From an uncultured Clostridia bacterium (GTDB lineage Bacteria > Bacillota > Clostridia > Oscillospirales > Oscillospiraceae), in NCBI GenBank assembly GCA_946411475.1, contig CAMKED010000010.1, forward strand, positions 1 through 34,728: 34,728 nucleotides of DNA, written 5' to 3'. Shown here in pieces: positions 1-34,728 of the stretch. The notes beneath the pieces are model-generated. The model saw nothing but the letters and a program-made list of their open reading frames with translations. It was not told the origin of the DNA and made no database searches. The position numbers were made by a program, and so were the translations under genes. The stretch's first letter is position 1, and each line of letters opens with the position of its first letter.

Positions 1-1575
1 CTGCTCCGTGGACAGGCAGTGCAGTTCCACCTGGGTCTGCGGCAGTGGAATCAACTCACGTCCCGATCGCAGGGTCTCCGAGGGACCGTAGTACAGCCCG
101 CCTACCTGCGGCGACATGCACAGGCTGAACACTGCGTTGACTGCTTCGAGGATTGCCTCCCCGGATCGGAAATTGTGAGAAAGCAGGATCCGCTGCCGCC
201 CGGCAGGGTCTGCGGTCTCTGCGTCCGGATAGGATTCGTATTTTTTCAGGAAAATCGCAGGATCAGCTAGGCGGAAGCGATAGATGGACTGCTTCACGTC
301 GCCGACCAGAAAGCGGTTGCTTCCGTTCCGGGACAGGGCGCGGAAGATGGCGTCCTGCACCTGGTTCGTATCCTGATACTCGTCCACCATGATCTCCCGA
401 TATCGATCTCCGATCCTTGCCGCCGCGGGGCTCGGCGTCACGCCGTCCGGTTCCAGCAGCAGGCGGAGCGCAAGATGCTCCAGATCGGAAAAGTCCATTC
501 CGTGCAGGCGGCGCTTTTCCGCCGCAAAACGGCGGGAGAAGTCCAGCGTCAGGTCAAACAGGGCACGAAGAGTCACTGCAGTATCCGCCAGATCGGCAAG
601 CACCGCCGCGGAGGATCCGCGCAGCTCCTCTCCCCATTTTCGGATCCGGGTTTTGGCCTGCTCACGGATCGCCTTTGCCCGCTCTTGCAGGGAAGGATCT
701 TCGCAGTTCTTTACAGGCGGAAGACGGCCGAAATCGGCGGCGTTCGAAAATGCGGCAACTGTCTCGTCCCAGGACCCGCAGGCGGAAAGCAAGCGAAGTC
801 CGGCCGCATTGTTCGAAAAGACGGGTCCGTACTTTTTCAGACTGTCACAAAGATTGAGCTCGGCGGCGATTCTTTCGAGCGCATTCGCCTGATCCGCCGC
901 ACAGGAACGCAGTCCGTCCAGCAGATAGCTGCCCCAAACGGTCTGTTCCGCGCCGCTGACTTCTGTCAGATCCAGTCTGGCCTCGCATTCACGCAGCCAA
1001 CGCTCGGGATCCGGATGGCATTGGGCTGTGTTATAGACGCCGAGAATCAGCCCCGGAATACGGCGGTCGTCCCGCCCGGCTCCGAGGCCGTCGATCAACT
1101 GTCGAAGCGCAGGGTCTGCGGAAATATCGGCATAGCGTTCTTCCAGCAGATCCTCCACGATCTGCTGCTGTAAAAGCTCTCCCTCCGTCTGTTCCAGCAT
1201 GCGGAAGTCCGCCGGCACGTCCAGCTCATAGGAAAATTCGCGGATCATCTCCGCGCAGAAGGCGTGTACGGTGGAGATCTGCGTCAGATAGACCCGGCTT
1301 TGCTGCTTTTGCAGATGGCGGTTCTCCGGGTCCTCCGCCAGTCTGGCCGCAAGTTCCCGCGCAATCCTCGCACGCAGCTCTGCGGCTGCTTTTTTTGTAA
1401 ACGTGATTATCAGGAAGTCGTTGATAGAGCAATCCCGATCGGTACTCAGAACCTGATCCATCAGGCGTTCCACGATGACCTTGGTCTTGCCGGAGCCGGC
1501 TGCGGCGGCAACAAGGATCGGGCCGCCCGGATTTCGGACTGCCGACCGCTGGGCCGGCGTCAGGGTATCAGCCAT
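1..1575 (-). CDS. addA: ATP-dependent helicase/nuclease subunit A, N-terminal part (partial at left edge)
   Basis: This is the start of the UvrD-like helicase subunit of AddAB, which processes double-strand breaks for RecA loading. The ORF track misses it because the stop lies outside the window; I translated it from the sequence. About 525 of the roughly 1200 residues usual for the family are present. Near the N-terminus sits Walker A (AAAAGSGKT), then FTKKAAAELRAR. Later come motif II (MVDEYQDTN), the AddA-typical GDVKQSIYRFR and LSHNFRS (motif IV). The C-terminal nuclease domain would lie beyond the edge. The ATG overlaps the end of addB by 8 bases (ATGGCTGA), so translation is probably coupled. 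The reading frame is intact throughout. Identity is seen directly from the motifs and from linkage to addB. Confidence 0.96.
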   Translation of the reverse strand, partial: MADTLTPAQRSAVRNPGGPILVAAAAGSGKTKVIVERLMDQVLSTDRDCSINDFLIITFTKKAAAELRARIARELAARLAEDPENRHLQKQQSRVYLTQISTVHAFCAEMIREFSYELDVPADFRMLEQTEGELLQQQIVEDLLEERYADISADPALRQLIDGLGAGRDDRRIPGLILGVYNTAQCHPDPERWLRECEARLDLTEVSGAEQTVWGSYLLDGLRSCAADQANALERIAAELNLCDSLKKYGPVFSNNAAGLRLLSACGSWDETVAAFSNAADFGRLPPVKNCEDPSLQERAKAIREQAKTRIRKWGEELRGSSAAVLADLADTAVTLRALFDLTLDFSRRFAAEKRRLHGMDFSDLEHLALRLLLEPDGVTPSPAAARIGDRYREIMVDEYQDTNQVQDAIFRALSRNGSNRFLVGDVKQSIYRFRLADPAIFLKKYESYPDAETADPAGRQRILLSHNFRSGEAILEAVNAVFSLCMSPQVGGLYYGPSETLRSGRELIPLPQTQVELHCLSTEQ

Positions 1576-4500
1576 TCTTTTCCTCCTCCTGTTCCAATTC
1601 CTTCCAAAACTCGCCTCTGCTCACGGCACGCAGCCTGCGAAGCGGGACCTCCCCGCTGTCCACGCGGCACACCGCTCCATAGGGGCACCAACGGCAGGCG
1701 TTGTGCTCGTCTCCGCGCCAGAACGGATCCGGCGCGATCACACCGGACCAGACTGTGTCCGCAAGCTTTCCAAGCGTTCGGCGCACGTGCGCCTCTACCA
1801 ATGAAAACTGTTCCGTATTTGCCAGGTCGCCGGAGCGCTCACCGGTCTTTTTGGAAATCTGATAGGGCAGATAGATCGGCGCGGTTCCGGGCTCCATGGC
1901 TTGCAATATTTCTTCGTCATCGAGCAGCAGACCCTTGCGGCGCAGTTTTTTGCTGTGCAGGCTGTCCGCTTCCTCCTGGGTCAGACGGTTCTTCGCAGCT
2001 TCGACGTCATAGCGGGCCGGGAAATACAGCACGCCCGCAGGCAAGAGTTCGCGTTGATAGAAGCGCGCCGCCTCCTGTGTCAACGCAAAAAGATAGATCA
2101 GCATTTGCAGGCCCATACCGAACAGAATATCCGTATAGTCAAAGTCCTTGCGTCCGGACTTATAGTCCACCACGCGCAGGTAGGTTCTTCCGGAAGCCGT
2201 GGTATAGAGATCGACCCGGTCAACAATGCCGTTCAACGAACCGACCGCCAGCTCCCCGGTAATCGGAATGGCCGTCTTGTCGCGGAAGGCCAACTCAAAG
2301 TAAGTGGGAATAAAGCCGGATTGTGCAAGCTCTCTTGCCATGTCCCGGACAACGTGTTCGACCTCCGAATAGCTCCGTTCCAAAAGATAAGCGCCGCGCC
2401 TGGTATAGTCGGCAAGCCCACCGAGATACTCCTCTATGAAACGGTCATACCAGCTTCTGGCAACAGAAAGGACCCGTTCCTCGGGAACGGACGCAAAGCC
2501 GCCCTCCCCTTCCACGTCTTCCGCCGTATGTTGGAGCACGTAGTGCACCAGTGTCCCGTAAACGGCAGGGTCGACCTTTGCCTCTTTTCGTTCCTGAAGC
2601 CGCAGACCGTATTGCAGGAAAAAACCGAACTTGCAGGCTGCCAGCCGATCTACCTTGGAAGCGGAAAAGCTGAGGCTGTCGCCATAAAGCTCTGTGACTG
2701 CCGCACGGTCCAGCGCGCCAGGCGTATAGGCAGCACGGCTGCGAAGCGAATCGGCATACGGAACCAGGGACGGAAGCTCAAGCAGGAGCGTTTGCGCGGC
2801 GTCACCGCTCCGGACCGCAAGGGCGGCCGCTTCCTCTTCCGTTTGCGGCAGCGGTTTTTCGCGCGGATCTGCCCGCTCCGGAATGAGCTTGCTCAGACGG
2901 GTGAACAGATAGCTCGGCGCCTCCCGGTCACAGCAGAGGCAGATGCTCTCGGTTGGCGTGGTAAAAACGGTGTAAGCTGTCAGCAGATCGCGGTCGAGCC
3001 GGTCCTCCGCGTCAGGGGCTGTGGGCAGTCCGGCTGATTTCATTCTTCTGCGTTCGTCGTCGCTGAGCAGGCTCCCGCCTGTTTCCCAGGCAGGAAGCAA
3101 TCCGTCGGAAGCGCCTAAGACGATCAGATGCCGCAAGCTGACGTTTCGCATCGCACTCAGATCGCCGAGGCGAAGACAATCCACAGAGGCAGGAATCGTG
3201 GAAACGCTGTTTTGCGTCAGCGCAGCCTTGAAGAATCGGAAAAAGTCCTCTGGGCTGCGGCTTCCCGCGCCTAACACGCCGAAAATCTGTTCCATGGTGG
3301 AGAGCAATATCTCGTAAAGCTGGATCAATTCTCTTGCGCGCTGCACGTCGCCCTTTTCAGCCAGCGCGGAAGCCGCTTTTGAGATTGCTTTCTCCAGCCC
3401 GATCTCCTCCAGAAAGCGTTCGAGGGCTCGGACCTGCCCGTCAGTCTGTGCAGCATCCCGCAACGCGCTGCGCAGGCGAAGCAGCGGTTCAATCGCTTTC
3501 TCTCTGGCGTGATTCAGAGGTTCCAGTCTTTCGTTCAGCTCTGCCGGCGAAAGCGATTCCAGAACCGGACCGGAAGGGTTCTTATCAAACGGGGATTGCC
3601 AACGGCTGCCGCGCAGCTTCCAGATGATCGCATAGTTTTCGAGACGGTCCGCCTCCGAAAGCGTCAGCGGCGCGTAGCCGGAGTGCAGATATTCACAGAC
3701 CGTCTCTGTTTCCATGCCGCAGGCTGCGGCTTCCAAGGCAAAGACGACCGCCCGGACGACGCCGTGACGCAGGATCGAACGTTTCCCGGAGATAAAAGCC
3801 GGCATCCGATATCGGTCCAGCATTCCCTCCAGGGTCGCTTCATAGACCGAAGCATCCGTGTAGGCGACGCCGATCTCCCGCCAGCGGACGCCGCTGCGGA
3901 TCAAGCTCTGGATCCTGCCAACGGCAAGCTCACATTCTTCCACAGCGTCCGCAGCGGGAAGCAAAAGTACACGGTCGGTTTGCGTTTCCCATTGCTGCGC
4001 GCGCGGCGAAAACAAGAAGCGGGCCAGATGGCCCAGGGGACCAGGAGGCTCCGGCACAGCCTGTGCAGCGTCATGAAAGCGGACGTCTGCACGTCGGGCC
4101 ATCTCCCGCAAAGACGCAGCGGTCGCACGCGGAACAGAAAACACGCTCTGCCCTTCTCGCAGGCTGTCACAGCAAAGCCAGACCGTAAGCTCGGCTCCGC
4201 CGCGACACAGGGCCTCCAGCACGGAAAGCTCCTGATTGGTAAAATCTGTAAAGCCCGACACGACGACGTACAAATTCTTTGCAAAATCGCTGTCGTAGAG
4301 CGCGTCACGCAGTCGATCCAGGACTGTGGAAGGATCCAGCGCCGACCTTGCGCAAACGGCGTCGTAGAGTTCCAGTACCAGGCAGAGCTCCTCCAATTTG
4401 TCAGACAGCGCATCCGGCAAAGAATCTCTGACTTTTCTGACCGAAGCCGCGTCCAGGCCGTAAGCATGAAACTCGTCTGTGATCTTCAAAAGCTGCAGCA

Positions 4501-4852
4501 GGAATTCCGGCCTGGAAACGTAGGTTCCGTAGAGGCGAAGCTTGGGGCGAAGCAGCTCCAACGCGCCGGCCATGGCAATCATCCGTCCGCTTTTATCCAG
4601 CGTCGGTTTGGCGATTCCTCCGACGTGTGTAAACACCCGAGACGCAAGACGGCTGAAGCTCAATACCTCTGCGCGCTGGCACACGGCGTCTCCTCCGGCT
4701 TCACACAGAGCCCATTCTGTGTCGAAGGAGTTCTGCTCCGGCACGATCAATATGCCGCGCCGTCCGTCCGGAACCGCGCAAACAGAGGCAACGGCCGCAC
4801 GGTCGTTGGCACTGCGATTCGGGCTGTATTTTAAAGTCAGCATAGCATCCAC
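1568..4852 (-). CDS. addB: ATP-dependent helicase/nuclease subunit B
   Basis: AddB is the second subunit of the AddAB helicase-nuclease, which in Firmicutes resects DNA ends and recognises Chi. The protein has 1094 residues, near the family length. The C-terminal RecB-like nuclease motif VVDYKSG lies around residue 893. The four cysteines of the known AddB iron-sulfur cluster are visible: one in LAACKFGF (about 740) and three in the CRWCPYGAVC cluster (about 1050). I keep the GTG start because GGAAAG lies 6 bases upstream; the ATG three codons later is badly spaced. Unusually, the N-terminal P-loop expected in AddB (GxxGSGKT) is replaced by SPNRSANDR, although the following region (ILIVPEQNSF) aligns normally. 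It is followed by addA with an 8-base overlap. Confidence 0.95.
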   Translation of the reverse strand: MDAMLTLKYSPNRSANDRAAVASVCAVPDGRRGILIVPEQNSFDTEWALCEAGGDAVCQRAEVLSFSRLASRVFTHVGGIAKPTLDKSGRMIAMAGALELLRPKLRLYGTYVSRPEFLLQLLKITDEFHAYGLDAASVRKVRDSLPDALSDKLEELCLVLELYDAVCARSALDPSTVLDRLRDALYDSDFAKNLYVVVSGFTDFTNQELSVLEALCRGGAELTVWLCCDSLREGQSVFSVPRATAASLREMARRADVRFHDAAQAVPEPPGPLGHLARFLFSPRAQQWETQTDRVLLLPAADAVEECELAVGRIQSLIRSGVRWREIGVAYTDASVYEATLEGMLDRYRMPAFISGKRSILRHGVVRAVVFALEAAACGMETETVCEYLHSGYAPLTLSEADRLENYAIIWKLRGSRWQSPFDKNPSGPVLESLSPAELNERLEPLNHAREKAIEPLLRLRSALRDAAQTDGQVRALERFLEEIGLEKAISKAASALAEKGDVQRARELIQLYEILLSTMEQIFGVLGAGSRSPEDFFRFFKAALTQNSVSTIPASVDCLRLGDLSAMRNVSLRHLIVLGASDGLLPAWETGGSLLSDDERRRMKSAGLPTAPDAEDRLDRDLLTAYTVFTTPTESICLCCDREAPSYLFTRLSKLIPERADPREKPLPQTEEEAAALAVRSGDAAQTLLLELPSLVPYADSLRSRAAYTPGALDRAAVTELYGDSLSFSASKVDRLAACKFGFFLQYGLRLQERKEAKVDPAVYGTLVHYVLQHTAEDVEGEGGFASVPEERVLSVARSWYDRFIEEYLGGLADYTRRGAYLLERSYSEVEHVVRDMARELAQSGFIPTYFELAFRDKTAIPITGELAVGSLNGIVDRVDLYTTASGRTYLRVVDYKSGRKDFDYTDILFGMGLQMLIYLFALTQEAARFYQRELLPAGVLYFPARYDVEAAKNRLTQEEADSLHSKKLRRKGLLLDDEEILQAMEPGTAPIYLPYQISKKTGERSGDLANTEQFSLVEAHVRRTLGKLADTVWSGVIAPDPFWRGDEHNACRWCPYGAVCRVDSGEVPLRRLRAVSRGEFWKELEQEEEKNG

Positions 4853-4864
4853 TCAATTCTTTCC

Positions 4865-4883
4865 GGATTGGCAAAGCCAATCC
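4865..4883 (-). other. Stem-loop in the addB leader next to its ribosome binding site
   Basis: A perfect 8-bp stem with a 3-base loop (GGATTGGC-TTT-GCCAATCC on the minus strand). It begins about 5 bases after the inferred transcription start and ends directly against the GGAAAG ribosome binding site of addB. It could influence mRNA stability or translation; the function is inferred. Confidence 0.6.
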
Positions 4884-4894
4884 GTGTTTTTGCT

Positions 4895-4903
4895 ATCATA
4901 ACA
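4895..4903 (-). promoter_or_regulatory. Probable extended -10 promoter of addBA
   Basis: On the minus strand TGTTATGAT reads as an extended -10 element (TGn plus TATGAT). There is no good -35 at the proper distance; TGTTCA 17 bases upstream matches only weakly. The start would fall near 4888, just before the leader stem-loop. Confidence 0.45.
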
Positions 4904-4972
4904 CAGAAACTGTCCCATGAACAGTCAATTTTGCAAGTTTTGAAAATATTTACGATTATCATACAACAAAAC

Positions 4973-5001
4973 TTGAAAATAGAGAAAAATTACGATATAA
5001 T
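4973..5001 (+). promoter_or_regulatory. Sigma-A promoter of the SPFH/zinc-ribbon gene
   Basis: TTGAAA (4973-4978) and a perfect TATAAT (4996-5001) are separated by 17 bases. The surrounding 100 bases are AT-rich. The expected start is near 5008. A 7-bp stem-loop (5016-5033, arms CGGGTCC/GGATCCG) follows directly, then the AAAGGAG ribosome binding site at 5061. Confidence 0.85.
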
Positions 5002-5075
5002 ACGCTTTAGTGAACCGGGTCCCTTCGGATCCGTCCAATACTTTGTCACATTGATTATCGAAAGGAGTACATATC

Positions 5076-6401
5076 ATGGGACTTATCGCAGCAGGTCTTG
5101 GCGCAGTCGGCGGCGTTCTTGCCGATCAATGGAAGGAATTCTTCTACTGCGACGCGATTGACAAAAACGTACTGGCTGTTAAGGGTCAGAAAAGAATTTC
5201 CAGCCGCTCCAGCAACACCAAGGGCAATGACAACATTATCTCCAACGGTTCCGTCATTGCAGTGGCAGACGGTCAGTGTATGATCATCGTGGAGCAGGGC
5301 AAGATCGTTGAAGTTTGCGCGGAACCCGGCGAATTCGTATGGGATTCCTCCACCGAGCCCTCTATCTTCACCGGAAAGCTCGGCACCAGCATTAAGGAGA
5401 CCTTCAAGCTCATCGGCAAGCGTTTCACCTTCGGCGGAGACCCCGGCAAGGATCAGCGTGTGTACTACTTCAACACGAAGGAAATTATCGACAATAAATT
5501 CGGCACGCCTACCCCCATCCCCTTCCGTGTTGTCGACAAAAACATCAATCTGGACATTGACGTGTCCGTCCGCTGCAGCGGTCTGTATTCCTATCGCGTC
5601 GTCGATCCGTTGCTGTTCTACGCCAACGTCTGCGGCAACGTAGAGCGCGCCTATACCAGAGAAGAAATCGACAGCCAGCTCAAGACGGAGTTCGTCTCCG
5701 CGCTTCAGCCCGCGTTCGCAAAGATTTCCGAGCTTCAGGTCCGGCCTTCCGCGCTTCCCGGCCACGCCGAAGAGCTCAGCGAAGCCATGAACGCCGCCCT
5801 GTCCAAGAAGTGGGGCGAGCTGCGCGGCATTCAGGTCGTCTCCATCGCAATGAACCCCATCACCCTCTCCGAAGAGGATCAGGAGCTCATCAAGAAGGCC
5901 CAGCACGCCGCGATCATGCGCGATCCGACGATGGCTGCCGCTACCCTGGTCGAGGCACAGAGCCAGGCTATGAAGGACGCTGCCAACAATTCCGCCGGCG
6001 CGATGAACGGCTTTATCGGCTACGGGATGGCCCAGCAGGCCGGCGGCATCAACGCCCAGAACCTGTTTGCCATGGGACAGCAACAGCAGCAGGCCGCTCC
6101 TGCCGCTCCCGCTGCGCCGAAGGCCAACACCTGGCGCTGCACTTGCGGTGCAGAGAACACCGGCAAGTTCTGCATGGAATGCGGAAAGTCCAAGCCCGAG
6201 GAGACCGTCGGCTGGACCTGCAAGAAATGCGGCGCTGTGAATAAGGGCAAGTTCTGCATGGAATGCGGCGAAAAGAAGCCGGCCAACGAGCCGCTCTACA
6301 AGTGCGACAAGTGCGGCTGGGAACCTGAGGATCCCAAGAATCCGCCGAAGTTCTGCCCGGAATGCGGCGATATCTTCGACGAGAGAGACATTCAGAAGTA
6401 A
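5076..6401 (+). CDS. SPFH-domain protein with three C-terminal zinc ribbons
   Basis: The 441-residue protein resembles the YdjI-like SPFH family, sometimes annotated as virion core protein. A Gly-rich N-terminus (GLIAAGLGAVGGVLADQWKE) leads into the SPFH/band-7-like region to about residue 280. A linker with Gln and Ala-Pro runs follows. Three CxxC/CxxCG zinc-ribbon units occupy residues about 352-441 (RCTCGAENTGKFCMECG, TCKKCGAVNKGKFCMECG, KCDKCGWEPEDP..FCPECG). There is no clear transmembrane helix, so peripheral membrane association through the N-terminus is likely. Family members have been linked to membrane organisation and envelope stress; the role here is unknown. The start is fixed by AAAGGAG 8 bases upstream. 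The gene has its own strong promoter and terminator, so it is monocistronic. Confidence 0.85.
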   Translation: MGLIAAGLGAVGGVLADQWKEFFYCDAIDKNVLAVKGQKRISSRSSNTKGNDNIISNGSVIAVADGQCMIIVEQGKIVEVCAEPGEFVWDSSTEPSIFTGKLGTSIKETFKLIGKRFTFGGDPGKDQRVYYFNTKEIIDNKFGTPTPIPFRVVDKNINLDIDVSVRCSGLYSYRVVDPLLFYANVCGNVERAYTREEIDSQLKTEFVSALQPAFAKISELQVRPSALPGHAEELSEAMNAALSKKWGELRGIQVVSIAMNPITLSEEDQELIKKAQHAAIMRDPTMAAATLVEAQSQAMKDAANNSAGAMNGFIGYGMAQQAGGINAQNLFAMGQQQQQAAPAAPAAPKANTWRCTCGAENTGKFCMECGKSKPEETVGWTCKKCGAVNKGKFCMECGEKKPANEPLYKCDKCGWEPEDPKNPPKFCPECGDIFDERDIQK

Positions 6402-6432
6402 CACAACGTTTCCCCCGCAGCGGTGGGGATAA

Positions 6433-6472
6433 AAACAGCGGCTGTATGCAAAAAGCATGCAGCCGCTGTTTC
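6433..6472. terminator. Bidirectional terminator between the SPFH gene and the aquaporin gene
   Basis: A 17-bp stem (AAACAGCGGCTGTATGC / GCATGCAGCCGCTGTTT, one G-U pair) with an AAAAA loop lies between two convergent genes. On the minus strand it runs straight into TTTTT; on the plus strand the T tract is weaker. Confidence 0.85.
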
Positions 6473-6501
6473 CTGTTTATCCAAAGCCGAGTAGTTGGAG
6501 A

Positions 6502-7179
6502 TTATCTTCTTTTCTTCGGCTCGTCATCCTTTTTGTCGAGGAACATCCAGATCAGCGCAGCCAGCACGCCGCCAACCAGGGGCGCCAGGATAAAGATCCA
6601 GACCTGCTCCAGCGCTTTGCCGCCGGCAAAAATCGCGGGTCCAAAAGAACGGGCGGGGTTCACACTGGTGCCGGTGATGGCAATGCCCAGCAGATGGACC
6701 AAGGTCAGCGCACCGCCGATGACCAAACCGGCAACCTTGCTGAAGGACTCGCGGGAGGTGACGCCCAGAATGGCCAGAACGAAGACGCAGGTCAGAACGA
6801 CTTCGGCCAGGAATCCAGCGCCGATTTTGCCTTCGGCAACCGCGTTCGCACCGAAGCCGCAGTCAAAGCCGAAAATCACGCCGAGCATGGCCGCGCCGGC
6901 AATGGCGCCGAGCACCTGGGCAATCACGTAGCCGATGAAGTCCTTGACGCTCATCTTCTTGCTGACCAGCATGGCAATCGAGACCGCGGGGTTGATGTGG
7001 CAGCCGGAGATGTTGCCGATGGAATAAGCCATCGCCACGATGACCAGACCAAAGGCAGCCGCAACCGCCAGATAGCCGCCTTTCACGTCACAGCCGATGG
7101 CAACGGCAGTGCCGCAGGCGACCAGGACGAGAACGAAGGTTCCGATGAATTCTGCAACGTACTTTCTCAGATCTCTCAT
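6502..7179 (-). CDS. Aquaporin Z-type water channel (MIP family)
   Basis: This 225-residue integral membrane protein belongs to the major intrinsic protein family. Both half-helix signatures are present: CHINPAVS (NPA at 63-65) and TSVNPARS (NPA at 174-176). Serine rather than aspartate after NPAR points to an AqpZ-type water channel rather than a glycerol facilitator (known family rule); substrate remains inferred. Six hydrophobic segments and a charged C-terminal tail (DKKDDEPKKRR) are visible. The ORF track begins at an upstream TTG, but AGGAGG lies 9 bases before the ATG at 7179 and overlaps that TTG region, so I chose the ATG. The gene is monocistronic with its own promoter, and shares the terminator with the convergent SPFH gene. 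Confidence 0.92.
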   Translation of the reverse strand: MRDLRKYVAEFIGTFVLVLVACGTAVAIGCDVKGGYLAVAAAFGLVIVAMAYSIGNISGCHINPAVSIAMLVSKKMSVKDFIGYVIAQVLGAIAGAAMLGVIFGFDCGFGANAVAEGKIGAGFLAEVVLTCVFVLAILGVTSRESFSKVAGLVIGGALTLVHLLGIAITGTSVNPARSFGPAIFAGGKALEQVWIFILAPLVGGVLAALIWMFLDKKDDEPKKRR

Positions 7180-7203
7180 GAATAAATGCCTCCTCAAATA
7201 AAT

Positions 7204-7221
7204 CAGAAGGTCTCCCTTCTG
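7204..7221 (-). other. Stem-loop in the aquaporin mRNA leader
   Basis: A perfect 7-bp stem with a GAGA tetraloop (CAGAAGG-GAGA-CCTTCTG on the minus strand). It begins about 3 bases after the inferred transcription start, near 7224. GAGA fits the stable GNRA tetraloop class. Function is unknown; mRNA 5'-end protection is a plausible inference. Confidence 0.55.
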
Positions 7222-7230
7222 TCACCATGC

Positions 7231-7259
7231 ATTATACCGCACGATTCATTTCTATGCAA
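7231..7259 (-). promoter_or_regulatory. Sigma-A promoter of the aquaporin gene
   Basis: On the minus strand TTGCAT (7259-7254) and TATAAT (7236-7231) are separated by exactly 17 bases, upstream of the aquaporin leader. It lies back to back with the plus-strand promoter at 7289. Confidence 0.8.
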
Positions 7260-7288
7260 GTACTTCCGCAAAAAAACACATTCTGTTC

Positions 7289-7317
7289 TTGACAAATGCG
7301 CCTGCTGTTTGTATAAT
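7289..7317 (+). promoter_or_regulatory. Consensus sigma-A promoter of the TSCPD-ohrR operon
   Basis: Perfect TTGACA (7289-7294), 17-base spacer, perfect TATAAT (7312-7317). The predicted start (about 7324) lies within the candidate OhrR operator, which fits repression by steric block. Confidence 0.92.
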
Positions 7318-7319
7318 AA

Positions 7320-7340
7320 ATTGTACACAATCTAATTGTA
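7320..7340 (+). promoter_or_regulatory. Candidate OhrR operator overlapping the transcription start
   Basis: The stretch ATTGTACACAATCTAATTGTA contains three ATTGT/ACAAT half sites in alternating orientation. Its right part, CACAATCTAATTGTA, closely resembles the TACAATT-AATTGTA type sites known for OhrR of Bacillus subtilis. An OhrR-like regulator is encoded in the same operon, so autoregulation is the natural inference. Confidence 0.65.
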
Positions 7341-7355
7341 GAAAGGATAACAGTT

Positions 7356-7613
7356 ATGGATTACTCTTACCGCACCTATGGCGTCTGCTCCGTGCAGATC
7401 AACTTTAAACTGGACAACGACGTGGTTTCCGACGTCGAATTCATCGGCGGCTGCAACGGCAACCTCAAGGCCATCAGCAAGCTGGTAAATGGAATGACCG
7501 TGGATCAGATCGAAGGCTACCTCAAAGGCAACACCTGCGGCGGCAAGCCCACCTCCTGCGCCGATCAGCTCGCCATTGCCGTACGGCAGGCCTACAACAA
7601 AGCCCATGCCTGA
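7356..7613 (+). CDS. TIGR03905-type TSCPD domain protein
   Basis: An 85-residue protein that matches the small TSCPD family (TIGR03905) found alone in many Clostridia. The TSCPD domain is otherwise known from the C-terminus of some ribonucleotide reductases. Four cysteines (Cys11, 33, 62, 69) sit in conserved settings (GVCSVQ, GGCNGN, NTCGG, TSCAD), suggesting metal binding or thiol chemistry; the biochemical role is not established. The start has GAAAGG 9 bases upstream. The gene overlaps the following ohrR-like gene by 8 bases (ATGCCTGA) and shares its consensus promoter and operator-like site, so it is probably controlled by the peroxide-sensing regulator. Confidence 0.85.
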   Translation: MDYSYRTYGVCSVQINFKLDNDVVSDVEFIGGCNGNLKAISKLVNGMTVDQIEGYLKGNTCGGKPTSCADQLAIAVRQAYNKAHA

Positions 7614-8061
7614 GCCATTGGAATCGGATCGCTATGCGGCGCTCCGGCTGGAAAACCAGCTCTGCTTCCCGCTCTACGCCGCCTCCCGGGAGGTCATTCG
7701 GCAATATCGGCCGCACCTGGACGCGCTGGACCTGACCTACACGCAGTACATCACCATGATGGTGCTCTGGGCGGAACGCGAGATCAGCGTAAAGCTGCTC
7801 GGGCAGCGGCTGTATCTGGACAGTGGCACTCTGACCCCCTTGCTGAAAAGCCTAGAGGCAAAGGGCTACGTGACGAGAACGCGCAGTGAGAGCGATGAGC
7901 GCGTCGTGCTTGTTCGTCTGACCGACGCGGGTCTTTCCTTGCAGGAAAAGGCGCTGAGCGTCCCGGCCGGGATGCGTTCCTGCGTCCGACTGACAGACGA
8001 CGAAGCCGCAACGCTCTACAAGCTGCTGTACAAGCTGCTGACAGGCGAAAAAGGAATCTAA
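7606..8061 (+). CDS. ohrR: OhrR-type MarR family regulator (organic peroxide sensor)
   Basis: A 151-residue winged-helix MarR protein. The N-terminal LENQLCFPLYAASRE is the OhrR signature holding the peroxide-reactive cysteine (Cys20 here). The winged helix is visible as LGQRLYLDSGTLTPLLKSLEAKGYVTRTRSESDERVV. A second cysteine, Cys126 (GMRSCVRL), lies where 2-Cys OhrR proteins of the Xanthomonas type carry theirs, so a disulfide switch is possible. The ORF track begins 10 codons earlier, inside the upstream gene. I chose the ATG at 7606 because it gives the usual N-terminus and a coupling overlap. No ohr peroxiredoxin gene is present in the window. Regulation is probably autogenous through the site at 7320-7340. 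Confidence 0.88.
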   Translation: MPEPLESDRYAALRLENQLCFPLYAASREVIRQYRPHLDALDLTYTQYITMMVLWAEREISVKLLGQRLYLDSGTLTPLLKSLEAKGYVTRTRSESDERVVLVRLTDAGLSLQEKALSVPAGMRSCVRLTDDEAATLYKLLYKLLTGEKGI

Positions 8062-8063
8062 AA

Positions 8064-8106
8064 ACAACGGCTTCTGCGTGTTGGAAAAGCACGCAGAAGC
8101 CGTTGT
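8064..8106. terminator. Bidirectional terminator between ohrR and the ATP-grasp gene
   Basis: A perfect 17-bp stem (ACAACGGCTTCTGCGTG / CACGCAGAAGCCGTTGT) with a 9-base loop between convergent genes. The minus-strand transcript ends in a TTTT tract. Confidence 0.85.
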
Positions 8107-8112
8107 CCGATT

Positions 8113-9120
8113 CTATCCCCGAATTGCCTCTTCGAAGACAGCCTTCATGCCGCAGCCGTCGTCGTGGAAGCGGTGGTTTTGGGCCATATCATAGCCGGGG
8201 AGGTTGTTGCCCTCCACCAGGACAGGGCCGTCCGGCGTGATGCCGACGTCCCAGCCCACATAGCGCATGTGCGGCTCAACAAAGGCCGCCTCCTTGCAAA
8301 GCTCCACTGCCTCCCGGAAAAACGGGACGCGGAAGCCCGCGAAAACCTTACCGTTTTGGGGATGCGCGTCATAATAGGACACCGTTTTATCACAGAACAT
8401 TGGATGGGAGATGGTCCCGTCAGGGTCCAGCAGGGTGTACATGCCGCCGCTGGTGATGTTGTCCACATCCGTCTTGCCGTTGCCGATGCGGATCAGGGCG
8501 TAGAGGAACTTTGCCTCGTTGCGGTCATTCAAAATTGTGACGATCCGCAGGGTGTTCAGCGATCGGGCGCAGAGCGTATCCATTTCGGGATGCTGAACAA
8601 TAAGGTCCTCGGCCAGATGCATCTTGTTTTCCATCAGCTCGTCATAGAGCTTGCGATGATCCGGGTATTCAGACAGCCGGACCTTTTTCACACCGATGCC
8701 GCCAAAGGAGCGCGTCTGCTTGGCGAAAAAGACCTCTTTCCCGGCCAGGAATTCCTCGAAGCGCTCAAATCCATCTTCCAGATCCACAAAGGATCGGCCC
8801 AGGTACTTCTCAAAGCGGCGATTAAAGAGCAGCTTGTCGTCCAGAACCTCATAATAGGCGCGGTCATTGAGACGGCGGACCAACGCGATATTGTCGTTCA
8901 TGGTCACGAAGGTCTTCCGTTTGTCTTTCTTTTTATAGGCAAATCCGAAGGTCACGTATTCCAGATAGCCAACGCCATAGTGGAACATGCAGTAGACCAT
9001 GTCAAAAAACAGAACCACCCGCGATTTTCCGGTCTCTCGGTGGACCTGATTCAAATTGCCGAAGAAGCGTTTCAAACTCCCCGAGGCAACCCGGCGGAAA
9101 AACGTTGCAATCTTACGCAT
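8113..9120 (-). CDS. Sugar-transfer associated ATP-grasp protein
   Basis: A 335-residue protein that looks like the ATP-grasp family associated with sugar transfer and polysaccharide loci (ATPgrasp_ST type). The C-terminal part carries the ATP-grasp metal and substrate region GWDVGITPDGPVLVEGNNLPGYD, and a central NTLRIVTI strand. The basic N-terminus (RKIATFFRRVASGSLKRFFG) and hydrophobic FFDMVYCMFHYGVGYLEYV could touch the membrane. Members probably ligate a carboxylate to an amine or similar acceptor during capsule or exopolysaccharide formation, but the substrate is unknown. I placed the start at the ATG at 9120 (MRKIATFF), preceded by AAAGAG; the track's 22-residue extension encodes part of the leader stem-loop. 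It is monocistronic with its own promoter. Confidence 0.78.
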   Translation of the reverse strand: MRKIATFFRRVASGSLKRFFGNLNQVHRETGKSRVVLFFDMVYCMFHYGVGYLEYVTFGFAYKKKDKRKTFVTMNDNIALVRRLNDRAYYEVLDDKLLFNRRFEKYLGRSFVDLEDGFERFEEFLAGKEVFFAKQTRSFGGIGVKKVRLSEYPDHRKLYDELMENKMHLAEDLIVQHPEMDTLCARSLNTLRIVTILNDRNEAKFLYALIRIGNGKTDVDNITSGGMYTLLDPDGTISHPMFCDKTVSYYDAHPQNGKVFAGFRVPFFREAVELCKEAAFVEPHMRYVGWDVGITPDGPVLVEGNNLPGYDMAQNHRFHDDGCGMKAVFEEAIRG

Positions 9121-9142
9121 CGTATCATCTCTTTCATAGGGA

Positions 9143-9179
9143 AACGGCTGCCGGATGCTTTGGTCATCTGGCAGCCGTT
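9143..9179 (-). other. Long stem-loop at the 5' end of the ATP-grasp mRNA
   Basis: A 15-bp stem (AACGGCTGCCAGATG / CATCCGGCAGCCGTT, one G-U pair) with a 7-base loop, located exactly at the inferred transcription start (about 9179). The T run after it on the minus strand is short (TTT), so it may act either as terminator for the upstream small gene or as a 5' cap-like hairpin on the new transcript. Confidence 0.65.
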
Positions 9180-9185
9180 CAAACA

Positions 9186-9214
9186 ATTATAGCTTGGATT
9201 CGCGGCCGTGCCAA
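9186..9214 (-). promoter_or_regulatory. Sigma-A promoter of the ATP-grasp gene
   Basis: On the minus strand TTGGCA (9214-9209) and TATAAT (9191-9186) are 17 bases apart. It lies just after the stop of the small membrane protein gene, so the ATP-grasp gene is a separate transcription unit. Confidence 0.8.
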
Positions 9215-9215
9215 C

Positions 9216-9437
9216 TCAACGGCGGAGCAGCGGAGAATCCGGTTTTTTCGTCTGTGCTGCCCGGCGTTCTTTCTCTTTGCGAAGGAACACGACCAGATAA
9301 ACGGCATAAAAACCGCCGACGGCAAGCGTCATTCCGATCACGCTCTCATCGCCTGTCACAATAGAAAGCACCGCAGACAATACCACCAGGCAACCCACAA
9401 AGCCTGCGACAAAGCGCTGAAATCCTGCACCGCGCAT
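9216..9437 (-). CDS. Small two-helix membrane protein
   Basis: A 73-residue protein with two predicted transmembrane segments (about 8-28 and 35-52: FVAGFVGCLVVLSAVLSIV and GMTLAVGGFYAVYLVVF) followed by a strongly basic tail (RKEKERRAAQTKK). I do not recognise a family. The ATG begins 3 bases after the stop of the phosphohexomutase gene on the same strand, so it is likely translated by reinitiation; there is no clear ribosome binding site. The hydrophobic pattern and tight packing favour a real gene over a chance ORF. Confidence 0.6.
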   Translation of the reverse strand: MRGAGFQRFVAGFVGCLVVLSAVLSIVTGDESVIGMTLAVGGFYAVYLVVFLRKEKERRAAQTKKPDSPLLRR

Positions 9438-9440
9438 GGC

Positions 9441-11144
9441 TCAGGCAGGCAAGAAGCCGGACATAGCTTCCCTGAATTGTGCCATAAGCGCGTTGGCCTC
9501 GTCCCAGGTCGCGCCGACAGCGGTGTAATACAGCTTGATTTTGGGCTCCGTGCCGGATGGACGGAGGATGATCTTGCCTTTCTCCCCAAGCTCCAGCGTA
9601 AAGACGTTGGATTTGGGAAGACCGGTTTTCTCTTCCTTGCCGCACTTCAAGCATTTCCGAACGCCGCTCAAGTAGTCCACCGTAGCAGTGACCTTGCAGC
9701 CTGCCACCTCAGCGGGACAGTTCTCGCGGATGTTGCTCATGAAGGCCTTGGAGATCTCGCCTGCCGAGACGCCCTGAAGCTCCACGCTCTGAACGTAGGC
9801 GGCGTAGCAGCCGAACTGCCGGTAGAGCGCGTCCATATAGTCGGCCAGGTTCATGCCGTTCTCCTTGGCGTAGGCAGCGGCCTCGCAGACCAGCATAGTT
9901 GCAACCACGGCGTCCTTATCACGGGCGTAACTGCCTTTGAGATAGCCGCAACTCTCCTCAAAGCCAAAGACGAAGCGGTCCTCCTGTCCCAGCTCCTCGA
10001 GGCGAAGGATCTCGCCGCCGATATACTTGAAGCCGGTCAGGACGTTCAGCATTTTTACATTGTAGGCCTCGGCGATCTTGTCCGCCATCGGTGTGGAGAC
10101 AATGGACTTGACGGCCTCGGCGCCTTCGGGCAGGTCGCCCTTCTCGGTGCGCATGCGAAGAATATAGTCCAGCAGGACACAGCCGAGTTCATTGCCGCTG
10201 AGCTTGCGGAATTCTCCGTTGACCGGCACCGCAATCGCCACGCGGTCCGCATCGGGATCGGTGCCGATGATCAGATCGGGATGGACCTCACGAGCCAGCT
10301 TGTAGCACTCGTTCAGCGCGGCATCCGTCTCTGGATTGGGGTAGGTGCAGGTCTTGAAGTCGCCGTCCGGTTTCTCCTGCATGCTGACGACGTCCGCCTT
10401 GACGCCGATGCGCCGGAACAGCTCCCGCACGGGCTTATTTCCCGTGCCGCACAGCGGCGTATAGAGGACGTGAAGGCCGGTGCGCTTGACCCGCTCCAGA
10501 TCCAGTCCCTCCTGCATGACCCGGTCGCAGTAGGCCGACCAGAGAGACAGGGGAATATCTTCGATCATCCCCTCGGTTTTGAGCGTATCAAAGCTCTTCT
10601 CAGGCAGGACGAACCAGGGCGTATTTTGGATTTCACGGTACACGATGGCTGCAGGCTCGTCTGTCATCTGGCAGCCGTCCTCGCCGTAGCACTTGATACC
10701 GTTGTACATGCCCGCGTTGTGGGACGCAGTGACCATGATGCCGACGCCGCAGTGCAGCTCACGCACCGCAAAAGAAAGCATCGGCGTGGGCGCAAGCTCG
10801 TGATAGACGTGGACGTGGATGCCGGTCTCCGCCAAAGCCGCAGCGCAGATTTCCGCGTAAAGTCTGGAATTGTGGCGGCTGTCATAGCCGATGGCGCAGC
10901 GCTTGGGCAGATCGGTGCCGTTCAGCCACTTGGCAACGCCCTGCGCGGTACGGCGGACGGTAAACTCATTCAGGCGGTTGCATCCAAGGCCCATGATGCC
11001 GCGGATCCCCGCAGTTCCGAAAGTCAACTCTGCGCCGAAGCATTCCTTCAACGCCTGATCGTTTCCCTGCATTGCCTGAAGCATGTCGCGATAGGAAACA
11101 GGAGCATTCTCCAACCAGTATTTGTACTGAGCCTGATAATCCAT
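9441..11144 (-). CDS. Phosphoglucomutase/phosphomannomutase (alpha-D-phosphohexomutase)
   Basis: A 567-residue enzyme interconverting hexose 1- and 6-phosphates, giving glucose-1-phosphate for cell-wall polymers and glycolipids. The four family signatures are present. TASHNAGMYNGIK (about residue 140) holds the phosphoserine; the usual TASHNP proline is Ala. GTDPDADRVAI is the metal loop, FGFEESCGYL the sugar loop and RPSGTEPKIKLY the phosphate site. The length and motifs fit the PgcA-like class of Firmicutes. I moved the start to the ATG at 11144 (MDYQAQYKYW) because AGGAGGG lies 5 bases upstream; the track begins 10 codons earlier without a good site. It ends 3 bases before the small membrane protein gene. 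Confidence 0.94.
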   Translation of the reverse strand: MDYQAQYKYWLENAPVSYRDMLQAMQGNDQALKECFGAELTFGTAGIRGIMGLGCNRLNEFTVRRTAQGVAKWLNGTDLPKRCAIGYDSRHNSRLYAEICAAALAETGIHVHVYHELAPTPMLSFAVRELHCGVGIMVTASHNAGMYNGIKCYGEDGCQMTDEPAAIVYREIQNTPWFVLPEKSFDTLKTEGMIEDIPLSLWSAYCDRVMQEGLDLERVKRTGLHVLYTPLCGTGNKPVRELFRRIGVKADVVSMQEKPDGDFKTCTYPNPETDAALNECYKLAREVHPDLIIGTDPDADRVAIAVPVNGEFRKLSGNELGCVLLDYILRMRTEKGDLPEGAEAVKSIVSTPMADKIAEAYNVKMLNVLTGFKYIGGEILRLEELGQEDRFVFGFEESCGYLKGSYARDKDAVVATMLVCEAAAYAKENGMNLADYMDALYRQFGCYAAYVQSVELQGVSAGEISKAFMSNIRENCPAEVAGCKVTATVDYLSGVRKCLKCGKEEKTGLPKSNVFTLELGEKGKIILRPSGTEPKIKLYYTAVGATWDEANALMAQFREAMSGFLPA

Positions 11145-11206
11145 TTTGCCCTCCTGTTCATCAAAAGAATTCAAAAAAGTTCGGTCCGTGCCATGCGCTG
11201 CGTTGC

Positions 11207-11785
11207 TTATCTGCGCTCCAATTTCGGCATGGAAGCAGTGGCTTTCCCCTTGCTCTGGGAGCCAACCAGCGCATTGAATTTGGAGCGGGACTCTCTGACT
11301 TCATTCAGTGCCTCGGAGATTGCCTGCTCGGTCTGTTTCAGGGCGTCGTCTACGTACTGATTGGTAACGCCCTTCAGTTCGCGGATCCGATCCTGCGCAG
11401 CCTGTACGGTAGCGTTGGCCTCGTCCTTTGCTGCCTTCACTGTCGCCTCAGCTTCCTCCTTTGCGGCTTTCAGCATGGCGTTGGATTCCTCCTGCGCCTG
11501 CTTGTAGATCTCGTTCTCGGAGACGAGCTGACGGGCCTGTGCCTGGGCCTGCTTTAGAATGTTTTCTGCCTCACGCTTGGCATTGTTGATTACCTCGCTG
11601 CGGGACTCCACAATGGTCTTGGCCTGCTTGAGTTCGCCGGGAAGCATGTTGCTGAATTCGTCCAACATATCAAGGACGCGGTCACGTTCCACGATGCATT
11701 TATCAGAACTCAGAGGCATGCTCCGTGCGTCCTGAATCATCTCGTACAGCGTGCTGATGATTTCTTCAATCCCGTTTTCATTCAT
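11207..11785 (-). CDS. Coiled-coil protein, DivIVA/ATPase-like, function unknown
   Basis: A 192-residue hydrophilic protein. From about residue 50 to 165 it is a nearly continuous coiled coil rich in Ala, Glu, Lys and Gln (KREAENILKQAQAQARQLV, KAAKEEAEATVKAAKDEANA). The region has the 11-residue rhythm seen in V-ATPase peripheral-stalk and DivIVA-like proteins. Similar clostridial proteins are often annotated simply as ATPase, without an ATP site; none is visible here. The N-terminus (MNENGIEEIISTLYEMIQDA) looks like a short globular or dimerisation segment. Its ATG has AGGAGG upstream. It sits 23 bases after rsmD, in the place where many genomes carry coaD. A role in cell division or as a scaffold is only a guess. 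Confidence 0.75.
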   Translation of the reverse strand: MNENGIEEIISTLYEMIQDARSMPLSSDKCIVERDRVLDMLDEFSNMLPGELKQAKTIVESRSEVINNAKREAENILKQAQAQARQLVSENEIYKQAQEESNAMLKAAKEEAEATVKAAKDEANATVQAAQDRIRELKGVTNQYVDDALKQTEQAISEALNEVRESRSKFNALVGSQSKGKATASMPKLERR

Positions 11786-11808
11786 GGTTGTTTCCTCCTG
11801 TTTCTGTC

Positions 11809-12360
11809 TTAAGACAAGGCGGCTGCCCGATATACAGTAATACCCGTTTTCCCGTATCGGTAGTCCTTTGCGCGGGAAAACCCGCTGTAATTGTCCGGCA
11901 AAGCCTTATCCGCAGGTCTTTCGCATATTATTATACCACCGGATTTCAGGATGTCAATTTCTGAAATCCGTTTTAGCGCGTTTTCCAGGAATTTCTCGCG
12001 GTAAGGCGGGTCGAGAAAGATCAGGTCGAACTTTCCTTTCGCCCGATTCAGATATTCCATATAATCCGCGCAGATTACCTCCGCGGAATCTGCCAGTTTG
12101 GTCTTTTCCAGGTTTTGACGGATGATGGAAACGGATTCTTTACTCTGGTCCACAATAACGGCCTCCGCAGCGCCGCGGCTCAACGCTTCAATGGCAAGCT
12201 GGCCGCTGCCCCCGAAGAGGTCCAGAACCCTGCGGCCCTCTACCTCAAACTGGATGATATTGAATACGGCTTCCTTGACCCGATCGGAAGTGGGTCTGGT
12301 ATCCAGCCCGTCCCGGCTCAAAAGCGGAACGGAACGAGCCTTGCCGGCGATCACTCTCAT
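11809..12360 (-). CDS. rsmD: 16S rRNA (guanine(966)-N(2))-methyltransferase
   Basis: A 183-residue SAM-dependent methyltransferase that modifies G966 of 16S rRNA during small-subunit assembly. MRVIAGKARSVPL and RPTSDRVKEAVFNI are typical of the RsmD N-terminus. LDLFGGSGQLAIEALSRGA is the SAM-binding loop and LIFLDPPY the catalytic N6/N2-methylase motif. Length is normal. GGGGAGG lies 7 bases before the ATG, which overlaps the stop of uvrC by 4 bases (ATGA). Confidence 0.96.
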   Translation of the reverse strand: MRVIAGKARSVPLLSRDGLDTRPTSDRVKEAVFNIIQFEVEGRRVLDLFGGSGQLAIEALSRGAAEAVIVDQSKESVSIIRQNLEKTKLADSAEVICADYMEYLNRAKGKFDLIFLDPPYREKFLENALKRISEIDILKSGGIIICERPADKALPDNYSGFSRAKDYRYGKTGITVYRAAALS

Positions 12361-14180
12361 TTTGATTCCTCCCCACGGAAATATTGATAGACTGCCGCAG
12401 CGGCGTCTCTCGGCAGGACGCTGCCAAGCTCCTGGACTGTGGCTGAACGGATGGCGGAGACGGTATGGAAGCGTTTGAGCAGCTCCTCCCGCCGTTTCGC
12501 GCCGATACCGGGGATCTGTTCCAGGACGCTGCCCTTGACGCGCTTGCTCCGCAGTTTCCGGTGGTAGCTGATCGCGAATCGGTGGGTCTCCTCCTGAATG
12601 GTTCCGATCAGTGCAAACACGCTCTGCTGCCCGGAAATGCCGATCTCCTCCCCCTCCGGCGTCACAAGCGCACGGGTGCGATGGCGGTCGTCCTTGACCA
12701 TGCCGTAGATGGGAATGGTGATGCCCATGGGCGTAAGCTCTTCCAGAACCGCTTTGGCATGATTTACGCCGCCATCGATCAACAGCAGATCCGGCGCGGT
12801 CTCAAAGCCCTTGTCGCCTGCCAGGAAATGGGTAAAGCGGCGACGCAGGACCTGTCGCATGGAGGCGTAATCGTCCTGATCGTCCAGGCCTTCTAACTTG
12901 AAGTGCCGGTAGCCGGAGCGCAGGGGCTTTCCGTCAGCAAAGACGACCATGGAAGCCACGATGTCCGTGCCGGAAATATTGGAGATATCATAGGATTCCA
13001 TTCTGCGTGGCTGCGTATCCGTTTTTAACATCTGCCGGAGCAATTCCATCGTGCCGCGAAGCTTTTCTTCCCGGCTGGTGATCCGCTGCGCCTCCTCCTG
13101 CGCGTTGCGAACGGCCGCCTCCACGAGGCGGATACCGTCGCCGCGCTGCGGGACGCGGATGTACACCCGCTTATTCAGCGTTTGGCTCAGAAGCTCGGAG
13201 AACAGTTCTGCATCCTCCATTTCCACCGGCAGCAGGATCTGCTTCGGCGCCGCCCCGCGGCTCATATAATACTGCTTGGTCAGCGAGGAAACAGCCTCCG
13301 CCGGGTCGTCCGCCAAGGGCAGGATCTCGTATTCCTTGTCCACAAGATTGCCGTCCACGTAGTGCAAAACCGCAAAACAGCCCTTGGCCTCAGTCTGCGC
13401 GTAGCCGATGGCGTCGGTATCCGCCATGCGGCCCGCAGTGACAAGCTGCTTCTGCCCCAGCGCCTCGATGGCGTTCATGCGATCCCGAAGCTGGGCCGCC
13501 TTCTCGAATTCGAGGGCTTCGGAAGCAGCCAGCATTTTTTCCCGCAGCGCGGCAGCCACGGGCTTGTAGCTGCCGGAGAGCAGGCTCTCCACCTGGGAGA
13601 TGCGCTCCCGGTATTCCGCCTGATCCGGCGTTCCGCGGCACCAGCCCTCACAGTTTCCCATCTGGAAGTTCAGACAGGGCCGCTCCTTGCCGACGTCGCG
13701 TGGAAACTGCTTGCCGCAGCCGGGCAGCTTGAAGGTCAGGCGAAGCGTGTCGATAACCTTCTGGGTCAGATAGCGTCCACCAAAGGGGCCGTAGTATCTG
13801 GCTCCGTCCTCCAGGACCCTGGAGGCCAGCGCCATCGTCGGGTAGGGCTCCGAGGGATCCAGCCGAAGGTAGGGAAAGCCCTTGTCGTCCTTCAAAAGAA
13901 TGTTGAACTTTGGCATATAGCGCTTGATGAGACTGCATTCGAGGATCAGCGCTTCAAACTCCGAGGCAGCGATGATCACGTCAAAGTGATCCACCTTGGA
14001 GACCATGAGCCGTGTTTTCGGCGTGTGCGCGGCGGAATCGATAAAATATTGACTCACCCGGTTTTTCAGCTTTTTGGCCTTGCCGACGTAGATCACTTCG
14101 CCCGCCTTATTCTGCATCAGGTAGACCCCCGGCGAAAGCGGCAGAGACAGGGCCTTTTCTTTTAATTCGGCTTTCGTCAC
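12357..14180 (-). CDS. uvrC: Excinuclease ABC subunit C
   Basis: UvrC makes both incisions in nucleotide excision repair together with UvrAB. The protein has 607 residues. The N-terminal GIY-YIG nuclease is seen as GVYLMQNKAGEVIYVGKAKK. A cysteine-containing linker (CEGWC) and a UVR domain (LEFEKAAQLRDRMNAIE, about residue 205) follow. The RNase H-like second nuclease (ESYDISNISGTDIVASMVVF, LLIDGG) and a C-terminal helix-hairpin-helix pair (IPGIGAKRREELLKRF) complete it. I placed the start at the GTG at 14180 (MTKAELKEK), with GGGAGG 8 bases upstream; the track's GTG at 14189 overlaps the ribosome binding site itself. It lies downstream of the HPr-like gene and overlaps rsmD. Confidence 0.96.
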   Translation of the reverse strand: MTKAELKEKALSLPLSPGVYLMQNKAGEVIYVGKAKKLKNRVSQYFIDSAAHTPKTRLMVSKVDHFDVIIAASEFEALILECSLIKRYMPKFNILLKDDKGFPYLRLDPSEPYPTMALASRVLEDGARYYGPFGGRYLTQKVIDTLRLTFKLPGCGKQFPRDVGKERPCLNFQMGNCEGWCRGTPDQAEYRERISQVESLLSGSYKPVAAALREKMLAASEALEFEKAAQLRDRMNAIEALGQKQLVTAGRMADTDAIGYAQTEAKGCFAVLHYVDGNLVDKEYEILPLADDPAEAVSSLTKQYYMSRGAAPKQILLPVEMEDAELFSELLSQTLNKRVYIRVPQRGDGIRLVEAAVRNAQEEAQRITSREEKLRGTMELLRQMLKTDTQPRRMESYDISNISGTDIVASMVVFADGKPLRSGYRHFKLEGLDDQDDYASMRQVLRRRFTHFLAGDKGFETAPDLLLIDGGVNHAKAVLEELTPMGITIPIYGMVKDDRHRTRALVTPEGEEIGISGQQSVFALIGTIQEETHRFAISYHRKLRSKRVKGSVLEQIPGIGAKRREELLKRFHTVSAIRSATVQELGSVLPRDAAAAVYQYFRGEESK

Positions 14181-14204
14181 GGATCTCACCTCCCGGATAG
14201 AGCT

Positions 14205-14236
14205 TGCCCCAAAGACCGGATCCGGCCTTTGGGGCA
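14205..14236. other. Intergenic stem-loop between the HPr-like gene and uvrC
   Basis: A 10-bp stem (TGCCCCAAAG / CTTTGGGGCA) enclosing an inner CCGG-AT-CCGG palindrome, directly after the HPr-like stop. On the minus strand it is not followed by a T run, so it is more likely a processing or partial attenuation hairpin than a full terminator. Confidence 0.5.
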
Positions 14237-14243
14237 GTTTGCG

Positions 14244-14504
14244 TCAGAACAGATCTTCGTCAAGCATTGCAGCAAGCGTTTGGACGGCCTTCTCCTCATC
14301 GGAGCCCTCTGCGGAGAGGGTCACTTCCGTGCCGGTCACGATCGCCATGGACAGCACGCCGAGAAGGCTCTTGGCGTTGATCTTGCGGTCGTCTGCTTCA
14401 ATCCAGATGCTGGACCGGAAATCATTGGCCTTCTGGATGAAGTAGGTCGCCTGCTTATTGTGCAAACCGGAAGCACACTTTACAACTTTCGTAACTTTGA
14501 ACAT
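14244..14504 (-). CDS. HPr-family phosphocarrier-like protein
   Basis: An 86-residue HPr fold protein. The phosphorylatable histidine is present (His15 in SGLHNKQAT), as is the regulatory serine region (Ser46 in INAKSLLGVLSMA) that HPr kinase uses for carbon catabolite control. The residues around the histidine differ from the classic GLHARPA: Arg17 is Lys and Pro18 is Gln, which may alter phosphotransfer from enzyme I. No other PTS gene is nearby. It could be a full HPr, a Crh-like regulator or a specialised paralogue. The start at 14504 is set by GAGGTGA 4 bases upstream; the track's longer N-terminus covers the leader hairpin. It heads the uvrC-rsmD gene run. Confidence 0.9.
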   Translation of the reverse strand: MFKVTKVVKCASGLHNKQATYFIQKANDFRSSIWIEADDRKINAKSLLGVLSMAIVTGTEVTLSAEGSDEEKAVQTLAAMLDEDLF

Positions 14505-14518
14505 GTCGTCACCTCGCG

Positions 14519-14543
14519 AATGGGGGGTGTTCACACACCCATT
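14519..14543 (-). other. Stem-loop in the HPr mRNA leader
   Basis: The core is GGGTGT-GTGA-ACACCC on the minus strand, a perfect 6-bp stem with a GNRA-type tetraloop. An alternative pairs the flanking AATGGG with CCCATT, leaving a bulge. It sits a few bases after the inferred start (about 14549) and shortly before the ribosome binding site. Confidence 0.5.
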
Positions 14544-14555
14544 TAAAACAAGGTA

Positions 14556-14584
14556 ACTATACACAGTTCCGACGGAAATGTCAA
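14556..14584 (-). promoter_or_regulatory. Sigma-A promoter of the HPr-uvrC run
   Basis: Perfect TTGACA (14584-14579) and TATAGT (14561-14556) on the minus strand with a 17-base spacer. It lies in the AT-rich gap after the NTF2-like gene. Confidence 0.85.
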
Positions 14585-14604
14585 GCTTTATCTGAAAAAA
14601 ATAA

Positions 14605-14991
14605 TCAGATTCCCGTTCCGTTCAGCGCGGAACCGATTTTGAGCTTTTTTCTCCATTCTGGGGCAGGACCGTCGTCGGACCAGTATTCGGTCAAATGCGT
14701 AATCAGGCCGTTCTTCACTTGCAGAAAGCTGACGCAATGGAACGAGGGGCCGCCTGTTTTGGGCCAGACCTTCGCGGCCAGGATGGTCTGCTCTCCTGCC
14801 GAAACGACGCGTTCGATCTTCCCCGTCCAGTCCCCCGGATATTCGCAGTTCACCCGGACGTATTCCTCTACGGTAAAACGCTCGTTGGTGCAGGGCCAGT
14901 CGATCACGGCGTCAGGGGAAAAGCACTTGCGCAGGGCCTCCGGCTCCTGGGCCAGCACGGCTGAAAAGAACTGTGATGGGAACGCATTCAT
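14605..14991 (-). CDS. NTF2-like/SnoaL-type small protein
   Basis: A 128-residue protein of the nuclear transport factor 2-like superfamily. The order of features fits: an N-terminal helix (SQFFSAVLAQEPEALRKCFSPDAVIDW), a central region with TVEEYVRVNCEYPGDW, and the final strands (FHCVSFLQVKNGLITHLTEYWSDDG). Such proteins act as small hydrolases, isomerases or ligand carriers; nothing here fixes the substrate. The ATG starts directly after the stop of the HEAT-like gene (TAGATG), with AGAGG 8 bases upstream, so the two are cotranscribed. Confidence 0.8.
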   Translation of the reverse strand: MNAFPSQFFSAVLAQEPEALRKCFSPDAVIDWPCTNERFTVEEYVRVNCEYPGDWTGKIERVVSAGEQTILAAKVWPKTGGPSFHCVSFLQVKNGLITHLTEYWSDDGPAPEWRKKLKIGSALNGTGI

Positions 14992-16308
14992 CTACCGAAC
15001 CTCTTTTCTTTCCCTTCTTCTTGCGTGGAGTGCGGCATGCGCCCGGATCTCGTCGTAGCTGTCGTACATCTGCTCCTCCCACATTTCAGGCGTAAGCATG
15101 TGATAACGGCCCATCCATCGGGCGGCATTTTCCCGACAGCAGGAGCAAAGCGTTGTTTCGTATATCAGCGGCAGCAGCGATTTCGGCGGATTTTTGAGAT
15201 CGGGCGTTCTGTCGAACAGGTGAAGGACAGTCAAATGTATTCCGTGCCAGTTTGATTTGCATGTGTAATCAATGTGGAGTTTCTTGATCCAAGGGTAGAG
15301 CTTCGACACATCCTCCGGCAGGCAGTTTTTCACCGCAACAGGCAGCCAATCCTCCGGGGACTGCTCCAAATGCTCCCAGGCAAATTGCCGAACGGCCGGA
15401 TGCCGGATCTCACTCAACGCCTCGATGGCAGACTCCCGGAGCGCGGGATCCTTTGATTCCGCGTCTGCCAGGATAGGCGTTGGGTTCAGGGGATAGGGGC
15501 AAGCGTGAAAGGCCTCCAGGGCGGCCGCCCTGGCTTCCGGCTCTGCGGTACTCAGATAGGTCTCCGCATATTGCTTGATTAACTCCGGATGGTGCTTCAA
15601 AAAGAGAGACAGGCGACGTCCTTTCAACTCACTGACCCGTATCTCCGGCGGCTGCCAGTTTTCCTGCCGCTCAGTCGCCTCCCGTTTCCGGACGTCGCAG
15701 GCACGGAACCAGGCGGTCAGTTCGGGGCTTCGAGCCGCCTGCTTTCGCAGCCGGCTGTTGAAGCCGCGGGGTCGGCTTTCATACAGCCACGCAAAATCGC
15801 TGTTGTCGCAAAGCTTGCTTTCCAGATAGTAAGCGCCCAAATCCGCCGCAATCTTGTGATAATTGTCCTCCTTCCAGGCAAGCGCAAGACAAACATGTTC
15901 CAGCTCGTCCCGTGTTGCGTCCCTCCTCCAGCTATGTTTCCGGAAGCCTCGGAGCAGGGCAAAGAGTTCTGCGTACTTCTCCCACAGGGCGCATTCTGCC
16001 GCCGTGTCTCCGTCCTGGGCAAACAAGCTCAGCAACTCGGAAAAGCAACAGATGTCCCAGCCCCAATCGGGGCGCTTTCGGCGCAGTTTCTCCACAATCA
16101 CGTCCCGAAAGGCAGCACGATCCTCATAGCAGCAGACAAGCTGATAAACGTACCAAGTCCGGGCTCCCTCACATTGGGTATCAAAGGCCAGGTTCCGCCC
16201 GCAGGCCCATAGCACCAGATCCCGGTATCGCTCCGGGTTTTCCCGGACCGCCAGGATCCCCCGCCCCAATCCACGTTGAATGGCGTATTTGACCTGTTTC
16301 TCTGTCAC
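14992..16308 (-). CDS. HEAT-repeat-like protein of unknown function
   Basis: A 438-residue soluble protein with helical repeat character. The clearest HEAT-like units lie at about 260-345 (PEARAAALEAFHACP, DPALRESAIEALSEIRHPAVRQFAWEHLEQ). The N-terminal half is rich in Trp, Cys and Arg (WACGRNLAF, WGWDICCFSELLSLF), and a CSCCREN cluster lies near the C-terminus. I do not recognise a named family; a protein-protein interaction scaffold is the modest inference. It begins with GTG, six bases after GGAGG. It follows mutS2 and is joined end to end with the NTF2-like gene. Confidence 0.75.
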   Translation of the reverse strand: MTEKQVKYAIQRGLGRGILAVRENPERYRDLVLWACGRNLAFDTQCEGARTWYVYQLVCCYEDRAAFRDVIVEKLRRKRPDWGWDICCFSELLSLFAQDGDTAAECALWEKYAELFALLRGFRKHSWRRDATRDELEHVCLALAWKEDNYHKIAADLGAYYLESKLCDNSDFAWLYESRPRGFNSRLRKQAARSPELTAWFRACDVRKREATERQENWQPPEIRVSELKGRRLSLFLKHHPELIKQYAETYLSTAEPEARAAALEAFHACPYPLNPTPILADAESKDPALRESAIEALSEIRHPAVRQFAWEHLEQSPEDWLPVAVKNCLPEDVSKLYPWIKKLHIDYTCKSNWHGIHLTVLHLFDRTPDLKNPPKSLLPLIYETTLCSCCRENAARWMGRYHMLTPEMWEEQMYDSYDEIRAHAALHARRRERKEVR

Positions 16309-16331
16309 AAATATCCTCCGCTTCTCGGTAC

Positions 16332-18722
16332 TCAGGCCAACTCCGCGATGGTCACGCCGTCCTCACCCTCGCCGTAGATGCCGAGGCGGAACTTCTTGAC
16401 ATGCTTGTTCTTGCGCAGCTCTTCATGCACCATCTTGCGCAGGACGCCGGTACCCTTGCCGTGGATGATGCGAACCGGGGTCAGATTGGCCATATAGGCG
16501 TTATCGAGGAAGATGGTCAGCACGGCGGAGGCTTCGAGCGCGTCCATGCCGCGCAGATCGAGCTCCATCGACTGGGCCTTATTGTTGAACTCCTTTCGGG
16601 TCTTGTCGATGAATTTTTTGACCTCGGTCGTCTCGTTTTCGAGCAGATAGACCTCGTCCGGTTTAACGTTGATTTTCATAATGCCCGCCTGGAGCTGATA
16701 GCTGCCGTCCTTGTTGACCGCCAGCACCGTAGCTTTTGTGCCGAGCTTCAAAAGCTCCACGGTATCTCCTTCTCGGATCTCGCGGCTGGGCTTGGGCCGC
16801 TCCGGTTCGCTATGCTTGGGTGCGATCTTGCTCTCCGCCTCGTTGAGCTGACGGCGCAGCTCCGCCTGACGGGCATTGACGCCCTGGGCGTCGGCGGTAT
16901 CCTTCATCTGCTTGCGAAGCTGTTTCAGCTCCTCGTAGACGGAGTTTGCCGTACGGCGGGCCTCGTCAATGATCATCTGCGCCTCGCGGCGGGCCTGGGC
17001 CTCGGCCTTTTCTTTTTCCTTCTTGATCTGGGCGTAGTATTCCTCGGACTTCTGGCGGGTGCGCAGAGTCTCCTGCTGCAAGCGCTCGGCCTCGATCCGG
17101 GCTGCCTCCATCTGCTGGCGCTGCTGCTCTAACTGATCCAGCACCTCTTCAAAGTCCAGATCATTCTGGCTGACCGTGTTCCGGGCGGAATTGATGATTT
17201 CCTCAGGCAGACCGAGGCGGCGGGAGATAGCAAAGGCGTTGGACTTGCCCGGCACGCCGATCAGCAGCTTGTAGGTGGGCTTCAGAGTCTCCACGTCAAA
17301 CTCGCAGGCGGCGTTGGTAACTCCCGCAGTTCGCATGGCATAGACCTTCAGCTCGGCATAGTGGGTCGTGGCGGCCACGCGGCTGCCGCGTCCGCGGCAG
17401 AACTCGATCAGAGAAATGGCAAGTGCCGCGCCCTCGGCAGGGTCGGTGCCTGCGCCAAGCTCGTCAAAGAGCACCAAAGAGCGCTCATTACACTGATCCA
17501 CCACCTGTACGATATTTCGCATGTGAGCGGAGAAGGTGGAAAGGCTCTGCTCGATGCTCTGCTCGTCGCCGATGTCGGCCAGGACGTTTTCAAAGACGGA
17601 GACACAGCTTCCGTCTGCGGCGGGGATATGCAGTCCGCACTCCGCCATCAGGGTCAGCAGGCCGACGGTTTTCAGTGTGACCGTCTTGCCGCCCGTGTTG
17701 GGGCCGGTGATAATCAGCGTGTCAAACTCCTTGCCGATATGGACGGAGATCGGCACCACCGTCTTGGGGTCGATCAGCGGATGTCTGGCCCGAATCAGGT
17801 TCAGAACGCCGTCGTCCCGAATCTGCGGCTCCACGGCTTTCATGCGGAAGGACAGCTTGGCCCGCGCAAAAATAGCGTCCAGGTCCACCAGAAGCGTATA
17901 ATCCTGGGAGATGGTTTCCCGGTGATTCGCTGCCTCGGCGGAGAGCTCCGCGAGAATGCGCTCAATTTCCTTCTTCTCGCGCAGCAGCAGCTCCCGCAGC
18001 GCATTGTTGGCGTTCACCGAGGACATGGGCTCGACGAAGAAGGTAGAGCCGGAGGAGCTGACGTCGTGGATCAGACCGGGAATCTCGTTTTTGTACTCCG
18101 CCTTGACCGGCACCACGTAGCGATCCTGCCGCAGGGTGATGATGGGGTCGCGCAGGAACTTGGCATAGGACGGAGATGTAATCAGCTTCTGGAGGCTCTC
18201 CTTGATCTTTGCGCTCTGGATGCGCATGTGGCGGCGGATGTCGGCCAACTCCGGGCTGGCAGCGTCCGCGATCTCCTCCTCGGAGAGGATGGAGCCGGTA
18301 ATGCGGTCTTCTAAGTAGCGGTTCGGCGTCAGGGCAGCGAACATCCAGTCCAGCGAGGTGTTGGCGCAGGCGCCGTCATAATACTCCTTGGCAGCCCTGG
18401 CGCAGCGCAAAACGCCAGCGATTTGCAGCAGCTCCTTAGGGCTGAGGCTGCCGCCGCGGTCGGCCCGGTCCAGGCTCATGCGCACGTCCTGCACGTCCTG
18501 GAAGGCCGGGCTGGAACGCAGGTCGATCAGGCGGCAAGCGTCGCTGGTCTGGATCTGCAAGCCGATCACGTCGTCCTTGTCGTGGATCGGGACGAGCTTG
18601 CGGCAGCGCTCCTTGGCCTCGCCGCTGACAGCAAATTCCGCAAGCTGTGTCAGCACGCGGTCCAGCTCCAATTTTTGCAGGGATTTTTCGTATAATTCTG
18701 TCATTTCGTAGGTTTCACTCAT
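16332..18722 (-). CDS. mutS2: MutS2 family endonuclease/ribosome-rescue ATPase
   Basis: A 796-residue homologue of MutS2, known to suppress recombination and, in Bacillus, to act on collided ribosomes. An N-terminal core and lever region precede the ATPase with Walker A GPNTGGKT (about residue 335) and Walker B LVLFDELGAGTDPAEG. A long charged coiled coil (about 510-640) and a linker follow. The C-terminal Smr domain carries LDLRGMDALEA and HGKGTGVLR, so the nuclease part appears intact. The ATG overlaps the recO stop by 4 bases (ATGA), with GGAG upstream. Confidence 0.96.
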   Translation of the reverse strand: MSETYEMTELYEKSLQKLELDRVLTQLAEFAVSGEAKERCRKLVPIHDKDDVIGLQIQTSDACRLIDLRSSPAFQDVQDVRMSLDRADRGGSLSPKELLQIAGVLRCARAAKEYYDGACANTSLDWMFAALTPNRYLEDRITGSILSEEEIADAASPELADIRRHMRIQSAKIKESLQKLITSPSYAKFLRDPIITLRQDRYVVPVKAEYKNEIPGLIHDVSSSGSTFFVEPMSSVNANNALRELLLREKKEIERILAELSAEAANHRETISQDYTLLVDLDAIFARAKLSFRMKAVEPQIRDDGVLNLIRARHPLIDPKTVVPISVHIGKEFDTLIITGPNTGGKTVTLKTVGLLTLMAECGLHIPAADGSCVSVFENVLADIGDEQSIEQSLSTFSAHMRNIVQVVDQCNERSLVLFDELGAGTDPAEGAALAISLIEFCRGRGSRVAATTHYAELKVYAMRTAGVTNAACEFDVETLKPTYKLLIGVPGKSNAFAISRRLGLPEEIINSARNTVSQNDLDFEEVLDQLEQQRQQMEAARIEAERLQQETLRTRQKSEEYYAQIKKEKEKAEAQARREAQMIIDEARRTANSVYEELKQLRKQMKDTADAQGVNARQAELRRQLNEAESKIAPKHSEPERPKPSREIREGDTVELLKLGTKATVLAVNKDGSYQLQAGIMKINVKPDEVYLLENETTEVKKFIDKTRKEFNNKAQSMELDLRGMDALEASAVLTIFLDNAYMANLTPVRIIHGKGTGVLRKMVHEELRKNKHVKKFRLGIYGEGEDGVTIAELA

Positions 18723-19474
18723 ATTGTTTCTCCGTAATGCAGCAGGGACTTGTAAAAGTCCAGGGTGTAAAAACTATGTTCCAGTTGTGTCATCAAATAG
18801 GCTTCGGTCAGCGCGCTCAGCGCAAGCAGGCTTTCCTCCTCCAAGCGAAAGGAAAACAGCCGCTTCGGCTCACACCATACGACGTAGCGCATGGCCATAA
18901 GCATGCCGGGGGTCAGAGGCAGGCGAATCCCGTTCTCCCCTTCCCGGCAGGCCGCGCAGGAGAGCGTCCCGCGGGACAGATCAAAACGATCCGGGGCCTC
19001 CGCCCCGCAGACCGCACAGGCCGAGAGATCCGGCTTAAAGCCCGCCAGACAGGCCAGCCGAAGCTCGAACGCTGCCTTCACCAGTGCCTGCGGCCTGCCC
19101 TGGCTTGCCAGCGCAAACAGCGCGTTGCAGAGAAGCTGCAGCAGCTCCGGGTTCGGCGCATCCTCCTGCGCCACGGCGCCGGCCGCCTGAGCAAAGTAGG
19201 AGCCGAGCGCCAGCAGCTCAATATTCTCCCGCAGCGTGCGGAATTGCTCCAAGGGCTGCGCCTCCTGTACGGCAAGCTTGCCGCGGTAGTCCTGGAGGGT
19301 AAACTCTGAGAGGGTCAAGAGCTGGCAGGCGCTTTTCAGCGGAGAGCTGCCTCGCCGGACGCCTCTGGCCTTTACGGTCAGAAGGCCGCGGTCCTTAGAG
19401 AGCAGGTCCAGGAGCTTGTCCGCCTCGTTGATCTCGACCTCCCGGAGCACAATGGCTTCGGTTTTGATAAACAT
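18719..19474 (-). CDS. recO: DNA repair protein RecO
   Basis: RecO helps RecF and RecR load RecA onto SSB-coated single-stranded DNA. The 251-residue protein starts with the typical OB-fold strand pattern (KTEAIVLREVEINEADKLLDLLSKDRG). The zinc-binding region of four cysteines is present around residue 150 (CAVCGAE and LSCAAC). The start region overlaps the tail of the yqzL-like ORF by 80 bases, and GAGGG lies only a few bases before the ATG, so initiation may depend on translation of yqzL. Confidence 0.95.
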   Translation of the reverse strand: MFIKTEAIVLREVEINEADKLLDLLSKDRGLLTVKARGVRRGSSPLKSACQLLTLSEFTLQDYRGKLAVQEAQPLEQFRTLRENIELLALGSYFAQAAGAVAQEDAPNPELLQLLCNALFALASQGRPQALVKAAFELRLACLAGFKPDLSACAVCGAEAPDRFDLSRGTLSCAACREGENGIRLPLTPGMLMAMRYVVWCEPKRLFSFRLEEESLLALSALTEAYLMTQLEHSFYTLDFYKSLLHYGETI

Positions 19475-19577
19475 GTTCCCTCACCAAGTGCAGGCGGTCC
19501 TCCGCCTGCCGGTATTTCAGATATAGTTCCGGTGAGCCGGAGCTTTCAAATATTTTCCAAAGCAGTTCAGGTTCCAT
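19395..19577 (-). CDS. yqzL: YqzL-like small protein between era and recO
   Basis: A 60-residue ORF whose first 25 residues (LLWKIFESSGSPELYLKYRQ) match the W-x2-F-x2-(S/T)G-x5-YL-x-Y pattern I know from YqzL of Bacillus subtilis, encoded at the same position between era and recO. GGGAGG lies 7 bases before the ATG, a strong site. The last 26 residues overlap the start of recO in another frame and look like low-complexity carry-over rather than conserved protein. The family is usually about 45-50 residues, so the overlap is a local oddity. Function in the family is unknown. Confidence 0.7.
   Translation of the reverse strand: MEPELLWKIFESSGSPELYLKYRQAEDRLHLVREHVYQNRSHCAPGGRDQRGGQAPGPAL
19490..19509 (-). 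other. Stem-loop just upstream of the recO start
   Basis: A perfect 8-bp stem with a 4-base loop (GCAGGCGG-AGGA-CCGCCTGC on the minus strand) inside the yqzL ORF, 15 bases before the recO ATG. It may tune translation of recO relative to yqzL; this is inference. Confidence 0.45.
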
Positions 19578-19640
19578 CGCAATGCCTCCCTTTCGGTTTC
19601 CTCAGAGATAGCATTTGCAGGCAAAGGACCGCTTATTCGT

Positions 19641-20534
19641 TCACTGGTCAGAATAGCCGAAATTGCGGATCATGTAATCGCTGTCGCGCCAGTTCTCCTT
19701 GACCTTGATCCAGGTTTGCAAATAGACCTTGGTGCCCATAAAACGCTCGCAGTCTGCCCGGGCCTGGGAGCTGATCTTTTTCAGCATCTGGCCGCCTTTG
19801 CCGATGATGATGCCCTTGTGACTGGCCTTCTCGCAGTAGATCGTGGCGTCCACGTCGATGATGCCGTTATCCCGCTCGGAAAACTTTGTGATCTCCACGG
19901 CGGTACCGTGCGGGATCTCCTTTTCCAGATTCCAGAGCATCTTTTCGCGGATGATCTCGGCAATGACCTGACGCTCAGGCTGGTCGGAGCTCATACCCTC
20001 CGGAAAGAACCAAGGCGATTCCACGGCGTAACCCTCGCAGGTTTTCAGCAGATCGTCAACGCCCTCGCCGGTCATGGCGGATATGGGAATGATCGCGTCG
20101 AAATCGAACGCGTCCTTGTAGGCGGCAAACACGGTCAGAAGCTGATCCTTGTCCTCCACCTCGTCGATTTTGTTGATGACCAGGACGGCGGGAACACCGC
20201 GCTGGCGGAACTGCGCGATCAGCGCCTCCTCCTGGGGGCCGATATTGGCAATCGGCTCCACCAGCAGAAGCACCAGATCCACGTCAGCGACGGATTCCTC
20301 CACGACAGAGACCATGTAGTCGCCGAGCTTGGTTCTGGGACGGTGAAAGCCCGGCGTATCCATAAAGACGAACTGTGTTTCGCCCCGATTCAGAATGCCG
20401 CAGATGCGGTTCCGGGTGGTCTGGGGCTTATTGGAAACAATGGCCACCTTTTCCCCGACGATGGTGTTGGTCAGGGTGGACTTGCCCACGTTGGGCCGTC
20501 CGCAAATGGCAATCATAGCGGATTTGGTGTTCAT
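19641..20534 (-). CDS. era: GTPase Era
   Basis: Era is the essential GTPase that binds the 3' end of 16S rRNA during 30S maturation. The 297-residue protein shows G1 GRPNVGKST, G3 DTPGFHRPR, G4 NKID and G5 SAMTGEG. The C-terminal KH domain has the GxxG-type loop in IIIGKGGQMLKKI. Length is normal. AGGAGA lies 5 bases before the ATG. It follows the GNAT gene and precedes yqzL and recO, the usual Firmicute arrangement. Confidence 0.97.
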   Translation of the reverse strand: MNTKSAMIAICGRPNVGKSTLTNTIVGEKVAIVSNKPQTTRNRICGILNRGETQFVFMDTPGFHRPRTKLGDYMVSVVEESVADVDLVLLLVEPIANIGPQEEALIAQFRQRGVPAVLVINKIDEVEDKDQLLTVFAAYKDAFDFDAIIPISAMTGEGVDDLLKTCEGYAVESPWFFPEGMSSDQPERQVIAEIIREKMLWNLEKEIPHGTAVEITKFSERDNGIIDVDATIYCEKASHKGIIIGKGGQMLKKISSQARADCERFMGTKVYLQTWIKVKENWRDSDYMIRNFGYSDQ

Positions 20535-20561
20535 AATCTTCTCCTATGTGCATTTCGTAGT

Positions 20562-20578
20562 GGCCGGGTTCCCCGGCC
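20562..20578 (-). other. Stem-loop upstream of era
   Basis: A 7-bp GC-only stem (GGCCGGG / CCCGGCC, 3-base loop) in the 57-base gap between the acetyltransferase stop and era. No T run follows on the minus strand, so it is not a convincing terminator. Confidence 0.4.
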
Positions 20579-20582
20579 TTTG

Positions 20583-20610
20583 GTTCAGAGTTCAGGGTTC
20601 AGAATTCAGC
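20583..20610. repeat. Tandem heptanucleotide repeat (four copies)
   Basis: GTTCAGA-GTTCAGG-GTTCAGA-ATTCAGC in direct tandem, followed by a decayed unit (AAGAATTC). The minus-strand reading of this repeat provides the last four codons and the stop of the acetyltransferase gene (LNSEP end). Confidence 0.75.
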
Positions 20611-21104
20611 AAGAATTCAAAAAATACAGCGTCTTCCGCTCTGTTTTCGTGGCCGAGCGACTGTGCGCCAAGGACGCCGCCCATGTGCTCGTAAAAGCCC
20701 ATGGCGTTGTGATTGTGCGAGTTACAACTGCAAAAGAATCTGTTGAGACCGCGGCGACGGCACTCCGCAACGGTCATCCCGAAGGCTTTTCTGCCCAGCC
20801 CCATATTCTGATATGGCGGCAAGAAATACAAGCTGTTGAGGCAAAAATCAAAGTCTTTATAGTGGCCGAAGCCGCATGGTCCAACGACAAGATAGCCGAC
20901 GCAGTCTTCTCCGTCCATGGCAAGCCAGACCTTGTTTTCCGGATTTGAAATGCGCTTGTAATCCTTTTCCGCAAAGGCCGGCAAATCATATTGGTCGATC
21001 ATCTCGTCAGGGTAGATTCCCCGATACGTCGCGTCCCAGACCTTTTTTCGGGTAGCTGCAAGGGTCGAAGCGTCTTTTTGTTCCGCGATACGAAACTCTA
21101 CCAT
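20592..21104 (-). CDS. GNAT family N-acetyltransferase
   Basis: A 170-residue acyltransferase of the GNAT superfamily. It starts VEFRIAEQKDASTLAATRKKVW, a typical first strand and helix. The acetyl-CoA pyrophosphate loop is seen as PPYQNMGLGRKAF (Q-x-x-G-x-G) at about 100. The later NSHNHNAMGFYEHMGG segment matches motif B of the amino-group acetylating class. The substrate cannot be told. I placed the start at the ATG at 21104, with AGGAG upstream; the track's version begins inside a repeat element. Both gene ends touch repeats: a palindrome upstream and heptamers at the stop. It occupies the place between ybeY and era where Firmicutes usually carry dgkA and cdd. Confidence 0.88.
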   Translation of the reverse strand: MVEFRIAEQKDASTLAATRKKVWDATYRGIYPDEMIDQYDLPAFAEKDYKRISNPENKVWLAMDGEDCVGYLVVGPCGFGHYKDFDFCLNSLYFLPPYQNMGLGRKAFGMTVAECRRRGLNRFFCSCNSHNHNAMGFYEHMGGVLGAQSLGHENRAEDAVFFEFLLNSEP

Positions 21105-21124
21105 ATAGGGAAGCTCCTCTCGGC

Positions 21125-21143
21125 GGACAAGCACTGCTTGTCC
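21125..21143. repeat. Palindromic intergenic element
   Basis: A perfect palindrome GGACAAGCA-C-TGCTTGTCC flanked by GCGGC and CTAC on the plus strand, filling most of the ybeY-acetyltransferase gap. Sequences of this type (GTAGGGACAAGC..GCTTGTCCGCC) occur as short dispersed repeats in gut Clostridia, as far as I recall; only one copy is in this window. Confidence 0.6.
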
Positions 21144-21151
21144 CTACGCTT

Positions 21152-21661
21152 TTATCGTTCCAGATCGATCTTTTTGCAGATTGCCTCTTCCCGCTCCCGC
21201 ATTTGCTTTTTCATGGGGCCCTCGTCTACGTGGTCGTAGCCCAGCAGATGCAAGATGGAATGGATGGTCAGATAGCCCAGTTCCCGCTTCGGGCTGTGGC
21301 CGAACTCCTCTGCCTGGGCCTTGGCCTTCTCATAAGAGATGGCCATATCCCCCAGGGGCAGAAGGCCGGTTTCGGGGTCCAGATACGCGGAAAGGTCCTT
21401 CGGCAGCTTTCCCGGCTCGAATTGGAACATGGGGAAGGACAGGACGTCTGTTTCCTTGTCGATCTGTCGGTAGGCCTTATTGATGGCCTTGATGGTCTGG
21501 TTGTCCGCCACAAGGACGTTGATTTCACAGGGTACGGAAACGCCCTCCGCCTCCAGGGTGGCCTCGATGCACTTTTTCAGGTGCATCCACAGGGGCAGGC
21601 GACGAATCCCCTTCTCAATCCGGAACGTTATTACAATGTTATTCTTCATGATCGGATTCAT
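21152..21661 (-). CDS. ybeY: Endoribonuclease YbeY (rRNA maturation factor)
   Basis: YbeY is a zinc-dependent RNase involved in 16S rRNA 3'-end maturation and ribosome quality control. The 169-residue protein carries the metal-binding motif HSILHLLGYDH (about 136-146) and the upstream TDVLSFPMF and LGDMAISYEKA motifs. I chose the ATG at 21661, which overlaps the phoH stop by 4 bases (ATGA); an alternative ATG lies 12 bases later. The track's longer N-terminus is the phoH tail read in another frame. Confidence 0.96.
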   Translation of the reverse strand: MNPIMKNNIVITFRIEKGIRRLPLWMHLKKCIEATLEAEGVSVPCEINVLVADNQTIKAINKAYRQIDKETDVLSFPMFQFEPGKLPKDLSAYLDPETGLLPLGDMAISYEKAKAQAEEFGHSPKRELGYLTIHSILHLLGYDHVDEGPMKKQMREREEAICKKIDLER

Positions 21662-22656
21662 CTCTTTCGGTAATTTTTCACAGGCGGCTTCTTTTCCGGG
21701 AGCGCTTTCGCGGTTTCGTATTTGTCGTAGGCCGCGACGATGCTCTGCACCAGCGCGTGGCGTACCACGTCGGAAGCCGAGAGCTTGCAAATTGCAATAT
21801 CCGGGATATTCTCCAACACCTTCAACGCTTCCTTGAGGCCGCTGGTCTTATCGGTGGGAAGGTCGATCTGCGTCACGTCGCCGGTAATGACGATCTTGGA
21901 GCCAAAGCCCAGACGGGTCAGGAACATCTTCATCTGCTCCCGGGTCGTATTCTGTGCCTCGTCCAGGATGATGAAGCTGTCGTCCAGGGTGCGGCCTCGC
22001 ATGTAGGCAAGCGGCGCGACCTCGATATTGCCCTTTTCCAGATATTTCTGATAGGTTTCGGGCCCGAGCATATCAAACAGGGCATCGTAGAGCGGACGCA
22101 GATAGGGATCCACCTTGTTTTGCAGGTCGCCGGGCAGAAAACCCAGCCGCTCCCCTGCCTCCTCAGCAGGACGGGTCAGAATGATCCGGTTCACGCTCTT
22201 CTCCCGGAATGCCGCCACGGCTGCAGCAACCGCCAGATAGGTTTTACCGGTACCGGCAGGGCCGACGCCGATCGTGATGGTGTTGTTTGCGATTGCCTTC
22301 ATATAACGCTGCTGACCAAGCGTCTTGGCCTTGATTGGCTTTCCCTTGGCGGTGATGCAGACCACGTCCTTTGCCATCTCGCCGATCTGATCCTCGTTGC
22401 CGGTGCGCACCAGGTCGATCAGATAGCGTACCTTCTGCTCGTCAATGGTCTCGCCTTTGGCGGCCAACTGCAAGAGACCCTCGATGGCCTTTCCGGCCTT
22501 TTCTGCGGCCTCGGCTTCTCCGGAGACTTTTAGCTCCGTGCCGCGATTGGTCACCTGAACGTCGAAGGTCTGTTCAATTCGTTTGACGTTTTCATCAAAA
22601 TTGCCGAACACGCTGATAATTTGCTCAATTCGTTCTGCGTTAATCAGTTTTTCCAT
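21658..22656 (-). CDS. phoH: PhoH-like ATPase (YbeZ type)
   Basis: A 332-residue PhoH-family ATPase, the partner of YbeY in many bacteria. An N-terminal KH-like region is followed by Walker A GVGPAGTGKTYLAV (about residue 133), TRPAEEAGERLGFLPGDL and Walker B FIILDEAQN. GDVTQIDLP and a basic C-terminus complete it. It probably acts as an RNA-associated ATPase or helicase. The start is set at the ATG at 22656 because GGAGAGG lies 9 bases upstream; the ATG at 22665 abuts that site. The 5' end overlaps yqfD by 17 bases. Confidence 0.95.
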   Translation of the reverse strand: MEKLINAERIEQIISVFGNFDENVKRIEQTFDVQVTNRGTELKVSGEAEAAEKAGKAIEGLLQLAAKGETIDEQKVRYLIDLVRTGNEDQIGEMAKDVVCITAKGKPIKAKTLGQQRYMKAIANNTITIGVGPAGTGKTYLAVAAAVAAFREKSVNRIILTRPAEEAGERLGFLPGDLQNKVDPYLRPLYDALFDMLGPETYQKYLEKGNIEVAPLAYMRGRTLDDSFIILDEAQNTTREQMKMFLTRLGFGSKIVITGDVTQIDLPTDKTSGLKEALKVLENIPDIAICKLSASDVVRHALVQSIVAAYDKYETAKALPEKKPPVKNYRKR

Positions 22657-23839
22657 TTTCTTCATCCTCTCCGTACAGTTCCACCGGGACGGTCTTGGAA
22701 ATCAGCTCCATGCAGTTCCAGACGCCGCGGCAGCGATAGCTGTCCTGGGTCTTTTGGGTCATAGTGGACCCGCTCTCAACACGCCCTGCAACCATCGCAG
22801 CCCGTGTCAGGCGCAGAGCCTCCGAACCAAGCAGGGCTTCTGCACAGTTCAGGTTGATCGGCAAAGGCTCCAGCGTATATTCCGACAGGGTGACTGTCTC
22901 TACCGTCAGCGGAAGCGCAAAGCCGCCCGGGATGGTCCAGGTGCTTGTTTTTATCATTTTATCACATCTGCTACCAAAAATGCTACTGTTTCCTGATATT
23001 TTTCTTCTTTTTCTTTGAAAAATGATTGTCGTACAGGTTTCGGTACGGCCTGTATACTTTTTTTGCATGGCAGAAGCAGGACAAGCCAGCTCTGAGACAC
23101 GGAGCGTATCCGCGTAGACCTCCCCCATAGCCCTGGTTGCCTGGACGTGTGTCGTCCATTCTGCAACGCCGGAAATCAGAATATCACCCGCAAGCACCTG
23201 GTCCCCCGGCTTTCGCTCCGTGAAACCATTGATGACCGAAATCTCGCGAACGATCCCGGGCCTTACGGCAATGATATGCGCTACTCCGTCCGTTTCCAGT
23301 TGCTGTTCTTCCCGTTCGCGTTCCGCCACCAGAACCGTCACAACGCCGCCCTCCCGGTTGACCGCAAGCCAGCGCAGCGCCGGGATCCGGTTCAGCATCC
23401 GGTTCTTCAGATTTTCGGAGTCCAGAGCCGGTCCCCAAGCGCCAAAGCACAGGCCCTCTTCGGATAAGGCATGCAGGATTTCCTGCTCCGGAACACGATC
23501 GTTGCCTTCCACACGCAAGAACCAGACAAAATTCTGCATGAAATACGCAAGCATGACCGCAAGCAGCAGACCGAGCGTCAGCACCGGCCTGTTGCAAAGA
23601 CGGCGCAGAACGGCCGGAAGGCCAAAGCGCTGCAGAATTGTCACCTCACACCAGGCGCGGGACGCCTCCCGAATGATTTCCTGCAGTTGGGGCTCATAGA
23701 CGCGACAGCGAAACACAAGCTCTGATTGCGTATGCAGATCCCAGAATGATAGATTCGCCGCAGTCCACCGGTTCAGGCAAAGGGCTTCGGATGCGCCGGT
23801 GACCTCAATCTCGGCAGTTCCCCGCAGATAATTCAGCAT
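22640..23839 (-). CDS. yqfD: Sporulation protein YqfD
   Basis: A 399-residue membrane-anchored protein of the YqfD family, made in the mother cell during sporulation in Bacillus and conserved in spore-forming Clostridia. The start MLNYLRGTAEIEVTGAS is typical. One transmembrane helix lies at about 86-108 (LTLGLLLAVMLAYFMQNFVWF), followed by a large beta-rich outer part. GTRP-like turns are seen in IIAVRPGIVREISVINGFTERKPGDQVLAGD. The start overlaps the yqfC stop by 7 bases. Its precise role is not settled; presence supports a spore-forming host. Confidence 0.92.
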   Translation of the reverse strand: MLNYLRGTAEIEVTGASEALCLNRWTAANLSFWDLHTQSELVFRCRVYEPQLQEIIREASRAWCEVTILQRFGLPAVLRRLCNRPVLTLGLLLAVMLAYFMQNFVWFLRVEGNDRVPEQEILHALSEEGLCFGAWGPALDSENLKNRMLNRIPALRWLAVNREGGVVTVLVAEREREEQQLETDGVAHIIAVRPGIVREISVINGFTERKPGDQVLAGDILISGVAEWTTHVQATRAMGEVYADTLRVSELACPASAMQKKYTGRTETCTTIIFQRKRRKISGNSSIFGSRCDKMIKTSTWTIPGGFALPLTVETVTLSEYTLEPLPINLNCAEALLGSEALRLTRAAMVAGRVESGSTMTQKTQDSYRCRGVWNCMELISKTVPVELYGEDEENGKTD

Positions 23840-24111
23840 AGTTCCAGCTCCACGCGCCGGATGCTTCCGTTCAGAACGATCCGTTCCCGGTTCATCCGAC
23901 GGATCAACAGTCCTGTTCCGACCACAAGTACCGGACCAAGTGTCGATGCGATTCGGACTTCGGTCTCGTCGTAAGCGATGACCCCGCGGTGATTCAAAAT
24001 CACAGCTTCAGAAACGCCTTTCAGTTCCACCACCGGAACGCCTGTCAGAATCTCTCCGGGAAAATCGGCACAGCTCAGAATCCGCTGTGTCACGTTCCTC
24101 GCATGCTTCAT
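23833..24111 (-). CDS. yqfC: Sporulation protein YqfC
   Basis: A 92-residue YabP/YqfC-family protein. The segment GEILTGVPVVELKGVSEAVILNHRGVIAYDETEVRI is the family core (strand-rich, with an NHRGV/Y-type turn). I chose the ATG at 24111, preceded by GAGGTGA with a 5-base spacer; the 94 extra residues in the ORF track are basic, unstructured read-through of the intergenic and ylbJ antisense sequence. Together with yqfD it forms the first part of the gene train. A mother-cell promoter lies plausibly just upstream. Confidence 0.9.
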   Translation of the reverse strand: MKHARNVTQRILSCADFPGEILTGVPVVELKGVSEAVILNHRGVIAYDETEVRIASTLGPVLVVGTGLLIRRMNRERIVLNGSIRRVELELC

Positions 24112-24195
24112 TGCAATCACCTCGCAAAAATTGTGGTTCAGTCTATGCAAACAAGGCGGCATACTTGCATACGCTTTCCGCAGGAGGCGGGTGAA
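24112..24195. promoter_or_regulatory. Divergent regulatory region of yqfC and ylbJ
   Basis: The 84-base gap between two divergent sporulation genes has no sigma-A consensus pair. On the minus strand GTAT-13 bases-CATAGACT resembles a sigma-E promoter (-10 consensus CATACAnT). On the plus strand CATACTT is a weaker candidate. Shared mother-cell control is inferred from family knowledge. Confidence 0.35.
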
Positions 24196-25122
24196 ATGAA
24201 GCGCAAGCACGTTTTTTCGATATGGCTCACGTTGGCCGGGATCATGCTGTTTCTTTTGTTTCCGGACCCGACGCAAGCAGGCGTCCGTGCCGGGCTGGAG
24301 CTGTGCGGACGCGTTCTGATTCCTTCTCTCTTTCCCGTCAGTGTGCTGGCAGGCTGTCTGATTCAAATGCGTGCATCGGGATCTGCGTCTCACGCGGCAG
24401 AACGCGGGATGCGCACGCTCTTCGGCCTGCCCGGGGAAGCTGCGCTTCCGCTTCTGCTTGGGTTATTGGGTGGGTTTCCGCTCGGCGCGCAGCTCGCTGC
24501 CTCCGCTTACGAAGCGGGATCGTTGACAGAACAAGATGCTGCACGTCTGGCAGGGCTCAGCAATCAGGCTGGACCGGCATTTCTCCTCGGCGCGGCAGGC
24601 ACAATACTCGGCTCCCGGGTGATCGGCATGAAACTCTTTTATATCCAGTTTGCGGCTGCCGTTCTGACCGGCATCCTGCACCGAAACGCTTCAAGCCAAC
24701 CAATTCAACAAAAAAAGCGGGCGGAAGGCAGGCAGACGGTCGCTCTTTCAGCCACGCTGCCCCGCTGCATCACGGAAAGCACGTTGGCCATGCTGCGTCT
24801 TACCGGAGCAGTTGCATTCTTTCAGGCTGTCTCATGTTGTTTGAACGCAGCACTCCCGACGACGGAGCTGCCGCCGGTTTTCCGCGCTGGATGCTTCGGC
24901 GTGCTTGAGCTCACAGGAGGCATTGCCTCCCTGCGCGGGTTAGGCTTACATGCTTCTGTCCTTTTCCCATTATCGGCGGCTATGATCGGATGGGGCGGCG
25001 TTTGCGTCCATTTGCAGACGGCACAGGCGCTCTCAGAAGCTGACATTCCGATCGGGTCATATCTCAGATACAAAGCGGTACAAGCCGTAGTTTCCTGGAT
25101 CCTGGCATCCTTTTTGTCATAA
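24196..25122 (+). CDS. ylbJ: Sporulation integral membrane protein YlbJ (SpoVV-like)
   Basis: A 308-residue polytopic membrane protein of the nucleoside-recognition (Gate) domain class. The hallmark stretch is GLLGGFPLGAQLAASAYEAG followed by LTEQDAARLAGLSNQAGPAFLLGAAGT. YlbJ/SpoVV is needed for spore maturation in Bacillus and Clostridioides, where it is implicated in dipicolinic acid transport into the forespore. It is shorter than the Bacillus protein (about 400 residues), which is common in Clostridia. AGGAGG lies 8 bases before the chosen ATG; the track's 69 extra residues are upstream read-through. Divergent from yqfC, suggesting joint regulation. Confidence 0.88.
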   Translation: MKRKHVFSIWLTLAGIMLFLLFPDPTQAGVRAGLELCGRVLIPSLFPVSVLAGCLIQMRASGSASHAAERGMRTLFGLPGEAALPLLLGLLGGFPLGAQLAASAYEAGSLTEQDAARLAGLSNQAGPAFLLGAAGTILGSRVIGMKLFYIQFAAAVLTGILHRNASSQPIQQKKRAEGRQTVALSATLPRCITESTLAMLRLTGAVAFFQAVSCCLNAALPTTELPPVFRAGCFGVLELTGGIASLRGLGLHASVLFPLSAAMIGWGGVCVHLQTAQALSEADIPIGSYLRYKAVQAVVSWILASFLS

Positions 25123-25145
25123 TTCCCGATCCGGGCAAAAAAGGA

Positions 25146-25174
25146 TTGGAAAACATAAGCTTCTATGCTATAAT
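25146..25174 (+). promoter_or_regulatory. Sigma-A promoter of the small Cys-rich protein gene
   Basis: TTGGAA (25146-25151) and perfect TATAAT (25169-25174) with a 17-base spacer, directly after ylbJ. The leader is short, with GGAGG before the ATG. Confidence 0.8.
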
Positions 25175-25198
25175 AAAAAAAAACGACGGAGGCAACTG

Positions 25199-25408
25199 AT
25201 GCTGTTTCGGAAAAATGTTGAAAAATGCTGCGAATTATGCACCCGTTCCGGTCAATCCGGAAACGGCGGACTGATTTGCCCAAAGAAGGGATTCGTTTCC
25301 CCGGATCATCATTGCTGGCGCTTTCGCTACGATCCGCTGAAGCGGAAACCCACACGAAGCAAGGCCAAGGATTTTTCTCAGTTTTCTCCGGAAGACTTTA
25401 CGCTTTGA
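25199..25408 (+). CDS. Small conserved Cys-rich protein
   Basis: A 69-residue protein with cysteines C11-x2-C14, C27 and C39, spaced like a small zinc-binding module (CELCTRSG, LICPKKG, HHCWRF). The middle FRYDPLKRKP and the acidic/aromatic end FSQFSPEDFTL look like a conserved family that I associate with Oscillospiraceae, without a known function. It has its own TATAAT promoter, GGAGG 7 bases before the ATG and a terminator, so it is a real monocistronic gene despite the size. Confidence 0.75.
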   Translation: MLFRKNVEKCCELCTRSGQSGNGGLICPKKGFVSPDHHCWRFRYDPLKRKPTRSKAKDFSQFSPEDFTL

Positions 25409-25415
25409 TTCAACA

Positions 25416-25445
25416 AAAGACCGCAGGTTTTACCCTGCGGTCTTT
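25416..25445. terminator. Bidirectional terminator between the Cys-rich gene and the secreted-protein gene
   Basis: A 12-bp stem (AAAGACCGCAGG / CCTGCGGTCTTT) with a 6-base loop, followed on the plus strand by CTGTTTTATTT and on the minus strand by TGTTG. It lies between convergent genes. Confidence 0.88.
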
Positions 25446-25465
25446 CTGTTTTATTTACGCGAAGA

Positions 25466-28400
25466 TCAGCCGACGGTGGTGTAGTAGGTGGTGGAGCTGC
25501 CGCCGGTGGTGGTCAGCTTCCAGAGGTACAGGCCGGTGGGCACAGAGGAGCTCACCATGAAGTAGTTGCTGGAAGCGAAGGCCAGGTAGGGATATCTGCT
25601 GCTGGCGCTGTTGGAGACAGTGGCGTTGCCGCTGCTGATGGACAGGCTCCACTGGCAGTAGCTGGAGGAGTAGCTGGAGCGGCTGTACAGGTAGGAGTTG
25701 TAGCTGCCCAGGTAGGTGCCGGTGGACTTGTTGCGGATGGTGTACTTGGAGCCGGTGGAGGCGATCTCGAATACGTAGGCGTCGGAGACACCGGTGAGCT
25801 GGCCGTCGGCATAGGTCATGCCGGTGTTGCTGTACAGGACAGCGCCGCCAGCGGAAGCGGACTCATACTTGGTGTTGCCGGACAGGCCCTTCAGCATATA
25901 GAGGCTGCTGGTGTTTGTGCCGTAGCTGATGACGTAGCTGCCGGTCCAGTCAGCGGGAGCAGACTCCAGGAGCTCATAAGCCGTACCGCTGCCGCCGGAG
26001 GTGGAGGTGTAGGAGTACAGGGCGTAGAGCGTGACGTTGCCGTTGACGGTGACGTTGCCGGTGTAGGTGGTGGGCTGAGTGGTGGCGTTGCTCACAGTGG
26101 AGGTGACCCAACCCAGGAAGGTGTAGCCGGAGGGAGCCGCTGCAGTGGGCAGGGTGATGGTGCCGCCCGCGGTCACGGTCTGGCTGGCGGGAGCGCTGAT
26201 GCCGCTGGGCACGGAGAAGTTCACCGTGTAGGTGGTCTCAGGCTCGGGATTGGTGGCGCTGGGGCTGGTGGTGTAGTAGGTGGTGCCGCCGTTGGTCTGC
26301 TTCCACAGACGCAGGACGTTGGCATTGGAGGAAGAGGCAGACCAGAAATACTTGCTGCTGGTGTTGAAGCCGAAGTACGGATAGCTGCCGTTGGCGTAGT
26401 TCTTCAGCTGGGCAGCGCCGCTGGAGTTGACAGCGGGAGTCCATCTGCAGTAGGAGGAGTTGTAGGAGGTGTAGCCGGACAGGTAGGAGGAGGAATTCAT
26501 GCCCATGTAAGCGCCGGTGTTCGCGCTCTGCAGCGTGTAGTAGCTGCCGGTAGCGGTCATCGTGAACACGTAGGCATTGGAAACATTGGACAGAACGTTG
26601 TTGGACAGGCTCATGCCGGTGCTGGAGTAAGCAGTGGCATTGGAGCTGTTCTCGATCTCAGCGCCGTTTGAGCTGGGAGTCACGCCCGTCAGCACGTACA
26701 TGCTGGTGGAGTTGCCGTTGGTGACAACGTAGTTGCCGGCCCAGGAGGAGGGAGTGGAGGTGACCAGCTGGTAGCTGGTGGCGCCGCTGCCGCCCTGGGT
26801 GCGGGTGTAGACCGCGTAGAGGGTGACGTTGCCGCTGGGAGTGTAGGAGCCGGTCAGGATGTTGGGACGGGCAGCGGTCTCAGAGACGGTGCTGGCGCAC
26901 CAACCGGCGAAGGAGTAGCCGCTCACGGAGGTGGCGGTGGTGGGCAGAGTCACGGACTCGCCGGAGTAGCAGCTCAGGGTGTTGTAGGTGGAGCCGTTGG
27001 CCTTCAGGGTCACGGTGTACTGGGTCTTGGCGGCGAAGTTGATGCGAACCGTGCAGTTGGAGGACGGATTCACCGTGAAGGTGTTGCCGTTCTGGGTCAC
27101 GGTGGCGGTGCCGCTGGTGACAGTATAGCTCGCAGCGTAGTAGCCGGTCTTCGGGCTGGCAGTGATGACGTTGCCGTTGACGGAGACGGTACCGTAGCTG
27201 GTGTTGTTGGAGGTAGCGGTCACGGTGTAGGAGCTGCTGGAGCCGCCGAAGAGGTTCCAGGTGGAGTAGACGTTCTGAACCGCGTCCACATAGCCGTGGC
27301 CGGGGTAGGCGTCCTCAGAGGAAACAACAATGGGGAACGCCACATGGTTGGAGACCGCCTGAGACTGGCTGTAGGAGGAGTAGGCGGGATCCCACTTGCC
27401 CAAAGCGTTCTTCGCCTTGTTCAGAGCAGTACCGAAGTTGTCGCCGTTCTTGACGTAGCCCAGGATGGACTGGATGTACTGCTTCTCACCGGAGAAGGAG
27501 ACGGACTGGGAATAGCCGTAAACAACCTCAACGCCCTTGCTGCGCAGGCCCTTGTACATACCGTCGGTGGCCATGCCCAGGCAGATGCCCATGTAAACCA
27601 GGGAGTGAGGCGCATTCTTGGTCATGTGGTTGGCAATGCAGGTACCGGAAACGTAAGCGTAGCCGGAGCCCTTCATGCACTCGTAGTAGGTGCCGTAGGG
27701 GCCGCTCTTGGCCTGCGTATCAGCGGTGGTGACACCGGAGTTGGTGGTCAGGCAGAGGTAAGAGCAGTTGGCGCGGGAGGTGTAGTCGCCGTTAGAGCCG
27801 GAGTAGTCGGTGGTGCCGTGGGAGTCGAAAATGACAAGGCCGCACTCTTCGATGGTTCTGGCGATGTTGTCAACCGTGGCATTGGTCATGGAGTAACGCA
27901 TGCCGGTGCCGCCGGTCGCAGCATAGAGGTTCTGCCACATGGTCTTGTAGGCAGGAGAATAGCTGGTGAAAGAGGAGTCGGAGTAGGAGGAGCTGGACTC
28001 CCAGTAGGGCTGGATCAGACCAATCTTGGTGGAGTTGGCGCTGCCGCCGCGGGTGCTGACAACTTCGTCCAGCATAGCCTTGGCCTCAGCCTCAGCCTGG
28101 GCGATCTCCGCGGGCGTGGGATCGTTGACGGTGTTGTGAAGCTCTGCTTCCATTCTGGGGTCATAGCAGCAGGGCATTCCGGTCGTGGTCTGCCAAACCA
28201 GGAAGTTACCGTTCTGCTGCAGTGTGCCGGGAACGTAGGTGGAGGAGGACTCGATTGCTTTAATAACCTGAGGGAGAATGCGAACGTAGTCGGCCTCGGT
28301 CATCGAGCTGATGCCGCCCATACGGGTCGCGGCTCCGGTTTCGACCTTGGAAATCTTTGCAAACACGTCGTTATCCAGGATAGCATTGTCTGCATCTGTG

Positions 28401-28531
28401 AAGACATGGTCCCGATCGATCCGACCGGAATTACTGGTTCTTCCCCCCGCGGCAGCCATGGTGGGCAGAAGGCCGGCAACCATAGCCAAGACAAGCAGGA
28501 GCGCGAACAGGCGTTTAAACTGTTTACTCAT
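25466..28531 (-). CDS. Secreted modular protein, probable clan CD (caspase/gingipain-like) cysteine peptidase
   Basis: A 1021-residue protein with a clear Sec signal peptide (basic KQFKR, then FALLLVLAMVAGLLPTMAAA, cut near 28). A propeptide-like region runs to about 160. The region 165-410 carries the two hallmarks of clan CD: a hydrophobic strand ending in His-Gly (LVIFDSHG, His238) and one ending in the Cys (SLVYMGIC, Cys317). After that come an about 70-residue beta region (433-500), an InlB-type repeat (504-576, FAGWCAST..VTLYAVYT), a 160-residue module (587-745), a second InlB-type repeat (767-840) and a second copy of the module (851-1006). The protein ends in STTYYTTVG, the same linker that follows the first module. 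No LPxTG, SLH or transmembrane anchor is seen. Peptidase activity is inferred from motif pattern. It has its own promoter; AAAGGAG lies upstream at a long 13-base spacing. Confidence 0.8.
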   Translation of the reverse strand: MSKQFKRLFALLLVLAMVAGLLPTMAAAGGRTSNSGRIDRDHVFTDADNAILDNDVFAKISKVETGAATRMGGISSMTEADYVRILPQVIKAIESSSTYVPGTLQQNGNFLVWQTTTGMPCCYDPRMEAELHNTVNDPTPAEIAQAEAEAKAMLDEVVSTRGGSANSTKIGLIQPYWESSSSYSDSSFTSYSPAYKTMWQNLYAATGGTGMRYSMTNATVDNIARTIEECGLVIFDSHGTTDYSGSNGDYTSRANCSYLCLTTNSGVTTADTQAKSGPYGTYYECMKGSGYAYVSGTCIANHMTKNAPHSLVYMGICLGMATDGMYKGLRSKGVEVVYGYSQSVSFSGEKQYIQSILGYVKNGDNFGTALNKAKNALGKWDPAYSSYSQSQAVSNHVAFPIVVSSEDAYPGHGYVDAVQNVYSTWNLFGGSSSSYTVTATSNNTSYGTVSVNGNVITASPKTGYYAASYTVTSGTATVTQNGNTFTVNPSSNCTVRINFAAKTQYTVTLKANGSTYNTLSCYSGESVTLPTTATSVSGYSFAGWCASTVSETAARPNILTGSYTPSGNVTLYAVYTRTQGGSGATSYQLVTSTPSSWAGNYVVTNGNSTSMYVLTGVTPSSNGAEIENSSNATAYSSTGMSLSNNVLSNVSNAYVFTMTATGSYYTLQSANTGAYMGMNSSSYLSGYTSYNSSYCRWTPAVNSSGAAQLKNYANGSYPYFGFNTSSKYFWSASSSNANVLRLWKQTNGGTTYYTTSPSATNPEPETTYTVNFSVPSGISAPASQTVTAGGTITLPTAAAPSGYTFLGWVTSTVSNATTQPTTYTGNVTVNGNVTLYALYSYTSTSGGSGTAYELLESAPADWTGSYVISYGTNTSSLYMLKGLSGNTKYESASAGGAVLYSNTGMTYADGQLTGVSDAYVFEIASTGSKYTIRNKSTGTYLGSYNSYLYSRSSYSSSYCQWSLSISSGNATVSNSASSRYPYLAFASSNYFMVSSSVPTGLYLWKLTTTGGSSTTYYTTVG

Positions 28532-28580
28532 GTTTGTTTTCTGACTCCTTTTTTGAAATTGTTAATAGAAAGACGAATAT

Positions 28581-28597
28581 GCGGTTTGGTGCACCGC
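28581..28597 (-). other. Stem-loop at the 5' end of the secreted-protein mRNA
   Basis: GCGGT-7 bases-ACCGC at the inferred transcription start, overlapping an 8-bp palindrome GGTGCACC (28588-28595). It could be an mRNA hairpin or an operator; the sequence alone cannot decide. Confidence 0.4.
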
Positions 28598-28602
28598 GTT
28601 CG

Positions 28603-28631
28603 ATTATAGCATCTTTCGTGTATTTTGTACA
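28603..28631 (-). promoter_or_regulatory. Promoter of the secreted-protein gene
   Basis: On the minus strand TGTACA and TATAAT (28608-28603) are 17 bases apart; the -10 is extended by TG (TGCTATAAT). The leader is about 65 bases. Confidence 0.7.
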
Positions 28632-28913
28632 GAATGTTTTTCCAATTTATTCAATATCCATATGTCAAAATTTTTTGTTCAGGATTTGTTTATTATTTAC
28701 AAAATTGCAAATATTCTTGTATATCCGTAATAAAACCGCATATTAAGCTCCACAAATTCTTCACAGAATACATTGGATTCATTTTTCGTATGCATTAATA
28801 TAAATTTAATACATTTTTAATAGTTCACGAAACCTACACTTTTCGTCATTTTTACCAAAGTGCAAAATCGAACATTCTTTCTATATCTTTTCGCCCTTAT
28901 GAAACGAAAAAAT

Positions 28914-28940
28914 AGGGGTGCCGGTGATCCGGCAACCCCT
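28914..28940 (-). terminator. Terminator of the metallo-beta-lactamase-fold lipoprotein gene
   Basis: AGGGGTTGCCGG-ATCA-CCGGCACCCCT (one bulged base) followed by ATTTTTT on the minus strand, 13 bases after the stop codon. A classic intrinsic terminator. Confidence 0.92.
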
Positions 28941-28952
28941 TGCTGCAGACTG

Positions 28953-29819
28953 TCAACGTGCAATTTTTGCTGTCAATCCATCCGCTGTACAGATAATTTG
29001 AATCGGTCCGTTTCGGGTCAAAAGCGCTTCTACGGAAAACTCAGAAAGCAATTCCATCGTTTCGGGCTCCTCCGGTTCTTCTTCGGAAGACGTAATCAGC
29101 GCGTAGTCCGGTCTCGTTTCGTTCAACAGTTCCCGCAGCGTTTTCTGATACTTTCCGTGGTGCGGCAGCTTCACAAAGTCGAATCGGCCCGGTTTGGTCT
29201 CAAGAAACTCCTCCGTGCGCAAATCCTCTGCATCCCCGCAGAAGAGCAACCGATGATTCCCATGGGAAACGGTGACGATCAACGAGGAATTGTTGCTCTC
29301 GTCCTGCGGGTAGCTGTCCTTTTCCGGAGGATTCACGGTAAAGACTGTCTCCCCCAGAGAAAAAGACATCGTTTGACGAACCGTAACGGGTTCAAGGCCG
29401 CAGCTCTCCAAGGCGGCAAGGTACTTTTCATAGGCCTCCGCACCTTCCTTAGGGCTGTTGCTTTGCAGCACGGTTCCAACCGGAATCCCGGAAAGGAGCT
29501 TCTTCGCACCGCCGACGTGGTCCTTATCAAAATGCGTAATCAGCAGATAATCCAGACGTTTGATGTCAAGCTCCGCCAGCTTTTCCAGAATTGTCTTTCC
29601 AAAGCCGCTCTCCCCTGTATCGATCAGCACGGCGCCGGTCTCGTTCCAAAACAAAAAAGCGTCGGCTTTACCCGCCTGAAAGCACCACACGTTCAGCGTG
29701 GACGTTTCCGAACCCGGCGTCTTTGCTGTCGCAGACGTGAATGCAGTCGCTTTGCCTCCGCAACCCGACAGAACGCAAATCAATATTAAATATAATACAA
29801 GTTTTTTGCTTCTCATCAT
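28953..29819 (-). CDS. ComEC-like metallo-beta-lactamase-fold lipoprotein
   Basis: A 288-residue exported protein. The N-terminus is a lipoprotein signal (YLILICVLSGC, lipid-modified Cys20), so it should sit on the outer face of the membrane. The metal site THFDKDHVGG gives the HxDxDH form typical of the ComEC/Rec2 C-terminal domain. The downstream FCGDAED and LPHHGK motifs also fit that subgroup. ComEC-type domains are thought to degrade one DNA strand during uptake, and free-standing versions may act on DNA or other phosphodiesters; the substrate here is not known. AAGGAG lies 7 bases before ATGATG. It is followed by a strong terminator, so it is transcribed apart from the secreted-protein gene. 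Confidence 0.88.
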   Translation of the reverse strand: MMRSKKLVLYLILICVLSGCGGKATAFTSATAKTPGSETSTLNVWCFQAGKADAFLFWNETGAVLIDTGESGFGKTILEKLAELDIKRLDYLLITHFDKDHVGGAKKLLSGIPVGTVLQSNSPKEGAEAYEKYLAALESCGLEPVTVRQTMSFSLGETVFTVNPPEKDSYPQDESNNSSLIVTVSHGNHRLLFCGDAEDLRTEEFLETKPGRFDFVKLPHHGKYQKTLRELLNETRPDYALITSSEEEPEEPETMELLSEFSVEALLTRNGPIQIICTADGLTAKIAR

Positions 29820-29897
29820 TATGAAACTCCTTCTACAGCATGAATCCAGTATATCATTTTTATTTTCAGATGAAAAGACCCAAACACATTTTTTCTA

Positions 29898-29941
29898 TTG
29901 ACAAATTTTCTATTGACAAATATACAATTCGGATATACAAT
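29898..29941 (+). promoter_or_regulatory. Two overlapping sigma-A promoters for the ABC exporter
   Basis: P1: TTGACA (29898-29903), 17 bases, TATACA (29921-29926). P2: TTGACA (29913-29918), 17 bases, TACAAT (29936-29941). Both the -35 block (TTCTATTGACAAAT) and the -10 block (ATATACAAT) are directly repeated, as if the promoter had been partly duplicated. Confidence 0.8.
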
Positions 29942-29953
29942 ACCCAAAGAAAA

Positions 29954-29965
29954 TTAGCATGCTAA
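29954..29965. promoter_or_regulatory. Candidate operator palindrome before the ABC exporter
   Basis: A perfect 12-bp palindrome TTAGCATGCTAA located between the P2 start (about 29948) and the GAGGAGG ribosome binding site. Its place and symmetry suit a repressor such as a MarR-family protein, which often controls exporters of this type; no regulator gene is adjacent in this window. Confidence 0.55.
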
Positions 29966-29984
29966 AAAAGAGGAGGAATGCCGT

Positions 29985-31766
29985 ATGATATTTGGTCGGC
30001 ATATCAACCGCTACTACCTGCGTTATTTGCACTTCCTGTTGATCGGACTCGGCGCGTTGATTGCAGTAGACTATTTACAGCTCATCGTACCAAATCTCTA
30101 TCAGATGGTTATCAACGGCCTCAACAACGGCTGGGTGACTGTAGACGGGGTAGAGCTCCCCTTTGACATGGACTTTGTTCTCGAACGAATCTGTACGCCC
30201 TTGCTCATCATCATCTTTTCCATGGTGGCGGGCCGTTTCCTTTGGCGCATCATGTTCCTGGGCACCGCCCACAGGGTGGACGAGGATCTGCGAAACCGGA
30301 TGTTCGACAACGCCCGGCATCTGAGCCAAAGCTACTTCCAGATTCACAAGGTCGGCAGTCTCATGAGCCTGTTCACCAACGATTTGGAATCCGTGCTGGA
30401 AAGCTTCGCCTGGGGCTTTATGATGTTCTTTGACGCGCTGTTCCTGTCTGCGCTGGCCCTGACCAAAATGTTCCGCATGAACTGGCAGCTCACAGCACTG
30501 TCTCTGATTCCCACTGCCCTGCTGCTGGCCTCGGCCACGGTCGTCGGCAAGTACATGATGAAAAAATGGGACATTCGGCAGGAGGCCTACGCCCGCCTGT
30601 CCGATTTCAGTCAGGAGAGCTTTTCCGGCATTGCCGTGATCAAGGCATTCGTCAAGGAAGCCAAGGAGCTCATGGCTTTCCGCAAGCTGAATGAGGAAAA
30701 CGAGGTTGCGAATATCAACCATACCAAGGCTTCCGTCCTGCTGCGGGTGCTTGTGATGATGTTCGTGGAGAGCGTCGTCTGCATCATTCTGGGCTACGGC
30801 GGATATCTGGTCTGGAAGGGCACCTTCAACGCCGGCGAGCTGGTAGAGTTTATCGGCTATTACACCGCTGTCGTATGGCCTGTGATGGCTGTTTCGGAAC
30901 TGATTGACATGACCTCCCGCGGCAAAGCCTCTTTGAAGCGCATCGGGGAGCTGCTGGACGCGAAGCCCGACGTGGTGGACGCCCCAGATGCAAAACCCAT
31001 CGGCCCAATCCGCGGTGAGATCGAATTCAAAAATCTGAGCTTCCGCTATCCGGACGGGGAATTCGACGTATTGAAGGACGTCAGCTTCCGCATCGAAGCC
31101 GGAGAAAACGTGGGCCTGGTCGGCAAAACCGGCTGTGGCAAAACCACCTTGGTGGACCTGATTCTGCGGACCTACAACGTCCCGGACGGGACCCTGTTTG
31201 TGGACGGGCATGACGTGAACAGCGTTACGATTCACTCCCTGCGTGAGGGCTGCGCCTACGTGCCGCAAGACAACTACCTCTTCTCTGAGACCATTGCGGA
31301 GAACATCTCTTTCGCGGTAGACGGCAGTACCCGTGCCGAGGTGGAGGAAGCGGCGACGCTCGCTGACCTCTACAGCAATATTCAGGAGTTCCACCAGGGC
31401 TATGACACCATGCTCGGCGAACGCGGCGTCACGGTATCCGGCGGTCAGAAGCAGCGAATCTCCATTGCGCGCGCCTTGATGAAAAACGCCCCGATCCTGA
31501 TTCTGGACGACTCCGTCTCCGCCGTGGACACGCAGACAGAGCGCGTCATTCTGAAAAATCTTCGCAAAACCAGAGCTGGCAAAACAACCATTCTGATCGC
31601 TCACCGGATTTCCACCATTCAGGAAATGGATAAACTGCTCTATCTGGAGGATGGGCGGATTACTGCCGTGGGCACCCACGAGCAGCTTTACGAAACCTGT
31701 CCGGGATATCGGAAGATGGTCGATCTGCAAAAGTTGGAAGAGGAAGGAGGGAACGGCCATGCCTGA
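29985..31766 (+). CDS. ABC exporter subunit 1 (heterodimeric, degenerate catalytic site)
   Basis: A 593-residue type IV ABC half-transporter: six transmembrane helices (to about 320) fused to a nucleotide-binding domain. Walker A is GKTGCGKT (about 380-387), the Q-loop lies in YVPQDNYLFSE, and the signature VSGGQKQR is intact. Walker B ends ILILDDSVSAVD, so the catalytic Glu is Asp509. That is the mark of the non-catalytic half in heterodimeric exporters such as BmrCD or TM287/288. Likely substrates are drugs, lipids or peptides; none can be assigned. GAGGAGG precedes the ATG. The gene overlaps its partner by 8 bases (ATGCCTGA). Confidence 0.94.
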   Translation: MIFGRHINRYYLRYLHFLLIGLGALIAVDYLQLIVPNLYQMVINGLNNGWVTVDGVELPFDMDFVLERICTPLLIIIFSMVAGRFLWRIMFLGTAHRVDEDLRNRMFDNARHLSQSYFQIHKVGSLMSLFTNDLESVLESFAWGFMMFFDALFLSALALTKMFRMNWQLTALSLIPTALLLASATVVGKYMMKKWDIRQEAYARLSDFSQESFSGIAVIKAFVKEAKELMAFRKLNEENEVANINHTKASVLLRVLVMMFVESVVCIILGYGGYLVWKGTFNAGELVEFIGYYTAVVWPVMAVSELIDMTSRGKASLKRIGELLDAKPDVVDAPDAKPIGPIRGEIEFKNLSFRYPDGEFDVLKDVSFRIEAGENVGLVGKTGCGKTTLVDLILRTYNVPDGTLFVDGHDVNSVTIHSLREGCAYVPQDNYLFSETIAENISFAVDGSTRAEVEEAATLADLYSNIQEFHQGYDTMLGERGVTVSGGQKQRISIARALMKNAPILILDDSVSAVDTQTERVILKNLRKTRAGKTTILIAHRISTIQEMDKLLYLEDGRITAVGTHEQLYETCPGYRKMVDLQKLEEEGGNGHA

Positions 31767-33645
31767 GTACCTTCCCATTTTGATCGTAGGCGCCGTTATC
31801 GGCGTATTTGCCATCGTATTCCTTGCCGCTTTTCTGCTCGAAAAGGACAAGAAAAAAACCATGGGCTTTGAGCGGAACGTGGCCGACGGCGAAATCATCC
31901 GGCGTCTGCTGCGCTATGCCAAGCCCTACAAAGGCCAGTTCTTTCTTGTCCTCCTGGTCATGCTGTTCTCCATCGCCTATGACGTAGTCTCTCCCCTTCT
32001 GATCGGCAAAATTGAAGACATGATCAAGGACAGCTTCCCCCTTTCAGAGCTCCTTTCCTATGTGATCGTGTACGCGGGAATTCTGATCGTCAGCTTGATC
32101 TGCACCTATGCCCAGGCCATGCTGCTGCAAAAGGTCGGTCAGAAGATTCTCTCTCAGATCCGCATGGACACCTTCACGCACATTGAGAAGCTGTCCCACG
32201 AGCAGTTGAACAACATTCCTGTTGGCAAGCTGGTCACCAGAGTCAGCAACGACCCCAACTCCATCTCGTTCCTTTTCACCAACGTGCTGGTAACCATGGC
32301 GAAGAACACGCTTGTGATCTTCGGCGTGTTGGCCGCAATGCTGAGCTTGAACTACGCATTGACCTTGATGGTGCTCTGCTTCGTTCCCTTTGTGGTACTC
32401 TTCACCATCATCTTCCGCAAGTTCTCCCGCAAGGTTCACCGCCGCGTCAACGACGCCACCACCGCCATCAACACCTACCTCTCCGAAAACCTCTCCGGCA
32501 TCAAAATCACGCAGAGCTTCAACCGGGAAGATCGGAAAATGGAGGAATTCCGGATCAAGAGCGCAGAGCTTCGGAAAGCCAAAAATGCCCGTATGCTGGT
32601 CTTTGGCATTTTCCGGCCCATGGTATACATGCTCTATATCTCCACGGTTCTGTGTCTGTTCTTCTTCGGAGCCAAAGGAAAAATTCAGGATTTGCACTGG
32701 TTTGGCCAGACCATTACCTCCGGTGTGGTCGTAAGCTTCTACATGTACCTGAACAAGTTCTTCAATCCGATCCAGACCCTTGCCGAGCAGTTTGATATGC
32801 TCCAAAAATCCTTCGCCTCCGCTGAAAAAATCTTCTCCATTCTGGACATCGTCCCCGAGGTCGTGGACGAACCGGGTGCGGTCGAGCTGGATGAAATCAA
32901 GGGTGAGATCGAGTTCCGGGACGTCTGGTTTGCCTACAAGCCTGACGAATGGGTGCTCAAGGGCGTGTCCTTCCACGTTCTGCCCGGTCAGACCGTGGCC
33001 TTCGTCGGCGCGACCGGCTCCGGCAAGACGACCATTCTCAGCCTGATCTGCCGGAATTATGACATTCAGAAGGGGCAGATCCTGATCGACGGCCGCGACA
33101 TCAAAAGCATCCAGATTGCTTCTCTGCGCCGCCACTTCGGTCAGATGCTCCAGGACGTCTTCCTCTTCTCCGGCGATATCCGTTCCAACCTGATCCTGCG
33201 GATGGACGGCGTCAGCGACGAGGAAATCATGAAAGCCTGCAAGTACGTCAATGCAGACAGTTTCATTAACCGTCTGGAAAAGCGGCTGGATGAGCCCGTC
33301 CGGGAGCGCGGCAATAACTTCTCCTCCGGTCAGCGTCAGCTTCTGAGCTTTGCAAGAACGATCTTGCACAAGCCCTCGGTCATCATTCTGGACGAGGCAA
33401 CCGCAAACATTGACACGGAGACGGAGCTGCTGATTCAGGATTCTCTGGAGCGGATCAAGACGATCGGCACCATGCTGATCGTGGCGCACCGCCTTTCCAC
33501 GGTCCAACACGCCGACAACATCATCGTGCTTTCACACGGCGAGATCAAAGAGCAGGGCAATCACCAGGATCTGCTGGCGCAGAAGGGTATGTATTATCGG
33601 CTCTACACGCTGCAATTCAACAAGCAGGCGCTGCTGAAAGCGTAA
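31759..33645 (+). CDS. ABC exporter subunit 2 (heterodimeric, catalytic half)
   Basis: A 628-residue ABC half-transporter. An extra N-terminal helix (LPILIVGAVIGVFAIVFLAAFLLE) precedes the six-helix core, then the nucleotide-binding domain. Walker A is GATGSGKT (about 417) and Walker B VIILDEATANID with the catalytic Glu546. The signature is FSSGQRQLL in place of LSGGQ, typical for this partner. The two halves together give one competent and one degenerate ATP site. The start is the ATG at 31759 with GGAGG upstream; the longer track ORF reads into subunit 1. A terminator follows. Confidence 0.95.
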   Translation: MPEYLPILIVGAVIGVFAIVFLAAFLLEKDKKKTMGFERNVADGEIIRRLLRYAKPYKGQFFLVLLVMLFSIAYDVVSPLLIGKIEDMIKDSFPLSELLSYVIVYAGILIVSLICTYAQAMLLQKVGQKILSQIRMDTFTHIEKLSHEQLNNIPVGKLVTRVSNDPNSISFLFTNVLVTMAKNTLVIFGVLAAMLSLNYALTLMVLCFVPFVVLFTIIFRKFSRKVHRRVNDATTAINTYLSENLSGIKITQSFNREDRKMEEFRIKSAELRKAKNARMLVFGIFRPMVYMLYISTVLCLFFFGAKGKIQDLHWFGQTITSGVVVSFYMYLNKFFNPIQTLAEQFDMLQKSFASAEKIFSILDIVPEVVDEPGAVELDEIKGEIEFRDVWFAYKPDEWVLKGVSFHVLPGQTVAFVGATGSGKTTILSLICRNYDIQKGQILIDGRDIKSIQIASLRRHFGQMLQDVFLFSGDIRSNLILRMDGVSDEEIMKACKYVNADSFINRLEKRLDEPVRERGNNFSSGQRQLLSFARTILHKPSVIILDEATANIDTETELLIQDSLERIKTIGTMLIVAHRLSTVQHADNIIVLSHGEIKEQGNHQDLLAQKGMYYRLYTLQFNKQALLKA

Positions 33646-33658
33646 AAGAATCAAAACG

Positions 33659-33690
33659 CTGCCCCGATCCGGGAACCCGGATTGGGGCAG
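33659..33690. terminator. Bidirectional terminator between the ABC exporter and the DegV gene
   Basis: A 15-bp stem (CTGCCCCGATCCGGG / CCCGGATTGGGGCAG, one G-U pair) with a 2-base spacer between the arms, between convergent genes. AATTCTTCTT follows on the plus strand and CGTTTTG on the minus strand. Confidence 0.85.
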
Positions 33691-33703
33691 AATTCTTCTT
33701 GAT

Positions 33704-34579
33704 TTACATGGATCGGCAGCCCTCACGGGCCTCAAAGAAGAGGGCCAGGGTGCCGGGACCGACGTGGGAACCCGTGACCGGCTCATAGCATACGGTCAGG
33801 ACCTCCTTCGGCGGATGGTTCCTGCGCAGCAGTTCGATCAGATATTCGGCGTCCTCCGGGCAGTCGGCGTGTGCAATTCCGATGGTCTGCTCCTCCGAAT
33901 CGACTACGTATTCGTCATAGCGCTTTGCAAGCTCCTCCAGGGCTTTTTTCCGGCCGCGAAGCTTGGCAAAGGCGACGATTTTTCCCTCTTCGTTGCCCTT
34001 GAGCAAAGGCTTAATCTGCAAAATGGTGCCGACGATGAACGAGAGATTGGACAGTCTTCCGCCCTTGCGGAGGTATTTCAGATCGTCCACCGTAAAGATA
34101 TTGCACAGACGATGCCGCAGGTCCATCAACTTCTCATAAATGGCGTCCAGAGACAGTCCGGCGAGCTTGTCCCGATAGGCCCGCAACACCAGCAGACCTT
34201 CGCCCAAAGACGCGCCGATGGTGTCCACCAGGCGAATCTTGCGCTCCGGGAACTCGGGGGCAAGCTCTTCGGCGGCCAGTTCCGCGGAAAGATAGGCGCC
34301 GCTGATGCCGGAGGACATCCCCACGAAGAGGATATCCTGCCCGCTTTGCAGAACGGGCCGCATCACGTCCATATAGTTTTGCGGATTGATCTGCGAGGTT
34401 GTCACTTCGGCGCCTTCCCGCATCGCTCCGTAGAAGGTCTTTCCGTCAAAGCCTTCGGTATCGAGGCAGGTGTGCCGCGCACCGTTGACGAAGTAAGGAA
34501 ACGGAATGACAGTAATGTCTTTTTCAGCGGCCAACTCTGAGGGCAGGTTGGCCGAGGTATCTGTCATGATCTGAAACAA
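33704..34579 (-). CDS. DegV family fatty acid-binding protein
   Basis: A 291-residue DegV/FakB-like protein, which binds a fatty acid and, in characterised systems, presents it to the FakA kinase for incorporation into phospholipid. The first strand FQIMTDTSANLP carries the TD-S/T motif. The family motifs TTSQINPQNYMD and GMSSGISGAYLSA line the lipid head-group site; VDDLKYLRKGGRLS is also typical. The start is most likely the TTG at 34579: AAGGAGG lies 9 bases upstream and it gives the normal N-terminus; the in-frame ATG four codons later would remove the first strand. No fakA is in the window. Confidence 0.93.
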   Translation of the reverse strand: MFQIMTDTSANLPSELAAEKDITVIPFPYFVNGARHTCLDTEGFDGKTFYGAMREGAEVTTSQINPQNYMDVMRPVLQSGQDILFVGMSSGISGAYLSAELAAEELAPEFPERKIRLVDTIGASLGEGLLVLRAYRDKLAGLSLDAIYEKLMDLRHRLCNIFTVDDLKYLRKGGRLSNLSFIVGTILQIKPLLKGNEEGKIVAFAKLRGRKKALEELAKRYDEYVVDSEEQTIGIAHADCPEDAEYLIELLRRNHPPKEVLTVCYEPVTGSHVGPGTLALFFEAREGCRSM

Positions 34580-34728
34580 GGCGCATGGCCTCCTTGTATC
34601 TAATATTGTACATTAGTTTACAACATACTTTGCATAATGTCAATGGCAAATCCGAAGAAATCTGCCGGGTTGATCTGTGATGTCAATTGATGTGAACCAC
34701 TTTCTTGAAAAAAGATAAGCGCTCGGTA
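34580..34728. other. Region upstream of the DegV gene at the right edge
   Basis: The last 149 bases contain the DegV ribosome binding site and promoter. A second TTGACA (minus, 34686-34681) inside ATCAATTGACATC could belong to another promoter, but I see no fitting -10. No gene is recognised up to the edge. Confidence 0.5.
34615..34643 (-). promoter_or_regulatory. Sigma-A promoter of the DegV gene
   Basis: On the minus strand perfect TTGACA (34643-34638) and TAAACT (34620-34615), 17 bases apart. The leader is about 30 bases and, unlike most others here, has no clear stem-loop. Confidence 0.75.

Follow-up and report, generated by a model that had tools for sequence, protein, structure and literature searches.

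A predicted secreted CHAT-like cysteine protease with an InlB-repeat/beta-trefoil tail common to other peptidases of ruminant-gut Clostridia

The gene at 25466-28531 on the minus strand of the window (the whole 34,728-nucleotide stretch analysed, from an uncultured Clostridia bacterium) encodes P0001, a protein of 1021 residues. We consider it probable that P0001 is an exported cysteine endopeptidase with a Cys317/His238 dyad in a caspase-haemoglobinase fold, nearest to CHAT and hence to separase, and tethered by its tail near its substrate. The placement of its head in clan CD, as a CHAT-like domain, is well supported by conservation and predicted structure; P0001 is likely an active secreted protease. 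Since the same tail occurs on several secreted peptidase families, P0001 most likely belongs to an uncatalogued secreted protease family.

The reading frame, taken from the ORF list and its translation, opens with an ATG at 28531 and, judged also by its relatives, is a real gene that probably stands as a single-gene unit. A Shine-Dalgarno sequence, AAGGAG, lies just upstream of the ATG (28545-28550, minus strand). A consensus scan also picked out a promoter-like site, TGTACA-17-TATAAT with a TG ahead of the -10 element (28603-28631, minus strand; suggestive only), and inspection together with a scan revealed a terminator-like hairpin of 12 pairs just 3' of the stop codon (25416-25445); such promoter- and terminator-like sites are no more frequent here than in the shuffled background. 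Gene neighbours are conserved only as far as local synteny extends among the closest relatives, and a search for an operon partner thus came up empty. The head had no match in phage and plasmid collections and thus gives no sign of mobility.

P0001 consists of a signal peptide, an N-terminal domain, the domain carrying His238-Gly239 and Cys317, and a Ser/Thr-rich tail, in this order. As the sequence-only reading had proposed, the N-terminus is a clear export signal: the n-, h- and c-regions of residues 1-28, MSKQFKRLFALLLVLAMVAGLLPTMAAA (28448-28531, minus strand), can be read directly, and a hydrophobic N-terminus is kept in the alignment of close relatives. The "propeptide-like stretch" of that reading has to be reworded, since residues ~80-125 form a small domain that is predicted with confidence in the AlphaFold model of the whole head and has positions conserved even in remote members. 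This N-terminal accessory domain (residues 45-160; 28052-28399, minus strand), delimited by conserved positions and the model, contains a conserved hairpin, NGxFxxWxT..G..CxYDPxM, in which G118, Y123 and W113 are conserved across the family alignment, divergent members included. It is a possible pro-domain. The linker that follows (residues ~136-163) is hypervariable and modelled with low confidence between two conserved flanks, and could be a processing site.

The putative catalytic residues lie in the CHAT-like, caspase-haemoglobinase-fold domain (residues 163-428; 27248-28045, minus strand), as delimited by the models, Foldseek and hhalign. In the trimmed model His238 (codon 27818-27820, minus strand), within LVIFDSHG, comes after strand beta-3 and is followed by Gly239, and Cys317 (codon 27581-27583, minus strand), within LVYMGIC, ends strand beta-4. 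A regular expression for strand-[ST]HG ... strand-C, written post hoc, matched 11 of 20,000 shuffled versions of P0001; the motif pair is rare yet not conclusive alone, and the case therefore rests on conservation. H238, G239 and C317 are invariant in all 29 close relatives, and they remain so (18 of 18) once members of 26-44% identity join the alignment. Across 22 catalytic domains that range from close to barely detectable relatives, remote homologues included, these three residues and G333 and G339 are invariant, and nothing else is. The remaining cysteines of the domain all vary, and H302, the only other well-kept histidine, is absent in three of the 22. The conservation of His238 and Cys317 in homologues, which had been put forward as a check on the dyad, is thus complete in this set.

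AlphaFold models built on a shallow alignment reached a pLDDT of 65.5 for the whole head, and a pLDDT of 74.2 with a pTM of 0.80 for the trimmed domain. Loci taken from genome searches were excluded from the input for the trimmed domain, and one of them, L002, was part of the alignment used for the whole head. Both models follow the order beta1-alpha-beta2-alpha-beta3(His)-small sheet-alpha-beta4(Cys)-alpha-beta5, which is the order described for clan CD (PMC4357240). The first half of the trimmed model runs through strand 8-12, a helix, strand 48-52, a helix and strand 70-73 to residue 76, which is His238; small strands (77-132), helix 134-140 and strand 148-154 then lead to residue 155, which is Cys317, followed by a helix and strand 172-179. 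The caspase-type sheet that structure prediction had been suggested to reveal is present in the models, with His-Gly ending beta-3 and Cys ending beta-4 as in clan CD, and the two residues have the order and setting that the sequence-only reading had assigned to them. In a Foldseek search against the PDB, the best matches were SAVED-CHAT chains (8tl0; E 2e-5, probability 1.00), followed by Craspase TPR-CHAT, with separases and CED-3 lower; TM-scores did not rise above a modest 0.46 by query. Also among the best fold matches was DdvA (8rw5, 8rot), a transmembrane anti-sigma factor, and we found no paper on a caspase-like domain in DdvA in the open-access literature.

Pfam and NCBIfam contain no model for the head, and PADLOC and PDB sequence searches returned nothing for it. 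In profile-profile comparison with hhalign, the family matched a 12-sequence CHAT alignment (ten sequences from plasmid records, two from genome loci) at 91-95% (P 1e-6 to 7e-8), and the catalytic His and Cys of the two profiles fell on each other. Controls in which alignments were reversed or their columns shuffled, or in which four unrelated proteins of the window were used, gave at most 0.7%. The Pfam CHAT model (PF12770) did not match P0001 and matched weakly in 3 of the 29 close relatives; the best member, L041, scored E 7e-4 and 19.5 bits, below the curated cut-off of 24. Because this cut-off is missed, we term P0001 CHAT-like and keep it out of PF12770.

The name CHAT comes from an association with TPR repeats, and most of what is known of CHAT domains concerns intracellular systems such as Craspase and SAVED-CHAT, mainly in signalling and defence. 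P0001 resembles CHAT peptidases (PF12770; SAVED-CHAT and the TPR-CHAT/Csx29 of Craspase) in predicted fold, strand order and the positions of His-Gly and Cys. It differs in that no TPR repeats were found in it and that it carries a signal peptide and extracellular repeats in place of TPR or SAVED partners; the Cys motif, moreover, reads GICLGM or SC.. in the P0001 family and SAC.T in CHAT. Separase (MEROPS C50), which bacterial CHAT resembles (PMC9729208), is likewise of clan CD and among the fold matches of P0001, but it is eukaryotic and intracellular and its match is weaker than that of CHAT. For CHAT itself, reported His-Cys distances are about 3 A in the active and 7 A in the inactive state (PMC9729208). 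Secreted C1 peptidases with a Lectin_like domain share with P0001 a similar export signal and the InlB-repeat and beta-trefoil tail, whereas their catalytic head is unrelated, with a papain fold and Cys before His. Searches of the open-access literature turned up no account of secreted CHAT proteins as a family in Firmicutes.

Past residue 430, the tail is made of InlB-type repeats and two copies of a module of ~165 residues. The InlB-B-repeat-like region (residues 436-578; 26798-27226, minus strand) matches Pfam Flg_new_2 (PF18998) best at 506-578, and residues 436-505 were assigned from the layout of relatives. Residues 768-837 (26021-26230, minus strand) form a Listeria-Bacteroides repeat, Flg_new (PF09479, E 9.9e-19 for the protein). 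Module 1 (26282-26785, minus strand) was placed by module alignment and by RicinB_lectin_2 and Fascin matches in members, and module 2 (25502-25990, minus strand) by module alignment and a search of the window's own genome. The module looks like a beta-trefoil: RicinB_lectin_2 (PF14200) matches 12 of 17 module copies with a best E of 8e-5 (for the module in the window the score is 18.8 bits, where the cut-off is 25.6), Fascin matches at E 2e-4, and PDB matches to fascin and ricin-type lectins are weak.

The module is present in four proteins of the window's genome, namely P0001, its second copy, one peptidase of the papain family and one HEYQH-motif protein, and the head of all four is a peptidase or putative peptidase. 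The papain-family peptidase (L105:1280-5647, contig C14) has a Lectin_like domain; the head of the HEYQH (HExxH) protein (L106:4-2911, contig C34) has no Pfam match. With 40 regions of 17 genomes added, the module was found in 49 ORFs. CHAT-like sequence occurs in 11 of these, two of them only partly, and 36 carry other heads, including 17 Peptidase_C1, 7 Peptidase_S8 and 4 Cthe_2159 by Pfam and 5 HEYQH by motif. These counts describe mostly, though not exclusively, a protease tail, and since the 17 genomes were picked because they hold the P0001 family, the share of peptidase heads is not an unbiased estimate. The Cthe_2159 proteins (L139, L128, L131 and L134) are carbohydrate-binding proteins with the same beta-trefoil tail, and tail sharing is thus no proof of proteolysis.

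Four other explanations of the head were weighed. That it is a different alpha/beta domain with a superficial likeness to caspases is very improbable: flavodoxin-like proteins do appear among the weaker Foldseek matches (E above 0.01), but CHAT chains and DdvA take the first nine places, with separases next, and the CHAT profile link aligns the catalytic residues against clean controls. We regard membership in the gingipains (C25), clostripains (C11) or caspases/metacaspases (C14) as equally hard to credit. These families share with P0001 the clan, the fold and the order of His before Cys, and some of them are secreted; they lack a family-level sequence match, as PF01364 (C25), PF03415 (C11) and PF00656 (C14) matched no member scanned among P0001, its relatives and the remote members, and no gingipain or clostripain was among the fold matches listed. 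Against alignments drawn from phylum genomes, hhalign gave 2-13.5% for C14, the upper value from the widest alignment, and 0.4-1% for C11, far from the CHAT values; the C11 figure is a weak test, as the same method gives no C11-CHAT link either, and a failed link hence does not mean exclusion from the clan. Among the clan CD families named by the sequence-only reading, which had also called for this profile search, CHAT is thus the one linked, by fold and profile and with the dyad aligned. C14 is linked weakly and C11 not at all; on the Pfam and hhalign results for these two, and the Pfam and fold results for C25, neither gingipain, clostripain nor caspase proper is supported as the identity of the head.

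The two other explanations accept the fold and concern what the head does. Caspase-fold families include pseudo-enzymes, and the head could be a dead binding scaffold whose His and Cys are conserved for structure, a reading that also fits the presence of the same tail on heads of the Cthe_2159 type, not known to be enzymes. We think this improbable, because dead copies would be expected to lose the dyad, whereas His-Gly and Cys persist in 22 highly diverged sequences in which nearly all else, every other Cys included, has drifted. The chief rival, unlikely in our judgement though deserving of more weight than the other three, is that the head mainly processes its own protein: the dyad would cut the linker (~136-163) or the junction with the tail, and thereby mature or release a surface protein. 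Self-processing is common among clan CD enzymes (PMC4357240), with YabG as an example (PMC12445089), and the hypervariable, low-confidence linker between conserved flanks would suit such a cut. That linker, however, shows no conspicuous conserved cleavage motif (TRGG is common in close relatives and missing in others), and a tail held in common with C1 and S8 peptidases points to action on other proteins.

On the preferred reading of P0001 as a tail-tethered secreted endopeptidase, the protein would be exported and lose its signal peptide, and the N-terminal domain (45-160) may keep the enzyme inactive or assist its folding. Cys317 would then attack the carbonyl of the substrate while His238 carries the proton. 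The InlB-type repeats and beta-trefoil pair of the tail probably attach to glycan or envelope material, which would place the enzyme near its substrate, so that proteins outside the cell would be cleaved; dietary, plant, microbial-surface or host proteins are candidates. More broadly, ruminant-gut Clostridia may have uncatalogued secreted CHAT/separase-like proteases and a toolkit in which one InlB-repeat/beta-trefoil tail is fitted interchangeably with heads of papain, subtilisin, HExxH and CHAT-like type, which would make CHAT an extracellular digestive or surface-acting enzyme; we judge this wider picture about evenly balanced between right and wrong. A secreted CHAT branch with no curated model would mean that the ruminant gut community has one more protease family that annotation has missed. 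One tail with several kinds of head suggests a testable rule, by which the tail would set the place of action and the head the cut, and makes the tail a handle for finding more unannotated peptidases.

A scan of species genomes yielded 26 loci of relatives. Their genomes are all uncultured or metagenome-assembled and carry the labels Oscillospiraceae, Ruminococcaceae, Lachnospiraceae, Erysipelotrichaceae, Clostridiales, Clostridia or Bacillota; the named sources are mostly ruminant. The earlier attribution to a gut Clostridium therefore has to be widened, as the nearest relatives comprise Oscillospiraceae along with other Clostridia assemblies, the majority of ruminant origin. The heads of close relatives are 66-93% identical to P0001, and the window's genome itself, a draft that is 82.5% complete, holds the second copy on contig C53 (64% identical). 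When 295 genomes from the order were searched with a profile, four more genomes proved to encode divergent heads, at 26-44% identity; several other apparent members matched only in the signal peptide and were discarded. Class-wide and phylum-wide searches returned four more remote proteins (search E 1e-4 to 7e-9), some of them with SLH or choice-of-anchor-L features. Remote members in other Firmicutes proteins (L067, L068, L035 and L036) are combined with SLH, choice-of-anchor-L, von Willebrand-like or zinc-ribbon parts, and these architectures suggest that CHAT-like proteins of the membrane or surface form a wider family. In addition, L068 weakly matches YabG, the spore protease. The window's genome further encodes a clostripain-family (C11) protein and an SLH-like-repeat protein with a weak C14 match (L081/L093; G000:C13:6148-7005 and G000:C13:20875-21336), and so holds several clan CD proteins.

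Next to the P0001 gene, a metallo-beta-lactamase-fold gene with a lipoprotein-like signal (LSGC) lies at 28953-29819 (minus strand), with no evident link to P0001. The long frame antisense to the P0001 gene (27296-28609, plus strand) and the antisense ORFs P0002 and P0003 resemble coding-bias shadows and were set aside. The long frames at 30075-31898 and 32044-33510 (both minus strand) likewise face other long frames and are, as is the frame at 27296-28609, probably such shadows; long antisense frames of this kind make the window a trap for automatic gene calling.
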